Shown one piece after another: positions 1-64,000 of a DNA stretch of 64,000 nt. The notes beneath the pieces are model-generated. The model made no database searches. It was not told the origin of the DNA and worked only from the letters and a program-made list of their open reading frames with translations. Source of the DNA: Desulfuromonas sp. (GTDB lineage Bacteria; Desulfobacterota; Desulfuromonadia; Desulfuromonadales; Geothermobacteraceae); NCBI GenBank assembly GCA_002868905.1, contig PKUA01000018.1, positions 1 through 64,000 of the forward strand, written 5' to 3'. Within the stretch, counting starts at the first letter, position 1, and every line of letters starts with the position of its first letter. A program made the position numbers and the translations under genes.

Positions 1-1
1 C

Positions 2-77
<76 letters not shown>

Positions 78-89
78 AAAGAGACGTCG

Positions 90-119
90 TTTATAGCGAA
101 ATGACGCGGTGACTGTCAA
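90..119 (-). promoter_or_regulatory. sigma-70 promoter of tRNA-Phe
   Basis: On the minus strand a perfect TTGACA (119-114) is followed after 18 nt by TATAAA (95-90). Transcription should start near position 83, a few bases before the mature tRNA 5' end at 77. Confidence 0.8.
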
Positions 120-301
120 GAAGAATTTAGCGGGGTTTTGCGGACGGCTCTGCCCTTGCAGCCTGGGCCGGATTTGTGTTTTCACCGATCTATGTTAAAA
201 ATATACACTAGTAACTTGTTGAAATTCATCGTGTTGTCACTCTCATCCAAGAAAAGACAGCGTAGCATCCTCTGCCGAACGGGAATTTGGCTCCCGCAGT
301 C

Positions 302-1099
302 ATGAACGAAAAAGACGACCCGCTCAAAACATTTTTCCGGGAACTGCCGGGCGCAGCGCGCAAGATATTGCTGCTCGACTACGACGGGACCCTGGCGCCG
401 TTCCGGGTGGAAAGGGATCAGGCCGTCCCCTACCCCGGCATCCGTGAGATACTCACGCGAATTGAAGATTCGGGCAACTGCCGACTGGTCATTATCTCCG
501 GACGCGGGGTGAAGGATGTCCGTCCCTTGCTCGGACTGGAACCACCGCCGGAGATCTGGGGATGCCACGGCTGGGAGCGTCTGCTCCCTGACGAACGTCT
601 GCTTCCTCCAGAACTGCCAGTCGCGGCACAACAAGGTCTGATAGCGGCGCGGACCTGGAGCGAGCAGCTGGGGCTGGGTGAGCGCCTGGAGGTGAAACCT
701 GCCTCGGTGGCGGTTCACTGGCGCGGCCTTACAGAGGACGAAATTTCTGCGTTGCGCGACAAGGTCACGGTCGCCTGGCAAGAGGTCATCGTCGGATCGG
801 CACTCGAACTCCATCACTTCGATGGTGGCCTCGAACTACGCTGCCCGGGACGCGACAAGGGGTTCGCGGTCCGGACGGTCCTGGCAGAGGAGCCGTCCGG
901 AACGACGGTTGCCTACCTGGGGGATGACCTGACAGACGAGGACGCCTTCAAGGCGCTGCAAGGACACGGTCTCGGGGTGCTGGTCCGGCAAGAAGCGCGA
1001 CCGACGGCGGCGAGCCTGAGGATTACCCCCCCGGAAGAGCTGCTCGATTTCCTGAGGCGCTGGGCGGATGCTTGCGAGGAGAACATGCACCATGGATGA
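302..1099 (+). CDS. otsB: trehalose-6-phosphate phosphatase
   Basis: Removes phosphate from trehalose-6-phosphate, the second step of the OtsAB trehalose route in the cytoplasm. The 265-residue product has the HAD-family nucleophile motif DYDGT at residues 26-30 and a late acidic motif GDDLTDEDAF near 210, as expected for trehalose phosphatases of about 260-280 residues. ATG 302 is taken as start; an in-frame TTG at 287 is an alternative and neither has a convincing ribosome binding site. It overlaps the next gene, otsA, by 8 nt, so the two are translationally coupled. The gene order is phosphatase first, the reverse of the order common in enterobacteria. Confidence 0.9.
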   Translation: MNEKDDPLKTFFRELPGAARKILLLDYDGTLAPFRVERDQAVPYPGIREILTRIEDSGNCRLVIISGRGVKDVRPLLGLEPPPEIWGCHGWERLLPDERLLPPELPVAAQQGLIAARTWSEQLGLGERLEVKPASVAVHWRGLTEDEISALRDKVTVAWQEVIVGSALELHHFDGGLELRCPGRDKGFAVRTVLAEEPSGTTVAYLGDDLTDEDAFKALQGHGLGVLVRQEARPTAASLRITPPEELLDFLRRWADACEENMHHG

Positions 1100-2522
1100 T
1101 AAACGCTTGCTGGTCGTTTCCAACCGATTGCCGATCGTGGTTTCGGAGCAGGAAGGCAATTGGCAGATCACCCCCGGTAGTGGCGGCCTGGTAACGGCGC
1201 TGGAGCCAGTAATCAGGGGCCAGGGGGGAACCTGGGTCGGCTGGCCCGGCTGCGACAGTTCGGTTCCCCTTGACGAACTGCTCGATCATTTCCGGCAGGA
1301 ACAAGGCTACCAGCTTGGCGCGGTTCCGCTCGGAGATGACGAAGTGGAGCGCTATTACCGCGGATTCTCCAACGAAACCCTCTGGCCGCTGTTCCATGAC
1401 CTGCTCGGGCACTGCCACTTCAGCGGTACCAACTGGACGACCTACCAGGAGGTCAACCGAAAGTTCGCCGCGGCGACCGCCGACCTGGCCGACGAAGATC
1501 ACATCGTCTGGATTCACGATTATCAGCTCGCCCTGGTCGGACACCACCTGCGGGAGATGGGAGTGGAACAGACCCTCGGCTACTTCCTCCATATCCCCTT
1601 CCCCTCCCTCGACCTGTTCCGGCGACTCCCCTGGAAGGAAGAGCTTATGCGCGGTCTGCTCGATTACGACCTGCTCGGCTTCCAGACTCTGCGCGACCGG
1701 CGAAACTTCGTTCAGTGCGCTACCGCCCTGATCCCCGGGGTCGAGACCGTGCGTCGCCACCGCCATTTTTCGGTGTTGCGGCATGGCGAGCGGCTGGTGC
1801 GGGTCGGGCACTTCCCGATCAGCATCGATTTCAACGAGTTCGACCAGGGGGCACGCTCCCACGAGGTCGACGAAGCCGCATGGTACCTGCACGAGAACCT
1901 GCAGGGGCGGCAGCTGGTGCTCGGAATCGACCGCCTCGACTACACCAAGGGGCTGCCGGAACGGCTCTACGCCTTCGAACGGGCGTTGGAGATGGCCCCC
2001 GAGCTGCACGGCAATATTACCCTGCTGCAGGTCGTGGTCCCGAGCCGCACCCTGGTCCCCGACTACCAGAACCTCAAGGAGCTGCTCGATCGGGAGGTCG
2101 GCCGGATCAACGCCCGCTTCTCCCAATCCGGCTGGGTCCCGATCCACTATATCTACCGTTCCCTCGACCGGACCCAGCTGCTGGCCCACTACCGGACCTC
2201 GGAGGTCGCCTTCATCACCCCGCTGCGCGACGGCATGAACCTGGTGGCCAAGGAATATTGCGCCTGCTCCATCGACAACAACGGCGTCCTGCTGTTGAGC
2301 GAGTTCGCGGGGGCGGCCGATCAACTCGGGCAGCATGCGCTGCTGGTCAACCCCTACGACCTCGACCGGACCGCGGGTGCGATCATCGAGGCCTTCAAAA
2401 TGCCGACGGACGAACGCCGCTTCCGCATGAGCCGCCTGCGCAACGAAGTCAAACGCAACGACGTACACCGCTGGGTCGGAAGGTTCCTCAACGTCCTGCA
2501 GATGCCGCTTCCGCAAGGTTAG
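1092..2522 (+). CDS. otsA: trehalose-6-phosphate synthase
   Basis: Glycosyltransferase family 20 enzyme that joins glucose from a nucleotide sugar to glucose-6-phosphate, making trehalose-6-phosphate for the adjacent phosphatase. The 476-residue length is typical. Recognisable family segments are the N-terminal [10 protein letters not shown], the substrate loop [38 protein letters not shown] and the C-terminal [20 protein letters not shown] 1092 is chosen because GAGGAG lies 10 nt upstream and the family N-terminus begins right after it; an upstream in-frame start at 1068 would add eight unrelated residues. Trehalose here probably serves osmotic or desiccation protection. Confidence 0.95.
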
Positions 2523-2525
2523 CGC

Positions 2526-2554
2526 TTGCCATTTTTCAACGATTCTGTTACACA
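2526..2554 (+). promoter_or_regulatory. candidate promoter of the DAHP synthase leader
   Basis: TTGCCA (2526-2531) and TACACA (2549-2554) are separated by 17 nt, just after the otsA stop. The -10 box is weak. It would place the start of the aromatic leader RNA near 2561, upstream of the leader peptide. Confidence 0.4.
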
Positions 2555-2598
2555 AACAGCCACGACTTTCATCGGAGCGAGTTGCTGTGACCCTCACC

Positions 2599-2679
2599 AT
2601 GACCCGATTTTTTGACTTTTGCTTCTGGTACGGCTTTTTTACCTGGCCGTCTGCCCAGTGGCGAAGTCCGGGTCGGTGA
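2599..2679 (+). CDS. aromatic leader peptide (26 aa) of the DAHP synthase attenuator
   Basis: A 26-codon open frame with an extreme composition: Phe at codons 4, 5, 7, 9, 13 and 14, Trp at 10, 16 and 21, and Tyr at 11, so 10 of 26 residues are aromatic. This is the signature of a leader peptide whose translation senses charged tRNA-Phe, tRNA-Trp and tRNA-Tyr. Its last third encodes the RNA strand that can pair with the downstream terminator arm. No strong ribosome binding site is visible; the nearest purine-rich run is about 20 nt upstream. The peptide itself is expected to have no function. It directly precedes the aromatic-pathway entry enzyme. Confidence 0.8.
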   Translation: MTRFFDFCFWYGFFTWPSAQWRSPGR

Positions 2680-2742
2680 TCTGACACCTCCCTCCTTGAC
2701 AAAACCATGGGCAGAGCGGCGCCGTCTCTCCCGTGGTTTTTT
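2646..2742 (+). terminator. attenuator: antiterminator strand and intrinsic terminator before DAHP synthase
   Basis: The terminator pairs 2701-2716 with 2726-2740 (15 bp, one U-G pair, one bulge) and ends in six T (2737-2742). Its 5' arm can instead pair with 2646-2661 inside the leader peptide frame: 4 + 8 + 3 bp with two single-base bulges. The two folds are mutually exclusive, the standard arrangement of ribosome-controlled attenuation. A ribosome stalled at the aromatic codons (2608-2640) leaves 2646-2661 free to pair, allowing read-through; a ribosome that runs on to the stop at 2677 covers it and termination follows. Confidence 0.85.
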
Positions 2743-2858
2743 CGTTTCAGGTCGATGCAATCAAGAACAAACCACCGCCGAGACACCGAAAGCGTAACCC
2801 GGCCCAACCACCAATGTAACGGAACCGAACGCATCGACCTGATACGGAGAGGAAAATC

Positions 2859-3878
2859 ATGATTATCGTCATGCAGCAAGGAGCCAGCCGCGACGAGCTG
2901 GCCGAAGTGAAGAAGCGGATTCGCGATCTCGGTTACAAGCCGCACGTGATCCACGGGGCCACCCGCAACGTGATCGGTGCGGTCGGCGACGAGCGGGGTA
3001 AATCGGTCCTGCAATCCCTCGAGTCGCTGCCGGGGGTCGAAAACGTGGTCCCGATCCTCAAGCCGTTCAAGCTCGCCAGCCGCGAGGTCAAACCGGAACC
3101 GAGCGAGGTGGAAATTGCGCCGGGGCTGGTGGTCGGCGGCAAGGAGCTGATCGTCATCGCCGGCCCCTGCTCGGTGGAGAGCGAGGAACAGATCGTCGGG
3201 ACTGCAAAGAGCGTAAAACAGGCCGGTGCAAAACTGCTGCGCGGCGGCGCCTACAAACCGCGGACCAGCCCCTACTCGTTCCAGGGGATGGAAGAAGATG
3301 GCCTGAAGCTGCTGGCGACGGCCCGGGCTGAGACCGGTCTGCCGATCGTCACCGAGGTGGTCAACCCGCGCGACGTCGAACTGGTGGCGCGTTACGCCGA
3401 CGTGATGCAGGTCGGAGCCCGCAACGTGCAGAACTTCGCCCTGCTGAAGATGCTCGGTCAGCTCGACAAGCCGATCCTGCTCAAGCGGGGGATGGCGACC
3501 ACCATCCAGGAATTTCTGATGAGCGCCGAATATATCCTCAGTGAAGGAAACCAGAAGGTCATCCTCTGCGAGCGCGGCATCCGCACCTTCGAAACCGCCA
3601 CACGCAACACTCTCGATATTTCAGCGGTCCCGGTGCTCAAGGGCCAGACCCATCTGCCGGTCATCATCGATCCGTCCCACGCCACCGGCCATGCCCACCT
3701 GGTGCCGTCAATGTGTTATGCGTCAGTCGCCGCCGGCGCAGACGGCCTGATCGTGGAGGTACATCCGACACCGGAGACCGCCGCCAGCGATGGGCCCCAG
3801 TCGCTGCGCCCCGCGGAATTCAGCGCCATGATGGAAAAGCTCACTCTTTTCGCCTCGGCGGCGGAAAGATCTCTTTAA
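2859..3878 (+). CDS. aroF: 3-deoxy-7-phosphoheptulonate (DAHP) synthase
   Basis: Condenses phosphoenolpyruvate and erythrose-4-phosphate, the first step of the shikimate pathway to Phe, Tyr and Trp. The 339-residue protein has an N-terminal ferredoxin-like regulatory domain of about 70 residues, as in the Thermotoga-type enzyme, where that domain mediates Tyr/Phe feedback inhibition. The catalytic barrel follows, with GPCSVES near 105, KPRTSPYSFQG near 140 and DPSHATGH near 280. ATG 2859 has GGAGAGG upstream. The enzyme is thus probably controlled twice: by feedback through this domain and by the attenuator just before it. Confidence 0.95.
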   Translation: MIIVMQQGASRDELAEVKKRIRDLGYKPHVIHGATRNVIGAVGDERGKSVLQSLESLPGVENVVPILKPFKLASREVKPEPSEVEIAPGLVVGGKELIVIAGPCSVESEEQIVGTAKSVKQAGAKLLRGGAYKPRTSPYSFQGMEEDGLKLLATARAETGLPIVTEVVNPRDVELVARYADVMQVGARNVQNFALLKMLGQLDKPILLKRGMATTIQEFLMSAEYILSEGNQKVILCERGIRTFETATRNTLDISAVPVLKGQTHLPVIIDPSHATGHAHLVPSMCYASVAAGADGLIVEVHPTPETAASDGPQSLRPAEFSAMMEKLTLFASAAERSL

Positions 3879-3889
3879 AAGGTCAAGAC

Positions 3890-4156
3890 ATGTATCTGAT
3901 CCCGTTGAACCAGCTTGAGAGCGTCGAGCTGGTGATTCACGCCCTGAAGGTCGCCGGCGGTGAAGCCGATTGCTCCACCTGTCCCGCGCGCAAGGTCTGC
4001 ATGAAGCAATGTCTTACCATTGCCGCCGCCATCGAAAACATGATCGGCACAGAAACCCTGCCGCACCTCGATGCGGACCAGCAGCCGGAAAATGACCCAC
4101 CGGCGCCGCAGGCGAGCGAACCACCCAAAACGAGTCACCTGAAGCGTATCAAGTAG
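3890..4156 (+). CDS. small Cys-rich hypothetical protein
   Basis: I do not recognise this 88-residue protein. Residues 27-41 hold a Cys cluster of the form CxxCx5CxxxC (CSTCPARKVCMKQC), able to bind a metal or an Fe-S cluster. The region before it is a short amphipathic stretch and the tail (from about 58) is Pro/Glu/Lys-rich and probably disordered. It starts 11 nt after the DAHP synthase stop and ends 18 nt before the DUF1015 gene, so it is most likely cotranscribed with both. No signal peptide or membrane segment is present. ATG 3890 is used, with a weak AAAGG upstream. Confidence 0.75.
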   Translation: MYLIPLNQLESVELVIHALKVAGGEADCSTCPARKVCMKQCLTIAAAIENMIGTETLPHLDADQQPENDPPAPQASEPPKTSHLKRIK

Positions 4157-4174
4157 TCTGGAGGAGAGATTTCA

Positions 4175-5518
4175 ATGGATTTTACCCAGATTGGACTGCA
4201 ACTTCCCGAGATCCTGCTGCCGGCCCAAGGCGTCGATCCGGTCAAATGGGCGGTCATAGCCTGCGACCAGTACACCTCCCAACCGGACTACTGGCGGAAG
4301 CTGGCCGAGACCGTCGGCGATGCGCCGTCGACCCTGAAAATCACATTCCCCGAGGTTTATCTCGAACAGCCGGACGAGACGGAACGGATCGAGGCGATCA
4401 ACACCGAGATGCACCGCTATCTCGACCAGGGGGTTCTGCAACCGCAGGCACCCGGGTTTGTCCTGGTCGACCGCAAGACCGCCCATGCCCCGTCGCGCAA
4501 GGGGCTGATGGTCGCCCTCGACCTGCAACGGTATGACTACAGCACCGGATCGACCAGCCTGATCCGGGCGACGGAGGGGACGATCCTCGACCGCCTGCCG
4601 CCGCGCATCAGGGTGCGTGAAAATGCCTGCCTCGAAACCCCGCACATCATGGTGCTGATCGACGACCCGGAACGGACCGTCATCGAACCGCTGTTCGACC
4701 AGGACCTGCCGCAATTGTATGATTTCGAGCTTCTGGCCAACGGTGGACATCTCAAGGGATGGCAGGTGACCGACCCGGCGCTGCTGCAGCAGGTCGGCAC
4801 AAAACTCGCCGCCCTGGCCGACCCCGAAAGTTTCCGGGAGAAATACCGCCTTGAGCAGACGCAGGCACCACTGCTTTTCGCCATGGGAGATGGCAACCAC
4901 TCTTTTGCCACCGCCAAGGCTATATGGGAGAAGCTCAAGGAAGACGCGTCCGACCCGGCCGAGGTCATGGACCATCCGGCCCGCTGGGCTCTGGTCGAGC
5001 TGGTCAATCTACATGACCCCGGCCTCGAATTCGAGGCGATCCACCGGGTGGTGTTCGGGGCCGAGCTCGATCACTTGGCGGAGGCGATGCAACGCTTCGT
5101 CTCCGAGCGGGGATGCGGCTTCAACCTGGCTGAACTGGCGAATGAGACCGCCGTGGAACAGGTTCTGTCCGAACCGGTCGACGAGTCGACCCATCGTATC
5201 CCGGTGGTGGCCGGCTCCCGTTTCGCCCTGCTCGAAGTGACCAGCCCGCAATTCAACCTGACCGTGGCGACCCTGCAGCAGTTCCTCGATGATTACCTCG
5301 CCACGACCAAGGCACGCATTGATTACATCCACGGCTCGGACGTGGTAACCGAACTCGGAGGCAAACAGGGCAACATCGGCTTCTACCTGCCGGCCATCTC
5401 CAAGTTCGAACTGTTCCGGACCATCATCCTCGACGGAGCCCTGCCCCGCAAAACCTTTTCCATGGGGGAGGCGGACGAGAAACGCTTTTATCTCGAGTGT
5501 CGTCGCATCGCCCGCTGA
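4175..5518 (+). CDS. DUF1015 family protein
   Basis: The 447-residue sequence matches the DUF1015 (COG4198) family: the opening DFTQIGLQLPEILLPA, the invariant-looking AVIACDQYTSQPDYW near 25, and GDGNHSFATAKAIWE near 240. Biochemical function is not established to my knowledge. No membrane segment is present, so it is a soluble cytoplasmic protein. It has a good ribosome binding site (GGAGGAGA) before ATG 4175 and sits between DAHP synthase and serA-serC. Its position next to serine biosynthesis suggests a role related to serine or phosphoserine metabolism; this is inference from context only. Confidence 0.85.
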   Translation: MDFTQIGLQLPEILLPAQGVDPVKWAVIACDQYTSQPDYWRKLAETVGDAPSTLKITFPEVYLEQPDETERIEAINTEMHRYLDQGVLQPQAPGFVLVDRKTAHAPSRKGLMVALDLQRYDYSTGSTSLIRATEGTILDRLPPRIRVRENACLETPHIMVLIDDPERTVIEPLFDQDLPQLYDFELLANGGHLKGWQVTDPALLQQVGTKLAALADPESFREKYRLEQTQAPLLFAMGDGNHSFATAKAIWEKLKEDASDPAEVMDHPARWALVELVNLHDPGLEFEAIHRVVFGAELDHLAEAMQRFVSERGCGFNLAELANETAVEQVLSEPVDESTHRIPVVAGSRFALLEVTSPQFNLTVATLQQFLDDYLATTKARIDYIHGSDVVTELGGKQGNIGFYLPAISKFELFRTIILDGALPRKTFSMGEADEKRFYLECRRIAR

Positions 5519-5526
5519 GCCGAAGA

Positions 5527-5556
5527 TTGACAGCAGGGAGGCTGGCATTGTTTAAT
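5527..5556 (+). promoter_or_regulatory. sigma-70 promoter of serA-serC
   Basis: A perfect TTGACA (5527-5532) is followed after 18 nt by TTTAAT (5551-5556), immediately after the DUF1015 stop codon. Transcription would start near 5563, giving a leader of about 150 nt before serA. Confidence 0.75.
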
Positions 5557-5586
5557 ACGCCCTGTTTTTCGAGCCGGCAACAAGAC

Positions 5587-5603
5587 CTGAACGTAAGGTT
5601 CAG
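5587..5603 (+). other. leader hairpin upstream of serA
   Basis: CTGAAC-gtaag-GTTCAG forms a perfect 6-bp hairpin with a 5-nt loop within the serA leader, about 20 nt before the mini-frame and terminator. It may be a transcription pause hairpin or part of a regulatory fold. Confidence 0.5.
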
Positions 5604-5621
5604 ACTCAAACCAGGGAACGG

Positions 5622-5654
5622 ATGATGAATTGTAACGACGGCCGCACCAGCTGA
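5622..5654 (+). CDS. possible 10-codon leader peptide of serA
   Basis: A mini-frame encoding MMNCNDGRTS, with AGGGA 4-7 nt before its two ATG codons. It includes Cys, Gly and, as last codon before the stop, Ser: three members of the serine amino-acid family. Codons 6-9 overlap the 5' arm of the terminator at 5638-5675, so a translating or stalled ribosome would disrupt it. Translation is unproven; a frame this short can arise by chance. Confidence 0.35.
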   Translation: MMNCNDGRTS

Positions 5655-5679
5655 TCCAAAGCAGGGTGCGGCCGTTTTT
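5638..5679 (+). terminator. intrinsic terminator in the serA leader
   Basis: An 11-bp perfect stem (5638-5648 with 5665-5675), a 16-nt loop and a run of five T. It lies downstream of the serA promoter and 37 nt before the serA start codon, so it must be bypassed for serA expression and is more likely an attenuator than a simple end of the DUF1015 transcript. Confidence 0.75.
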
Positions 5680-5716
5680 CTTGAACGCTTCATTCCATGG
5701 CACCAGGAGGCTTTCC

Positions 5717-6886
5717 ATGCATAAGATATTGACCTACAACAAGATTTCGGTTAAAGGACTGGACCGGTTCTCGCGTGAGAAGTACGAGATCGCGTCCGAG
5801 ATTTCCAAACCCGACGCGATCATGCTGCGCAGTCACGTGCTGACGCCCGAGACCATCCCGACGACCACCCGGGCCATCGGTCGGGCCGGAGCCGGGGTCA
5901 ACAACATCCCGGTGGCTAATTGTACCGAGCGGGGCATCGTGGTGTTCAATGCCCCCGGGGCCAACGCCAACGCGGTCAAAGAACTGGTCGTCATGGCGAT
6001 GCTGATGTCGACCCGGGATATCCTCGGCGGTATCGAGTTCGTCAAGCAGGAAGGGGGCGGCAAGGACGAGGCCTCCCTGCACAAACTGGTGGAGGACGGC
6101 AAGAAAAAGTTCGGCGGACAGGAGCTGGCCGGCAAGACCCTCGGTGTCGTCGGCCTCGGCGCCATCGGCTCCCAGGTCGCCGAGACCGCTCTCACCCTCG
6201 GCATGAAGGTGCTCGGGCTCGACCCCGCCCTCTCGGTCGATGCGGCCTGGCGCCTGTCACGCGACATCGAGCGGGTCGAAAACATGCAGACCCTGCTCTC
6301 CAAGTCCGATTACGTCACCCTGCACCTGCCGGTCCTGGAAGCGACCCGCAACCTGATTAACAAGGAGTTGGTCGAAAGCTTCAAGCCGGGTGGGGTCCTG
6401 CTCAATTTCTCGCGAGAGAAGCTGGTCGACACCGAGGCGATTGTCGCCGGGCTCGACAGCGGCAAAATCGGACGCTACGTGACCGACTTCCCGATGCCGC
6501 AGCTGATCGGTCGCGATGACGTGACCCTGATGCCGCACCTCGGAGCGAGCACGGTCGAGGCGGAAGAGAACTGCGCCATCATGGTCGCCGATCAGCTGAT
6601 GGATTTTCTGGAGCACGGCAACATCAAGAATTCGGTCAATTTCCCGGCGACCTACCTGGAACGGACCGAGGGCTACCGGATCGCCTTCTCCAATCGCAAC
6701 GTGCCGAAGATGCTGAACCAGGTCCTGTCGATTCTGGCGGACCGCAATCACAACGTGATCGACATGATCAACAAGAGCCGTGATGATATCGCCTACAACC
6801 TGATTGACGTCGAACGCGAGCCGAATCCGGACCTGGCCGAGGCCCTCGAAGCGATCGACGGTGTCATCAACGTGCGGATACTTTAA
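5717..6886 (+). CDS. serA: D-3-phosphoglycerate dehydrogenase, short form with ACT domain
   Basis: Oxidises 3-phosphoglycerate with NAD+, the first step of serine synthesis. The 389-residue protein has the 2-hydroxyacid dehydrogenase fold: GRAGAGVNNIP near 55, the NAD-binding GVVGLGAIGSQVA near 145, and the catalytic-His segment MPHLGASTVEAEENC near 275, then a C-terminal ACT domain (about 315-389) likely to bind serine. Start ATG 5717 has AGGAGG 6 nt upstream. serC follows after 47 nt. A second, longer paralogue lies at 11049-12641, so the two may have different regulation or substrates. Confidence 0.9.
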   Translation: MHKILTYNKISVKGLDRFSREKYEIASEISKPDAIMLRSHVLTPETIPTTTRAIGRAGAGVNNIPVANCTERGIVVFNAPGANANAVKELVVMAMLMSTRDILGGIEFVKQEGGGKDEASLHKLVEDGKKKFGGQELAGKTLGVVGLGAIGSQVAETALTLGMKVLGLDPALSVDAAWRLSRDIERVENMQTLLSKSDYVTLHLPVLEATRNLINKELVESFKPGGVLLNFSREKLVDTEAIVAGLDSGKIGRYVTDFPMPQLIGRDDVTLMPHLGASTVEAEENCAIMVADQLMDFLEHGNIKNSVNFPATYLERTEGYRIAFSNRNVPKMLNQVLSILADRNHNVIDMINKSRDDIAYNLIDVEREPNPDLAEALEAIDGVINVRIL

Positions 6887-6933
6887 ACCAGTTCTATATC
6901 TGATAACCACTGAGCGTGTGAGGAGGATTGACA

Positions 6934-8025
6934 ATGTCTGAGAAGGTATTCAATTTCGGAGCCGGGCCGGCGATGCTGCCGGTCCCCGTCATGGAGAGAA
7001 TTCGCGAGGAGTTTCTCGATTTCCAGGGGATGGGTGTCTCGATCATCGAGATCAGTCATCGCGCCAAGCAGTTCGAGAAAGTTCTGCTCGACGCCCAGGA
7101 GCGTTTCCGCCAGCTGACCAACCTGCCGGACAACTACAAGATCCTGTTCGTGCACGGCGGCGCCAGGATGCAGTTTTCGGCCTTGCCCCTGAACCTGGCC
7201 GGTCGCTCCGCCACGAAAAAATGTCTCTATGTCGAAACCGGCAACTTCGCCAAGCTGGCCAACAAGGACGCCAAACCGTTTGGCGACATCAGGGTCATCG
7301 CCAACACCGCTGATTCGAACTACGATCATATCCCGGAAATCTCCCCGGAGATGGTCGAGCAGGATGCCGCCTACCTCCACATCACCAGCAACAACACCAT
7401 TTACGGCTCCCGCTACAACAGCTTCCCCGAGACCGGATCCGTACCGTTGATCGCTGACCAGACGTCGGAGATCCTCTCCCGCGTCATCGACTACAGCAAG
7501 TTCGGCTGCATCTATGCCGGCCTGCAGAAAAACCTCGGCCCCTCCGGCACGGCGATTGTCGTCATCCGTGAGGATTTGCTCGGTCACGCCGCCGCCGAGA
7601 CTCCGCTCCTGCTCAATTACGAGCAGTGCGCCAAGGATAACTCCCTGACCAACACCGCCAACACCTTCGCCATCTACGTGACCGGCCTGGTCCTGGAATG
7701 GCTGCAGGAGCAGGGCGGGGTTGCCGCAATCGAAAAGGTCAACGAACAGAAAGCCAAGACCCTCTTCGACCTGATCGACGGGACCGATTACTTCCGCGGC
7801 GTTATCCGGCCCGAGTTCCGTGGCACCATGAACGTCAGCTTCAACCTGCCGAGCGAAGAGCTCGAGGCGAAGTTTCTCAAGGAAGCGGGGGAGCAGGGTC
7901 TGTATGCCCTCAAAGGGCACCGGAGCGTCGGCGGCATTCGCGCGTCAATCTACAATGCCATGCCGCAGGCCGGCGTCGAGGCTCTCGCCGCATTCATGCG
8001 CGAGTTCGAAAAGAACAACGGCTGA
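6934..8025 (+). CDS. serC: phosphoserine aminotransferase
   Basis: PLP enzyme that transaminates 3-phosphohydroxypyruvate with glutamate to phosphoserine, the second step of serine synthesis (also used for pyridoxal phosphate synthesis). The 363-residue protein opens with the family signature FNFGAGPAMLP, has the GARMQFSALPLNL segment, the likely PLP-lysine region GCIYAGLQKNLGPSG near 190-200, and ends with GGIRASIYNAMP. ATG 6934 has AGGAGG 7 nt upstream; a TTG six bases earlier is not needed. It forms an operon with serA and ends at a strong terminator. Confidence 0.96.
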   Translation: MSEKVFNFGAGPAMLPVPVMERIREEFLDFQGMGVSIIEISHRAKQFEKVLLDAQERFRQLTNLPDNYKILFVHGGARMQFSALPLNLAGRSATKKCLYVETGNFAKLANKDAKPFGDIRVIANTADSNYDHIPEISPEMVEQDAAYLHITSNNTIYGSRYNSFPETGSVPLIADQTSEILSRVIDYSKFGCIYAGLQKNLGPSGTAIVVIREDLLGHAAAETPLLLNYEQCAKDNSLTNTANTFAIYVTGLVLEWLQEQGGVAAIEKVNEQKAKTLFDLIDGTDYFRGVIRPEFRGTMNVSFNLPSEELEAKFLKEAGEQGLYALKGHRSVGGIRASIYNAMPQAGVEALAAFMREFEKNNG

Positions 8026-8048
8026 ACCACGACCAAATCATCCGTTAG

Positions 8049-8084
8049 AAAAGAGGTCGGGAGCTGTCGCTCCCGGCCTCTTTT
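8049..8084 (+). terminator. intrinsic terminator after serC
   Basis: A 16-bp stem (8049-8064 with 8069-8084, one G-U pair) with the four-base loop TGTC. The 3' arm itself ends in TTTT. It closes the serA-serC operon. Confidence 0.85.
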
Positions 8085-8134
8085 GGTTAGAAGGCTTGCA
8101 TCTCAACGGGAACTCGGCTTAATAATGGTTCAGT

Positions 8135-10201
8135 ATGGAAACGCGCTTCATCAAAAGAAACACACTCCTGTTCATCGGTTGCTGGACATTGCTGCTGGCC
8201 CTCGCGACCGGTCTCTATCTCAGGAACGATTATCACCACACGATCGAAGGGGAGGCGATAAGAGCCAGGACCCTGCTCGAACGGGACCTGCTCTATCGGC
8301 ACTGGGGTACCTCCAAGGGGGGGATTTACGTCAGGGTCAACCAAAACAACCGCCCCAACCCTCACCTCGAGTTTCTGCCACAACGGGACCTCGTCCTTGC
8401 GGACGGCGAAACCCTCACCCTGGTCACTCCCTCCAGCCTCACCCAGCAGGCTTTCGAATTAAGCAACCACGCCGGTAAAACCCTCAGCAAGATCACCTCC
8501 CTGAGGGTGATGAACCCCGCCAACCGACCTGACCGTTGGGAACTGGCGGCGATCAGGCAATTCAAACAGGGCGTCACTGAGGTTTCCGGGGTCGATTCCA
8601 TTGACAACCGGTCCTACGTCAGAACCATGCGACCCTTTATCGCTGAAAAGAGATGCGTCGGGTGTCATGCCGACCAGGGGTATGACATCGGTGACATCCA
8701 GGGGGGGATGAGTGTCTCCATCCCGCTGGAACCCGTACTGAACGCCGCCCGGAAGAACAACCAACTGATTGTCGCTATGATCTTTTTCCTCTGGGCCAGC
8801 GGGATATTCGGCATCACCTGGCAATTCAACCGACTGAAACATCAGACCGAACTGGTGGTCGAACAGGAGATGTTGCGCGACCTGGCCGAGAACAGCCTGC
8901 ATTACATGAGCAACTTTGATCGACGTACCAATTTGCCGAACCGATTCCTGTTCGAGAACCGCTTCCAGGTCGTCCTGCGAGAAGCCGAAGAACATAATTA
9001 CCGGGCTGCCGTGGTCGCCCTGGAGACCAGGAACTTCCGCCGCATCAAGGGCACCAACGGCGAGTCGGGAGCGGACCTTTACCTGAAGGCGTGTGCCGAA
9101 CGTCTGGCTGAACGGCTGCATAGCGATGATATTATCGCCCGGCTGGATGAAAACCGCCTGGTTTTCAGCCTGCTGGAGGGAGAAGATCAACTCGGCATTA
9201 CCAAGGTGCTGCACGAAATCAACGATGCCCTCTCGATGCCGTTGGCACTTGGCCGGGACACCACCTATCCGGTCGCCTGCATGGGGGTCTCCCTCTACCC
9301 CGACGACAGCCGCGACTCCTCCGAGCTGCTCCATATGGCGGTGGCCGCTCTTGACCGTTCCCTGGCACGCGGGGGGAACGGTTTCGAGATGTACTCCCAG
9401 GCACTGCAGGCCGAAGCGCTGGAATATCTGGAGATCGAAACCGGTCTGCGCAAGGCGCTTGAGCAGGGAGAGTTATCTCTTCACTACCAGCCCCAGGTCG
9501 ACGCCCGTGATGGCAAGATTGTGGGTGCCGAGGCCCTCTTGCGCTGGGATTCGGCGAACGGCACGATTCCGCCAGACAAATTCATCCCGATAGCCGAAGA
9601 GTGCGGTCTGATCATGCCGATCGGCACCTGGGTCCTGCAAACCGCCTGCCGCCAGGCGGCCACCTGGAACCGGTTGACCGGCGGATGTTTCCCGGTCGGC
9701 GTCAACGTCTCTGCCAAGCAGTTCAGCGACCCGACCCTGGTGGACCAGATTGACGACATACTCAAGTCGACCGGCCTCCCTCCAGAGTGCCTGGAGATCG
9801 AAATCACCGAGGGGACCTTTATAGAGGATCCGCAAAAGACCATCGAGATCCTGACCGACCTGAAGGTCCGGGGCCTGCGCGTCGCCATCGACGATTTCGG
9901 GACCGGCTACTCGTCGCTCAATTACCTGAAAAGATTCCCCATCGACCGCCTCAAAATCGACCGGTCGTTCGTCCTTGACCTGGACAGCGACGAAGACGAC
10001 CGGGTGATCGTCTCCCTGATTATCGGCATCGCCCAGGAATTGGGGATGGATATCATTGCCGAAGGTGTGGAGAAAACCGCCCAGCGAGATGTCCTGCTCG
10101 GCATGAAATGTTCGACAATGCAAGGCTACCTGTACAGCAGGCCGCTTGCAACCGACGCCTTTACCAGTTACCTGCAGGGACATCCGACACGTCATGGTTG
10201 A
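8135..10201 (+). CDS. membrane c-di-GMP phosphodiesterase with heme-c type sensor, degenerate GGDEF and EAL domains
   Basis: The 688-residue protein has a membrane anchor at about 10-28, an extracytoplasmic Tll0287-like (DUF3365) sensor with a heme-c attachment motif CVGCH at 174-178, and a second membrane segment at about 208-230. A GGDEF domain (about 265-420) follows whose signature is replaced by LDENR, so cyclase activity is unlikely. The EAL domain has intact E466-A-L-L-R-W and DDFGTGYSSLNYLK, so it should hydrolyse cyclic di-GMP. The layout suggests redox or ligand sensing through periplasmic heme. The start at 8135 has no strong ribosome binding site. Confidence 0.88.
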   Translation: METRFIKRNTLLFIGCWTLLLALATGLYLRNDYHHTIEGEAIRARTLLERDLLYRHWGTSKGGIYVRVNQNNRPNPHLEFLPQRDLVLADGETLTLVTPSSLTQQAFELSNHAGKTLSKITSLRVMNPANRPDRWELAAIRQFKQGVTEVSGVDSIDNRSYVRTMRPFIAEKRCVGCHADQGYDIGDIQGGMSVSIPLEPVLNAARKNNQLIVAMIFFLWASGIFGITWQFNRLKHQTELVVEQEMLRDLAENSLHYMSNFDRRTNLPNRFLFENRFQVVLREAEEHNYRAAVVALETRNFRRIKGTNGESGADLYLKACAERLAERLHSDDIIARLDENRLVFSLLEGEDQLGITKVLHEINDALSMPLALGRDTTYPVACMGVSLYPDDSRDSSELLHMAVAALDRSLARGGNGFEMYSQALQAEALEYLEIETGLRKALEQGELSLHYQPQVDARDGKIVGAEALLRWDSANGTIPPDKFIPIAEECGLIMPIGTWVLQTACRQAATWNRLTGGCFPVGVNVSAKQFSDPTLVDQIDDILKSTGLPPECLEIEITEGTFIEDPQKTIEILTDLKVRGLRVAIDDFGTGYSSLNYLKRFPIDRLKIDRSFVLDLDSDEDDRVIVSLIIGIAQELGMDIIAEGVEKTAQRDVLLGMKCSTMQGYLYSRPLATDAFTSYLQGHPTRHG

Positions 10202-10214
10202 GGTAGTCTTACGT

Positions 10215-10243
10215 TTGACATGCCTTAGGGCATGAGGTAGAAC
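10215..10243 (+). promoter_or_regulatory. promoter with internal palindrome before the thioesterase leader
   Basis: TTGACA (10215-10220) and TAGAAC (10238-10243) are 17 nt apart. The spacer contains CATGCC-TTAG-GGCATG (10219-10234), a perfect 6-bp inverted repeat that could be an operator. Transcription would start near 10250. Confidence 0.6.
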
Positions 10244-10288
10244 CGGAACGCTGCCATCACATATGGATACAGTATCAACGTTCACCGG

Positions 10289-10360
10289 GGAGCCAACGGC
10301 AGCTGGCTCCGGATCGGAATTTCAGGGGGAACCTCCCATGCGGAGGAGCCCCTTCTTTTG
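10289..10360 (+). terminator. attenuator-like leader: switch hairpin plus terminator before the thioesterase
   Basis: A 7-bp hairpin (10289-10295 with 10304-10310) is followed by a GC-rich terminator: 10324-10328 with 10349-10353 and 10332-10336 with 10342-10346, then TTCTTTT. The 3' strand of the first hairpin, GGCTCC (10305-10310), is also exactly complementary to GGAGCC (10345-10350) in the terminator, so the two folds compete. The terminator ends only about 10 nt before the coding start. Confidence 0.6.
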
Positions 10361-10369
10361 GAGAACACT

Positions 10370-10846
10370 GTGACAGACATTGACCTTCAGGGTGAAGCCG
10401 AATGGGAAGCGTTTGATGCCCCGGCCCTCGTCGGGGAGACCTTGCGTTTCGTTTCGGGCGACCAGACCGGCAATCGCTTCCGGATGCGTTATTACAGGAA
10501 CCTGGACCGGGACCTCGTGGCGCGGGTCTGGTTCGGCCCGGTCACCGAAGGCCCTCCGGGACACGCGCATGGCGGCAGCATGGCCGCCGTCCTCGACGAG
10601 GTTCTCGGCCTTGCCGCCTGGGCGGCCGGTTATCCGATCGTCGTCGGCAACCTGAATGTAAGCTTCAAGCAGCTCTTGCCGATTCAAACCGTGGTCCAGG
10701 TCAACACCCGAATCGAGTCGGCCAAGGGACGTAAGGTCCTGGTTCATGGCGAAATCCACAGCCTCGACGGGACGGTTTTCGCCGCAGGGGAGTGCCTTTG
10801 CATCACGATCAACAAGGAGAAAATTTCCGGCGGTGCAGAGAGCTGA
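10370..10846 (+). CDS. PaaI-family hotdog-fold thioesterase
   Basis: A 158-residue single hotdog domain, probably hydrolysing an acyl-CoA thioester in the cytoplasm. The PaaI-type motif GHAHGGSMAAVLDEV lies near 65, followed by NLNVSFKQLLPI. Start is GTG 10370, with TTGGAGA 5 nt upstream; an alternative TTG at 10358 has GGAGGAG upstream but would place the start inside the terminator. It stands alone on its transcript, between the EAL protein and the second serA. The substrate is not evident; the methylmalonyl-CoA genes further on make a short-chain acyl-CoA possible. Confidence 0.85.
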   Translation: MTDIDLQGEAEWEAFDAPALVGETLRFVSGDQTGNRFRMRYYRNLDRDLVARVWFGPVTEGPPGHAHGGSMAAVLDEVLGLAAWAAGYPIVVGNLNVSFKQLLPIQTVVQVNTRIESAKGRKVLVHGEIHSLDGTVFAAGECLCITINKEKISGGAES

Positions 10847-10957
10847 AGAATCCCTGCTGAGAAGGAACTTCATTTTTCGACAGTCGCCGATTGAAGCCCG
10901 GCTGACAATGGCTCGGCGGGAAAATTTTTCAACGGACCGAGTATACGTCCTGTGGCA

Positions 10958-11008
10958 TTGACAGCACTCCGGGATAGGCCTAAAATTCGGCCTTTCCGGA
11001 GTGCTGTC
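10958..11008 (+). promoter_or_regulatory. strong promoter embedded in a 13-bp palindrome, upstream of long serA
   Basis: TTGACA (10958-10963), 17 nt, TAAAAT (10981-10986): a near-consensus promoter with a predicted start near 10993. A perfect 13-bp inverted repeat, 10960-10972 against 10996-11008, is centred on the -10 box, with a further GGCC pair inside. Because transcripts from this promoter contain only the right arm, the repeat fits a DNA operator better than an RNA hairpin. Confidence 0.7.
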
Positions 11009-11048
11009 GGTATTGACTAAAGCTTAAACAATTGGGGAAACATAAGGA

Positions 11049-12641
11049 ATGAAAGTTATTGTCACGGATGAAGTTTCCGAGAGCGGCCTGCAACTGCTGA
11101 AGGACGACCCGCGCGTCGAAATCGATGTACGCCTGAAATTGCCGGTGGAACAGTTGCACCAGGTCATTGGCGATTATGATGCGATTATCACCAGGAGCGG
11201 CACCCAGGTCGATTTACCACTCTTGCAGCAGGCACACAACCTGAAGATCGTCGCCCGCGCCGGTGTCGGCATCGACAACGTCGATGTGGACGCGGCAAGC
11301 CAGCGCGGGATTATCGTGGTGAATGCGCCGTTCGGCAACACCAATTCGGCGGCCGAACACTCACTGGCCCTTTTGCTCTCGCTCTGCCGCAATGTTCCCG
11401 TCGCCAACGCCAGTCTCAAAAGCGGCGCATGGGAACGGGCGCCGTTTACCGGTCACGAACTGAAACAGAAGACCCTCGGGGTCATCGGTCTCGGCAAGGT
11501 CGGCGGCCGGGTCGCCCTGCGGGCCAAGGCGTTCGAGATGAACGTCATTACCTACGATCCCTACATCTCGGAAAAACGAGCCGAGGATTTCGGGGTGAAG
11601 TTGGTCGACCTCGATGATCTGCTCCGGCTTTCGGATGTCATCACTGTTCACACCCCCCTCAACCAGGAGACCCGTGGCATGCTCGGCAACGAGCAATTCG
11701 AGAGGATGAAGCAGGGAGTCATTATCGTCAACTGCGCCCGCGGCGGGATTTTCGACGAGGCGGCGACCCTGACCGCCCTTGAGAACGGCAAGGTCACCGG
11801 AGCCGCGTTCGATGTCTGGAGCGAGGAACCGCCACAGTCGGATGTGGTCAGACGGCTGATTGAACACCCCAAAATGGTGGTCACGCCCCATCTCGGCGCC
11901 AATACGTTCGAGGCGCAGAAGAATGTGGCGGTCGATGTCTGCCGGGAAATCCTCAACTACATTGACAGCCGCCCGCTGAGCAACGCGGTTAACATCCCGC
12001 GGTTCGATCCCGACCTGATGGAGCATATGAAACCTTTCATGCTGCTCTCCTCCACCCTCGGTGATTTCATCTCCCAGCTTGCGCCACCCAACCCGAAAAA
12101 GATGACCTTCACCTACAGCGGAAAACTGGCACGCTTCGATTGCACCCCCCTCACCGTCTGCGGCCTTGCCTCCCTGTTGAACCACTGCAGCGATCAGGAA
12201 GTCAATCTGGTCAACGCCAGCCTGGTCGCGCGCGAGATGGGGATTGACGTCGAGGCGGTCCGCACCACCGAAACCGAATCGTATTCCAACCTGATCACCT
12301 TGTCGTTGGAGACGCCGACCGGACGACGAACGATCGCGGGGACCCTGTTCGAAGGGAAGCCGAAGATCGTCAAGATGCGGAATTTCGATACTGATTTCTG
12401 CCCGGAGGCGCATATGCTGGTGCTCAGCTATCAAGATCGGCCCGGCCTGATCGGCAAAATCGGCACCATCCTCGGTGACGCAGGAGTCAACATCGGCAAC
12501 ATGAACCTCGGTCGACGGGAAAAAGGAGGTGAGGCACTGGTGGTCTTCTCCACCGACTCCCCGGTCGATGAGACGACCCAGCAGAAGATTGCCGCCGACA
12601 TCGAGGCCGATTTCGTAAAAACGGTTCATATTGCCAAGTAG
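11049..12641 (+). CDS. serA: D-3-phosphoglycerate dehydrogenase, long form
   Basis: The 530-residue protein matches the long-form phosphoglycerate dehydrogenase: catalytic domain with ARAGVGIDNVDVDAA near 75, NAD-binding GVIGLGKVGGRVA near 145, catalytic VTPHLGANTFEAQ near 280, then an allosteric-substrate-binding-type domain (about 320-450) and a C-terminal ACT domain (about 455-530) with DRPGLIGKIGTILG. It is expected to catalyse the same first serine step as the short SerA at 5717. It has its own promoter and terminator, so it is a single-gene unit. Start ATG 11049 follows GGGGAAA and AAGGA. Confidence 0.92.
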   Translation: MKVIVTDEVSESGLQLLKDDPRVEIDVRLKLPVEQLHQVIGDYDAIITRSGTQVDLPLLQQAHNLKIVARAGVGIDNVDVDAASQRGIIVVNAPFGNTNSAAEHSLALLLSLCRNVPVANASLKSGAWERAPFTGHELKQKTLGVIGLGKVGGRVALRAKAFEMNVITYDPYISEKRAEDFGVKLVDLDDLLRLSDVITVHTPLNQETRGMLGNEQFERMKQGVIIVNCARGGIFDEAATLTALENGKVTGAAFDVWSEEPPQSDVVRRLIEHPKMVVTPHLGANTFEAQKNVAVDVCREILNYIDSRPLSNAVNIPRFDPDLMEHMKPFMLLSSTLGDFISQLAPPNPKKMTFTYSGKLARFDCTPLTVCGLASLLNHCSDQEVNLVNASLVAREMGIDVEAVRTTETESYSNLITLSLETPTGRRTIAGTLFEGKPKIVKMRNFDTDFCPEAHMLVLSYQDRPGLIGKIGTILGDAGVNIGNMNLGRREKGGEALVVFSTDSPVDETTQQKIAADIEADFVKTVHIAK

Positions 12642-12666
12642 CAAAACCGCCATCACCTGATCTAAT

Positions 12667-12696
12667 GCGCCCCGCATCTGCGGGGCGCTTTCCTTT
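12667..12696 (+). terminator. intrinsic terminator after long serA
   Basis: GCGCCCCGC (12667-12675), loop ATCT, GCGGGGCGC (12680-12688), then TTTCCTTT. A perfect 9-bp GC stem 25 nt after the stop codon. Confidence 0.9.
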
Positions 12697-13246
12697 AACC
12701 CCCTGATATTGTTTCCTTTCAACCGCAAAACAACATTTTGAATGCCCCCCTGAAAATGCAGTCTCAACAGAATTGAACCGATTGGAACAGAATTTTGTTC
12801 CCATCCCTTCCTCTCATGAGATGATCTGACCAAAGCCATCTCCTAGCGCATAGTCGCGCCTGACACCCGTCCGTTTCAGCCTGTCGACGCTTGCTTGATA
12901 AATTGTCTGGAAAAACAATGGCTTGACCAATTGTCGCTTCAATGACGCCTGTAGAGCCCCTTTTCATCACCGTCATCGGACAGGTTCCCCCGCAACGGGA
13001 TTCCTCAAGCCTCTTTCCCGAGAAAAACAGTTGTTCGCAGCGGCCCGGAATTTTAACCAAAATAAAATTTTGCTTGACAATTTCTCCCATATCTTGTTTT
13101 TTAACGGGATTCAAAGAAAACAATGTTCTAAGTTCGTTTCAGCATAATTGTGGTTTTTGGGCGTTTTCTAGAACAGACGATCCGGCAGGCAGATTTGCGC
13201 GCCTATCCGGGTACGTCCATCACAGAACGTAAGAGGGATTAACGCA
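12690..13246 (+). promoter_or_regulatory. 557-bp non-coding upstream region of the carboxylase operon
   Basis: No credible gene is seen. The region is AT-richer than its neighbours and carries two clear palindromes: GGAACA-N6-TGTTCC (12784-12801) and CAAAAT-AAA-ATTTTG (13058-13072). The second directly abuts TTGACA (13074-13079), a likely -35 box, though no good -10 is seen at the usual distance (T-rich 13097-13105). A looser ATTGT/ACAAT pair lies around 12901-12918. These look like operator sites for control of the carboxylase genes. Confidence 0.45.
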
Positions 13247-14971
13247 ATGGCAAAGAAATCGATCGTTCCTTCCCTGAAGAATCCGTTGGCACCACCGGAA
13301 AAGGTGGAGTTCACCATTCCCGGCGAAATCCCGGGACAGAAAGGCCCCTACGAAGAGGTCATGAAGGAGGGGTACGAGCTGACCCAGCGTCCGATCAAGT
13401 CGGTCGCCGTCGGTCAGATCGAGAAGCAGCATTTCAAGAAACGGATGACCGTCTGGGAGCGGATCAAGGTCCTGACTGACCAGGAGCCGAACATCCTCTA
13501 CCAGAACTGGGGGAAAAACCTGGACGGCGCCTCGCTGGTGACCGGCATCCTCAACATCAATGGACGTGACGTCGGCGTCTACGGCCATGACTTTACCGTA
13601 CGCGCCGGTTCCATCGACGCCACCAACGGCAACAAGCTCGCCCGCCTGTTCTACATGTGTGCCGAGAAGGGGATCCCGCTGATCGGCATGAACGACAGCG
13701 CCGGCGCCTTCGTCCCGGCCGGCGTTGGCGGTCTCGACGGCTACGCCGAGGCATTCACCGCCCTGCGCAGGATCAGCGGCGTTATCCCGACCATCATGTG
13801 CATGTTCGGCTTCAACGCAGGTGGTGGCTCCTACCTGCCGCGCCAGGGCTCTTTCGTCATCCAGCCGGAAGACACCTTCTTCGGTCTGACCGGACCCGGG
13901 GTCGTCAAGTCGGTCCTCGGCGAGGATATCACCCCGGAAGAGCTCGGCGGACCGAAAGTCCACGGAGCTTCGGGCGTGGCCGACCTGACCGTGGCTGACG
14001 AGGTGGCAGCGCTTCGTACTGCAAAACGGCTCCTCTCCTACATCCCGGACAACAACGGCATCATGGCTCCGTTCCAGGAGACCAGCGACCCCCTCGACCG
14101 GAAAACCTGGGAGATCAACACCCTGCTGAAGAAAGCATTCAACTCGCCGACCGGCTTCAACACCCCCTTCGATGTCTCCATCGTCATCCAGCAGATCTGT
14201 GATCACGGCGATTACTTCGAAGTGCAGCCGGATCGTGCCCGCGAGGCGATCACCGCCTTCGGCCGTCTCGGCGGCAACGTGGTCGGCTTCGTCGCCAACA
14301 ATTCGGCGGTCGCCTCAGGCCAGATCGACTGCGACTCGGCGCTGAAGATCGCCCGCTTCGTCCGTTTCTGCAATATCTACAACATTCCGCTGATTTTCAT
14401 GGAAGATACCACGGGCTTCCTCCCGGGGCGCGAGCAGGAAGCGCGCGGCATCGTTCAGGCCGGCCGCTCCATGCTCGACTCCATCGTCGACGTCCGCACC
14501 CCGCGAATCCTGCTGATCCTGCGCAACGCCTTCGGCGGCGCCTACGCCTCCTACAACAACTACCCGACCGGGGCCGACCTGGTCCTCGCCCTGCCGACCA
14601 CCCGCCTGGCGGTCATGGGCCCGGCCGGCAAGGAGTTCGTTTACAAGAACGAACTGCGCAAGCTGCGTGGCTCCATCCCCGAGATGGTCAAGAAGGGGAC
14701 TCAGGAGCGGATCACGGCCGGCATGGACGGCGCGGAAGCGAAAGCCGATGCTGAGAAGGAGGCCGCCGACTGGCTCAAATTGCAGGAGGCTGAACTCAAC
14801 CTCCGCTACGAGAAAGAGTTGATGAACCCGAAAGAGGGTCTCGCCCTCGGCTCGATCTCCTCCATCGTCATGCCGACCGACCTGCGCAAAGTGCTCGGGG
14901 AAAACCTGAACTTCCTGCTGCGGCACTACGAGGCATCCCCCTGGCAGGGTGTGCAGCGCGAGTTCCATTAA
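13247..14971 (+). CDS. acyl-CoA carboxylase, carboxyltransferase subunit
   Basis: Transfers the carboxyl group between carboxybiotin and an acyl-CoA, probably propionyl-CoA/methylmalonyl-CoA given the mutase and epimerase nearby. The 574-residue protein has two crotonase-like halves: the N-half with [17 protein letters not shown] near 147 and [17 protein letters not shown] near 185, the C-half with [15 protein letters not shown] near 385 and [13 protein letters not shown] near 430. It carries about 80 extra N-terminal residues compared with the core. The biotin carboxylase partner starts 16 nt downstream. Acetyl-CoA or glutaconyl-CoA specificity cannot be excluded from sequence alone. Confidence 0.85.
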
Positions 14972-14987
14972 TAGGTGGTGACGAGCG

Positions 14988-17918
14988 ATGAAAAATCTGA
15001 ATATGGAAATCAACCCCATGGAATTGGAGATAACGCCCATGGCACAGAATACCGATCTTTACAGTAACAATCCGCTGATTCACCGCGACCGCCGTCTCGG
15101 ACAGTCGTCCTCGGAGTGGGTCCGCTCCTTCTCGTGTGTGGACCTGAAACCGCTCATCGTCTGCCGCGGCCCGATCCGCAAGGAGGCGATGGACGTCTAC
15201 GAGGAGATGGGGATCACCCATTACGGCATCCTGCTCTCCGAGAAGGACTCCATCGTCTACCCGAACGCCCTCTCGCCGGAACTGCGCCAGCTGACCGACA
15301 CCAGCAGGGTTCACCGGGTTCCCGACTACACCGGAGCAAGCAAGGAGGAGCGGGTCGAGCGGATCCAGCAGATCATCGACGCCGCCAAGGACAACGGCTA
15401 CAACGCCATTTTTGCCGGCTACGGCTTCATGGCCGAGGACGACGAATTCGTCGCTGCCATCGAGGATGCCGGCCTCAAGTTCATCGGACCCTGCTCGGCG
15501 ACCCAGCGCGGCGCCGGCAAGAAGGACGAGGCGAAGCGGACCGCTCTGTCGGTCGACGTCTCCGTCACTCCTGGGATCGACAACGTCACCGCCCGCACTC
15601 TGGTCAGCAAGCATCCGAGCCGCGAAGCGCTGGTTGCGGTGGTCAGCGCCGAAGGTCTCAAGTGCGACAAGAAGGTGCTCGACGACAAGAAACTCTCCCT
15701 TGAGGAGTTGGCCGACCACATCCTGGCGGCCTCCTACGAAAAAGGGATCGATCTTTTCTCCATGGACGAGCTCAGCGCCCAGGTCGAAAAAGAGTGTTTC
15801 GACATGTTCAAGAACTACCCCGGCGCCCGGATTCGCCTCAAGGCAATCGGCGGCGGCGGCGGCAAGGGCCAGCGGATTCTCGGCGCATCGCTGCTGACCA
15901 AGAAGAACCCGGGCGACGCCGACATCAAGAAAGCGGCGGCGTCTGCACCCGAAATGGTGCGTGAAGTCCTGCTCGAGGTCAAAGCCAACGGCGTCGGCGA
16001 CAACAAGAACGTCCTGATCGAGCTCAATATCGAGCAGACCCGCCATAACGAGATCCAGCTGCTCGGCAACGGCGAATGGTGCATCGCCCTCGGCGGCCGC
16101 GACTGTTCGCTGCAGATGCACGAACAGAAGCTGCTCGAGATCTCCGTCACCCAGGAAGGGCTGGCACAGGAGATCGACAAGGCGAAGAAGGCCAGCCTCA
16201 AGGCCCAGGCCAAGGCTTTGGAGACCGATCTCAAGGTCCTGAAGCGGATGGAGGAAGAGTCGGAGCGCTTCGGCAAGGCGGTCGGTCTCGACTCCGCCTC
16301 GACCTTCGAATGCATCGTCGATGGTGGCCGCCACTACTTCATGGAGGTCAACACCCGGATCCAGGTCGAGCATCGGGTGACCGAGCTGGTCTACAGCCTC
16401 AAGTTCACCAACCCGAAGGACAAGAAAGACTTCTTCATCGTCGAATCGCTGGTCGAGGCGATGGCGCTGCTCGCCATGCACAAGGAGAATCTGCCCCGGC
16501 CCGAAAGGGTACCCCGCTTCGGCGCCGGCGCCGAGGCCCGCCTCAACGCCACCGACTGCTCCCTCTCACCGAGCGCCGGCGGCTACATCCGCTACTGGTC
16601 GAAGCCGATCGAGGGTGAAATTCGTGACGACCAGGGGATCAGCATTCCGAATCCCGACACCGGCCTGTTCATGCGCTACCACCTGGCCGGCGCCTACGAT
16701 TCGAATATTGCCCTGCTGCTGACCAAGGGTGAAGACCGGGTCACCAGCTACGAGCACCTCTCCAAGGTGCTGCGGAGCACCACCCTGCGCGGGACCAACC
16801 TCGCAACCAACCTCGAGTTCCATTACGGCCTGGTCAACTGGTTCCTCGGCCAGAACGTCATGGCCAAGCCGACCACCCGCTTCGTGGTGCCGTACCTGAC
16901 CCTGGTCGGAAAGCTCAAGGAAGAAGCGGGCAAGGTCGACGAAGTCTTCGCCTTCCTCGCCATGAAAAAGCATTACACCAAGAAGTTCGCCGACACCCCC
17001 GAGGCGGTCAAGGCGGTCTCCGAGGTCCTCGACCGCAAAGGGACCCTGCTGACCCGGCCGATGGAGAAGTTGCTCAACGATCCGCACCTGCTCGCTGGTT
17101 GGCTCAGCCTCAACCGGAAGAACTTCGAGCTCAAAAAGGGTAAACTGGTCTGGCTGCGCAACCCGCTGGTCATGATCGAAGAGACCTACGACTACCTCAA
17201 CATGAACTTCGATCCGAAGGCGCCGTCCGCCGAAGTGATCTGGTCTCACGACCACGAGCTGCTGCAACGCGCCCTGGGCTTCTACGCCGACCTGCGGGAG
17301 AAACTCGGCTTGAGCAAGGACGAATTCGTCAAACTCGACCAAGCCCTCAAGAAAGACAAGCCGCAGGGCGGCTTCGATGCCGACACCTGGGCAGAAATCA
17401 AGGCGGCACACGCCGGTTTCGAAGTCGGCAACGAATTACTCGGACTGCTCTTCCTGATCGGGCTTAAGACCGAATTCTTCGACTTCAAAGTGGAAGACGA
17501 TCTCGAGGTCACCATCCCCGAGTATCTCAACGACCCGGACCTGCAAGCCCAGATGAAAAAGGTGCTGGTACCGCCGCCGGCAACCAAGGCGGACGAAGTC
17601 GTCACTCCGGGCGGCGGGATGTACTATGCCCAGGAAGCGCCGGGCATGCCGCCGTTTGTCACCGAGGGGATGCACTTCGACAAAGGCCAGCCGCTGTTCA
17701 TTCTCGAGGTCATGAAGATGTTCAACAAGGTTCCGGCGCCGTTCAGCGGCACCATCGACAAGATTCTGATCGAAGGGGGCGATGGCATCATCGTCACCAA
17801 GGGGCAGCCGGTATTCAAGGTCACCCCGGACGAGAAGTTCGTCGAGGTCGATCCGAAAGAGATCGAAAAGCAGAGACGCACAACCACCGGCGAATATCTC
17901 GAGGCGGTCCTCGACTGA
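14988..17918 (+). CDS. acyl-CoA carboxylase, biotin carboxylase-BCCP fusion
   Basis: ATP-dependent biotin carboxylase fused to its own biotin carrier. The 976-residue protein has an N-terminal carboxylase region (about 50-560) with the ATP-grasp glycine loop AIGGGGGKGQRI near 286 and MEVNTRIQVEHRVTELV near 450, a long middle region (about 560-870) I cannot assign, and a biotinyl domain with the attachment motif EVMKM, Lys910. About 66 residues follow the biotin lysine, longer than the usual 34-35. ATG 14988 (AGGTGG 9 nt upstream) is used; ATG 15039 with GGAGA is an alternative. Cotranscribed with the carboxyltransferase. Confidence 0.85.
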   Translation: MKNLNMEINPMELEITPMAQNTDLYSNNPLIHRDRRLGQSSSEWVRSFSCVDLKPLIVCRGPIRKEAMDVYEEMGITHYGILLSEKDSIVYPNALSPELRQLTDTSRVHRVPDYTGASKEERVERIQQIIDAAKDNGYNAIFAGYGFMAEDDEFVAAIEDAGLKFIGPCSATQRGAGKKDEAKRTALSVDVSVTPGIDNVTARTLVSKHPSREALVAVVSAEGLKCDKKVLDDKKLSLEELADHILAASYEKGIDLFSMDELSAQVEKECFDMFKNYPGARIRLKAIGGGGGKGQRILGASLLTKKNPGDADIKKAAASAPEMVREVLLEVKANGVGDNKNVLIELNIEQTRHNEIQLLGNGEWCIALGGRDCSLQMHEQKLLEISVTQEGLAQEIDKAKKASLKAQAKALETDLKVLKRMEEESERFGKAVGLDSASTFECIVDGGRHYFMEVNTRIQVEHRVTELVYSLKFTNPKDKKDFFIVESLVEAMALLAMHKENLPRPERVPRFGAGAEARLNATDCSLSPSAGGYIRYWSKPIEGEIRDDQGISIPNPDTGLFMRYHLAGAYDSNIALLLTKGEDRVTSYEHLSKVLRSTTLRGTNLATNLEFHYGLVNWFLGQNVMAKPTTRFVVPYLTLVGKLKEEAGKVDEVFAFLAMKKHYTKKFADTPEAVKAVSEVLDRKGTLLTRPMEKLLNDPHLLAGWLSLNRKNFELKKGKLVWLRNPLVMIEETYDYLNMNFDPKAPSAEVIWSHDHELLQRALGFYADLREKLGLSKDEFVKLDQALKKDKPQGGFDADTWAEIKAAHAGFEVGNELLGLLFLIGLKTEFFDFKVEDDLEVTIPEYLNDPDLQAQMKKVLVPPPATKADEVVTPGGGMYYAQEAPGMPPFVTEGMHFDKGQPLFILEVMKMFNKVPAPFSGTIDKILIEGGDGIIVTKGQPVFKVTPDEKFVEVDPKEIEKQRRTTTGEYLEAVLD

Positions 17919-17951
17919 TCACCGGTCCTCTGCCGCTCCATGCACAAACAG

Positions 17952-17992
17952 CAGGGCCTTCATCCTTTGCCGGATGAAGGCCCTGTTTCTTT
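17952..17992 (+). terminator. intrinsic terminator after the carboxylase operon
   Basis: A perfect 14-bp stem (17952-17965 with 17972-17985), a 6-nt loop, then TTTCTTT. It also separates the operon from the convergent minus-strand gene ending at 18014. Confidence 0.9.
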
Positions 17993-18013
17993 GCAAGTTT
18001 CCCCGCCAATCAT

Positions 18014-18226
18014 TCAGCTGTTCAGGTTGTAATCGTCGCTTTCAACTGTCTCGGTCTGCTTCTCGAGGAAGGAATCGTGGTGCGGGTCAGTGATGATCTC
18101 CACTGTACCGTGATTAACCGACCAGGACGTGTCGCAGATGCGACATTCATAGATCTCTTCGGCGAATTGGTCGGAGCGGAGTTTGATTTCGACCTGCTCC
18201 TGCTTTTTACACACCGGACAGAACAT
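18014..18226 (-). CDS. small zinc-ribbon protein
   Basis: A 70-residue protein with two CxxC pairs, CPVC at 3-6 and CRIC at 28-31, spaced as in a zinc ribbon. The C-terminal half is acidic and likely flexible. The ribosome binding site GAGGAGG sits 7 nt before ATG 18226 and a promoter lies upstream, so this is a real gene with its own transcript. I do not recognise a named family; such small ribbons often act as protein-protein or regulatory modules. Confidence 0.8.
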   Translation of the reverse strand: MFCPVCKKQEQVEIKLRSDQFAEEIYECRICDTSWSVNHGTVEIITDPHHDSFLEKQTETVESDDYNLNS

Positions 18227-18282
18227 GGCAATCCTCCTCGCGCTTGATATCTTGGCTGGGAATAATTTACATATCGGTATTC

Positions 18283-18310
18283 AGCTTAGCATTGTTTCGC
18301 CAATCGTCAA
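18283..18310 (-). promoter_or_regulatory. promoter of the zinc-ribbon gene
   Basis: On the minus strand TTGACG (18310-18305), 16 nt, then TAAGCT (18288-18283). It gives a 5' leader of about 50 nt before ATG 18226. Confidence 0.5.
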
Positions 18311-18331
18311 TCGACGCCTAACCGAATTTTT

Positions 18332-19171
18332 TCAATCACCCAGGTAGAGAGGAAGATCGCAACGGGGTATCAGGCCCCGCCGCTCGGCCCGGTCCAACAG
18401 GTCGTCGACCGCCGCCAACCCCTCCGATCCGAGATCGAGAGAGAAGTCGTTGACATAGAGTCCGATGTGCTGATCGATCACCGCGTCGTCGAGTTCCTGG
18501 GCATGCTGATGGATATAACTGCGCGGCACGTCGGGGTGGGCGAAGGCATATTCGAGGCTGGCCCGGATGCCGCGCTCGACGGCGCCGATCAGGTCGCGGC
18601 CGAGGCTGCGCCGGGCGAGGATGCCGCCGAGGGGGATCGGGTGACCGGTCTCCTCCTCCCACCAGGCTCCGAGATCGGTCACTCGGCAGAGGCCGTGCCC
18701 CTGGTAGGTAAAACGGGATTCGTGAATGATGACTCCGGCCGCCACGCGCCCAGCCACGACGGCCGGCATAACCTGCTCGAAGGGGAGAGGGACCACGTTG
18801 TGGAACCCTTCACCATAAAGCTGCAACAGCAGGTTGGCCGTGGTCAACTCCCCCGGAATGGCGATGAGCGCACCCTTCAGGTCTTCCATGCTGGTCGGCT
18901 TGGGGGCCACCACCAGCGGACCGCACCCCCGGCCGAGGGCGCCGCCGCTTCGGAGCAGGATATAGTCCTGACGCAAATGCCCCAGAGCGTGATACGAGAT
19001 CTTGGTCAAGTCGAGTGCGCAGCGGCGCGCGAGCTGATTCAGGGTTTCCACATCCTCCAGCCGCTCCTCGATCCGAAAATCGAGGTCGGGGAGCAGGCCA
19101 TGCACCAGGGCATGGAAGATGAACGTGTCGTTCGGGCAGGGTGAATAACCGAGCGTCAGAGTTTTGCTCAC
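18332..19171 (-). CDS. mqnD: 1,4-dihydroxy-6-naphthoate synthase
   Basis: Acts late in the futalosine pathway of menaquinone synthesis, cleaving cyclic dehypoxanthine futalosine to 1,4-dihydroxy-6-naphthoate. The 279-residue protein opens with the diagnostic LGYSPCPNDTFIFHALVHG and has the periplasmic-binding-protein-like fold of MqnA/MqnD, with DLTKISYHALGHL near 54 and GGALGRGCGPLVVA near 75. It overlaps mqnB by 4 nt, so the two form a translationally coupled pair. Menaquinone would serve anaerobic respiration. Confidence 0.95.
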   Translation of the reverse strand: MSKTLTLGYSPCPNDTFIFHALVHGLLPDLDFRIEERLEDVETLNQLARRCALDLTKISYHALGHLRQDYILLRSGGALGRGCGPLVVAPKPTSMEDLKGALIAIPGELTTANLLLQLYGEGFHNVVPLPFEQVMPAVVAGRVAAGVIIHESRFTYQGHGLCRVTDLGAWWEEETGHPIPLGGILARRSLGRDLIGAVERGIRASLEYAFAHPDVPRSYIHQHAQELDDAVIDQHIGLYVNDFSLDLGSEGLAAVDDLLDRAERRGLIPRCDLPLYLGD

Positions 19172-19908
19172 GTCGCCTCCTCCCCAAAACCGCTCGCAAG
19201 CAGATCAAGCAGGGCCTGCTGAGCGATCCGCGCGGCAACCGGAATGTCCCAGCGACGGGTGTTCCGGTCTTCGACCAGATTGGATATGCCGCGAATTTCA
19301 TGAAAAGGGATATCGAAGCGGACACAGATCTGGGCGACGGCTGCACCTTCCATGTTTTCGCAGATACCGCCGGTCCTTTGCTCAAGCTCTGCCCCCAGGG
19401 ATGTCAGTCCGCTGCAGCGGGAGACGGTTACGAACGGACCGAAACCGACCCGAACGCCACAATTGACGCCAAACCGTTGCAGCAGCGCCCGACACTCAGG
19501 GCTGGTTGGAGCGACCGGGAAGCGGTTGTAGTCACAGGTTCCACCGAGACCCTTCCGGACCGGCAGTTGCAACGCCTCCATGTCGAGGAACCCGTCGCGG
19601 GTCTCACAACCTTCATCCCCGTGAATCTCCGCGGTTGCCACGGCCAGATCGCCGACCCGCAGATCGCTCCCCAGATAAGCACCACCGCAGCCGAGCATAA
19701 CGACCCGGGAGATTGGTAGCTGTTGCAGCAGGGTGGCGGATGCAGCAGCAGCGTTGGTCTTGCCGATGCCGCAGGTGAGCAAGACGATCGGACAGCCGCC
19801 GATCTGCCCCCTGGTCAGGGAGTAGTTTCCCGGCAGGGCCCTTTTCTCGGTCAGCAGGGGGAGGAGTTCTGCGGCTTCCAACCCGGTCGGTGTGATGATG
19901 GCAAGCAT
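19168..19908 (-). CDS. mqnB: futalosine hydrolase
   Basis: Splits futalosine into hypoxanthine and dehypoxanthine futalosine in the menaquinone pathway. The 246-residue protein belongs to the PNP/MTA-nucleosidase fold: TCGIGKTNAAAASATLL near 50, the GCGGAYLGSDLRVGDLAVA segment near 75, and CENMEGAAVAQICVRFDIPFHEIRGISN near 185, which holds the expected catalytic and substrate-contacting residues. It is the upstream gene of the mqnB-mqnD pair. Use of the futalosine hydrolase step, rather than direct adenosyl variants, is typical of Desulfuromonadales-like bacteria. Confidence 0.93.
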   Translation of the reverse strand: MLAIITPTGLEAAELLPLLTEKRALPGNYSLTRGQIGGCPIVLLTCGIGKTNAAAASATLLQQLPISRVVMLGCGGAYLGSDLRVGDLAVATAEIHGDEGCETRDGFLDMEALQLPVRKGLGGTCDYNRFPVAPTSPECRALLQRFGVNCGVRVGFGPFVTVSRCSGLTSLGAELEQRTGGICENMEGAAVAQICVRFDIPFHEIRGISNLVEDRNTRRWDIPVAARIAQQALLDLLASGFGEEAT

Positions 19909-19951
19909 GAATTCAGTCTGCGGCCGAAGCGTAATTCAAGGGTTGCGGAAC

Positions 19952-21064
19952 TCAGGGCGTATACCAACCATGCCGAATCAGGTCACGACGCAGGTCGCTC
20001 CCCTGGTTGCGGCAGACACCCTGGTACCAGAAGCGCTCGGAGGTCAGGCGCGGTTCTTCCGGTGGGTCGAGCCTCTTGCGGTGATCACCGAGGGCCTTGC
20101 GAAAGCGCTGGTCCGGATCGGACAGGATACGCTCAAGCTTGATTTTGAGTTGCGGGGAGACTCCCTCGAGGACGTATTGCAGCAGGTCCCGCAGTTGCAA
20201 CCCTTGCTGATATTCGAAGAGATCGCCCTCGAAACAACGTTCGCACTCTTCGACAAAGTCGTTCCAGTCGAGAATCACCGCGCCGAAATCCTCATCGGCA
20301 AACACGGCGTAGTCCGGATGCCCGGAGAGACATCGCTCGACCTGGTCCTGGTCTTTTTTTGACAGGAAAAAAGCGAGTCCATCTTCAACCGGGAACATCT
20401 CGAGGGCATCGCCCAGCTCTTTGCAGAACACAAGGTAGTCAAGGTCGCGGTCACTGAATTGAGCCAATTCCTCGGGGAGCTGATGTCGGGCATGGCACTG
20501 CAGGGAGAGGTGATCATGACCGAAATCGGCCGGAAGAAACAGTTTCTGCCGATGACGAAGGTCGTGTTTGGCCAGCAGATCCATCACCTTCAGATGATTC
20601 CCCGTGAAGCAGGTCAACACCTTCTCTTCGGAATAAAACATTTCCATACCGAGTCGATTATTGGCCATACCGAAGCCGACGAAGCCGTCATGGATAATCC
20701 TTTCCAGGTAGGGGGTCAGGGCCTGGAAGATCTCACCGGTCGGCAGGTACGGTGAATAAAAGACCGTCGGAGTCGGGGTTTCCTCCTTTTGTTTCGGCCA
20801 CTCATCCGGATAAAATTCGAGGATCAGGAAGGCCTCGTCACCAAAACATTGCCTGGCGAAATCACTGAAAAGCCGGAGGATTCTCGAATGATTGGCCATC
20901 GCCGTGATTCTGAAAGAATCGGGAGAATCCTCCAGCAATTCAAACTGAAACCCTTCCTGGGCGCAGCTATTGAAACGCTTGAGTTCACGCTCCCACGGTT
21001 GAATTCCAACGGGAAGCCGAAAACTTGACTTATGGGGATTGCTCCCCCTTTTTCGAAAAGGCAT
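19952..21064 (-). CDS. hypothetical protein
   Basis: I do not recognise this 370-residue protein. It has no signal peptide or membrane segment, is acidic, and contains scattered Cys (for example ECERCFEGD near 305). The start is placed at ATG 21064 because the longer frame begins with a TTG at 21127 that is part of the promoter -35 box. It lies 43 nt upstream of mqnB on the same strand and may be cotranscribed with the menaquinone genes, which is the only functional hint. Confidence 0.7.
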   Translation of the reverse strand: MPFRKRGSNPHKSSFRLPVGIQPWERELKRFNSCAQEGFQFELLEDSPDSFRITAMANHSRILRLFSDFARQCFGDEAFLILEFYPDEWPKQKEETPTPTVFYSPYLPTGEIFQALTPYLERIIHDGFVGFGMANNRLGMEMFYSEEKVLTCFTGNHLKVMDLLAKHDLRHRQKLFLPADFGHDHLSLQCHARHQLPEELAQFSDRDLDYLVFCKELGDALEMFPVEDGLAFFLSKKDQDQVERCLSGHPDYAVFADEDFGAVILDWNDFVEECERCFEGDLFEYQQGLQLRDLLQYVLEGVSPQLKIKLERILSDPDQRFRKALGDHRKRLDPPEEPRLTSERFWYQGVCRNQGSDLRRDLIRHGWYTP

Positions 21065-21097
21065 AGGGACCTGTCGTACATTGAAAATGATAGTGAT

Positions 21098-21127
21098 AAA
21101 GTAAGCCGAACAGTGGACATCTGTCAA
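21098..21127 (-). promoter_or_regulatory. promoter of the hypothetical-mqnB-mqnD transcript
   Basis: On the minus strand a perfect TTGACA (21127-21122) is followed after 17-18 nt by TTACTT/TACTTT (about 21104-21098). The start codon ATG 21064 lies about 30 nt beyond the predicted start site. Confidence 0.5.
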
Positions 21128-21337
21128 TCACGCCCGAGACATCTTACTCCCGGGCTCAGGCGGAAAGATACAGGCCTGGGAAAAATCGATTTTAAGGTTG
21201 ATTGAACTCACGATATTTCAAATTCCAAGCGCGAATCGCTCCAAACACGCTGAAATCGCAGGGTGACGTGTTATTTTAAAACCGCATTCGCTCTGCGCCT
21301 GACGCCAAGAAATTTTTATTTTGAATAAATATATAAG

Positions 21338-21366
21338 TTGACATTTTTCACCATTTCCGTTATACG
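21338..21366 (+). promoter_or_regulatory. promoter of the XRE-cupin regulator
   Basis: TTGACA (21338-21343), 17 nt, TATACG (21361-21366). A TTATT-ttg-AATAA dyad lies 10 bases upstream of the -35 box in an AT-rich stretch, comparable in placement to the CAAAAT-AAA-ATTTTG palindrome before the carboxylase operon. It could be an autoregulatory site. Confidence 0.6.
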
Positions 21367-21401
21367 TGCTCGGATAAAACTCTTTTTTATTTTGGGAAAC
21401 C

Positions 21402-21968
21402 ATGGCAAACGAATTTAAAATTGGCGCCAAGATCAAAAAACTGCGCAAGACTCGCAAGCTGACGCTGCAGGATGTCGCACGCGAGACGGGATTTTCCCCC
21501 GCCCTGATATCGCAGATCGAAAACAACAACGTTTCTCCACCGATTGCCACACTGTCGAAAATAGCACGTTTTTTCGATGTCCGCATGAGCCACTTCTTCG
21601 AGGAAGAAGAGGAGGAGAGCCGTTACGAGGTCGTCCGTTCCCTGGAGCGCCGGGTCGTCAGTCGCGTCATCTCCCAGAAAGGGACCGGACACGGCTACAC
21701 CTACGAGGCGCTCTCCTTTCGCAAGCGGAACAAGAAGATGGAACCGTTCATGCTGACGGTGACTGAACGGGCCGAGGAAGAGACTCTCTACAACCATGAA
21801 GGGGAAGAGTTCCTGCTGATCCTGAAAGGCCGCGCCGAGGTCATCCTCGAGGATGAACGGATTCTCCTCGGCGCAGGCGACGCCATCTACTTCGACTCGT
21901 CTCTCAAACATCGCCTGCTTGCCTGCGAAGGAGAAGAAGTCCAGGTGCTGGCGGTGGTCACCCGCTAG
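21402..21968 (+). CDS. XRE-family transcriptional regulator with C-terminal cupin domain
   Basis: A 188-residue DNA-binding protein: an HTH_3 helix-turn-helix at about 8-62 ([28 protein letters not shown]) and a cupin_2 domain at about 110-185 ([31 protein letters not shown]), a layout that usually binds a small metabolite. An acidic run (EEEEEES) links the two. It is located directly upstream of methylmalonyl-CoA mutase in the same direction, so it is a good candidate regulator of the methylmalonyl-CoA genes; this is inference from position. Confidence 0.9.
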
Positions 21969-22087
21969 AGATTGTCCCCGAACCTGCCAGATGCGACCTG
22001 TCCTTTTTTGTATACGACGAAGCTAAAATCAGATGCCCGGGTTCATCCCCGGAATCGATTCCAGAAACCAATAAAGCGAGGTTGGGT

Positions 22088-24232
22088 ATGAGTGAATTCC
22101 AGAAAAAAACCGTGGCCGACTGGGAAGAGAAGGCCAAGGCTGAAACCAAGAAGCCGGACCTCTCAGGCCTGACCTGGGAAACCCCGGAGGGTATCGACGT
22201 CAAACCGCTCTACACGGCGGACGACCTGCAGGGAATCGAAACGGCAAACACCATGCCCGGCCTTGCCCCGTTCGTGCGCGGTCCGATGGCGACCATGTAT
22301 GCCGGTCGTCCCTGGACGGTGCGCCAGTACGCCGGCTTCTCTACCGCGGAGGAGTCGAACGCCTTCTACAAACGCAACCTGGCAGCCGGCCAGCAAGGGC
22401 TTTCGGTCGCCTTCGACCTCGCGACCCATCGCGGCTATGATTCGGACCATCCGCGCGTGGTCGGGGATGTCGGCAAAGCCGGCGTCGCCATCGATTCGGT
22501 CGAAGACATGAAGATCCTGTTCGGCGACATCCCCCTCGACAAGGTCTCGGTCTCGATGACCATGAACGGCGCGGTGCTGCCGATCATGGCCAACTATATC
22601 GTCGCCGCCGAGGAGGCCGGGGTCAGCCAGGAGCAGCTGGCCGGGACCATCCAGAACGATATCCTCAAGGAGTTCATGGTCCGCAACACCTACATCTACC
22701 CGCCGGAACCGTCGATGCGGATCATCTCCGACATCATCGAATACACTTCCAAGTTCATGCCGCGCTTCAACTCCATCTCCATTTCCGGCTACCACATCCA
22801 GGAAGCGGGCGCCAACAACGCCCTGGAGCTGGCGTTCACCCTGGGCGACGGCATCGAGTATGTCAAAGCCGCCATCGCCAAGGGGCTCGACGTCGACGCC
22901 TTCGCACCGCGGCTGTCGTTTTTCTTCGCCATCGGCATGAACTTTTTCATGGAGGCTGCCAAGCTGCGGGCCGCCCGCTTCCTCTGGTCGGAGCTGATGA
23001 GCCAGTTCAAGCCGCAGAATCCGAAATCCTCCATGCTCCGGACCCACTGCCAGACCTCAGGCTGGTCGTTGACCGAGCAGGACCCCTACAACAACGTCGT
23101 CCGCACCACACTGGAAGCGCTGGCGGCGGTGCTCGGCGGCACCCAGTCGCTCCACACCAACGCTCTCGACGAGGCGATCGCCCTGCCGACCGATCACTCC
23201 GCACGCATCGCCCGCAACACCCAGCTGATCATCCAGGAAGAGAGCGGCGTCACCAATGTGGTCGACCCGCTCGGCGGCTCCTACTACGTCGAGTCACTGA
23301 CCACCTCCCTGATCGACGAGGCACGCAAGATCCTCAAGGAGATCGACGATCTCGGCGGCATGACCAAGGCGATCGAGTCCGGCATGCCGAAGCTCCGTAT
23401 CGAGGAGTCGGCCGCGAAGAAACAGGCCTCCATCGATTCCGGGCGCGACGTCATCGTCGGCGTCAACAAGTACAAGCTCGCCGAAGAGCAGCCGATCGAA
23501 ACCCTCGAGGTCGACAACACCACCGTGCGCGATTCGCAGATCGCGCGGATCAACAAGATCCGCAGCAGCCGGGATAGCGCAGCCTGCCAGGCGGCACTGG
23601 ACGCCATCACCGCCGCGTGCGAGAATAGCAGTGAAAATCTTCTCGGGCTCTGTGTCGAGGCCGCACGTCAACGGGCGACCGTCGGTGAGATCTCGGACGC
23701 CATGGAGAAGGTCTTCGGCCGCCACAAGGCGGAGATCAAACTTGTATCGGGGGCGTACGGTTCCGTGGTCGAGACTGACGGAGATTTTGCCGCGCTGAAG
23801 AAGCGGATCGAGGCCTTCGCCGCCGAGGAGGGGCGCCGCCCCCGCATCCTCGTGGCCAAGATGGGCCAGGACGGACACGACCGGGGAGCCAAGGTGGTGG
23901 CGAGCGCCTACGCCGACGCCGGGTTCGACGTCGATGTCGGCCCGCTGTTCCAGACCCCGGAAGAGGCGGCCAAGATGGCGGTCGAGAACGACGTCCATGT
24001 CGTCGGCGTCTCCTCCCTCGCCGCCGGGCACAAAACCCTGGTTCCCCAGCTCGTCGCCGAGTTGAAGAAACTCGGTGCCGACGATATCGCCGTGGTCTGC
24101 GGCGGGGTCATCCCGCGCCAGGACTACGACGAGCTGTTCGCAGCCGGCGCCGGCAAGGTGTTCGGACCCGGCACACCGATCACAACCTCGGCCGGGCAGA
24201 CCCTCGACGCCATCCTCGAGAAGAGGAAATAG
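22088..24232 (+). CDS. scpA: methylmalonyl-CoA mutase
   Basis: Adenosylcobalamin-dependent isomerase interconverting methylmalonyl-CoA and succinyl-CoA. The 714-residue single-chain protein has an N-terminal catalytic barrel with [18 protein letters not shown] near 75, [16 protein letters not shown] near 110 and [18 protein letters not shown] near 235, and a C-terminal B12-binding domain with DxHxxG (D595, H597), whose His ligates cobalt. ATG 22088 has GAGG 6 nt upstream; the TTG six bases earlier is rejected. MeaB and the epimerase follow, completing propionyl-CoA/succinyl-CoA interconversion with the carboxylase at 13247-17918. Confidence 0.97.
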
Positions 24233-24266
24233 TCGGCTTGTCTCGATTCAACATTGCAACAATGCA

Positions 24267-24291
24267 AGAAGGGGCACTCGGTGCCCCTTCT
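24267..24291 (+). terminator. hairpin between mutase and meaB
   Basis: A perfect 11-bp stem AGAAGGGGCAC/GTGCCCCTTCT with a 3-nt loop TCG, followed by GAATTTTG. The T-run is weak and displaced, so it may be a partial terminator or an RNA-stability hairpin that sets the ratio of mutase to MeaB. Confidence 0.6.
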
Positions 24292-24312
24292 GAATTTTGA
24301 CCCGTCACCTAC

Positions 24313-25290
24313 ATGATCAAGATTAAAGACATCGCCGACGGCATCCGCTCCGGCAATATCCGCTCTCTCGCCAAGGGGATTACCCTGGTCGAGAGCCGCA
24401 ACCTCGACCACAGCAGGGCGGCGACCCTGTTGCTCGACGAGTTGCTGCCCGACAGCGGAAACGCCATTCGGGTCGGCATCTCAGGCGTCCCGGGCGTCGG
24501 CAAGAGCACCTTCATCGAGGCGCTTGGCCTCGCCCTGACGGCACGGGGCCATCGTCTCGCCGTATTGGCGGTCGATCCGACCTCACAGATCTCCGGAGGG
24601 TCGATCCTCGGCGACAAGACCCGGATGGAGGAACTCTCCCGCGAAGCGAACGCCTTTATCCGCCCCTCCCCCTCCGGCGACACCCTCGGCGGGGTGGCCC
24701 GCAAAACCCGCGAGACCATGCTGCTGTGTGAGGCGGCCGGCTACGACGTGATCATCATCGAGACGGTCGGGGTCGGCCAGTCGGAAGTCACAGTCGCCTC
24801 CATGGTCGACCTGTTCCTGCTGTTGCAACTCCCCGGTGCCGGGGACGAGCTGCAGGGGATCAAAAAAGGGGTGATGGAAATCGCCGACGCCATCGTCATC
24901 AACAAGGCGGAAGGGGACAACCGCCCCCGTGCCGAGCTGGCCCGCGGCCAGATCGAAACCGCTCTGCATATCCTGCAAGCGAAGAGCATGAACTGGCAGG
25001 TCCCGGTGCAGCTCTGCAGCGCCCTGAAGCAGGAGGGGATCGACGCCGTCTGGGAGATGATCTGCAACTATCGTCACACCATGGAGCAGAGCGGCGAGTT
25101 CGAGGCCAAGCGCAGCAGCCAGGCGACCGACTGGATGTGGAGCATGGTGTCGGACAATCTCAAGGACCTGTTCCGCCGGGACGAAGCGGTGGAGGAACTC
25201 CTACCGACCCTGCAGCAGGACGTCGCCGCAGGACGGACCACCCCGGGTGCCGCGGCCAGGCTTTTGCTGGAGGCCTTTCGGGGAAGCTAG
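24313..25290 (+). CDS. meaB: methylmalonyl-CoA mutase-associated GTPase
   Basis: G3E-family P-loop GTPase that protects and reloads methylmalonyl-CoA mutase with adenosylcobalamin. The 325-residue protein has Walker A GVPGVGKST near 58, the metal-binding AVDPTSQISGGSILGDKTRM near 85, ETVGVGQSE near 150 and the guanine-specificity motif NKAEGD near 195. Its location directly after the mutase supports MeaB rather than a hydrogenase or urease chaperone. Start is ATG 24313, with no strong ribosome binding site (CCCGTCACCTAC just before it). Confidence 0.95.
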   Translation: MIKIKDIADGIRSGNIRSLAKGITLVESRNLDHSRAATLLLDELLPDSGNAIRVGISGVPGVGKSTFIEALGLALTARGHRLAVLAVDPTSQISGGSILGDKTRMEELSREANAFIRPSPSGDTLGGVARKTRETMLLCEAAGYDVIIIETVGVGQSEVTVASMVDLFLLLQLPGAGDELQGIKKGVMEIADAIVINKAEGDNRPRAELARGQIETALHILQAKSMNWQVPVQLCSALKQEGIDAVWEMICNYRHTMEQSGEFEAKRSSQATDWMWSMVSDNLKDLFRRDEAVEELLPTLQQDVAAGRTTPGAAARLLLEAFRGS

Positions 25291-25374
25291 AAAGCACAAC
25301 GCGGAGGGGGAGAGGTGGCCCTGTCGCCAGCTTTGTATCTCTGCGTTGAAAATTTTCTTTCAAGGAGAAGAAAC

Positions 25375-25776
25375 ATGACCAAAAAAATCAATCATATCGG
25401 TATCGCCGTGCGGAGTCTCGACACCGCTCTCCCGCTCTACCGCGACGTCCTCGGCATGACCTTCGAAGGCTCCGAAGAGGTGGTCGATCAGAAAGTCAAG
25501 GTGGCGTTCCTCGCCACCGGTGAGAGTCGCATCGAACTGCTTGAGCCGACGTCGCCCGATTCACCGGTGGCCAAGTACCTGGAGAAGAACGGCGAAGGAA
25601 TCCACCATATCGCCTACGAGGTCGATGATCTCGGATCGGCCTTGGCGGAATTGAAGAAACAGGAGATCAGGCTGATCGACCAGGAACCACGCGGCGGCGC
25701 CCACGGCACCCGGATCGCTTTTCTGCACCCGAAAGCGACCGGCGGGGTCCTGACCGAACTCTGCCAGGCCGGATAA
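25375..25776 (+). CDS. mce: methylmalonyl-CoA epimerase
   Basis: Interconverts the (R) and (S) forms of methylmalonyl-CoA, linking the carboxylase and mutase. The 133-residue protein is a VOC-superfamily fold with the metal-binding set expected for epimerases: H at 7 in INHIGIAV, the Glu of IELLEPTSPDSPV, H in GIHHIAYEVDD near 80, and Glu near the end in GVLTEL. ATG 25375 follows AAGGAGAAG. It is the last gene of the mutase group. Confidence 0.95.
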   Translation: MTKKINHIGIAVRSLDTALPLYRDVLGMTFEGSEEVVDQKVKVAFLATGESRIELLEPTSPDSPVAKYLEKNGEGIHHIAYEVDDLGSALAELKKQEIRLIDQEPRGGAHGTRIAFLHPKATGGVLTELCQAG

Positions 25777-25795
25777 AATCGAGTTCGTTTTTATC

Positions 25796-25829
25796 GGAGC
25801 GGGCTCAATCTCGTCTTTGAGCCCGCTCC
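25796..25829 (+). terminator. hairpin after the epimerase gene
   Basis: A perfect 13-bp stem (25796-25808 with 25817-25829) with an 8-nt loop. The downstream side is C-rich rather than T-rich, so it is either a poor terminator or a 3'-end stabilising hairpin. Confidence 0.6.
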
Positions 25830-26063
25830 CACCCCCGACCCCCCTTCTTTTTCTCCTTGCCTGAATTAACCTCTTGCGATTTTTAAAAAACTGTTTTAAA
25901 GTGGCTCTTCCCGGTTCTCGAGCGTGCCTTGACATTGTCTGCGCAAACGGGCTAGCGTGAACGTGTAAGCTTTGTTGCCGGAAGCGCCTGTTGACTTGGC
26001 CATACCCGGTGATAGACTGTTTCGCCAAGACTTAACGGCACCTCAAGCAAGGGAGACGATCGG

Positions 26064-26567
26064 GTGAAAAGATTACTAATCTTATTGACAGCAGCGCTGT
26101 TTTGCATGACCGCCTGGTGCGGAACCGGCCTGGCCCTCGATTACGGTGATGCCGCCCCAGGCTTCAGCCTGGATGGGCCGGATGGAAAAACAGTCAGCCT
26201 CTCCGATTTTAAAGGGAAGGTGGTTATCCTGAAACTGGCCACCACCTGGTGTCCGACCTGCAAACAACAGTCGGCAGAGATTGAAGCGTTGGTTCCATTT
26301 CTGAACGAGAACCAGGTCACCGTCATCGATGTGTTCTTGCAGGACACGCAGGAGATGGTCGATGAGTATCTCGCGGAAAAAACGGTGCCGGAAAACTACA
26401 TTTCATTGCTGGACGACGGCCCGGCTCGCACCGCCTACAACGTCTACCTGATCCCGCGGTTGCTGATCATCGACCGGGAGCAGAAAGTCAGGCGGGACGG
26501 GAGCCTGCTGGAGAAGGAGAGCTTGAAAACTTTACTGGAAGCTGCTCTTGGGCCCAAAGAGGGTTAA
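26064..26567 (+). CDS. TlpA/ResA-like periplasmic thioredoxin
   Basis: A secreted thiol-disulfide oxidoreductase, 167 residues. Residues 1-24 form a signal peptide; the mature part begins DYGDAAPGFSL, the AhpC-TSA/redoxin opening, and has the active site WCPTC at about 70-74. It probably reduces disulfides in the periplasm, for example in apocytochromes before heme attachment, but its substrate is unknown. Start is GTG 26064, preceded by GGGAGACGATCGG. A TTGACA at 25929-25934 may mark its promoter, with a poor -10 box. It is not clearly linked to the next gene, which has its own promoter. Confidence 0.85.
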   Translation: MKRLLILLTAALFCMTAWCGTGLALDYGDAAPGFSLDGPDGKTVSLSDFKGKVVILKLATTWCPTCKQQSAEIEALVPFLNENQVTVIDVFLQDTQEMVDEYLAEKTVPENYISLLDDGPARTAYNVYLIPRLLIIDREQKVRRDGSLLEKESLKTLLEAALGPKEG

Positions 26568-26595
26568 AGAGATGCCCAAACAGGGTGATTTCCAG

Positions 26596-26623
26596 TTGAC
26601 AAAAATTTTCATCTGTTTAAACT
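26596..26623 (+). promoter_or_regulatory. promoter of the lipoprotein-porin unit
   Basis: TTGACA (26596-26601), 16 nt, TAAACT (26618-26623), in an AT-rich stretch after the TlpA-like gene. It would produce a leader of about 290 nt before the lipoprotein start at 26922. Confidence 0.55.
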
Positions 26624-26921
26624 AAACTTGATTTTAAATCGCTTTTTCATTTTAATCCCGCTTCGCTCGTGGCAAAACAGCTACAGTGTGGTGAGCTTTC
26701 AACAAACCGCAGGGAGGGCACGTCGCTTTCATTTTCACCCCAGGCAAAAAAACAGAACAAGATCGTGCTCTTAGTGGATTTTGACGGATTTTTTTACCAG
26801 TATTTAAATTCTGGTATCAAAGTTGAAGTAGCATGCAGAAAGGTTTTACCCTAAGGAACTCTGTTTTAAATGTGTTTGGCCGAATGGTCTCTTTTTAAAT
26901 CATCGGAAAGGAGGTGAAATA
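26624..26921 (+). other. AT-rich leader, about 290 nt, function unknown
   Basis: No convincing gene: a 61-codon frame from GTG 26669 has no recognisable domain and no good ribosome binding site. Small dyads are present, including TACCAG-N10-CTGGTA (around 26799-26820) and an imperfect GGGCACG/CGTGCTC pairing (around 26716-26769). I could not match it to a known riboswitch. The composition is clearly lower in GC than its neighbours. Confidence 0.4.
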
Positions 26922-27065
26922 ATGAAAAAAATGCTGTCTGTTTTGCTGATCGGCATCTTTGCTCTCTCCCTGGCGGCCTGCGCCCAGAAAGCAGGGGACG
27001 AGAAGGCGCGCGTCAAGTGTCCGGCTTGCGGCTACGAGTTTGATGTCCCGGCCGAGCGCCCGTAA
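26922..27065 (+). CDS. 47-residue lipoprotein with a CPAC motif
   Basis: MKKMLSVLLIGIFALSLAAC is a lipoprotein signal peptide with lipobox LAAC and lipidated Cys20. The 27-residue mature part is Lys/Asp/Glu-rich and contains CPAC (33-36), a zinc or redox pair, followed by GYEFDVP. The ribosome binding site is a near-perfect AAGGAGGTGA at 26908-26917, arguing for strong translation. No further Cys pair is present, so a full zinc ribbon would need dimerisation. It precedes the porin gene by 119 nt and is probably cotranscribed. Function unknown. Confidence 0.85.
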   Translation: MKKMLSVLLIGIFALSLAACAQKAGDEKARVKCPACGYEFDVPAERP

Positions 27066-27184
27066 TCGGGAACCAACACGAATTTAATTTAAGATTCAGT
27101 TATTCCACAGGAGGTTCAGGAGTGGCGCTGCAATCCCTCCCCTGGGCCTGAACAATGACACATCCTTGAATTCAGGAGGCAAAA

Positions 27185-28423
27185 GTGAGCAAATTTGTTA
27201 AGATTATGATCGCCCTGGTTCTCACCCTGGCGGTCGCATCCCCGGCCCTCGCCGACATGAAGTGGAACGGTTACTATCGTCTGCAGATGGTCTCTCAGGA
27301 CATCACCGACGCCAGCAGCGACGATTCCAACCAGATGATCGACAACCGTCTGCGTTTCAAATTCACCAACACCGTCAACGACAACATCTCCGTGGTCTAC
27401 TACGGCGAAGTTGACACCCCGTGGGGCGAGTCCTCCAAGGGCGCTATTGGCGGCGGCGGCAAGGTTGGCGCTGACGGCGTCAACATCGAGACCAAGAACG
27501 CCTACGTTGCATTCAAGATCCCGTCCACCAGCTTCACCCTGACCACCGGTATCCAGGGCATCGGCACCGGCGGTGCTTTCGAAGACCTCGTCTACAGCAA
27601 CGACATGGCCGCCGCTAAGCTCTCCGGCGACGTTGGCCCGGCCAAGCTGACCCTCACCTACGCCAAGTGGGACGAAGGCGCCCGCACCGCATGGGACGAC
27701 ACCGACATGTACGCTGTCACCGCCACCTTCGGCATCAACGAGAACGTCAAGCTGACCGGTCATGTGACCTATCAGGACCTGAACGCTTCCGGCGGCGCCA
27801 CCGACACCTACGCCGGCATCAACGCCGACGTCCGCTTCGGCAAGATGGGCGTGGAAGGCTTCTTCCTCTACCGGATGCTCGACGGCGACGACGTGATCGC
27901 TGACGGCGACGCCTTTGTCCTCGACGGCAAGTTCCGCACCATCCTGCCGATGGGCGACATGAAAGTTCACGCCGCCTACTTCAGCGCCGACGACGACGAC
28001 ACCGACAACAACCGTTTCGCCGCTTCCTCCGGCGCCTGGGAGTATCACAGCGACAACCTGATGATCTTCCTGCAGGACATCTACTACAACAACTCCGGCG
28101 GCGGCTCCCGCGCCCTGTATGACGCTGCCTACGCCGGCTACGGCCTCATGTTCCTCACCGTCTCCGGTAAGCTGAGCCTGACGTCCGCCATGTACGCCAA
28201 GTACGGCGCCGGTTACTTCATGGCCGCTGACGAAGAGCCTGACGGCGCTGCTGAGCGCGACGACGCTTCCCTCGGTTTCGAAGTTGCCGCCATGATCGGC
28301 AAGAAGTTCGCCGAGAAGTATGACGTCTCCCTGCGTGGCGCTTACGCCTCCCTGGGCGACTTCTACGGTGACGACACCGAAGATATGTGGAAAGTTGTCG
28401 GCATGATCAACGTCGGCTACTAA
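27185..28423 (+). CDS. outer-membrane porin
   Basis: A 412-residue outer-membrane beta-barrel. Residues 1-23 are a signal peptide ending ALA; the mature protein starts DMKWNGYYRLQMV, alternates aromatic and polar residues as in porin strands, is acidic, and ends in a C-terminal aromatic (INVGY), the usual barrel-assembly signal. Codons are strongly biased to a small set, as in highly expressed genes. Start is GTG 27185 with GGAGG 5 nt upstream. A GTTCAGG/CCTGAAC inverted repeat (27113-27119, 27147-27153) lies in the leader. Substrate is not evident. Confidence 0.85.
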   Translation: MSKFVKIMIALVLTLAVASPALADMKWNGYYRLQMVSQDITDASSDDSNQMIDNRLRFKFTNTVNDNISVVYYGEVDTPWGESSKGAIGGGGKVGADGVNIETKNAYVAFKIPSTSFTLTTGIQGIGTGGAFEDLVYSNDMAAAKLSGDVGPAKLTLTYAKWDEGARTAWDDTDMYAVTATFGINENVKLTGHVTYQDLNASGGATDTYAGINADVRFGKMGVEGFFLYRMLDGDDVIADGDAFVLDGKFRTILPMGDMKVHAAYFSADDDDTDNNRFAASSGAWEYHSDNLMIFLQDIYYNNSGGGSRALYDAAYAGYGLMFLTVSGKLSLTSAMYAKYGAGYFMAADEEPDGAAERDDASLGFEVAAMIGKKFAEKYDVSLRGAYASLGDFYGDDTEDMWKVVGMINVGY

Positions 28424-28452
28424 TTCCTCAAAAATTTCAGTGTGATTCACTT

Positions 28453-28482
28453 AAGGCCGGGCTTTATGCCCGGCCTTTTTTT
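28453..28482 (+). terminator. intrinsic terminator after the porin gene
   Basis: A perfect 10-bp stem AAGGCCGGGC/GCCCGGCCTT with a 5-nt loop, followed by a run of T to 28482. Confidence 0.93.
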
Positions 28483-28550
28483 ATAGTTTCTAAACGTTAG
28501 TTCCAAATTCTGAGCTTAAGCCCAGACCCTCCAGAGGCTAAACATTCACT

Positions 28551-28735
28551 TTCTCCTGTGGGAGAAGGTGCCCGTCAGGGCGGATGAGGGGTGTAAATCG
28601 CCCTTTGACTTCCCCTCACCCCGGCCCTCTCCCACGCCGGGGAGAGGGTGTCTGAAGGCAATTGCTGATTACCGGGACGAGCACTGAGCTTTATCCCCTC
28701 TCCCCTTGGTGGGAGAGGGCTAGGGAGAGGGGGAA
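28551..28735. repeat. REP-like palindromic intergenic element
   Basis: Within the 635-bp gene-free stretch between the porin and the next minus-strand gene, this element is built of three purine/pyrimidine palindromes: TTCTCC-tgtg-GGAGAA at its left, CCGGCCCTCTCCC/GGGGAGAGGG in the middle, and CCCCTCTCCC-cttggt-GGGAGAGGG at its right, with a GATGAGGGG/CCCCTCACC pairing between. Elements of this CCCTCTCCC/GGGAGAGGG kind are dispersed in many proteobacterial genomes. Apart from this element and the terminator at 28915-28954, I see nothing else in the gap. Confidence 0.7.
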
Positions 28736-28914
28736 CTGCTTTTTTCAGGACCCTTATTTGATTTGATCACAAAGAAATCTTGAGGCGAAGGCCTTGCCTC
28801 TCAAATTCTTCGATACCTTCAAGATTCGTGCACGCGAAAAAGTCTCAACCTGGGCACAGCTCTGCGGAAGCGTGAAGCAGACGAAGTCCCTACAGAAACC
28901 CCTTCCATCCGGGC

Positions 28915-28954
28915 AAAAAAAGGCCCGCGAACCAGGAGGGAGGAATTCGCGGGC
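28915..28954 (-). terminator. intrinsic terminator on the minus strand
   Basis: On the minus strand GCCCGCGAA (28954-28946) pairs with TTCGCGGGC (28931-28923) across a 14-nt loop and is followed by C and a run of seven T (28921-28915). It ends the transcript of the membrane protein/acetate permease genes, whose last stop is at 29059. Confidence 0.85.
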
Positions 28955-29058
28955 TATGTTTGCTAGGTTTTTTGAAGAAGGTTTGTTTCTTGGTGTATAT
29001 CTTACCGTTTTGGTCAGATTTGTCAAGAAAAATTTTTCCCGGGGTTTTTCCTGCGGAA

Positions 29059-29460
29059 TCAGGGTATTGGCAGCAAGTTGTAGGACTCGTTTGCGGTGGT
29101 CTGGTGGAAAACGTCAATGAAGGTCACCCCGGCCGGGGTCATGACCCAGGCCGCCATGATGCCGATGACCACGACGACCATCGACCAGTTGAGCCAGTTG
29201 GCCATGAACTGCCAATCCGGCTCTTCCTTTTCCTGCTTGGCCGTCTTGTCCACCGCTTCGGGGCGCTCATCTTCCTCCTCGTCATCCCGCGCTTTGGCCG
29301 TGCGCCTGATCAGGTTGCCGGAGGCGAGAAAGATGAAGGCGGAGACAGCGAACTGGGGGAGCACGTCGAGGGAAAGCTGGCCGCAGGCGAGCATGGCGCC
29401 GTAGAACATCATGGCGCAGAGCCCGAGCAGAGACATATGTTGGCTCAACTTGCGATTCAT
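29059..29460 (-). CDS. small membrane protein, unknown
   Basis: A 133-residue protein with hydrophobic segments at about 8-26, 32-48 and 92-112, and a highly charged stretch between about 52 and 82 (DDEEEDERPE, KQEKEEPD). I do not recognise a family. It lies 74 nt after the acetate permease stop on the same strand and shares the terminator at 28915-28954, so it is probably cotranscribed. It could be an accessory subunit of the permease, but only position supports that. Confidence 0.7.
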   Translation of the reverse strand: MNRKLSQHMSLLGLCAMMFYGAMLACGQLSLDVLPQFAVSAFIFLASGNLIRRTAKARDDEEEDERPEAVDKTAKQEKEEPDWQFMANWLNWSMVVVVIGIMAAWVMTPAGVTFIDVFHQTTANESYNLLPIP

Positions 29461-29534
29461 AAAGCGACCGCCTTCCCGCGTCTTCTTTTCAATTTAACTG
29501 ATCGGGGCAGCTTGTGCAACAAGCCACAACCGAC

Positions 29535-30116
29535 TCAGCTGATAGCCTTTTTCAAGCCGATCGCGCCATGGCACAAAGCGTGGACGATAAAAAGGGTGCC
29601 ACAGGCGCCGCCGAACAGCCCGCCGAACAAGACGGCATGCTCCGTCAGGGTCGCCTGACCGAAAGAGAGGATGGCGAAGTTAAGGCTGAGCATGGCGAAC
29701 AGCAGACGGGTCTGCAGGGAGATGTGCATGGCACCCAGATAGATCATGCCGGCAAACAACCCCCACATGACGGAATAGGATGAGAGCGCAACCGATTGCG
29801 GAGATTCAGCCACGCCGAACTCGGGAACAATGAAGAGGGCAATGACCGAGAGCCAGAAAAATCCGAAGGCGGTGAAGGTAATCGAGCCGAACAGGTGTTT
29901 CACCCGCATGGCGGTCAAACCTGCGAGAATCTGTCCGATGCCACCGGCAAACAGAATCGTGGTCAACCCGGAATCCCCGATCTCGATAACCCTTGCCTGG
30001 TGCAGACTGAAAAACAGCAGGGTCACCCCCATGCTCAGAAAGCCGACAAAGTCGATGGTTCCGATGGTCTTGCCGTGAGCCGCAGTACGTTGCAGGTAAT
30101 TGGTTGTTTGTGCCAT
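29535..30116 (-). CDS. GPR1/FUN34/YaaH (SatP)-family acetate transporter
   Basis: A 193-residue inner-membrane protein with six hydrophobic segments, matching the acetate uptake transporter family (AceTr). Recognisable parts are GFLSMGVTLLFFSLHQ in segment 1, AGGIGQILAGL in segment 2 and FTAFGFFWLS in segment 3. The usual NPAPLGL signature of segment 1 is not kept; the aligned residues read IDFVGFL. Start is ATG 30116 (GGAGGAG just upstream) rather than a more distant frame start. A candidate sigma-54 promoter lies 70 nt upstream, next to the NtrC-type regulator, suggesting regulated acetate uptake. Confidence 0.85.
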   Translation of the reverse strand: MAQTTNYLQRTAAHGKTIGTIDFVGFLSMGVTLLFFSLHQARVIEIGDSGLTTILFAGGIGQILAGLTAMRVKHLFGSITFTAFGFFWLSVIALFIVPEFGVAESPQSVALSSYSVMWGLFAGMIYLGAMHISLQTRLLFAMLSLNFAILSFGQATLTEHAVLFGGLFGGACGTLFIVHALCHGAIGLKKAIS

Positions 30117-30185
30117 GGTCTCCTCCACGAAAACGGTTTGTTTGTAACGGTCAACATTGCATTTCATTTTGATACCCTCTGAAAC

Positions 30186-30201
30186 AGCAAGGGGCAGACC
30201 A
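30186..30201 (-). promoter_or_regulatory. candidate sigma-54 (-24/-12) promoter of the acetate transporter
   Basis: On the minus strand TGGTCTGCCCCTTGCT has GG and GC exactly 10 nt apart and keeps TGG and TTGCT of the consensus; the CAC after TGG is not conserved. Expected start is near 30175. Upstream, ATGCAAA/TTTGCAT (30297-30303, 30318-30324) forms a dyad about 135 bp away, a plausible enhancer site for the adjacent regulator. Confidence 0.65.
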
Positions 30202-30339
30202 AAACACCAAACAGCGTTGTATTTTTTCAACATACCGTTTTTATTTGATTTTTGGAGGTTCCCACGGGAGGAAGGATCTCAGCCTTCCTTGCAGGGATGC
30301 AAATCAGGCAGGATTTTTTTGCATTTTTGCGAGAAAATA

Positions 30340-31713
30340 TTACCGATATCCCTTGGTGTCGATCCGGTATTTTTTCAGTTTGCGGTAGACTGTCGCCATA
30401 TTCATCCCAGCCGCTTCGGCGACCTCCTCGACATTCCCCTCGAATCTGAGCAGCAGACTTTGCAGGTAATCGATCTCGAACTTGGCCAAGGCATCGGAAT
30501 AGTTTCCGTCCTCCCCCTCAAGCTCCCCCGGTTCTAACGGAACGTCGATCAACTGGCCGATGGTCTCCAGGTCGAGATAAGAACCGCTGACGATCGCCAT
30601 TGCCCCCTCGATGACGTTGCGTAGTTGCCGAATGTTTCCTGGCCACGAAAACTGCAACAGGGCTTCTTTCGCCTCCGGCGTCAGGCCCGCGATATTCATT
30701 TCAAACTTTTGGTTGAATTCCTTGATGAAGTGAGCTGCAAGCAACGGGATATCGTTGCGCCGCTCGCGCAGGGGCGGAAGATCAAGAGTGACCACGTTAA
30801 GCCGGTAGAACAGATCTTCGCGAAAGGCCCCCGATTCGACATCTTTTTTCAGTTCTGCGTTGGTCGCCGAGATGATGCGCACATCGACCTTGATCGGTTG
30901 GGTATCGCCGATCGGCTGGAATTCACGCTCCTGCAGAAAGCGCAGGAGGGTCTTCTGCACCTTCAGGGGGAGGTTGCCGACTTCATCGAGGAACAGGGTG
31001 CCGCCATCCGCCGCTTCCAGCAAACCGACCTTGTCTTTCTCCGCTCCGGTGAAAGCCCCCTTCCGATAACCGAACAGCTCACTCTCCAGCACCGTCTCCG
31101 GCAAAGAGCCGCAGTTGATCGCCAGAAACCTTTTCTCGTGCCGCGGCGAATTCTGGTGCAACGCCTTGGCGATCAGCTCCTTGCCGGTTCCTGACTCGCC
31201 GGTGATCAACACGGAGATATTCCTGGCGGCGACTTTCTCCACCCGCTCGAGCAGGTCCTTCAGATCGACCGAGGCCCCGACGATCTCGCTGAAATCGGCC
31301 CTCTGGGCGAGCTCCTCCTTGAGTTCGCGATTTTCCTCCAGCAGGCGAGTATGATCCAGCGCGTTTTCCACCCGGAAAACCAATTCATCCGGTTCGAAAG
31401 GCTTGGTCAGCATGTCGTACGCCCCCATCCGCAACGCCTGGATCGACATGTCAACCGTGGCGTATGCAGTGATCATGATGATCGGCAGCCCCTCCTCGAG
31501 GTCACGCAGCCGCCTAAGGACCTCAAGGCCGTCCATCCCGGGCATCTTGACGTCGCTGATCACCAGGTCCCAGACTCCCGGCTGAAAGGAGTCGACGGCG
31601 GCCACCGGATCGGTAAAGGGGCGAACAATGTACCCTTTGTCGGCGAGGACATCCTCCATCATCCGGCAAAGGCCCTCTTCGTTGTCAATCACCAGGATTT
31701 TAGCTGTCCCCAT
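30340..31713 (-). CDS. NtrC-family sigma-54 response regulator
   Basis: A 457-residue three-domain activator. The receiver (about 5-115) has the phospho-acceptor region DLVISDVKMPGMDG. The AAA+ domain (about 140-370) has Walker A GESGTGKEL and the sigma-54-contacting loop GAFTGA. The C-terminal Fis-type helix-turn-helix (about 415-455) reads EEVAEAAGMNMATVYRKLKKY. ATG 31713 is taken as start, with GGGGCGG just upstream; the gene overlaps the kinase stop by 14 nt, so the pair is coupled. The acetate permease with its -24/-12 site is the obvious target. Confidence 0.95.
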   Translation of the reverse strand: MGTAKILVIDNEEGLCRMMEDVLADKGYIVRPFTDPVAAVDSFQPGVWDLVISDVKMPGMDGLEVLRRLRDLEEGLPIIMITAYATVDMSIQALRMGAYDMLTKPFEPDELVFRVENALDHTRLLEENRELKEELAQRADFSEIVGASVDLKDLLERVEKVAARNISVLITGESGTGKELIAKALHQNSPRHEKRFLAINCGSLPETVLESELFGYRKGAFTGAEKDKVGLLEAADGGTLFLDEVGNLPLKVQKTLLRFLQEREFQPIGDTQPIKVDVRIISATNAELKKDVESGAFREDLFYRLNVVTLDLPPLRERRNDIPLLAAHFIKEFNQKFEMNIAGLTPEAKEALLQFSWPGNIRQLRNVIEGAMAIVSGSYLDLETIGQLIDVPLEPGELEGEDGNYSDALAKFEIDYLQSLLLRFEGNVEEVAEAAGMNMATVYRKLKKYRIDTKGYR

Positions 31714-33688
31714 GTTCCGCCCCTTTTTGTCTGACCGGAATAATGACCTTGACCGTGGATCCTCGTCCGAGATCGCTGTCGATGGTGAGGTCACCGTCAT
31801 GCTGCTCGATGATCTGTTTGGTTATGGCCAACCCGAGGCCGGTCCCCTGACTACGGGTCGTGAAAAACGGTTCGAAGATTTTCTCGAGATACTCGGCCGG
31901 AATGCCGCTGCCGGTATCCTGAAAGGTGATGATAACCTGGTCGCCATCCTGCCAGGTCGAGACCAGGATGCGGCCGTCCTTGTCGATGGCTGCCCCGGCA
32001 TTGAGCAGCAGGTTGATGGCGACCTGGCGAAACAGATCCTGGTCGAGATCGATCATCGGCAGTTCCGGCTCGAAATCCCGCTTGAGACGTACATGCTGCA
32101 GGTCCGTGTGGTTCGAGGCGAAGTCGATAATTTCCCCGAGCAGTTCATTCAGATCGGTCCGCGAAAAGTGCGGTTTCGGGGTCCGGGCGAAGCTGAGCAG
32201 GTTCTGCACAATCTTTTTACAGCGTTTGCTTTCCCGGTGGATTTCCCGCACGTAGCGGTGGCACGGGTCTTCCTGTTCAAGCTTTTTCTCCAGGTGTGCG
32301 GCGTAGCCGAGGATCACGCCAAGCGGATTGTTGATTTCGTGGGCCACCCCGGAGGAGAGGATGCCGAGGGAGGCCATCTTGCCGTGCTGTGAGAGATTCG
32401 CTTCGATCTCCTTGTGCTGCTGGATCATCGCCGCCATCCGGTTAAAGGTCCCGGCCAGTTCCCCCAGTTCGTCACCGGCGGGGATCTCCATGCGGGCCGA
32501 CCAGTTTCCCTTGCGCGCCTTGCGGATCACCTCGATCATCTGGTTGATCGGCTCGGTCAAGAGCCGCGAAGCGAGGAGCAGCATGACAATTACCACCGCC
32601 CCGATAATAACCGGCAGCAGGAAAATGTTCTGCAGAATCTTCCACTTGATCATGCTGGCCGGCTGGTAAAATTCATCTTCGTAGCTACCGACCGCCACGA
32701 TCCAGTCCCACGGTTCGAAGTAGAGATAGCGGACGATTTTCATCCGGGCTTTCTTTGCTGCCTCGTTGCGCCACGGGTAGCGAATCCAGCCCGACTTCTG
32801 CCGGCACATCTCCTGGATGAACGCGTTCCCCTCCGAATCCCGACTGTCGTAGATATCTCGGCCTTCGGCGTCGGGGTGGATTTGGAGCACCCCCTTGCGA
32901 TCCAAGCAAAAAATGTAGCCCGACTCTCCGACCCTTTTCTGCTGAAGTTTCTCCTTGAGAATCTGGAAGGAAGCTCGCTCAAAGGAGTAATCTTCGTACG
33001 ATTCGTCCAGGTATTTCCCGGCCGCCACCACCCAGTCCCACTGCGGCACATAGCGAAAAGCCACCATTTTCAGCCTTGGCTCGACCGGGTCTTCCGGGTT
33101 GCGCCATGGGTAGACGATGTAGGCCGTTTCGGCCGGATCGAGTCGCTTTGCCCGCAGGCACATGTCCCGGATGAAGTAGTTGCCATCCTCATCCCGCTCA
33201 TCGTATACGTTCGCGCCCTGCTGGGCATAATGGACCTTCAGGTTCCCCTTGCTGTCCATGGCGAAAAGGTAGCCGGTTTCGCCGATGTGCACCTGCTTCA
33301 TCGCCTTACCGGCCTGAGCCATGGCCTTCTCTGCGGAAAGAAAGCCGGTCCGGACCTGCTGATCCTCGGCCTCGACCATGCCTACCGCCAGGTCGACCAG
33401 GGTCGCCAACTCGTTACGCACCGTCTGTTTCCGGTCTTCCTGATAGACCTGGAACTGCCGCTCGTGCGCTTCGAGCAGATCGAGAGTAAAGTGGGCAAGG
33501 TGATCGAGGTCCGCCTTGCTGCGGTGGATCAGGCCCTCGACCGCTTGTTCGGTCGCCACCCGCCCAACCAAAGCCCCGGTAAAAAAGATCGGCAGTACGA
33601 CCAATGGCAGTACGACGGCCATCAGCTTCCAGCGGATCTTCAGTCGGAGAAATGTATCGTAGAGGAATTTTTTCATAGCGCCGCGCAT
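31700..33688 (-). CDS. sensor histidine kinase with tandem Cache domains
   Basis: A 662-residue membrane kinase. A transmembrane segment at about 20-42 is followed by a periplasmic region with two related Cache modules, each with a YxxxPWRN element (near 198 and 300) and a WDWVVA/WDWIVA end; Cache domains commonly bind small organic acids. A second transmembrane segment (about 345-368), HAMP, the phospho-acceptor motif GVAHEINNPLG, and a HATPase domain with GTGLGLAI follow. The start may be ATG 33688 or ATG 33676; neither has a good ribosome binding site. Partner of the regulator at 30340. Confidence 0.93.
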   Translation of the reverse strand: MRGAMKKFLYDTFLRLKIRWKLMAVVLPLVVLPIFFTGALVGRVATEQAVEGLIHRSKADLDHLAHFTLDLLEAHERQFQVYQEDRKQTVRNELATLVDLAVGMVEAEDQQVRTGFLSAEKAMAQAGKAMKQVHIGETGYLFAMDSKGNLKVHYAQQGANVYDERDEDGNYFIRDMCLRAKRLDPAETAYIVYPWRNPEDPVEPRLKMVAFRYVPQWDWVVAAGKYLDESYEDYSFERASFQILKEKLQQKRVGESGYIFCLDRKGVLQIHPDAEGRDIYDSRDSEGNAFIQEMCRQKSGWIRYPWRNEAAKKARMKIVRYLYFEPWDWIVAVGSYEDEFYQPASMIKWKILQNIFLLPVIIGAVVIVMLLLASRLLTEPINQMIEVIRKARKGNWSARMEIPAGDELGELAGTFNRMAAMIQQHKEIEANLSQHGKMASLGILSSGVAHEINNPLGVILGYAAHLEKKLEQEDPCHRYVREIHRESKRCKKIVQNLLSFARTPKPHFSRTDLNELLGEIIDFASNHTDLQHVRLKRDFEPELPMIDLDQDLFRQVAINLLLNAGAAIDKDGRILVSTWQDGDQVIITFQDTGSGIPAEYLEKIFEPFFTTRSQGTGLGLAITKQIIEQHDGDLTIDSDLGRGSTVKVIIPVRQKGAEHGDS

Positions 33689-33802
33689 ATTAAAACATGC
33701 GAATTATTCAGTATACGGCCCCACGAAGTCAAGTAATCACCAAAATACTCATTCCCGAAGGTAAAAAAGGGGAAGGGTCGGAAGGAAAAGGGGTGTTAAA
33801 AA

Positions 33803-34915
33803 CTATTCCAGATCGTGGCTCGAACCCGGCAGGGCAAACGTCCTTCGGTATTGGCGGATCTCGATCAGGGAGATTTTGATGATACTGGCAACCGGAACCC
33901 CGATGATCATCCCGACCACACCGTAGAGTTTTCCCCCCATGACGATGGCCAGGACCACCCAGAGCGGATGGAGGTTGGAGAAGTGGGAGATCAGAACCGG
34001 TATCAGGATAAAGTTATCCACGATCACCTGGGCGATCAGGAGGTAGACCACAACGATCCACCAGAACTGTCCCCCCATGCCGAGGTCAACCAGGGCAATA
34101 ACAAGCCCCGGGACCATGCCGACCAACGGCCCGAGATACGGGACCAGGTTGGTGATGCCAGCAAACAGGCCGAGCAGAGGTGCGTAGCGAATGTCGGTCT
34201 GGGCCAGACCGGCCCAGACAACCAAACCGACAATGATCGCTTCGAGGATCCTCCCCCGTACGAAATGGGAGAGCTGTCGACTGATCAGGTGAACCAGGTC
34301 GTGAACCATCTCGTAGTGACGATTGGGGGAGAGCCCGACGGAAAAACGGATGATTTTCTGGCCGTCCCGCAGAAAAAAGAAGGTGAACAGCGGAACCATC
34401 AACACCAACCCGCCGATCTTTAGCGCCGAACCGGTCGTCGCGGCAAACAGGTCGGCAATCAGCCGGTTGGCGAAGGCTTTCCCCTTGCCCGGCAGGTCAT
34501 ACTCCGAAACAAACGGCAGATGGTCATGAATATTCGCCTGGACATCCTTCAGCAGTTGCACCCCCTTGCCGATGTAGCGCGGCAAATCACTCTGCAGGGA
34601 TTTCCACATCTCCTGCCAATGCGGATTCATCAACTGGACCCCGAGATAAAGGGTCGATGCCGCGAGGAAAAATACCAGGAAGATGCTCTTGCTCCGACCC
34701 AACCCGTTCCGCTCCAGCAGACTGACCACTGGTTCCAGCAGAAACGCGGCCACGAGCGAGAGCAGAATCGGCAGGAAAATTCCGGTCGACGCCTTTTGCA
34801 GCAGCTCAACGATCCGCGATGCGGAGGTAAACAGGGCGAGACCGGAAGCGAGTCCGGCGGTCAAGACCAGAAACAGCAATAGGAGTTGGGCACGGGTCAA
34901 CAGGCGCTCAGGCAT
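33803..34915 (-). CDS. AI-2E family (PerM/YdiK) transporter
   Basis: A 370-residue inner-membrane protein with about seven to eight hydrophobic segments and the family's characteristic segment LLGLFAGITNLVPYLGPLVGMVPG near 255-280, then IGVPVASIIKISLIEI near the end. Members of this family move AI-2, ions or small solutes; the substrate here is unknown. It overlaps the upstream cyclic-nucleotide-binding gene by 8 nt, implying translational coupling and perhaps a functional link. Confidence 0.9.
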   Translation of the reverse strand: MPERLLTRAQLLLLFLVLTAGLASGLALFTSASRIVELLQKASTGIFLPILLSLVAAFLLEPVVSLLERNGLGRSKSIFLVFFLAASTLYLGVQLMNPHWQEMWKSLQSDLPRYIGKGVQLLKDVQANIHDHLPFVSEYDLPGKGKAFANRLIADLFAATTGSALKIGGLVLMVPLFTFFFLRDGQKIIRFSVGLSPNRHYEMVHDLVHLISRQLSHFVRGRILEAIIVGLVVWAGLAQTDIRYAPLLGLFAGITNLVPYLGPLVGMVPGLVIALVDLGMGGQFWWIVVVYLLIAQVIVDNFILIPVLISHFSNLHPLWVVLAIVMGGKLYGVVGMIIGVPVASIIKISLIEIRQYRRTFALPGSSHDLE

Positions 34916-35444
34916 CTTTCCGGACCTCTCCGTCTTGGTCTGGCGGGCCCTGAGCCTGGGCCTTGTTCAATTGCTGGGCGGCCAGGTGCAACCTCTCGCT
35001 GAGCAGACGAGCCAGACCGACCAGGATCTTGTTGGCGATCATCGGATATTTCTTGCTGATCTCCTCCATGTCGGCCCGAAACAGGCCGATCAGTTCACAC
35101 TGCTCGGTTGTCCTGGCCGAAGCCGCCCGGTTCGCAGGTGCGGCCAGGGTCGTCTCGCCGAAAAAATCACCCTGCACCAGCTGCACCAGGGAGCACCTTT
35201 TGCCGTATGCATCGTGATTGTAGATACTGACTTTGCCGCTTCGGACCAGGTAAAGACCGGTCCCGGGATCTCCCTCGGTGAAAATCACTTCCCCGGCATC
35301 GTAATGCCGCTGGTGAACAATCGATTCCAAAAAATGGAGATCGCGATTTTTCAGATCGGAAAACAGGGGAATAGTGCCGAGGAAATAGGCCAGCGACTCC
35401 TCTTCCGGCTTTTTCCGAAAGATGTTGCTCCAGAGTGGGTTCAC
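34908..35444 (-). CDS. cyclic-nucleotide-binding domain protein, no DNA-binding domain
   Basis: A 178-residue protein with a single cNMP-binding (CAP-type) domain at about 25-145: FSDLKNRDLHFLESIV, GEVIFTEGDPGTGLYLVRSGKVSIY and GDFFGETTLAAPANRAASART, which resembles a phosphate-binding cassette. No helix-turn-helix follows; the C-terminal 30 residues are polar. Start is GTG 35444, with AAGGGGGG upstream. The 8-nt overlap with the AI-2E-type transporter suggests it gates or regulates that transporter rather than transcription; this is inference. Confidence 0.87.
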   Translation of the reverse strand: MNPLWSNIFRKKPEEESLAYFLGTIPLFSDLKNRDLHFLESIVHQRHYDAGEVIFTEGDPGTGLYLVRSGKVSIYNHDAYGKRCSLVQLVQGDFFGETTLAAPANRAASARTTEQCELIGLFRADMEEISKKYPMIANKILVGLARLLSERLHLAAQQLNKAQAQGPPDQDGEVRKDA

Positions 35445-35505
35445 GTGCCCCCCTTATGAAAACCATAGAAAGCCTGCCGGCCTGTCGGTCGGTGGCGCAG
35501 AAGTA

Positions 35506-36375
35506 TCACTGAGTCAGGAGTCGTAGAACATCATCCGGCATGGCGGCATTGACCTGGTAATTGCGAAAAAGCACTTCCATGACCTTCTCCTGATCGCCAT
35601 GCCGTGTTTCCCGCAATTGCCGTTCCGGCAGCCAGTAGCCTTCGACTTCCACGAATTCAGTTTGAAACCGGTCATCCAGGTTCCCGTCCGGCGAGGTTAC
35701 GCGAATAACCTCGGGGACAAATCCACCGGCCAACTCCCGGTAGCGGATCTCCATGGTGATAGGTACGTTCCCGGCCACGGAAATCTCAATACGATTGACC
35801 ATCAGCCGTTCAGGATCGACATCGAACACCAACCGCTCAACCCGTTCACGCGGCAGGTCGATGCCAGCGCCGTAGAAGGCCTTTCCGATCGCGGTCGGTT
35901 CCGAGAACTTCAGGGTGAAGCTGACGATACGCCTGTTCGCCACCTGGTTGTCGGACTGCTTGACGGAGGCTTTGCTGATCAACTGCCCCCTCTTTTCGGC
36001 TTGCGCTCGCGGCAACAGGAAGCTGCGGAGATCAATGGCGAACTCCCCGGAAAAGCGCTGTACCATCTCCTGCATCATCGGGAAGACGTTGCCCCCCTCG
36101 GCCCGGATCAGGCTCTCGCCGCGTGCTCTATGCCAATACTTACGGACTTTCGGAGTCGGCGGACGTGGAGCGTCGGCCGGCAGGTTTGCTGTCATCTGGG
36201 TCAACATCTGCTGGATCTTGGCGGTCTCCACGGTGACCTGATAACTTTGCAGGCCCGATTGACCAGCAGCGGAAGAACGAGCCACCTTCTCCAACAATGA
36301 AATATCATCGGCCGCAGTCCCTAACACCGGCCAGAGACAGAATCCTATCAGAAAAAGGCACCGTATTAATCTCAC
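35506..36375 (-). CDS. LolA-like outer-membrane lipoprotein-sorting family protein
   Basis: A 289-residue secreted protein: signal peptide at 1-21 ending GTAA, then a periplasmic domain of alternating beta segments resembling the LolA/LolB (outer-membrane lipoprotein-sorting) superfamily, with YRELAGGFVPEVIRV and FVEVEGYWLPERQL. The match is by pattern only, so confidence in the family is moderate. Start is GTG 36375, with GAGGAG 6 nt upstream. It is 61 nt upstream of the cNMP-domain gene on the same strand. No membrane anchor other than the signal peptide is visible. Confidence 0.6.
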   Translation of the reverse strand: MRLIRCLFLIGFCLWPVLGTAADDISLLEKVARSSAAGQSGLQSYQVTVETAKIQQMLTQMTANLPADAPRPPTPKVRKYWHRARGESLIRAEGGNVFPMMQEMVQRFSGEFAIDLRSFLLPRAQAEKRGQLISKASVKQSDNQVANRRIVSFTLKFSEPTAIGKAFYGAGIDLPRERVERLVFDVDPERLMVNRIEISVAGNVPITMEIRYRELAGGFVPEVIRVTSPDGNLDDRFQTEFVEVEGYWLPERQLRETRHGDQEKVMEVLFRNYQVNAAMPDDVLRLLTQ

Positions 36376-36767
36376 CAGAGACTCCTCTCATCACGACCTG
36401 AATCGTTTCCGGCCGAAAACTGTTCTTTTCCGATGTGGCAGCGTCATTCGGCGCTCTTGCTTGTGTGGCGAACCGGGTGACGCCTCCGCACAAACCGTGC
36501 AGTTCCTTACCACACCGAAAAATTTCTCGTTTCCAATTCGGAAACCAACCCGTGTCCGTCCGGAGTTCGCGGATGGGCACGAAATCTGCGATTAGCCGGT
36601 ATTATAACCGATGTGAATTCTGCGTCCAGACAAATCCGAGCGAGGTTGACACCCCGAGACATCGGGCGTTAATGTTTTGGCATGCGCCGGAGACGCGGAA
36701 ACTGAATTCATCTATTTTGGGGAAATGACCCGATCGAAGGAAGAACCGACCGTGGTCAATAGGGCTA
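36376..36767. other. 392-bp divergent intergenic region, nothing definite
   Basis: This separates the minus-strand LolA-like gene from uvrC. It holds the LolA-like gene's ribosome binding site and a few weak dyads (GTGTGG/CCACAC at 36463-36468 and 36510-36515, GCAC-aaacc-GTGC inside), but no convincing promoter, riboswitch or gene was found. Confidence 0.4.
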
Positions 36768-38621
36768 ATGACGACCGAGCCAAAAACTTCTTTCCAGTTC
36801 AAGCCGCAAACCTACCCGACTCGCCCCGGCGTCTATCTGATGCGTAATGACCGGGGGGAGGTGATTTACGTTGGCAAGGCCGCCAATTTGCGTACCAGAC
36901 TGCGAAGTTATTTCTCTCGCCAGGGGGACAGTCGTCCACAGGTCCGATTTTTACTGAAACGACTGGCCGACATTGAAACCATCGTCACCGATACGGAGAA
37001 AGAGGCGCTGATCCTCGAAAACACCCTGATCAAGAAACACAAGCCTCGCTATAATATCGACTTGCGGGACGACAAAACCTACGTCTCGCTGCGGATCGAT
37101 CTCAACGAAACCTTTCCGGCCCTGGAAATCGTCAGACGGGTTAAGAGAGACGGTGCCACCTATTTCGGACCGTATTCTTCCGCCGGAGCCGTCCGACAGA
37201 CCCTGAAACAGATTTACCGTATCTTCCCTCTGCGCCATTACCCGGTCGAAGCCTGCCGCCGTCGCGGACGCCCCTGCCTTTTCCACCAGATCGGTCAGTG
37301 CTGTGCCCCGTGTCACGGCATGATTTCCCCGGCCGATTACCGCTCCCTGGTGGACGGGGTGATCGCCCTGCTCTCCGGCCGGGAAAAAGACGTGGTCGAT
37401 CTTCTCAACACCCGTATGCACCGGGCGGCCGAAGAGTTGCGCTTCGAAGAGGCTGGAATGTTACGTGACCAGGTTCATGCTATCGAGGCGACCGTTGAAA
37501 AGCAGAAGGTCGCATCACCGGCCGGCATCGATCAGGACGTGATCGGGATCCACCGGGAGGGGGGAGAAGTCCAGGTCTCGATCCTCAGCATCCGGAACGG
37601 GACCCTGATCGGCCAACGAAACTTCCCCCTCGAATGGCGCCTCGAACAAGAGGCGCTGCTCACCGCCTTTCTGCAGGAATATTACGCCCGCGACATCATC
37701 ATTCCCGACGAGATTCTCCTCCCCTGGGCGTGTGACGCCGGTGACGTCCTGGGAGAGTGGCTGCGCGAACGGCGGGGGCGGAAGGTGACCCTGGCCGTGC
37801 CCCACCGGGGAGACAAAGTCGCGTTGGTGAAAATGGCCAACCGCAATGCCGAAGAGGCGTTCCGCAGTCGCGGGGCGAAACATGAAGCCCGCACCCGACT
37901 GCTCGACGAACTCCGTGAAAAATTCCACCTGCCGCACCGACCTCATCGCATCGAATGTTTCGACATTTCCAACATCCAGGGGGAGCACTCGGTCGGCAGC
38001 ATGGCGGTACTGCAGGACGGAGAACCGGCCCGGCGCGAATACCGCCATTACCGGATCAAAAGTGTGACCGGCGCCGACGACTATGCCTCTCTGGAGGAAG
38101 TTCTGCGGCGCCGCCTGATCCGCGGGATCGCTGATGAGTTACTTCCCGACCTGATCCTGATCGACGGTGGCAAAGGTCAACTCGCCGTGGTTGCGACCCT
38201 GCTGGCCGAGCTGAAGCTGACCGGCCGGGTTCCGGTCGTCGGTATCGCCAAGAGCCGGGTGTTTCGCAACGTGCGGGGGACGGCGGTCGAACGAAGCGAG
38301 GAGAGATTCTTCCTCCCGGGACGGAAAAACCCGGTGACCCTGCGGCAGGGCTCCCCGACCCTGTTTCTGCTCGAACGACTGCGGGATGAAGCACACCGCT
38401 TCGCCATCCAGCACCATCGCAAGCTGCGCAGCAAGGCGGCGCTCCGCTCCCCCCTCGACGTGGTCCCCGGCATCGGACCGAAACGGCGCCGTCAACTGCT
38501 GAAACATTTCGGCAGCCTGAAAAAACTGCGCGAAGCGAAGCTTGGACAACTCGAGGCGGTGCCGGGCCTTCCCGCTTCGCTTGCCGCCGTTCTCTATCGG
38601 CATCTCCATCCGGAAACATGA
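36768..38621 (+). CDS. uvrC: excinuclease ABC subunit C
   Basis: Nuclease of nucleotide excision repair that makes both incisions around a UvrAB-marked lesion. The 617-residue protein has the N-terminal GIY-YIG domain (PGVYLMRNDRGEVIYVGKAANLRTRL, about 15-45), a Cys-rich segment (CRRRGRPCLFHQIGQCCAPC near 165), a UVR motif near 220, the RNase H-like endonuclease domain with CFDISNIQGEHSVGSMAVL near 400, and C-terminal helix-hairpin-helix motifs (VPGIGPKRRRQLLKHFGS). Length and order are standard. It ends at a strong terminator and appears to be a single-gene unit. Confidence 0.97.
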   Translation: MTTEPKTSFQFKPQTYPTRPGVYLMRNDRGEVIYVGKAANLRTRLRSYFSRQGDSRPQVRFLLKRLADIETIVTDTEKEALILENTLIKKHKPRYNIDLRDDKTYVSLRIDLNETFPALEIVRRVKRDGATYFGPYSSAGAVRQTLKQIYRIFPLRHYPVEACRRRGRPCLFHQIGQCCAPCHGMISPADYRSLVDGVIALLSGREKDVVDLLNTRMHRAAEELRFEEAGMLRDQVHAIEATVEKQKVASPAGIDQDVIGIHREGGEVQVSILSIRNGTLIGQRNFPLEWRLEQEALLTAFLQEYYARDIIIPDEILLPWACDAGDVLGEWLRERRGRKVTLAVPHRGDKVALVKMANRNAEEAFRSRGAKHEARTRLLDELREKFHLPHRPHRIECFDISNIQGEHSVGSMAVLQDGEPARREYRHYRIKSVTGADDYASLEEVLRRRLIRGIADELLPDLILIDGGKGQLAVVATLLAELKLTGRVPVVGIAKSRVFRNVRGTAVERSEERFFLPGRKNPVTLRQGSPTLFLLERLRDEAHRFAIQHHRKLRSKAALRSPLDVVPGIGPKRRRQLLKHFGSLKKLREAKLGQLEAVPGLPASLAAVLYRHLHPET

Positions 38622-38654
38622 CGTTGCACTCCGGAGGCACACCCCACACACAGC

Positions 38655-38694
38655 AACGGCCCGCCCTGCTATCGCAGGACGGGCCGTTCTCGTT
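38655..38694 (+). terminator. intrinsic terminator after uvrC
   Basis: AACGGCCCGcCCTGC (38655-38669) pairs with GCAGGaCGGGCCGTT (38674-38688), a 14-bp stem with one mismatch and a short loop, followed by CTCGTT. The T-run is weak but the stem is very stable. Confidence 0.75.
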
Positions 38695-38824
38695 AATTTG
38701 CGCAAATGGCAAAATTTCAAAGCATTGAATTTGTAGGGGGGCTGCTTGCCGCGCCCCAGAACGTAGCAACACGCCGCCCCTACGGCTCAATGGTCAATCA
38801 AGAAACCCTTTGGACCGGAGAAAC

Positions 38825-39205
38825 TCAGCTGCGCCGCACCACCTCGACCCGGTAGCCGTCAGGGTCCGTGAGGAAATAGAAACTGGCTGTTCCGCTCAAC
38901 CCTTTCATATCGGTCGGCTCGAAACCGGCCTCGACATGCCGTTGGTGGCTCTCCTCCAGGTTTTCAACGCCGACCGCAATGTGGCTGAAACCGTTGCCAA
39001 TGACATACGGTTCGGCCTGATCGTAATTGTAGGTCAGCTCGAGTTCGAATTCGCTCCCGGGTGCGCGCAGGTAGCTCAGGGTGAAACATCCGTTCGGAAA
39101 ATCTTTCTTGCGCGCGATCTCAAAGCCTAACGCCTCCTGATAGAACGCCTCGCTCTTTTCCAGGTTCATGACCCGGATGCAGGCATGGATCATCGGGTAG
39201 TTCAT
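38825..39205 (-). CDS. VOC-family protein, lactoylglutathione lyase-like
   Basis: A 126-residue vicinal-oxygen-chelate fold protein. Residues fitting glyoxalase I metal sites are H at 6 (MIHACIRVMN), Glu in FELELTYNYD near 57, H in GFSHIAVGVEN near 75 and Glu in YRVEVVRRS near the end. It most resembles small glyoxalase I proteins that detoxify methylglyoxal adducts, but other VOC activities are possible. Start is ATG 39205 (GGAGAGAGAGGG upstream) rather than a longer frame. It follows rubrerythrin by 29 nt in the same direction, suggesting a shared stress-related transcript. Confidence 0.85.
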   Translation of the reverse strand: MNYPMIHACIRVMNLEKSEAFYQEALGFEIARKKDFPNGCFTLSYLRAPGSEFELELTYNYDQAEPYVIGNGFSHIAVGVENLEESHQRHVEAGFEPTDMKGLSGTASFYFLTDPDGYRVEVVRRS

Positions 39206-39234
39206 CGGCCCTCTCTCTCCGACTTCAAAAGAAA

Positions 39235-39810
39235 TCAGTAATTTTCGATGTGCAGTTCGAAGTGGTCCTGCGGGTGGAAGCAGGTCGGGCAACGCTCCAG
39301 CGCCACTTCCCCTTCATGGATGTAACCGCAGTTGCGACATTTCCAGGCGACCGGCTCGTTGCGCCGAAACACCTTGCCGCTCTCGACATTGTTCAACAGC
39401 TTCAGGTAGCGCGCCTCATGCTTCGCCTCGACCTTGGCAATATTGCGAAATACAGCCGCGATCTCCGGGAACCCTTCTTCGTCGGCGACTTTCGCGGCAG
39501 ACGGGTAGAGATCGCGCCACTCCTCGTTTTCTCCCTCGGCGGCAGCGCGCAGGTTCTCAGCGGTGTTGCCGATGACCCCGGCCGGGTACGAGGCCTGGAC
39601 CTCGACCATCCCTCCCTCGAGGAATTTGAAGAAGGTCTTGGCATGGGCCAGTTCGTTGTCGGCGGTCTCCAGGAACAGCGCTTCAATCTGCCGAAAACCC
39701 TCCTTGCGGGCGACCGAGGCGAAAAAAGTGTAACGGTTGCGGGCCTGGGACTCACCGGCAAAAGACGCCAGCAGGTTCTGTTCGGTGCGGGTTCCCTGCA
39801 AACTCTTCAT
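39235..39810 (-). CDS. rbr: rubrerythrin
   Basis: Non-heme di-iron peroxidase that reduces hydrogen peroxide in anaerobes. The 191-residue protein has a four-helix di-iron domain (about 1-145) with the ligand-bearing segments FAGESQARNRY, ETADNELAHAKTF and EAKHEARYLKLL, followed by a rubredoxin-like domain with CRNC and CPTC (about 155-180) that holds a FeS4 centre. ATG 39810 has GGAGGAA 7 nt upstream. Together with the downstream VOC protein it is likely part of an oxidative/aldehyde stress unit. Confidence 0.95.
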   Translation of the reverse strand: MKSLQGTRTEQNLLASFAGESQARNRYTFFASVARKEGFRQIEALFLETADNELAHAKTFFKFLEGGMVEVQASYPAGVIGNTAENLRAAAEGENEEWRDLYPSAAKVADEEGFPEIAAVFRNIAKVEAKHEARYLKLLNNVESGKVFRRNEPVAWKCRNCGYIHEGEVALERCPTCFHPQDHFELHIENY

Positions 39811-39915
39811 GATATTCCTCCATGTGAACTCTGGTGATTCCGTTGAGATAACGGACAAAAGGTTAGCAGAATCTCAGCGAAATTCAGCTTAATTTTATTG
39901 GAAAAGTGTGTCGAG

Positions 39916-40095
39916 TCAATCAAACTCCCGCAGGTACATCATCCCGAGTTGGCCGCGACTCGCAAGGCAGGCAGGGCAGACATTCTCGGCATCGTCGAAC
40001 ATCTCACGGGCAAGGAAAGCGCCAAGCTCGACCTCCGGTTCGCTGAACTTCAGCTCCGGGTCGAACTCACGGTGGCAGAGGGCGCAGCTTTTCAT
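39916..40095 (-). CDS. small zinc-ribbon protein coupled to hemH
   Basis: A 59-residue protein with two CxxC pairs, CALC at 4-7 and CPAC near 40, spaced for one zinc site; the middle is acidic. Its ATG overlaps the ferrochelatase stop codon (TGATG, base 40095 shared), so it must be translated with hemH. No family name is known to me. Tight coupling suggests a role in heme metabolism or simple co-expression. Confidence 0.8.
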   Translation of the reverse strand: MKSCALCHREFDPELKFSEPEVELGAFLAREMFDDAENVCPACLASRGQLGMMYLREFD

Positions 40096-41081
40096 CAACC
40101 CTTCTCCCTCTGCTCCATGTGGGCTCTGACCAACCCGGCCATGGCCGTTAGAAAATCGTCGTCCGCATTAAGAGACGGAGCCCGAACAAAATGCTTGATC
40201 CCGCAGCCATAGGCGAGTTCACGGTACTCGATGTCGATTTCGTGCAGGGTCTCGATATGGTCGGAGACGAAGGAGATCGGCACCAGCAGCAGGGAATCAT
40301 GTCCTTCAGCGGCCAGTTTCGTCATCACCTCGATGGTGTCCGGCTCCATCCAACGGACCGGTCCGCTGCGGCTCTGGAATCCGACATGCCAATGCGGGTG
40401 GCCGACCCGTTCCATCACCCCACGAACGGTGGTCATGACATGGTCGAGGTACGGATCACCGCGATCAATGAATTTCTGCGGCAGAGCGTGAGCTGAGAAG
40501 ACGATCTGCACCTGGTCCCGGATCAACTCGTGAATTTCCTCGAGGCCCGACCGGATCCGGCTGGCGAGTGCGTCGAGGTAGCCGGGCCAATCGTACCACT
40601 GCTCGATGATACTGTATTCCAGATCGGGATGGACCATGGCGGCCTGCCGGCGGAAGTCGTTGACGCTGCTGCCGGTGGTGGCGCCGGTGTAGTGGGGATA
40701 CATGGAGAGGACCACCGCCCGCTCCACGCCGTCGTTCTTCATCTGCTGCAGGGTCTCGGCGGCGAGAGTATGCCAATAGCGCATGGCGACGTACGGCTTG
40801 ATCTCAGGGTCGAGCCGCTCGGCGATCCCGGCGGCCTGCCGTTGGGTCCACTCCAACAGCGGCGACTTGCCGCCAATGGCACGGTAGTTGTGGCGCACCT
40901 TCTTGGCGCGGAAATGTGAGATCAGCCTGGCGAAGGGTTTCTGCAGCAGGGCCCCGGCCGGCAGCTGGATCAGCTCCCGGTCGGAGAAGAGATTGTAGAG
41001 GAACGGTTCGACCGCGTCGAGCGAGTCGGGACCGCCCATGTTGAGCAGGACCAGTCCGGTTGGTTTTTGATCTGATGCCAT
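40095..41081 (-). CDS. hemH: ferrochelatase
   Basis: Inserts ferrous iron into protoporphyrin (or coproporphyrin) in the last steps of heme synthesis. The 328-residue length is standard. Family segments are LVLLNMGGPDSLDAVEPFLYNLF at the start, YPHYTGATTGSSVN near 130, VFSAHALPQKFIDRGDPY near 190, containing the likely catalytic His, and FQSRSGPVRWMEPDT near 235. It is in the same direction as hemE and the radical SAM gene but separated from hemE by a 385-bp spacer with two large hairpins. Confidence 0.96.
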   Translation of the reverse strand: MASDQKPTGLVLLNMGGPDSLDAVEPFLYNLFSDRELIQLPAGALLQKPFARLISHFRAKKVRHNYRAIGGKSPLLEWTQRQAAGIAERLDPEIKPYVAMRYWHTLAAETLQQMKNDGVERAVVLSMYPHYTGATTGSSVNDFRRQAAMVHPDLEYSIIEQWYDWPGYLDALASRIRSGLEEIHELIRDQVQIVFSAHALPQKFIDRGDPYLDHVMTTVRGVMERVGHPHWHVGFQSRSGPVRWMEPDTIEVMTKLAAEGHDSLLLVPISFVSDHIETLHEIDIEYRELAYGCGIKHFVRAPSLNADDDFLTAMAGLVRAHMEQREKG

Positions 41082-41206
41082 AGGTAAACCTCAGAACCGC
41101 GGGGTTGCGGCCCCGCTCGCCACCTGACTCTTTCGTTGCGCCACAAAAGAGGCAGCAGAAAAGAACGCCCCGCGTCTTGTCCGCCTAAGGCGGATTCCCT
41201 TCACTC

Positions 41207-41280
41207 ACGGGCAATTGCAGCGCTCGCAAAACTCGGGCTGAAGCCCTCGGACATTCCTCGCTTGACCTGCAATTGCCTGT
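41207..41280. repeat. long inverted-repeat element in the hemH-hemE spacer
   Basis: Outer arms of 14 bp (41207-41220 with 41267-41280, one G-T pair) built around GGCAATTGCAG/CTGCAATTGCC enclose an inner hairpin with GGGCT-ga-AGCCC. A further GTCCGCC-taa-GGCGGAT hairpin lies just upstream (about 41179-41195). It has the look of a dispersed palindromic intergenic repeat. The rest of the 41082-41466 gap, apart from the hairpin at 41363-41458, shows nothing. Confidence 0.6.
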
Positions 41281-41362
41281 TCCGTTTCGGCAGCGGCACA
41301 GGGGGAACAAGGGCAAACCATGTGAATCAGCCCCCGTCACGCACTTAGTTCAAGACACAGCA

Positions 41363-41458
41363 AAAAGCCCTGTGGCAAGGCTTGCGAGGCCTCGAAGTGC
41401 GGCGTAGCGAAAGCTACGCCGCAACGCACGAGTCCGAGCGTGCCGCCACAGGGCTTTT
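41363..41458 (-). terminator. 96-nt hairpin with GAAA tetraloop after hemE
   Basis: The outer 14-bp stem pairs 41363-41376 with 41445-41458, and the apical 10-bp stem GCGGCGTAGC/GCTACGCCGC (41399-41408, 41413-41422) is capped by the GNRA loop GAAA. Between them are shorter helices with internal loops. On the minus strand it follows the hemE stop by 8 nt and ends in TTTTT (41366-41362), so it can act as hemE's terminator; it is far longer than needed for that. Confidence 0.65.
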
Positions 41459-41466
41459 GGCGAAGT

Positions 41467-42504
41467 CTATTTCTTGCTCAAGCGGTGGACGCACTCGACC
41501 ATGTGTATGGCATTCTCCGGCGGCACCGTCGGCAGGATGCCGTGCCCGAGGTTGAAGATGAAGCCGGGCCGGCCGGCGTTCTCGTCGAGAATCCGCTGCA
41601 CTTCCTTCTCGATATAATCCTTCGGGGCGTACAGCACGGTCGGGTCGAGGTTGCCCTGGACCGCGATGTCGGGTCCGAGGATATCACGCGCCTTGCCGAG
41701 GTTGACGTGCCAGTCGAGTCCGAGCACATCGGCCCCGGCCTCCTTGACCAGTTCGAGCATGGTGCCGCCGTTCTTGACGAAATAGATCACCGGGATACCG
41801 TCGCGATTCAGGCCGTTGATCAGCTGCTTGACGTAGGGAAGAATGTAGCGTTCGAAATCGTGCGGCGCCAGCAATCCACCCCAGGTGTCGAAGATCTGGA
41901 TCGCCTGGGCGCCCGCCTCGATCTGCATATTCAGGTAGCGCCGGTCCATCTCGGTGATCTTCTGCATCAAAGCGTCGTACAGCGGAAAATCGGCGTACAT
42001 CATCTGCTTGAGGCTGGCGAAGTCCTTCGACCCCTTCCCCTCGACCATGTAGCAGGCGAGGGTAAATGGTGCTCCGCCGAAGCCAATCAAAGGGACCCGC
42101 CCTTCGAAGGCGACCCGGAGACGCTTGATGATCTCCGGCACATAGGAGACCGCCTGGCTCATGTCCTCCGGAACGACCAGGGCGTCGACATCGGCCTTGG
42201 TGCGGATCGGATTTTCAAACACCGGGCCGGGTACAAAGTCGAGGTTCATCCCCATCGGCTCGATCGGTGTCAGAATGTCGGAGAACAGGATCGCCGCGTC
42301 GGCATTGAGGATATCGATCGGCTGGATCGTCACCTCGGCCGCCCGCGCCGGATCCTTGCAGAGGTCGAGGAAGGTGCCGCCTCCTTTGGCGCGGACATCC
42401 TTGTAGCATTGCAGGTAACGCCCGGCCTGGCGCATCAACCAGACGGGAACGTAATCGGTCGGCTGGCCCCAACAGGCCTTGAGAAACGGGTATTCCTGAG
42501 ACAT
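41467..42504 (-). CDS. hemE: uroporphyrinogen III decarboxylase
   Basis: Removes four carboxyl groups from uroporphyrinogen III to give coproporphyrinogen III. The 345-residue protein has the family signatures PVWLMRQAGRYLQCY near 20-35 with the substrate-contacting Arg, and IGFGGAPFTLACYMVEGKGS near 145. The C-terminal LGHGILPTVPPENA is also typical. It lies 45 nt downstream of the radical SAM gene and belongs to the same heme-related transcript. Confidence 0.96.
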   Translation of the reverse strand: MSQEYPFLKACWGQPTDYVPVWLMRQAGRYLQCYKDVRAKGGGTFLDLCKDPARAAEVTIQPIDILNADAAILFSDILTPIEPMGMNLDFVPGPVFENPIRTKADVDALVVPEDMSQAVSYVPEIIKRLRVAFEGRVPLIGFGGAPFTLACYMVEGKGSKDFASLKQMMYADFPLYDALMQKITEMDRRYLNMQIEAGAQAIQIFDTWGGLLAPHDFERYILPYVKQLINGLNRDGIPVIYFVKNGGTMLELVKEAGADVLGLDWHVNLGKARDILGPDIAVQGNLDPTVLYAPKDYIEKEVQRILDENAGRPGFIFNLGHGILPTVPPENAIHMVECVHRLSKK

Positions 42505-42549
42505 TTTGTCTATCCTCCTGGATTTTATAGTGAAACGTTGATTCTTTAT

Positions 42550-43659
42550 TTACTTTGGTGCAAGCTCTTCCGCCTCTTTGGCCATCCGTTCGGCCGTGCG
42601 CGGTGGGATGTAATTACAGAACGGCTCTTCGGCCATGTAGTCGCCGTGGACCGCGTCGGCGCGGGCTCGGCAACCGCCGCAGACGTTGAGGTATTCGCAA
42701 TCGCCGCACTTCCCCTTGTAGGCCTTGAAGTCGCGCAGGTCGTTGAACACCTTGGAGTTGAACCAGAGCTCCTTGAAAGGAATCTGCTTGACGTTGCCGA
42801 CCGAGGAGTGGAAATAGGAACACGGCTTGAGGTTGCCGAAGCAGTCGATCAGGCAGATGGTCTGGGCGGCAATACACCCCTTGCCGCCACCGGTGGAGAA
42901 TGTCAGGCTGCGGCGTTTGAACTTTGAGCCTTCGGCCTTGGCCATCTGCGGAACGATCCGGTAGTAATGCGGTGCGCAGGTCGGGCGCATCAGGATATCG
43001 TCCTCGTGCTTCTCCTGCTCGTAATGCCAGGAAAGGATCTCTTCGTAGTCCTCCTTGCTGACCAGCTCGTTCATGATATCCTCGCCACGACCGGTCGGCA
43101 CGATCATGAACATGTACCAGGCGGTGGCGCCGATCTTCTTGGCCAGCTTGAAGCATTCACCGATATCGTGCTGGTTGCGCTTGGTGAAGGATGAGTTGAC
43201 GAGGAACTTGATGCCGTTGCGCTTGAGCGTCTCGGCACCACGAATGGTCCCTTCGAAAGCGCCGGGGCAGGAGCGAAAATCGTCATGGATTTCCGGCGTC
43301 GACCCATCGAGGGAGAGGGAGACCATCTTGATGTCGGCCTCTTTCATCTGCTGGCAGACCTCATCGGTGATCAGGGTACCGTTGGTCGCCATGCACATCC
43401 GCAGACCCTTGCTGGTACCGTAGCGGGCGATCTCGAAGATGTCGTCGCGCATCAACGGCTCGCCGCCGGAGAGGACCATCACCGGCTGGGAAACCTCGCA
43501 GATATCATCGATCAGCTTCTTCGCCTCATCGGTGCTGAAATCGCCCTTGGCCGCCTCCATATCCGAAGAACAGCGGCAATGGACGCACTTCAGGTTGCAG
43601 CGTTGAGTACTTTCCCAGGCGATCCACTTGGGAATGAATTTTTCTTCCGGATTGCTCAT
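42550..43659 (-). CDS. radical SAM/SPASM protein, AhbD/NirJ-like
   Basis: A 369-residue radical SAM enzyme with the cluster motif CNLKCVHC (C21, C25, C28), a GGEP motif near 67, and a C-terminal SPASM domain with many Cys ([21 protein letters not shown]) for extra Fe-S clusters. Its size, SPASM domain and position directly before hemE suggest the AhbC/AhbD/NirJ group that modifies heme or coproheme side chains. The exact reaction cannot be fixed by sequence alone. ATG 43659 is preceded by AAGGGAG. Confidence 0.8.
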
Positions 43660-43723
43660 GAAAACTCCCTTGACGCACCAAAGGGAACCGACATCGTCCC
43701 CTTTTGTAGAAATTTAAACACCT

Positions 43724-43752
43724 ATTTTACCTGAGCCTGCCACCAAACACAA
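43724..43752 (-). promoter_or_regulatory. candidate promoter of the radical SAM-hemE transcript
   Basis: On the minus strand TTGTGT (43752-43747), 17 nt, TAAAAT (43729-43724). The -10 box is good and the -35 weak. It would give a leader of about 60 nt. Confidence 0.5.
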
Positions 43753-43779
43753 CGCAAACAGGCATTTGGCGATGACCGG

Positions 43780-44310
43780 TTACGAATCGCCGGGATGTTG
43801 GCGCAGGTATTCGTACATGGCGATCGCTGCGGCAGAGCTGACATTGAGACTTTCGGTCTGGCCGAACTGCCTGATTGCCACTGGTGTCACATGCGGGAAA
43901 CGTGCCATTTCGAGGCTACTGCCGAACTCCTCATGCCCGAAGATAAAAGCGGTCAGCTCGGGAAACGGTTCGGAGCCGAGAAGGCTCTTGGCTGCGGCAT
44001 CGAGCAGGTAAAGCCGGTAGCCACGATGCCGCAGGTCGGCCATCGATTCCTCGAGCTTCTCGAACTGGCGGAGAGGCACCTTGCGCAGCGCACCCTTAGC
44101 CGGGCCGGGGTCGAATGGCCCGATCCCGACCAGGTGAATCTCACACGCCCCGAACACTTCAGCGGTGCGGAAGATTTTCCCGACATTAAACCCCGGCTTG
44201 AGGTGGTCGAGCACAACCACGAAACGGTTCGCTCCCGGCCGGGCAAGCAGGTTGCGCTGCAGGTCCTTCCGGTATCTCAGCAGGACGTCTTTGCTACGTT
44301 TTCTGGCCAT
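43780..44310 (-). CDS. TrmH/SpoU-family RNA 2'-O-methyltransferase
   Basis: A 176-residue SPOUT-class methyltransferase. The three SpoU motifs are present: motif 1 NVGKIFRTAEVFGA near 40, motif 2 FIFGHEEFGSS near 122, and motif 3 QTESLNVSSAAAIAMYEY near 150, which forms the knot that binds S-adenosylmethionine. It is expected to methylate a ribose in tRNA or rRNA; the exact target is not readable from sequence. No N-terminal L30e-like domain is present, resembling TrmL/TrmH-size proteins. It stands alone between oppositely regulated neighbours. Confidence 0.9.
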   Translation of the reverse strand: MARKRSKDVLLRYRKDLQRNLLARPGANRFVVVLDHLKPGFNVGKIFRTAEVFGACEIHLVGIGPFDPGPAKGALRKVPLRQFEKLEESMADLRHRGYRLYLLDAAAKSLLGSEPFPELTAFIFGHEEFGSSLEMARFPHVTPVAIRQFGQTESLNVSSAAAIAMYEYLRQHPGDS

Positions 44311-44466
44311 AAAGTGGCACTTCCTGGCAGATGTTTGTCCAATGAAACGCTATAATCCCCTCAGCCGAAATCCGACCTGGCGGATGGGCGCTATACTTGT
44401 ACTGATCCGGAGTCCCAGGATGAACAGAGTAGGTGGTCCCGAATTGGAGACGATACTAGCATAGAG

Positions 44467-46242
44467 ATGATCAAATCGATGACGAGAATAGCCCGGCATA
44501 ATCTCCTGTTCTGCGTGGTGCTGTTTCAGCCCGGGATCGCATGGGCGGGAATCCCCATGCAGGAAAACGATTTGAGCGCAGTCCTCTCTTTCGACATGGC
44601 CCTCGGACTGTTCGGCGGCCTGGCCCTGTTCCTGTTCGGGATGGAACGGCTGACCGTCGCCCTCAAGGCGGTCGCCGGCAACCGGATGCGGGACCACCTC
44701 GAACGACTGACCACCAACCGGGTCAGCGGCGCGGTCGTCGGTGCCGGGGTGACGGCGATCCTGCAGTCGTCCTCGGTCACCACCGTGCTGGTGGTCGGTT
44801 TCGTCTCCGCCGGCCTGATGTCCCTCGGCCAATCGGTCGGCGTCATCATGGGGGCAAACATCGGCTCGACCATCACCGCCCAGATCATCGCTTTCCAGGT
44901 GGTCAAGCTGGCACTGGCGCTGATCGCGGTCGGCTATGCCATCCAGTTCTTCGGCCGGAATGAACCGTTTCGGCGCAAAGGGAGCCTGCTGCTCGGGTTC
45001 GGCCTCGTTTTCTACGGGATGAGCCTGATGGGGACCAGCATGGCACCCTTACGCCAGATTCCGGAGTTTTTCTCCCTGGCCGCCTCCCTCGAAACCCCCT
45101 GGCTCGGCATCCTGGTCGGGGCATTCTTCACCGCCGTCATCCAATCGTCCGCCGCCACCACCGGAATCGTGATCGCCCTCTCCAGCCAGGGGCTACTGAA
45201 CCTGAACGCCTGTATCGCCGTCGCCCTCGGCGCCAACATCGGCACCTGCATAACCGCCCTGCTTGCCGCCATTGGCAAACCGAACAGTGCCTTGCGCGCC
45301 GCGGCGGTCCACATCCTGTTCAACCTGCTCGGCGTCGCCCTCTGGTGCGGTTTCATCGACCAACTGACCACGCTTGCCGTCGCCCTCTCCCCCGCACACC
45401 CCGAGTTGCAGGGCATCTCCCGACTGGCAGCGGAAACTCCGCGCCAGGTCGCTAACGCCCATACCCTGTTCAACGTCATTAACACCGCCCTGTTCCTCCC
45501 CTTCGCCGGTCTGTTCGCCCGGGCGGCCGAAAAACTGCTGCCCGACCGGAAAACAGAAGTGCCCGGCGTGATGATCAAACCGAAATTCCTCGACACGACC
45601 CTGCTCGACACACCGAGCATGGCGCTGGAGCTGGCACGATTCGAAATCGGTCACCTCGGCGGCCAGATCCTGCTGATGCTGGCCGAATCACGGGAAGCGT
45701 TCAAGCTGCGGGAGGAACGACTCTTCCGCGAGCTGGAAAAACATGATGACGCGGCTGATCTGCTCTACGCGGAAATCTCCGCCTATCTCAATCGGATCGG
45801 CAAGCGGACCTTGTCGGAACAGGAGAGCGCGGAGTATTATCGCCTGATCCAGGCGGCGGCCAATCTCGAAAGCATCGGCGATGTGCTGGAGACCGACCTG
45901 AGCATCACCGGGCGGAAGATGATCAACGAAGGACTGCGACCGAGTGCGACCATGCAGTCCCTGCTCGACGATCTGCACCAGGGGGTCTACCTCGCCCTCG
46001 AATCGGCCGTGCAGGCAATTGCGAGCAATGACATGACCGCCGCCCAGGACGTCATTGCCCGACGCAGCGACATCGACCAGCGGCTCAACGCAGCTTTGCA
46101 GCGACGGGTCGAAAGCTTGGCCCAAAGCGAGGCCGAACGGCTCAGCACCCTGAATGCCGAGTTCGAACTGACCGATAAATTGAAACGGGTCTATTCTCTC
46201 AGTAAACGGATCGCCCGGCTCTGGATTCCGAAGGAGGTCTGA
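44467..46242 (+). CDS. Na+/phosphate cotransporter (NptA/PNaS family) with PhoU-like domain
   Basis: A 591-residue membrane protein. After a hydrophobic N-terminus come two inverted repeats characteristic of Na/Pi-II transporters, each with a QSSS/QSSA motif: AILQSSSVTTVLVVGF near 97 and AVIQSSAATTGIVIAL near 225. The C-terminal 190 residues form a helical PhoU-like region (AESREAFKLREERLFRELEKHDDAADLLY). Phosphate import is likely, though some relatives move other anions. Start is ATG 44467 or ATG 44479; the ribosome binding site is weak. GST follows after 37 nt. Confidence 0.9.
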   Translation: MIKSMTRIARHNLLFCVVLFQPGIAWAGIPMQENDLSAVLSFDMALGLFGGLALFLFGMERLTVALKAVAGNRMRDHLERLTTNRVSGAVVGAGVTAILQSSSVTTVLVVGFVSAGLMSLGQSVGVIMGANIGSTITAQIIAFQVVKLALALIAVGYAIQFFGRNEPFRRKGSLLLGFGLVFYGMSLMGTSMAPLRQIPEFFSLAASLETPWLGILVGAFFTAVIQSSAATTGIVIALSSQGLLNLNACIAVALGANIGTCITALLAAIGKPNSALRAAAVHILFNLLGVALWCGFIDQLTTLAVALSPAHPELQGISRLAAETPRQVANAHTLFNVINTALFLPFAGLFARAAEKLLPDRKTEVPGVMIKPKFLDTTLLDTPSMALELARFEIGHLGGQILLMLAESREAFKLREERLFRELEKHDDAADLLYAEISAYLNRIGKRTLSEQESAEYYRLIQAAANLESIGDVLETDLSITGRKMINEGLRPSATMQSLLDDLHQGVYLALESAVQAIASNDMTAAQDVIARRSDIDQRLNAALQRRVESLAQSEAERLSTLNAEFELTDKLKRVYSLSKRIARLWIPKEV

Positions 46243-46279
46243 CCGCGCGGGCCAACGATTCAACCCGAAAGGAGCAACC

Positions 46280-46897
46280 ATGCTGACTCTCTACGGTTTC
46301 CCGAATTCCCGCTCCGCCCGCATCCGCTGGGGCCTGGAAGAGATCGGACTCGACTACGACTATGTCAAGGTCAACCTCGCCTCACCGTCCGGGCCGGGCG
46401 AGGATTTCCTCCGCATCAATCCGGGCGGAAAAGTCCCGGCTATCGACGATGAGGGGCTGGTCCTGACCGAGTCGGCCGCCATCCTGACCTACCTCGCCGA
46501 CCGCTATGCCCCGGGAACCATGTATCCGGCCGCGGGGACCCGGGAGCGCGCCGTGGCGACCCAGTGGTGCTTTTTCATCCTGACCGAGCTGGAGCAACCG
46601 CTCTGGACTCTCGCCAAGCACAAGTTCGCCCTGCCGAAGGAGCGGCGGGTGCCGGAAATCCGCGAAACAGCAGCCTGGGAGTTTGCTCGCGCCTGCCGCG
46701 CCTTCGCCTCAGGCCTCGGCGAACGTGAGGTTCTGGCCGGTGACAATTTCAGCTTCGTCGATCTGCTGGCGACCCATACCCTGGCCTGGGGGAGGGCCGC
46801 CAGGCTCCCCCTCGGACATGACAACCTGGAGCGCTACGCCGACCGGCACCTGCAACGCCCCGCCTGGCTGAAAGTTATGGAGCTGGATGCGGAATAA
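46280..46897 (+). CDS. glutathione S-transferase family protein
   Basis: A 205-residue soluble protein with an N-terminal thioredoxin-like domain (LTLYGFPNSRSARIRWGLEEIGLDYDYV, NPGGKVPAIDDEGLVLTESAAILTYLADRY) that holds the glutathione-site Glu-Ser pair, and a C-terminal helical domain (about 90-205). The Ser/Tyr near the N-terminus could activate the thiol. Substrate is unknown and glutathione itself may not be the thiol used by this organism. ATG 46280 has GAAAGGAG upstream. Confidence 0.9.
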   Translation: MLTLYGFPNSRSARIRWGLEEIGLDYDYVKVNLASPSGPGEDFLRINPGGKVPAIDDEGLVLTESAAILTYLADRYAPGTMYPAAGTRERAVATQWCFFILTELEQPLWTLAKHKFALPKERRVPEIRETAAWEFARACRAFASGLGEREVLAGDNFSFVDLLATHTLAWGRAARLPLGHDNLERYADRHLQRPAWLKVMELDAE

Positions 46898-46917
46898 TTG
46901 GGGTCTTTCTCCGAGCA

Positions 46918-47105
46918 CAGAGACATCCCAGCGGGACGCCTCTACATGGAAAGCACCGTTGCTATAATATCGTAGAGACGCCCCGGTGGGGCGTCTCCCA
47001 AGAGCGGCAGGCAACCGGACCGTTAGGTAGAGACGTAGCATGCTACGTCTCTACGGGGAAATCGCAGATAAATTGACGTGGAGACGCATTGCAATGCGTC
47101 TCTAC
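46918..47105. repeat. array of four GTAGAGACG-type palindromic repeats
   Basis: Four related 28-nt palindromes in 190 bp. Unit 1 (about 46918-46945) is degraded. Unit 2 (46972-46999) has arms GAGACGCCCC/GGGGCGTCTC. Unit 3 (47027-47054) is a perfect palindrome with arms GTAGAGACGTAGCA/TGCTACGTCTCTAC. Unit 4 (47078-47105) has arms GTGGAGACGCATTG/CAATGCGTCTCTAC with one mismatch. The outer GTAGAGACG is shared but the inner bases differ and co-vary between arms. Such repeats are dispersed in diverse bacteria. No gene lies in this stretch. Confidence 0.85.
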
Positions 47106-47158
47106 CCGGGCCAGAATGAAAAATTGCAAACCATCACAGGCAAAGGTTGGATTACATC

Positions 47159-47563
47159 ATGACAATCGAGCAGAAAATTGAAACGTTCCTCGCAGCCGGG
47201 AGTTTCGGTGTGGTCGGAGCGTCGGTGCACCGGCATAAATACGGCAACAAGGTCCTCCGCTGTTATTTGCAGAACGGCAGGGAAGCGATTCCGGTGAATC
47301 CGAGTGCGAAGGAGATCGAAGGGGTGGCCAGTGTCGCTTCGGTCAGTGCTCTGCCTGAAACAGTCAAGAGCATCTCGGTCATCACACCGCCGGATGTCAC
47401 GGAGACCGTCGTCGAGTTGGCGATTGCCAAGGGGATTGAGAATGTCTGGATGCAACCGGGCGCCGAGAGCCCGACCGCGGTGGCGCGAGGTGAGCAAGCC
47501 GGACTGAATGTCATTGCCGACGGTAGCTGCCTGCTGGTGGTGCTCGGCTACCGCGAGCACTGA
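47159..47563 (+). CDS. CoA-binding domain protein (YccU-like)
   Basis: A 134-residue single Rossmann-type CoA-binding domain: SFGVVGASVHRHKYGNKVLRCYL near the start, IPVNPSAKEIEG near 43 and SVITPPDVTETVVELAIAKGIENVWMQPGAES in the middle, as in the CoA_binding_2 family of small proteins. Enzymatic role is unknown; it lacks the ligase domains found in succinyl-CoA synthetase. ATG 47159 is used rather than a TTG 12 bases earlier; a strong ribosome binding site is missing. Palindromic repeats lie directly upstream. Confidence 0.88.
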   Translation: MTIEQKIETFLAAGSFGVVGASVHRHKYGNKVLRCYLQNGREAIPVNPSAKEIEGVASVASVSALPETVKSISVITPPDVTETVVELAIAKGIENVWMQPGAESPTAVARGEQAGLNVIADGSCLLVVLGYREH

Positions 47564-47582
47564 GCGACCTGAATCGGTCTGG

Positions 47583-49814
47583 TCAGGCCGGTTCGAGTCC
47601 GGCGAAACGGAGCAGCAGCTTTTTCGGGCCGACGGTTCCGAAGAAAACCGTCACTTTTTGATTCTCGCCATTCCCCTCGATGCGCCGCACAGTACCGAGA
47701 CCGAACTTGGCATGCCGCACCCGCAGGCCGATACGCAGCCCCTCGTCGGCATCAGGAACCACCCTGACTTCGGAGGGGACTACCTCCGACGCTGTTTCCA
47801 TCTCTGGGTTGTCTGAACTGGTCGGGAGCTGGTCGAGCAGGGACGCGAGATTATGTTCAGCCGTCGGACGAACCTGCGGTTCCCTCCCGGCCAGCAAGTG
47901 GGGGGGAATTTCCGCCAGGAAGCGGCTCGGCGGATTATATTGATAGCTGCCGTAAATGCGGCGCCGACGAGCATAGCTCAGGTAGAGCCGCTCCATGGCA
48001 CGGGTCATCCCGACATAACAGAGCCGTCGTTCTTCCTCCATTTTTCCATCTTCGTCACCGACCCGGCTGCTCGGGAACAACCCCTCCTCCATCCCGGTCA
48101 TGAACACCAGCGGGAACTCGAGTCCCTTGGCGGCATGCAGGGTCATCAGGGTGACCCTGTCGAGGCTCGGATCGTAGCTGTCGAGATCGGTCACCAGGGC
48201 GATCTGCTCAAGGTAGTCCTGCAGACGTCCCTCCGTGCCAAAATGTTCTTCCATACCGGAGAGCAACTGTTCAAGGTTGTCGAGCCGTCCCTTCGCCTCC
48301 TGGCGCTGACCGTCGGTCATGGCCCCTTCCGCCTCCTCGCGCAGGGCAGGTCCGTAACCGCTCTCCTCGATCAGAGCCGCCGTCAGTTCCGGATAAGGGA
48401 GGTCGTTGAGCCGTTGGGAGAAGGAGGTCATCAGCGCGACAAATTCCCCGACCCGTTTCGCTGCAGCTCCGCCGAGCACCCCCGCCTCGAGGGCGGTCGA
48501 GCAGGCGGCCAGAAAACCACCTGCCTGCTCCTCGAATTGAGCGATCTTCTGCACGGTCGCCTGGCCGATGCCGCGCGCCGGGCTGTTGATAATCCGCTTG
48601 GCCGACAACGAATCGGCCGGGTTTACCAGCACGCGAAGATAGGCGAGGATGTCCTTGACCTCCATCCGGGCGAAGAATTTCTGCCCGCCGAACATCACGT
48701 ACGGCAGACGCCGGAAGGTCAGCGCCTCCTCCAGCGCCCGCGACTGGGCGTTGGTCCGGTAGAACACCGCCATGTCCCGCAGGTGCCTCCCGGCGGCGTG
48801 CAATCGCTCGATCTCGCCGGCAACGAAGCGCGCTTCCTCGAGATCGTCCGGCAGCGGCTCGACCTGCACCGGCTCCCCGCCTGGGTTGTCGGTCCAGAGG
48901 GTCTTCCCCTTGCGCCCGAGATTTTTCTCCACCACCCCCCCCGCCGCTTCGAGAATGGTCCGGGTTGAACGGTAGTTCTGTTCCAGACGGATCACGACGG
49001 TCCCGGGGTAGTCTCGCTCGAAACCGAGGATGTTGCTGATCTCAGCCCCGCGCCAGGCGTAGATCGACTGATCGTCGTCACCGACCACGCAGAGGTTGCC
49101 GTGTTCACGAGCGAGCAAATCGACCAGGCGGTACTGCACGCCGTTGGTGTCCTGAAACTCGTCGACCAGGATGTAGCGGAACCGTTCCCGCCAGCGTTGC
49201 AGGATCTCTGGATGCTCGGCAAACAGGCGAGTGGTGAGCAACAGCAGGTCACCGAAATCGACCGCGTTCGCCTGCTGCAGTCGCTGCTGGTAACGACGAT
49301 AGATCTGCTTGACCTGGGCTTCATCCCAGTTCTCTTCCTCCACCTGATCGGGACCGAGACCCCGGTTCTTGGCGCGATCAATCGCCGCCGCCGCCGCATT
49401 CGGCCGAAGAGTCTTCTCGCTGATGCCGAGTTCGCCGAGCACCTCCTTGAGCAGCCGCTGCTGGTCCTGATCGTCGTAGATGGTGAAATCGCGATTGTAG
49501 CCGAGAGCCTCGATCTCCTGGCGCAGAATCCGTACGCAACTGGAGTGAAAGGTTGAAACCCACGGCATCTCTCCACCATCCAGCTGCTTTTCCAACCGCT
49601 CCCGCATCTCGCCGGCCGCCTTGTTGGTGAATGTCACCGCGAGGATCTGCCATGGCGGAACCTGCCGCTCCCGGATCAGCCAGGCAACCCGGTGAGTCAG
49701 GGTACGGGTCTTGCCGGAGCCGGCTCCGGCCAGCACCAGCAATGGCCCCTCGTCATGGGTCACCGCCCGGCGCTGCATTTCGTTCAGTCCGCCGAGCAGG
49801 TCAGTCATCCTCAT
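47583..49814 (-). CDS. pcrA: UvrD/PcrA-type DNA helicase
   Basis: Superfamily 1A 3'-5' helicase involved in repair and replication-fork clearance. The 743-residue length is typical. Motifs in order are Walker A AGAGSGKTRTLTHR near 30, DEFQDTN (motif II) near 217, GDDDQSIYAWRGAE (motif III) near 240, LEQNYRSTRTI, TLHAAKGLEFPLVF (motif V) and VGMTRAMERLYLSYA (motif VI). The C-terminus (GLRVRHAKFGLGTVRRIEG) is the Tudor-like fold of PcrA. Its start overlaps the clcA stop by 14 nt, and it is last in the glmU-glmS-clcA-pcrA run. Confidence 0.96.
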   Translation of the reverse strand: MRMTDLLGGLNEMQRRAVTHDEGPLLVLAGAGSGKTRTLTHRVAWLIRERQVPPWQILAVTFTNKAAGEMRERLEKQLDGGEMPWVSTFHSSCVRILRQEIEALGYNRDFTIYDDQDQQRLLKEVLGELGISEKTLRPNAAAAAIDRAKNRGLGPDQVEEENWDEAQVKQIYRRYQQRLQQANAVDFGDLLLLTTRLFAEHPEILQRWRERFRYILVDEFQDTNGVQYRLVDLLAREHGNLCVVGDDDQSIYAWRGAEISNILGFERDYPGTVVIRLEQNYRSTRTILEAAGGVVEKNLGRKGKTLWTDNPGGEPVQVEPLPDDLEEARFVAGEIERLHAAGRHLRDMAVFYRTNAQSRALEEALTFRRLPYVMFGGQKFFARMEVKDILAYLRVLVNPADSLSAKRIINSPARGIGQATVQKIAQFEEQAGGFLAACSTALEAGVLGGAAAKRVGEFVALMTSFSQRLNDLPYPELTAALIEESGYGPALREEAEGAMTDGQRQEAKGRLDNLEQLLSGMEEHFGTEGRLQDYLEQIALVTDLDSYDPSLDRVTLMTLHAAKGLEFPLVFMTGMEEGLFPSSRVGDEDGKMEEERRLCYVGMTRAMERLYLSYARRRRIYGSYQYNPPSRFLAEIPPHLLAGREPQVRPTAEHNLASLLDQLPTSSDNPEMETASEVVPSEVRVVPDADEGLRIGLRVRHAKFGLGTVRRIEGNGENQKVTVFFGTVGPKKLLLRFAGLEPA

Positions 49815-51594
49815 CCTCCAGGCTCCGGGTCATCAGGGCTCGATTGTAGGCGGAAACCATGTCGCGGCGGGAGATAATGCCGACCAAGCGCCGCCGGTTG
49901 TGCGGATCGACCACCGGCAGTTGTTCGATGTTGCGATAGCCGATCTTGCGCATCGCCTGGTCGAGATTTTCATCGGCGGTGACCGTGATCACCTTGAGCG
50001 AGGCGAGCTCCTTCACCACCACCAGGTCCTTGAGGTGCTGTTCGAAGACCACCCCCATGAAATCCTGCACCGAGATGATGCCGGTCATCTCTCCCTGCTG
50101 GTCAACCAGCGGGAAATTGGTATGCCGGGTTTGGGCGGTGAAATTGGCGAACTGGCCGAGGGTCATCCCTTCCGGCACCGTCTCCACCTCGCGCACCATG
50201 ACATCGCCAACCTTGAGCGCCTTCATGATGTTCCGCTCCTTGCCGGCCTCGAGATCGATCCCGGCCCGCGAGAGCTCCACCGTCTCCAGGCTGTCCTTCT
50301 TGAAGCGGCGCGCCATGCTGGTACCGATGACGCAGGTCAGCATAATCGGGATGATGACCTCGTAGGAATCGGTGATCTCGAACAGCAGGAAGATGGCGGT
50401 CATCGGCGAATGGGTCGCCGCCGACAGGAACGCCCCCATCCCGACCAGGGCGTAGGCCCCGGGAGCGAGCCCGGCCGCCGGGAAAAGCTTCGCCATCAGC
50501 TGGCCGAAGGCGCCACCGGTGACCGCCCCGAGGTAGAGGCAGGGGGCGAACAATCCACCGGGGAGGCCTGAGCCGAGAGTAATGGAGGTCGCCACCGCCT
50601 TGATCAGAATCAGGGCGGCGAGCAGGTACCATGTCTGCTTGCCGAACAGCACCGTCTCCATGAACTCGTAGCCGTTGCCGAAAACCTGCGGGAAGCCGAT
50701 GCCGATCAGGCCGACCAGCAGGCCGCCGAGCAGCGGCTTGGCCAACTTCGGCAGCTTGAGGGCGTCGAACCGGTCCTTGATCCGGAAATGACCGTCGATA
50801 AACAGCGCCGCCAGGGCACCGACGATCAGGCCGAGCGCCAGGTAGAGCAGCAATTCCCAGGGGGAGCGGACGACGTAGGATGGCACCACCAGTTCCGGCA
50901 CGTTGCCGAGCAAAGCGCGAGAGACGACCGTCGCCATGCCGCTGGCGATAACGATGGAGGTGAAGCTCGCCAACTCGAAGGAGGCGAGCAGGACAATCTC
51001 CTGGGCGAAGAAGACCCCGGCGATCGGAGCGTTGAAGGTCGCCGCCACCCCGGCTGCCGCCCCGCAGGCAACCAGCACCTTGAGCCGGTCTCCTCCCATC
51101 TTGAACAGCTGGCCGAACTGGCTGCCGATCGCCCCGCCGATCATGGCGATCGGGCCCTCCTGTCCGGCCGATCCCCCGGTGCCGATCGTGATGGCGGCGC
51201 CGAAACCGCGGGTGAAGATCGGTCGCAGCTTCAACTTGGCCCCGCCGAGGTTGACCCGTTCGAGAAAACCGGAGAACCCCCCCTTCAAATCCTCGCCGAA
51301 AAACCGCCAGAGCGGGATCACCAGCACTCCCCCGAGCAGCGGGAAAAACAGCACCCAGATCCGCTCCGGGCTCCACTCTTCGAGGGAGAAGCCGAACAGG
51401 TGCATCCCCTGTTCGAACACCCCGACATGGATGAACTCGATCGTCTTCCGAAAGGCGTAGTTACCAAGTCCGCCGAGCAGGCCGATCATGACCGCCAGCA
51501 GAATCAGGAAGGTGTTTTCGCTGATGCGGAAATGACTGAGCAGGCCGGTCAGAACGCTGCGGGTCCGGTCGGCGATGTGATTTCTCAATGACAA
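49801..51594 (-). CDS. clcA: CLC-family chloride channel/antiporter with CBS domains
   Basis: A 597-residue protein: a CLC membrane domain (about 35-440) with GTGGSAGQEGPIAMIGG, which keeps the gating Glu of the GxEGP motif, and GSGLPGGLFAPCLYLG, then a cytoplasmic CBS pair (about 470-590) that may sense adenine nucleotides. The Glu suggests H+/Cl- exchange rather than a pure channel. TTG 51594 is preferred: it follows the glmS stop by 4 nt with GGTGGAG at a suitable distance; a longer frame (51645) would overlap glmS. Start therefore uncertain. Confidence 0.88.
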   Translation of the reverse strand: MSLRNHIADRTRSVLTGLLSHFRISENTFLILLAVMIGLLGGLGNYAFRKTIEFIHVGVFEQGMHLFGFSLEEWSPERIWVLFFPLLGGVLVIPLWRFFGEDLKGGFSGFLERVNLGGAKLKLRPIFTRGFGAAITIGTGGSAGQEGPIAMIGGAIGSQFGQLFKMGGDRLKVLVACGAAAGVAATFNAPIAGVFFAQEIVLLASFELASFTSIVIASGMATVVSRALLGNVPELVVPSYVVRSPWELLLYLALGLIVGALAALFIDGHFRIKDRFDALKLPKLAKPLLGGLLVGLIGIGFPQVFGNGYEFMETVLFGKQTWYLLAALILIKAVATSITLGSGLPGGLFAPCLYLGAVTGGAFGQLMAKLFPAAGLAPGAYALVGMGAFLSAATHSPMTAIFLLFEITDSYEVIIPIMLTCVIGTSMARRFKKDSLETVELSRAGIDLEAGKERNIMKALKVGDVMVREVETVPEGMTLGQFANFTAQTRHTNFPLVDQQGEMTGIISVQDFMGVVFEQHLKDLVVVKELASLKVITVTADENLDQAMRKIGYRNIEQLPVVDPHNRRRLVGIISRRDMVSAYNRALMTRSLEDEDD

Positions 51595-51598
51595 GAAC

Positions 51599-53428
<1,830 letters not shown>

Positions 53429-53488
53429 ATTCGCCCCCGTGGATGGCTATGTTTCATACACAAAGATGTCGGGTGAGGATTCATCTTC

Positions 53489-54880
53489 TCAACCTTCACC
53501 CTTCTGTCGCTTTTTCCGCTTGCGCGCGCTCCATCCTGCAATATTCTTCTGCTCGGCCCTGGAGATCGCCAGTGCGTCAGCCGGGACATCCTTGGTGATG
53601 GTCGACCCGGCGCCGATCAGGCTGTTGCGCCCGATGGTGACCGGGGCGACGAACTGGGTATCCGAGCCGACGAACACATCATCCTCAATGACCGTCCGGT
53701 GTTTGTTGACACCGTCGTAATTGCAGGTGATGGTGCCGCAGCCTATATTGACCCCTTTGCCGAGTTCGCAATCGCCGAGATAGGTCAGGTGGCTCGCCTT
53801 GGAGCCGAGACCAACCTCGGCCTTCTTGGTTTCAACAAAATTGCCGATCTTGTTCTCGCCGGCCAGCACGGTACCGGGACGCAAATGCGCCATCGGACCG
53901 ACATCGGTGTCATTGCCGATTCGGGCCTCGCTCACCACGCAACCCGCCTTGATATTGACCCGGTCGGCCAGGCGACTATCGGTAATGACGGCATGGGGTC
54001 CGACGCTGCAATCTCTGCCGATAATGCACCCCCCCCGGAGACAGCTGCCGGGCTGAATGACGGTGTCGGTGCCGATCTCAACCGTTGCATCGATATATGT
54101 CGTCTCCGGATCGATGATGGTTACCCCCGAACGCATCAGGGACTGATTGATCCTCCGGCGCAGAACAGCCTCGGCCTCGGCCAACTGCACCCGGTCGTTG
54201 ATCCCCATCGCCTCGCGTGGATCCTCAATCAGACAGGCGCAGACCCGCAGACCGGCAGCACGAGCGGCGGCAACGGAATCGGTCAGGTAATATTCCCCCT
54301 GGGCATTGTCGCGATCAACATGAGCCAGCAACTCGAAAACTGACGGAGCTTCGAAGGCATAAATACCGGTGTTGATCTCGGTCAGTTCCCGTTCGGCAGC
54401 AGTGGCGTCTTTCTCCTCGACGATCCGGACAACCTCGTCCCCCCGGCGTACGATTCTGCCGTAACCGAAGGGGTTTTCCAGGGTCGCCGTCAGCACCGAG
54501 ACGGTTGCCTGCTGACGCCGGTGCTGCTCCAGCAAGGCGCGCACCGTCTCCTCGCGCAACAGCGGAACATCCCCGCAAAGCAACAGCAAAGTCCCGTTGA
54601 AACCGGTCAGGGCTTCACGCGCGGCCAGCAGGGCATGCCCGGTTCCGAGCTGTTGCCGCTGCAAAACAAAATCGGCCCCGAACGGTCGGAGAGCCTCCTC
54701 GACCGCTTCGGCACCATGCCCCACGACCACCACGGATCGCGTGCTTCCGACCTGGTTCGCCACCTGGAGCGGGTACGCTGCCATCGCCTGCCCGGCGAGC
54801 GGATGCAGGACCTTCGGGAGTTTCGAACGCATACGGGTCCCCTGGCCCGCGGCCAGGATCACGGTGGCAATCTGTGTCAT
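53489..54880 (-). CDS. glmU: bifunctional GlcNAc-1-P uridylyltransferase/GlcN-1-P acetyltransferase
   Basis: Makes UDP-GlcNAc from glucosamine-1-phosphate, acetyl-CoA and UTP. The 463-residue protein has the N-terminal nucleotidyltransferase domain (LAAGQGTRMRSKLPKVLHPLAG near 8-30), a linker, and a C-terminal left-handed beta-helix built of hexapeptide repeats, with the acetyltransferase segment GCGTITCNYDGVNKHRT near 375. ATG 54880 is chosen, with GAGG 6 nt upstream. First gene of the glmU-glmS-clcA-pcrA series; glmM is not in the window. Confidence 0.96.
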   Translation of the reverse strand: MTQIATVILAAGQGTRMRSKLPKVLHPLAGQAMAAYPLQVANQVGSTRSVVVVGHGAEAVEEALRPFGADFVLQRQQLGTGHALLAAREALTGFNGTLLLLCGDVPLLREETVRALLEQHRRQQATVSVLTATLENPFGYGRIVRRGDEVVRIVEEKDATAAERELTEINTGIYAFEAPSVFELLAHVDRDNAQGEYYLTDSVAAARAAGLRVCACLIEDPREAMGINDRVQLAEAEAVLRRRINQSLMRSGVTIIDPETTYIDATVEIGTDTVIQPGSCLRGGCIIGRDCSVGPHAVITDSRLADRVNIKAGCVVSEARIGNDTDVGPMAHLRPGTVLAGENKIGNFVETKKAEVGLGSKASHLTYLGDCELGKGVNIGCGTITCNYDGVNKHRTVIEDDVFVGSDTQFVAPVTIGRNSLIGAGSTITKDVPADALAISRAEQKNIAGWSARKRKKRQKGEG

Positions 54881-54987
54881 GGTCAACCTCGTGAGAAGGA
54901 TTGGAAAAGCTGCTCATTATCGCGGATGGGAAAAGCATCGTCAAGGCAGCAAAACATGACGGTGAACAGACTAAACCGCATATCCCT

Positions 54988-55015
54988 TTGCAAGATTAAT
55001 CCTTTTAAGTATAGT
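54988..55015 (+). promoter_or_regulatory. promoter of the MXAN_5187_C-patatin-radical SAM operon
   Basis: TTGCAA (54988-54993), 16 nt, TATAGT (55010-55015). Transcription should start near 55022, 17 nt before ATG 55039. Confidence 0.65.
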
Positions 55016-55038
55016 AGGGGCGATAATTGGGGACTACC

Positions 55039-55581
55039 ATGGATAATAGAAACGATCATGAAAAACTTCTCGCCAAACTCGAAAACGAGCTGAAACAGCT
55101 CCAGATCAAATATGAGCAGTACTTTGCCGGGGTGGAAAAAAGGGAACCGGTCAAGGACAGAGAACTGATCGGACGACTGTTGCGGAAAATGGCGACCCGT
55201 CACATCACCCAGACCGATGTCCGTTTCCGCTTCCAGAACCTTGCCACCCGCTTCCACAGTTACAACGGCTACTGGGAGCGTGTCCTGCGCCTGATGGATG
55301 AAGGTCGTTACCATCGAGGCGGCACTCCTCCTCCGTCGGCACCGTCAGCCGCCACTGCGCCGAAGGGCTCCCCGGTCGACACCATTTACGACAACCTGGT
55401 CAAGGCCCACACCGATTGCGGTCTCGCCGGCAAACCTCCGGAGAAAGGTCAGGTCGAGAAATTTCTTGCCAGCCAACGACAGAAAATCCGGGAAAAGTTC
55501 GGGGATAAACAGGTCGACTTTTTCGTGGTGACCGAGAATGGTCGCCCCAAAATCAAAGCCCGCGCCAAAAAAGGGGGCTGA
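55039..55581 (+). CDS. MXAN_5187_C-like protein
   Basis: A 180-residue soluble protein. The N-terminal half (LENELKQLQIKYEQYFAGVEKREP, then RFRFQNLATRFHSYNGYWERVLRLMDEG) resembles the MXAN_5187 C-terminal domain family of deltaproteobacteria, rich in charged helices. A Pro/Ala linker (about 98-113) leads to a C-terminal basic region (VEKFLASQRQKIREKFG...KIKARAKKGG). No catalytic motif is visible. ATG 55039 has GGGGAC upstream. The patatin gene starts 2 nt after its stop, implying coupled expression. Function unknown. Confidence 0.75.
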   Translation: MDNRNDHEKLLAKLENELKQLQIKYEQYFAGVEKREPVKDRELIGRLLRKMATRHITQTDVRFRFQNLATRFHSYNGYWERVLRLMDEGRYHRGGTPPPSAPSAATAPKGSPVDTIYDNLVKAHTDCGLAGKPPEKGQVEKFLASQRQKIREKFGDKQVDFFVVTENGRPKIKARAKKGG

Positions 55582-55583
55582 TT

Positions 55584-56741
55584 TTGTTTCCCAGCCTCCG
55601 GCATCGCGGTAAAACAGCCCTGGTGCTCGCCGGTGGCGGGATCATGGGCGCCGCCTACGAAATCGGCTCCCTGACCGCCCTCGACCAGATGTTCGGCGAT
55701 GACTTCTCCGTCAACCAATTCGACATGTTCGTCGGTACCAGCGCCGGTTCTGTCATCGCCTCGCTGATGGCAAACCAGATCAAATCGGCCGACCTGTTCA
55801 GGGCGGTCGACCTTGACGAGCAGAACGTCTTCAACTGGCGCCGGCGCGATATCTACCGCTTCGAGGTCGGTCAACTCTGCAGCGCCTGGTGGCGGATGAC
55901 CCGTAACCTGTGGCGCATCGTGGGCAGTTACCGGCAGCGTCGCTCCAGTTTCTCCTGGCAGGACCTGAGCTATCTGTTCCAGGAGCAGTTTCCCGCCGGC
56001 CTCTTCTCCCTCAACCCGATGCAGGACTATCTCCGCCGCGCCTTCCAGGAAGCCGGGATTGCAGATGACTTCAGCCAGTTGGAACGGGAACTCTACATCC
56101 CGGCCTACGACCTTGACCGGGGAGAGCGGGTGGTCTTCGGCAGCGAGGATTTCCGCGACGTTCATATCTGCCAGGCGATCACCGCATCGAGCGCGATCCC
56201 GTTCTTTTTCCGCCCGCACCGGGTCGGCGGACGCTATTACATCGACGGCAACACCGGCCGGATTTCACATATCGATGTCGCCATTGAGCGCGGCGCCAAG
56301 CTGATCGTCCTGGTCAATCCGCGCGTCCCGATGCACAACGACCCGGAACGTTCCTGCCTGCCGTCACTCTCTTACGGGCACTGTGCCAGCATCGCCGAAC
56401 TCGGCATCGGGGTTGCCTGGGAACAGGCCCAGCGGATCGAAAATCATGAAAAACTGCAGATGGCTCTGGCCAATTACGCCTTGCTGCATCCCGACGTGGA
56501 AATCCTGATCATCGAACCCGGCTTGGACAAGTCCCTGCTGTTCTTTCAGAGCCCGATGAGCCAGGCAGCCCGCAACCACATCATGCATTACGGCTACCAC
56601 CTCACTCTCGGTCATCTGCGAGCGGAGTATGGGAAGTTCGCAAAGCCGTTTCGACGCTTCGGCATCGACACCAGTGACCAGCGGTTGCAGGACATGTTCC
56701 CCGAGCGGGAACAGCCGCCCCTGCCTGGAGAAGAGACATGA
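55584..56741 (+). CDS. patatin-like phospholipase
   Basis: A 385-residue predicted lipid acyl hydrolase of the patatin family. The catalytic pair is visible: oxyanion-hole run GGGIMG near 17-22, nucleophile GTSAG with Ser53, and the Asp-Gly of YYIDGNTG near 220. No signal peptide is present, so it acts in the cytoplasm or at the inner membrane. Start is TTG 55584, just after the previous stop, with AAGGGGG upstream. The stop overlaps the next gene's start by 4 nt, so all three genes form a coupled operon. Confidence 0.88.
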   Translation: MFPSLRHRGKTALVLAGGGIMGAAYEIGSLTALDQMFGDDFSVNQFDMFVGTSAGSVIASLMANQIKSADLFRAVDLDEQNVFNWRRRDIYRFEVGQLCSAWWRMTRNLWRIVGSYRQRRSSFSWQDLSYLFQEQFPAGLFSLNPMQDYLRRAFQEAGIADDFSQLERELYIPAYDLDRGERVVFGSEDFRDVHICQAITASSAIPFFFRPHRVGGRYYIDGNTGRISHIDVAIERGAKLIVLVNPRVPMHNDPERSCLPSLSYGHCASIAELGIGVAWEQAQRIENHEKLQMALANYALLHPDVEILIIEPGLDKSLLFFQSPMSQAARNHIMHYGYHLTLGHLRAEYGKFAKPFRRFGIDTSDQRLQDMFPEREQPPLPGEET

Positions 56742-58636
56742 AACGGCTCTCGACCGTCATTGCCACCCTGCACCTGCGGCGCAGCCGCCAGGCGGTCTCT
56801 CTGGCGGCCGGCAACCTGAAGGCGGCGCTCCCACCGGCACAGCAGGAAAACTGCCAACTTTGCGACCTGTTCCCGGAGATGTCGCTTGAAACCATGGCCG
56901 AACGGTTGCTTGCCGGCGACCCCGACCTGGTCGCATTACCGCTCTACCTCTGGAACCGGGCAACCCTTTTCGATCTGGCCCGGCGACTGAAGCAGATCCG
57001 GCCACAACTGCTGCTGGCTACCGGTGGCCCGGAGGCATCACCTCAGGCCGAAGCGATTCTGCAATCGGCCCCGTTCGATTTCCTGGTGCGGGGAGAGGGG
57101 GAAATAACCTTCTGCCAATTGCTGCGGGTCATTGCAGAGGGGGGGGCTTTTCAAGAGATCGACGGCCTCAGCCATCGACAACAGGGAGAGATCGTTCACA
57201 ACCCGGACCGCCCCGTTTGTGACGATCCGGGCATTTTCCCCTCCCCGTGGCTGCAGCAGGTCCTGACACCGCTTCCCAACGGAGGTGTCCTGTGGGAGAC
57301 CGCGCGGGGCTGCACGTTCGGTTGTGATTTCTGCTTTGATTCCGGCGGCCATCATCATGTTCGTCCCTTCCCGGAAAACCGGCTCAAAGCCGAGTTGGAA
57401 CTGTTCCACCAAAACCGGGTCGGAGAAGTCTGGGTCCTCGACGCAACCTTCAACTACCCCCCCGAAAGAGGAAAACGACTGCTCCGCCTGATCAGGGAGA
57501 TTGCGCCCGACATCCAGTTCCACCTCGAGGCGAAAGCCGATTATCTCGATCGGGAGACCGCAGCCCTGCTCGCATCGATCCCCTGCTCACTGCAACTCGG
57601 CCTGCAATCGGCCGATTCGGCGGTGTTGCGTGGAGTTCATCGCCGTTTCGATGTTGAGCGGTTCGAACAAGCTATTAACCTGCTTAACAGCGAGGGGGTG
57701 ACGTTCGGCCTCGACCTGATCTACGGCCTGCCGGGGGATGACTACCAGGGATTTGTCAACAGCCTTGAATTCGCGCTGGCCGGGCTGCCGAACCATATCG
57801 ATATCTTTCCGCTTGCCATCCTGCCTGGAACCCGCCTGGCGACCAGGACTCGTGAGTTGGGGATTCAGCACCACACCGACCCGCCATATACCATCGAGGC
57901 AACACCGACCATGCCGGCTGAGGAGCTGAAACAGTGCCGCGATCTCGCCAGCGCGGTCGACCTTTTCTACAACACCGGTCGCGCGGTCGGTTTTCTGCAT
58001 CCTCTGCTCGACACCCTCGCCTTGAGCGCCGAACAATTTTTCGAACATTTTGCCGCCTGGCTGCTGCAAACCCAGGGGATCTACCCGGACGTACTGCATG
58101 CGACCGAATCCTGGTCCGCCATCGAGATCCTGCCGATGCAGGAGGGTTTCGTTCAGCACGAACTGCTGCGACAGAACAGGATCGACCTGCTCCCGGCAGG
58201 CCTCGACCTGATACGTTTTCATTTCCATCACGCCGAAACGGGGCTGGGGGAAGAGACGTTACCGCCGGTAAGCGGTGAAGAGCTGTCGGAGGATGAACTG
58301 TGGCACACGGCCTGGCACCTCACCACCGGCGTACGCCTGGTGCCGTTCCATTATGAAATCGTCGACCTGCTTGAGATGGAGGGGGCAGACCTGGAAAGTT
58401 GCGCCACCTTGCTCCGCCCGGTCGGATCAACAGCCATTTTCCTGCGCCGGGCAGGAGAGGTGATCTTTGAATCCCTGAATGATGACATGGCTCGCCTGCT
58501 GACCGGGTGTCGCGGGGGACAAACCCCGGAACAGATCTTTTCGGGAAGCATCTCCGCAGCCGAAGGGAGTGAGCTGGTCTTCTGGGCCGCCAGCGAAGGT
58601 CTGATTCAGGCGACCTCGTCAAAGCGCTTGCGATAG
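56738..58636 (+). CDS. B12-binding radical SAM protein
   Basis: A 632-residue enzyme with an N-terminal cobalamin-binding-type domain (about 1-140), a radical SAM domain with CTFGCDFC (C192, C196, C199), and a long C-terminal region that resembles the DUF4080 group. The N-domain lacks an obvious DxHxxG, as in many class B family members that bind B12 base-off without the His. Substrate is unknown; relatives include methyltransferases and ring-modifying enzymes acting on lipids or natural products. It begins inside the patatin stop (ATGA overlap). Its 3' end overlaps the convergent thioredoxin-like gene by 31 nt. Confidence 0.85.
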   Translation: MKRLSTVIATLHLRRSRQAVSLAAGNLKAALPPAQQENCQLCDLFPEMSLETMAERLLAGDPDLVALPLYLWNRATLFDLARRLKQIRPQLLLATGGPEASPQAEAILQSAPFDFLVRGEGEITFCQLLRVIAEGGAFQEIDGLSHRQQGEIVHNPDRPVCDDPGIFPSPWLQQVLTPLPNGGVLWETARGCTFGCDFCFDSGGHHHVRPFPENRLKAELELFHQNRVGEVWVLDATFNYPPERGKRLLRLIREIAPDIQFHLEAKADYLDRETAALLASIPCSLQLGLQSADSAVLRGVHRRFDVERFEQAINLLNSEGVTFGLDLIYGLPGDDYQGFVNSLEFALAGLPNHIDIFPLAILPGTRLATRTRELGIQHHTDPPYTIEATPTMPAEELKQCRDLASAVDLFYNTGRAVGFLHPLLDTLALSAEQFFEHFAAWLLQTQGIYPDVLHATESWSAIEILPMQEGFVQHELLRQNRIDLLPAGLDLIRFHFHHAETGLGEETLPPVSGEELSEDELWHTAWHLTTGVRLVPFHYEIVDLLEMEGADLESCATLLRPVGSTAIFLRRAGEVIFESLNDDMARLLTGCRGGQTPEQIFSGSISAAEGSELVFWAASEGLIQATSSKRLR

Positions 58637-58881
58637 CGCGGGCGCTCACGAATCATATTGCGAATTTCAAGCGGGTCAGGGACACGTCCGCAAACCCGCA
58701 AGTTGTCATCCACCACCAGGGCGGGAGAGAGGTAGGCGCGGTGATCGATCATTTTGCGCTTGTCCCTGAAAACGTGGACTTCCGCCTCGATCGCCAGGTC
58801 CATTAAAGCTTCCCGCACGTTTTCCAAGGTCTGTTGACAGCGACCGTTTCCGTCTGGTTTACAAAGGATATCGATACGCAT
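58606..58881 (-). CDS. small thioredoxin-fold protein
   Basis: A 91-residue protein with an N-terminal beta strand followed by CKPDGNGRC (C7, C15), a widely spaced Cys pair, and SPALVVDDNLRVCGRVPDPLEIRNMI, with the cis-Pro position of a thioredoxin fold (SPALVV). It resembles small thioredoxin-like (thioredoxin_3) redox proteins, but the two Cys are seven residues apart rather than two, so classic CxxC chemistry is unlikely. ATG 58881 follows GAGGG. A promoter with consensus TATAAT lies upstream. Confidence 0.75.
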   Translation of the reverse strand: MRIDILCKPDGNGRCQQTLENVREALMDLAIEAEVHVFRDKRKMIDHRAYLSPALVVDDNLRVCGRVPDPLEIRNMIRERPRYRKRFDEVA

Positions 58882-58919
58882 AATGCCCTCACTTGGCAAT
58901 TGATGATCTTTTTGGTCTT

Positions 58920-58947
58920 ATTATAGCGCGTAGACTTTAATTTACAA
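58920..58947 (-). promoter_or_regulatory. promoter of the thioredoxin-fold gene
   Basis: On the minus strand TTGTAA (58947-58942), 16 nt, TATAAT (58925-58920). The -10 box is perfect. The leader is about 30 nt. Confidence 0.65.
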
Positions 58948-59134
58948 GTGAATTCGACCTGGCAATAACGCAGTTCTTTCTTTCCAGCAGCAAGAGGGGT
59001 CAACCGGGACAACCCTTCTCAACCCCTTTACCGAAGCAGCCTTCTCTCCGCATCAACGGAACAGGTGGCGGGCGGCGCAACTTGTGACATAATAGCTGCA
59101 GCGCAGCCGAAACCACCCGAGGAGAGCCACTATC

Positions 59135-60643
59135 ATGCCCCGCTCAACCCGCCGCGCCAGCGGCATCCTGCTGCACCCGACATCCCTGCCGGGGGACTTC
59201 GGCATCGGAACCCTGGGGCGAAACGCCTACCGCTTTATCGATCAGCTCAGATCTGCCGGCCAAAGCGTCTGGCAGGTTCTGCCGCTCGGGCCGACCGGCT
59301 GGGGGAACTCCCCCTACACCACCTTTTCCGCGTTTGCCGGCAATCCGCTCATGATCGACCTGCCGGAGCTGGTGAGGGTCGGCGACCTGACAGCAACCGA
59401 GTTGCCCGCCACTGGTCCGTCGCATGGGAAAGTCGATTTTGCCATGGCGACCCAGGTGCTCGATGAAATACTCCCTATGGCGACGTCCCGGTTCTTCCGT
59501 CAGGGCAGATCAAAGAGGATGGCAGATTACGAATGCTTCTGCCAAAAACAAGCCTTTTGGCTCAACGACTATGCCCTGTTCCGTGCCGCACGAGGACACT
59601 TCGGGCATCAGCCCTGGACCGAGTGGCCTGCCGCGCTGTGTGACCGGAAGCACCAGGCCCTGCACCAGTGGGGGACAACCCTGGCCGACACCATCCGCCA
59701 GGAGAAATACCTGCAGTTCCTGTTTTTCGAACAGTGGATGCAACTCAAGGGGTACGCCAACCGGCAAGGGGTCAAGCTGTTCGGGGATATGCCGATCTTC
59801 GTCGCCCAGGACTCGAGCGATGTCTGGTGCAACCGGGAACTGTTCCGGCTCGATCCGCAGGGAAATCCGTCGGTCGTTGCCGGAGTTCCCCCCGATTATT
59901 TCAGTCGAACCGGACAGCGCTGGGGGAACCCGCTTTACGACTGGGACGCCATGATCCGGAACAATTTCGACTGGTGGTGCGCCAGGATCGCCATGGCGAC
60001 CGACATGTTCGACCTGGTACGAATCGATCATTTCAGGGGATTTGCAGCCTGCTGGGAAATTCCGGCCGCGGAGAAGACCGCCATCAATGGTCGCTGGAGG
60101 ACCGTCCCCGGCGACCGCCTTTTCCAGGCGCTACAGGCGCGGCTCGGCAAGCTCCCGCTGGTCGCCGAAGACCTCGGGGTGATTACCGAAGATGTTATCG
60201 CTTTACGGGACCGCTGGAGATTCCCCGGAATGTGCATTCTGCAATTTGCTTTTGACGGTCGCCCCGACAATCCTTACCTGCCACACAATTTCCAACCTGA
60301 CAGCGTCGTCTTTACCTGCACCCATGACAACAATACCACCCTCGCCTGGTGGCGCGGACTCAAGCCGCAGGAACGGCGGAGGGTCTGCCACTATTTCGGC
60401 AAACAACGTTGCGACATGCCATGGGACCTGATTAGACTCGCCGCCGCCAGCGTCGCCCGGCTCTGTATATTCCCGCTGCAGGACGTCCTCGCCCTCGGCG
60501 GGGAGGCCAGGATGAATCGACCGGGCGTAGCCGGGGGCAACTGGGACTGGCAGCTTGAATCGATCGACCTCCCGCCTGAGGCCTTACAACGCCTGGCCGA
60601 ATTAACCCATACCTTTCATCGAATCGAAACCGATTCAGCTTGA
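59135..60643 (+). CDS. malQ: 4-alpha-glucanotransferase (amylomaltase)
   Basis: Family GH77 enzyme that transfers alpha-1,4-glucan segments between maltodextrins or glycogen chains. The 502-residue protein has the N-terminal SGILLHPTSLPGDFGIGTLG, LPLGPTGWGNSPY near 52, a nucleophile region RIDHFRGFAACWEIPA near 290 with the catalytic Asp, acid/base VAEDLGVITEDV near 342, and FTCTHDNNTTLAWWRG near 390. ATG 59135 has GAGGAG 9 nt upstream. It appears to be a single gene and probably serves glycogen or maltose metabolism. Confidence 0.97.
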   Translation: MPRSTRRASGILLHPTSLPGDFGIGTLGRNAYRFIDQLRSAGQSVWQVLPLGPTGWGNSPYTTFSAFAGNPLMIDLPELVRVGDLTATELPATGPSHGKVDFAMATQVLDEILPMATSRFFRQGRSKRMADYECFCQKQAFWLNDYALFRAARGHFGHQPWTEWPAALCDRKHQALHQWGTTLADTIRQEKYLQFLFFEQWMQLKGYANRQGVKLFGDMPIFVAQDSSDVWCNRELFRLDPQGNPSVVAGVPPDYFSRTGQRWGNPLYDWDAMIRNNFDWWCARIAMATDMFDLVRIDHFRGFAACWEIPAAEKTAINGRWRTVPGDRLFQALQARLGKLPLVAEDLGVITEDVIALRDRWRFPGMCILQFAFDGRPDNPYLPHNFQPDSVVFTCTHDNNTTLAWWRGLKPQERRRVCHYFGKQRCDMPWDLIRLAAASVARLCIFPLQDVLALGGEARMNRPGVAGGNWDWQLESIDLPPEALQRLAELTHTFHRIETDSA

Positions 60644-60732
60644 GTCGTCTCCTGAAACTGTGCTAACCTTCGAGGTTGAACGCTTAACAAAGCAGAAGGG
60701 CGCGAGCCCAAAACCATGTGGAGGAATTTTCC

Positions 60733-61518
60733 GTGAAACAGATTCTGAAAACCCTGCTTGTCCTGCCGCTGCTCGGCATTTTGCTGACCGGCTGTCAGAA
60801 TGAAACTCCCGAACCGGCCCAGAAGGCCCCAGCAGTACCGGCACCCCAGGCCGCTCCTGCGAAAGCAGCCCCCCAACAGGCCGTTGCCGGGCAACCCGGA
60901 ACGGTCGTTGAGACGATGGATGCAGCCGGCTACACTTACGTCCAGGTCGATACCGGCAGTGAAAAAATCTGGGCTGCCGCCCCGAAATTCAGCGTCAAGG
61001 TCGGCGACGATGTCATCATTCCGCAAGGGATGCCGATGGAGAACTACCACAGCAAAACCCTTGAGCGCGACTTCGACGTCGTTTACTTTGTCGACTCGGT
61101 CATGGTCGGTGGCGAAATGCCGGCCGCAGCTGCCCCTGCCGGAATGCCGGCCGGGCACCCTGACACCAGCGGCGGCGGGATGCCGACCGCCAGCGCCCCA
61201 CCCAGCGACATGGACTTTTCGGACCTGACCCCGGCCGAAGGCGGAAAAACCATCGAGCAGATTTTTAAAGGGAGCGCGGACCTGAAGGGTCAGCAAGTGA
61301 CGGTACGCGGCAAGGTGGTCAAGTACAATGAACAGATCATGGGGAAAAACTGGATTCACATCCAGGATGGCACCGGCGACCTGACAGTGACCACCGCCGA
61401 CAAAGCCGACATCGGTGACACCGTCCTGATCAGCGGCATGCTTGAGACCGACAAGGACTTCGGTTACGGTTACAAGTACGACGTTCTGGTCGAAGAAGCC
61501 AAAGTCAAAGTCGAGTAA
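60733..61518 (+). CDS. lipoprotein with NrfJ-like and OB-fold-like domains
   Basis: A 261-residue lipoprotein: signal peptide with lipobox LLTGC (Cys about 21), a Pro/Ala-rich spacer (about 27-53), a first beta-rich domain (about 57-115, AAGYTYVQVDTGSEKIWAAAPKFSVKVGD), reminiscent of NrfJ-like sequences, a second Pro/Gly/Ala linker, and a C-terminal OB-fold-like domain (about 175-261, GQQVTVRGKVVKYNEQIMGKNWIHIQDGTGDLTV). It is anchored in the inner or outer membrane facing the periplasm. Start is GTG 60733 with GGAGGAA 6 nt upstream. Function unknown; possibly linked to cytochrome or DNA/nucleotide-related roles, not supported further. Confidence 0.8.
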   Translation: MKQILKTLLVLPLLGILLTGCQNETPEPAQKAPAVPAPQAAPAKAAPQQAVAGQPGTVVETMDAAGYTYVQVDTGSEKIWAAAPKFSVKVGDDVIIPQGMPMENYHSKTLERDFDVVYFVDSVMVGGEMPAAAAPAGMPAGHPDTSGGGMPTASAPPSDMDFSDLTPAEGGKTIEQIFKGSADLKGQQVTVRGKVVKYNEQIMGKNWIHIQDGTGDLTVTTADKADIGDTVLISGMLETDKDFGYGYKYDVLVEEAKVKVE

Positions 61519-61541
61519 CCCAGACAACAAGCGGAAAAACC

Positions 61542-61574
61542 AAAAGCCCCAATCGAAAGATTGGGGCTTTTTTT
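61542..61574 (+). terminator. intrinsic terminator after the lipoprotein gene
   Basis: A 13-bp stem AAAAGCCCCAATC/GATTGGGGCTTTT with a GAAA tetraloop, followed by a T-run. It lies between the plus-strand lipoprotein and the convergent diguanylate cyclase. Confidence 0.93.
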
Positions 61575-61599
61575 ATGAGCATGGCTGCCAGGAAAGGAC

Positions 61600-62610
61600 T
61601 CAGGCGGAATGCACCCCGTCACGGCCATTCGCCTTGACGTGGTACATGGCGCTGTCAGCCTTGCGCAGCAAGTCTTCCTTGGAACGTGCGTCGGTCGGAA
61701 AGGCGGCGATGCCGAAACTTGCCGTAACCTTGAGGGAGAGGTCTGCGCCGGCGGAAAAAAGAGCTTCACCCAGAGCGCTACGCAGATGCTCGGCCATAAT
61801 GGTGGCGCCACTCTTAGGGGTTGAGGGCAGCAGGATGACAAACTCGTCGCCGCCGTATCGGGCCGCGAGGTTCACCCGGCGCATATGGTTTTTGAGAAAA
61901 AGCCCGATCTCGTGCAGCAAACGGCTGCCAACCAGGTGGCCGTGCTGGTCATTGACCTGCTTGAAATAGTCGAGGTCGAGGAATACGACCGAAAGGTCAT
62001 TCCCGTAACGACGGGCACGCTCCATTTCATAATCGAGCAGTTCACCAAAATGACGGGCGTTGTAGAGCCCGGTCAGATCATCGGTGATATTCTGGCGTTG
62101 AATGGTCGCAACAAACCGCGCGTTACCGAGCGCAACGCCGAGAAACCGGCAGAACTCGACGCACTTGGCGACATCCCCCTGGTCGAGCGGGGGGGTATCC
62201 TGATCGCTCACCAGTCCGATGACCCAAGCCTGGTCACGACTGTCGGTAAACGGAACGGCGAACATGCTGCCGTCCCCGGGCACATCACTCTTCCCCTTGC
62301 CCGGCAGCTGCAGTTCCGGTTGCTGGAGCTTGACCGCGGTCTCGGTCAACAGATGACAGGCTTCGGACAGTTTTTCCTGACCATCACCCCAGGACTCCTT
62401 GACCAGCTGCAAAGAAACATCATCAACCTCGAACAGTTGCCAACCACAAATGGGGAACAGCTGACGCAGATGGCTATCCAGGCTTTCCAGCAAGGTTTCC
62501 AGATTCAGAAGGGCCGTCATCTCCCGGGCAACATCGAGCAACGGGAGCATATTTCCATCGGCAGAGGAACTCTCCGTGGAAGAAATTAATTCGGTCTGTC
62601 TGTGGGTCAT
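61600..62610 (-). CDS. GAF-GGDEF diguanylate cyclase
   Basis: A 336-residue soluble signalling enzyme that makes cyclic di-GMP. The N-terminal region (about 20-165) resembles a GAF sensor. The C-terminal cyclase domain (about 175-336) opens with NITDDLTGLYNARHFGELL and has an intact GGDEF signature (RYGGDEFV, near 270). The inhibitory I-site RxxD is not intact (the position reads RVNL), so product inhibition may be weak. No membrane segment is present. It opposes, at the enzymatic level, the EAL protein at 8135. Confidence 0.93.
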   Translation of the reverse strand: MTHRQTELISSTESSSADGNMLPLLDVAREMTALLNLETLLESLDSHLRQLFPICGWQLFEVDDVSLQLVKESWGDGQEKLSEACHLLTETAVKLQQPELQLPGKGKSDVPGDGSMFAVPFTDSRDQAWVIGLVSDQDTPPLDQGDVAKCVEFCRFLGVALGNARFVATIQRQNITDDLTGLYNARHFGELLDYEMERARRYGNDLSVVFLDLDYFKQVNDQHGHLVGSRLLHEIGLFLKNHMRRVNLAARYGGDEFVILLPSTPKSGATIMAEHLRSALGEALFSAGADLSLKVTASFGIAAFPTDARSKEDLLRKADSAMYHVKANGRDGVHSA

Positions 62611-62701
62611 TGGTCCAGTCAGCTCGATCCAGCTTGCAAGGTTTCGACTATTAAATGGTTATACTACCGAAATCGCGTCGGTTTGTCGTTAAAAAATTAC
62701 C

Positions 62702-64000
62702 TTATCCTTGGCTATCGAGGTTTTTTTCGACGATTTCCGCAACATCCCGCGACAGCCCGGGGGCTATTCGAATTTTCTGCAACTCGGTGAGCATCAGCCC
62801 CTGACGTGCCTTGTCAAACTGGCGGCGTCTGTTGAAGGCACTCACGAGGCGAGCAGCCAGCTGCGGGTTGAGCTTGTCGAGAAGAACAGTCTGTTCCGCA
62901 ATCAAACGATATCCGTTCCCGTCGCGGTCATGAAAAGCAGCCTGGTTGGTATGTGCGAAGGCTCCGAGCAAGGAGCGAACCCGGTTCGGGTTTTTCATGG
63001 TGTAGACCGGGTGCTGCAACAGCCGTCGCACCTGGTCGAGGGTATCGCTCCGGGTCGATGTCGCCTGGAGCGAGAACCACTTGTCGACAACCAGCGGTTC
63101 GTGCTGCCAACGTTCGAAAAAGGCCTGCAGCATCTCATGGCGCTGTGGAGCATTACTATCAACCAGCACCCGTAGGGCAGCGAGAGAATCGGTCATGTTA
63201 TCCGCCGTGGCGAACTGCTCGCCACAGGTCGAAACACCGTCCCCCCCCTCGGCGACAGCCAAGTATCCGAGGCAGAGATTTTTCAGCTCCCGCCGGCCGG
63301 CAGCGATGGAATCATAGTGGTAACCATCAGTAGATGCCAATTCGCGGTAACGGGCAGAGAGAACCCGACAGGAACGGGTGGCCAGGATCAGGCGCAGCTG
63401 CTGGCGGGCCTGGCGGATGGCATCCGGGTCGGCGACGACCATCTGATCGGCAAGATACCCTTCGCTCGGCAGCATCAGCAACTGGGCGCAGAGCCCGGCA
63501 TCGAGCTTCTCTTCGAGCAGGATCGCTTCGCAGGCATCGGACAATTCCGGAGCGACCTCCACCGGTTCTCCCTGTTGCACTGCTGTCACCATGGCGAGCA
63601 GAGTGCGAGAAAACAGGGACTGTCCCGCCTCCCAGCGGGCAAAGGGGTCGGAATCGTGACGGAAGAGAAACAGCAGCTCATCCTGCCGATACGGGAAGCT
63701 GTACCTGACCGGGGCGGAAAAACCGCGCAGCAACGAGGGAACCGGAAATTCCGTCAGCCCGACGAACCAAAAAACCTGCTCGGACTCGGTCACCTCAAGG
63801 ACCCGCTCCGTCCCCCCGGCCACTGCCTCGCCGGCAAGACGCAACGGTAATGCCGTCCCTCGGGAATCGAGCAGTGCCATGCGCAGCGGCAGATGAACCG
63901 GCCGCTTGGCCGTCTGACCCGGTGTCTCGGGAGTGCGCTGCCGCACCCGCAGACGAAACTCGCCGTCGGCATATTCGCCCTCCATCTGCAACTGCGGAGT
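62702..64000 (-). CDS. pepN: aminopeptidase N, C-terminal part (runs off the window)
   Basis: The reading frame continues through the window's end (the codons before ATG 63991 read TPQLQ), so the N-terminal catalytic half, with the zinc site, lies outside. The visible 432 residues correspond to the beta-sandwich domain (RLRVRQRTPETPGQ...HLPLRMALLDSRGTALPL) and the C-terminal helical domain (DUF3458_C-like; NPNRVRSLLGAFAHTNQAAFHDRDGNGYRLIAEQTVLLDKLNPQLAARL). This is the gammaproteobacterial-type PepN layout. It is partial here only because of the window edge. Confidence 0.92.
   Translation of the reverse strand, partial: TPQLQMEGEYADGEFRLRVRQRTPETPGQTAKRPVHLPLRMALLDSRGTALPLRLAGEAVAGGTERVLEVTESEQVFWFVGLTEFPVPSLLRGFSAPVRYSFPYRQDELLFLFRHDSDPFARWEAGQSLFSRTLLAMVTAVQQGEPVEVAPELSDACEAILLEEKLDAGLCAQLLMLPSEGYLADQMVVADPDAIRQARQQLRLILATRSCRVLSARYRELASTDGYHYDSIAAGRRELKNLCLGYLAVAEGGDGVSTCGEQFATADNMTDSLAALRVLVDSNAPQRHEMLQAFFERWQHEPLVVDKWFSLQATSTRSDTLDQVRRLLQHPVYTMKNPNRVRSLLGAFAHTNQAAFHDRDGNGYRLIAEQTVLLDKLNPQLAARLVSAFNRRRQFDKARQGLMLTELQKIRIAPGLSRDVAEIVEKNLDSQG

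Follow-up and report, generated by a model that had tools for sequence, protein, structure and literature searches.

A conserved Desulfuromonadales operon with an MXAN_5187_C protein, a CysS/TokK-like radical SAM enzyme and an optional patatin

The 64,000-nucleotide stretch of DNA analyzed here (the window) contains a genuine operon of three genes, encoding an MXAN_5187_C domain protein, a patatin-like acyl hydrolase and a cobalamin-dependent radical SAM enzyme, that is kept across the whole order Desulfuromonadales. The operon is conserved and vertically inherited. It is most defensibly described as having, besides an optional patatin, a conserved core with a CysS/TokK-like methylase. As to what it does, we favor, tentatively and at somewhat short of an even chance, a core made up of the MXAN_5187_C protein and a CysS/TokK-type C-methylase that would act on an acyl group held on pantetheine, with the patatin as an optional member and the small protein as an adaptor or regulator.

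The three genes are tightly coupled (Table 1). A spacer of 2 nt separates the MXAN_5187_C stop codon from the TTG start of the patatin gene, and the patatin stop shares four nucleotides (ATGA, 56738-56741) with the ATG of the radical SAM gene. This is the coupling described in the original prediction, whose coordinates and strands were all correct, as was its naming of the three families. It had also placed the genes behind one promoter, and this too is supported: a sigma-70-type site lies upstream, with 23 bases between its end and the start codon of the first gene, and in an alignment of six relatives from different lineages its TATAGT hexamer is invariant and its TTTGCA hexamer nearly so. 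We scanned the 110 bases 5' of the gene for the pattern TT[GT]NCA-N15-19-TATA[AG]T, using random windows from the same contigs as a control. The pattern was present in the upstream regions of 38 of 60 relatives, compared with 0.44% of random 110-base windows. An Rfam search of the locus returned no known RNA family, the cobalamin riboswitch included.

Table 1. Features of the operon, with positions numbered from the first nucleotide of the window
Feature	Position	Strand	Details and basis
Sigma-70-type promoter, TTTGCA-N17-TATAGT	54987-55015	+	Pattern scan
MXAN_5187_C protein gene	55039-55581	+	180 aa; ORF and NF041621 match
MXAN_5187_C domain	55375-55566	+	Residues 113-176; NF041621 match
Patatin-like acyl hydrolase gene	55584-56741	+	385 aa, TTG start; PF01734
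Codon of nucleophile Ser53 (GTSAG)	55740-55742	+	Sequence; invariant in alignment
Codon of Asp221, catalytic dyad (DGN)	56244-56246	+	Sequence; D221-G222 invariant
Cobalamin-dependent radical SAM gene, CysS/TokK-like	56738-58636	+	632 aa; PF02310, PF04055, PF13311
Codon of Trp72, counterpart of CysS Trp75 / TokK Trp76	56951-56953	+	Profile alignment; invariant in 62 relatives
4Fe-4S motif C192xxxC196xxC199	57311-57334	+	Sequence; invariant in 62 relatives
His262 and Glu264, at CysS Trp271 / Ser273 positions	57521-57529	+	Profile alignment; invariant in 62 relatives

Linkage was surveyed in 118 genomes of the order, from 21 families and 51 genera, with genes counted as together when they lay within 6 kb. 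The window's own genome belongs to this order, and two of its relatives within the same family are Geothermobacter-like. The MXAN_5187_C domain occurs in 107 of the 118 genomes, nearly always in single copy; a close radical SAM ortholog is present in 104 and a close patatin in 56. Where a genome has both, the MXAN_5187_C and radical SAM genes are together in 81 of 100 cases, and the MXAN_5187_C and patatin genes in 52 of 54, the remaining two having them on separate contigs. All three genes are together in 45 genomes. Their order and strand are maintained, the genes overlapping slightly or being separated by up to about 290 nt, and a second collection of named loci has the same arrangement. 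The original prediction had called for such a neighborhood survey, naming random co-occurrence in related genomes as its refutation; the set proves to be conserved in relatives, and its grouping is far beyond chance. We excluded from the evidence the co-loss of the MXAN_5187_C and radical SAM genes (odds ratio 25), because several of the double-negative genomes are incomplete and adjacent genes vanish together in gaps.

The surroundings of the operon bear on how this grouping should be read. Upstream and divergent lies glmU, with glmS and a CLC channel gene beyond it; downstream and convergent is a small gene for a thioredoxin-like protein, which overlaps the radical SAM gene at the latter's end. 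At the loci of relatives the conserved flanks are uvrD, CLC, glmS and glmU on one side and a PilZ-GAF response regulator, the thioredoxin-like gene, clpB and hsp20 on the other. Because these flanks are conserved to the same degree and the gene order of the region is stable, adjacency on its own argues only weakly that the operon genes function jointly, and speaks for common transcription more than for a common pathway.

It might be, then, that the genes are neighbors by inheritance only: the small protein would mark an old glmU-glmS locus, downstream of which a radical SAM gene and later a patatin gene landed, sharing a promoter while doing separate jobs. Consistent with this, other Desulfobacterota have the MXAN_5187_C protein but neither enzyme, its gene often adjoining glmU or lying between glmU and the ATP synthase genes, and the radical SAM ortholog lies apart from it in 19 of the genomes that hold both. 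Together with the separate losses of the enzymes described below, the first of these observations makes the small protein the constant part of an old locus that the enzymes joined later, so that its original description as a family-specific helper undersells it. Nevertheless, each of the two deep clades of the radical SAM tree includes genomes in which the MXAN_5187_C and radical SAM genes adjoin, and strand, spacing and promoter are preserved, which counts against pure accident; the patatin gene, moreover, is almost never away from the MXAN_5187_C gene. On balance we think inheritance alone an unlikely explanation, albeit one that deserves to be taken seriously.

The small protein itself matches NF041621 with 44.7 bits against a cut-off of 30, and so shares the domain of the MXAN_5187_C proteins. 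It is basic, with a pI of 9.9. Its predicted structure (mean pLDDT 88.9, pTM 0.53) has an N-terminal three-helix region, a low-confidence disordered linker at residues 96-108 and a C-terminal alpha-alpha-beta-beta domain. Searches of the PDB returned no significant match, either by sequence or, with the predicted model, by fold (best E=0.82); a match to ribosomal uS15 (E=0.17) was taken as chance. The literature searched held no functional description of MXAN_5187_C domain proteins. Here, then, is a protein spread across the phylum for which our searches nevertheless found neither a fold relative nor a described function.

The radical SAM enzyme is, judging from its sequence and predicted structure, very probably a C-methylase of the CysS/TokK type with another substrate. 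It matches the B12-binding family PF02310 and the Radical_SAM family PF04055 over their cut-offs, as well as the start of DUF4080 (PF13311). The first two domains are present in 62 of 62 relatives, which places the family among the cobalamin-dependent radical SAM enzymes (class 1). When a profile of these relatives was compared with solved proteins, the closest were the carbapenem methylase TokK (PDB 7kdx and 7kdy; 154 bits, 4e-44) and the cystobactamid methylase CysS (PDB 9n1b, 9n1c and 9n1d; 123 bits, 2e-34). TokK also has the LWE-RGC stretch ahead of the iron-sulfur cysteines. The best NCBIfam match was the KedN5 family NF033712 (E=8e-43), but membership was rejected, since the score of 146.6 bits falls far short of the 700-bit cut-off.

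Fold comparison gave the same two relatives. The top matches of the predicted structure (mean pLDDT 94.4) are CysS (9n1d; E=1.5e-31, 671 columns) and TokK (7kdx), over nearly the whole chain. CysS is the best of them at a TM of 0.67, yet it is only 17% identical in the fold alignment; it has the same order of cobalamin, radical SAM and C-terminal domains. The sequence match to TokK ends at about residue 376, and the remainder matches by fold only. By this alignment of a predicted model, the C-terminal domain would close the substrate cavity. The long C-terminal region, which had been described as uncharacterized, is therefore not entirely lacking in precedent, given the CysS and TokK structures.

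Key residues support the assignment and also set the enzyme apart from CysS. The tryptophans Trp75 of CysS and Trp76 of TokK sit under the cobalt (PMC12846815, PMC13331322), and both have their equivalent in Trp72. The histidine ligand motif DxHxxG is absent from all 74 relatives scanned; a tryptophan below the cobalt, in the loop after strand 3, together with the lack of this motif is the mark of the CysS/TokK type. In CysS, Trp188, Trp271 and Ser273 contact the aminobenzoyl group of the substrate, which carries pantetheine (PMC12846815). The corresponding residues here are Gly183, His262 and Glu264, so the enzyme is not CysS itself: the substrate contacts are not kept, implying that the substrate differs.

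Genomic context adds a little on what that substrate may be. Unlike CysS, the operon enzyme is not inside a natural-product cluster, and, unlike the case of TokK, carbapenem genes are absent nearby. Radical SAM genes that lie away from the operon have mixed, unrelated neighbors, so that no pathway can be read from their context. In one Geobacter-type subclade of this radical SAM family only, the radical SAM gene is followed by a gene for a carrier protein (PF00550); the distance is 103 nt in locus L110, while in L086 and L100 the carrier-protein gene is one gene further along. Because of this neighbor, and because CysS and TokK act on pantetheine-bearing compounds and had their structures solved with such substrates (as the PDB titles also state), a carrier- or CoA-bound acyl group is our favored guess and would be the best single candidate for the substrate.

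Our leading hypothesis can be put as a sequence of steps. By analogy with the known relatives, we infer that the radical SAM enzyme transfers a methyl group: one SAM would charge cob(I)alamin with methyl, and a second would yield a 5'-deoxyadenosyl radical that abstracts hydrogen from an unactivated carbon of the acyl group. The acyl substrate would be held on pantetheine, whether of ACP or of CoA, and the radical carbon would then be methylated. The other two assignments are, like the acyl-pantetheine substrate, guesses: the patatin might be an optional accessory that hydrolyzes an acyl ester or thioester, and the MXAN_5187_C protein might serve as a nonenzymatic adaptor or regulator.

The patatin has the sequence features expected of a cytosolic-looking acyl hydrolase with an intact dyad. 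It scores 100 bits against PF01734, where the cut-off is 27.7, and its aligned relatives start at the same position and are 52-65% identical. The glycine-rich oxyanion stretch G17-G19, Ser53 and Asp221 are invariant in 20 aligned relatives, so that the nucleophile named in the original prediction is real. Judged by eye, the N-terminus does not look like a signal sequence. The patatin core is common to this protein and to PlpD (PDB 5fqu, E=2e-12) and, with a weaker match, CapV (PDB 8zr9, 5e-5). Compared with both, it has a C-terminal stretch of its own, of about 150 residues, which is conserved in its relatives. PlpD has an outer-membrane barrel, which is absent from the operon's patatin. Outside the order, patatin relatives occur in mixed contexts, one of them adjoining a PHA regulator gene.

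From the side-by-side position of the two enzymes, the original prediction had proposed modification or remodeling of a lipid, with the small protein helping. Spelled out, patatin and radical SAM enzyme would jointly modify or remodel a membrane lipid, for example with the patatin freeing an acyl chain that the radical SAM enzyme then methylates. The operon is real and the set is conserved; the spread of the 45 complete trios over many families and the intact dyad of the cytosolic-looking patatin speak for the proposal. Joint action on one lipid does not stand up as well, because each enzyme is lost separately. The MXAN_5187_C gene lies beside the radical SAM gene without a close patatin in 35 genomes. 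In L073 the two intact genes flank what is left of a patatin gene, which is interrupted by in-frame stops and up to 59% identical to the patatin of a neighbor, and G116 has a comparable fragment with two stops. Conversely, three genomes of one genus (G012, G063 and G080) retain the MXAN_5187_C and patatin genes without a close radical SAM ortholog, and the map of L177 looks likewise. Genomes with the trio and genomes with the pair are mixed together on the radical SAM tree (7-8 changes of state), the pattern expected under repeated loss. The patatin is thus an optional member, found between the other two in about half of the genomes. Nor do the relatives' loci surveyed contain lipid enzymes beyond the trio. 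Joint remodeling of one lipid by both enzymes is therefore not established, and we judge it rather improbable.

A bolder version of the reading that we favor would put the MXAN_5187_C protein at the center of a modular system not described before. As a dedicated adaptor it would pair, according to lineage, with one or both of two enzymes, a carrier-acyl C-methylase and a patatin for releasing or editing the product, and the system would make a branched acyl compound characteristic of Desulfuromonadales. We offer this as a speculation that we think improbable.

Two further readings fare worse. In the first, the radical SAM enzyme would modify a peptide in the manner of RiPP pathways, with a recognition domain at its C-terminus and the small protein as substrate or carrier. 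The last ~100 residues of the radical SAM model do have a pattern of a hairpin and helices resembling PqqD-like domains, and the small protein is always encoded by the first gene of the operon. However, none of 30 C-terminal fragments matched PqqD at E values up to 5, and we rejected a PqqD/RRE-like domain there for want of profile support; the enzyme's fold aligns along its length with CysS and TokK; and the small protein is folded, has 180 aa and is distributed more widely than the enzyme. We consider this reading very improbable. The second, that the operon is an anti-phage defense system in which the patatin would be a phospholipase effector like those of CBASS and the radical SAM enzyme a member of a candidate defense family, in keeping with PADLOC matches to phospholipase effectors (66 bits) and PDC-M51A (158 bits), is almost certainly wrong and was rejected on the position and inheritance of the operon, since a near-universal, single-locus, vertically inherited site between core genes is unlike patchy defense islands, while the patatin scores 57.7 bits against the CBASS lipase family NF041079, whose cut-off is 200, and, in contrast to CapV with its cyclic-nucleotide system, the patatin has no cyclase or cyclic-nucleotide synthase gene among its neighbors.

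The original prediction knew of no described system with this set of genes, and our reading of the literature on MXAN_5187, DUF4080, patatin-radical SAM operons and Geobacter patatins likewise found no description of the trio. Overall, these data point to a predicted B12 radical methylase that almost the entire order, with its metal-reducing and anaerobic bacteria, has conserved, which suggests that its role is probably a housekeeping one. This is in contrast to its structurally known relatives, CysS and TokK, which make antibiotics. The pair His262 and Glu264 provides a concrete handle on the substrate of the enzyme.

Outside Desulfuromonadales, the MXAN_5187_C gene often adjoins glmU, or lies between the ATP synthase genes and glmU (loci L141-L171), and this recurrent placement suggests that the atp-glmU-glmS region is an old fixed site of the gene. 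Within the order, one surveyed genome (G093) carries two separate MXAN_5187_C-radical SAM pairs, on contigs C50 and C39, whose radical SAM enzymes are 44% and 40% identical to that of the window. The Desulfuromonadales gene order was also seen on a contig labelled as a Chloroflexi MAG (L053); this contig is probably mis-binned.

The window radical SAM enzyme (56738-58636) matched the PADLOC candidate PDC-M51A at 158 bits, which looks like general family similarity. Its thioredoxin-like neighbour is kept in many relatives.

Genes near the radical SAM enzyme and its relatives, and a patatin remnant (L, loci of relatives)
Feature	Position	Pfam	Setting
Acyl-carrier-type protein gene	L110:11982-12218	PF00550, confirmed	Downstream of Geobacter-type radical SAM relative
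Acyl-carrier-type protein gene	L086:12782-13018	PF00550, confirmed	Downstream of Geobacter-type radical SAM relative
Acyl-carrier-type protein gene	L100:12832-13089		Downstream of Geobacter-type radical SAM relative
Patatin pseudogene	L073:1025-1443		In-frame stops; flanked by intact MXAN_5187_C and radical SAM genes
Thioredoxin-like gene	Window 58609-58899	PF13192	Convergent to radical SAM gene, overlapping its end by 28 bases

A distant patatin relative (L196:5518-7179) adjoins a gene for a PHB/PHA accumulation regulator (PF07879), a neighbour that possibly hints at polyester granules.
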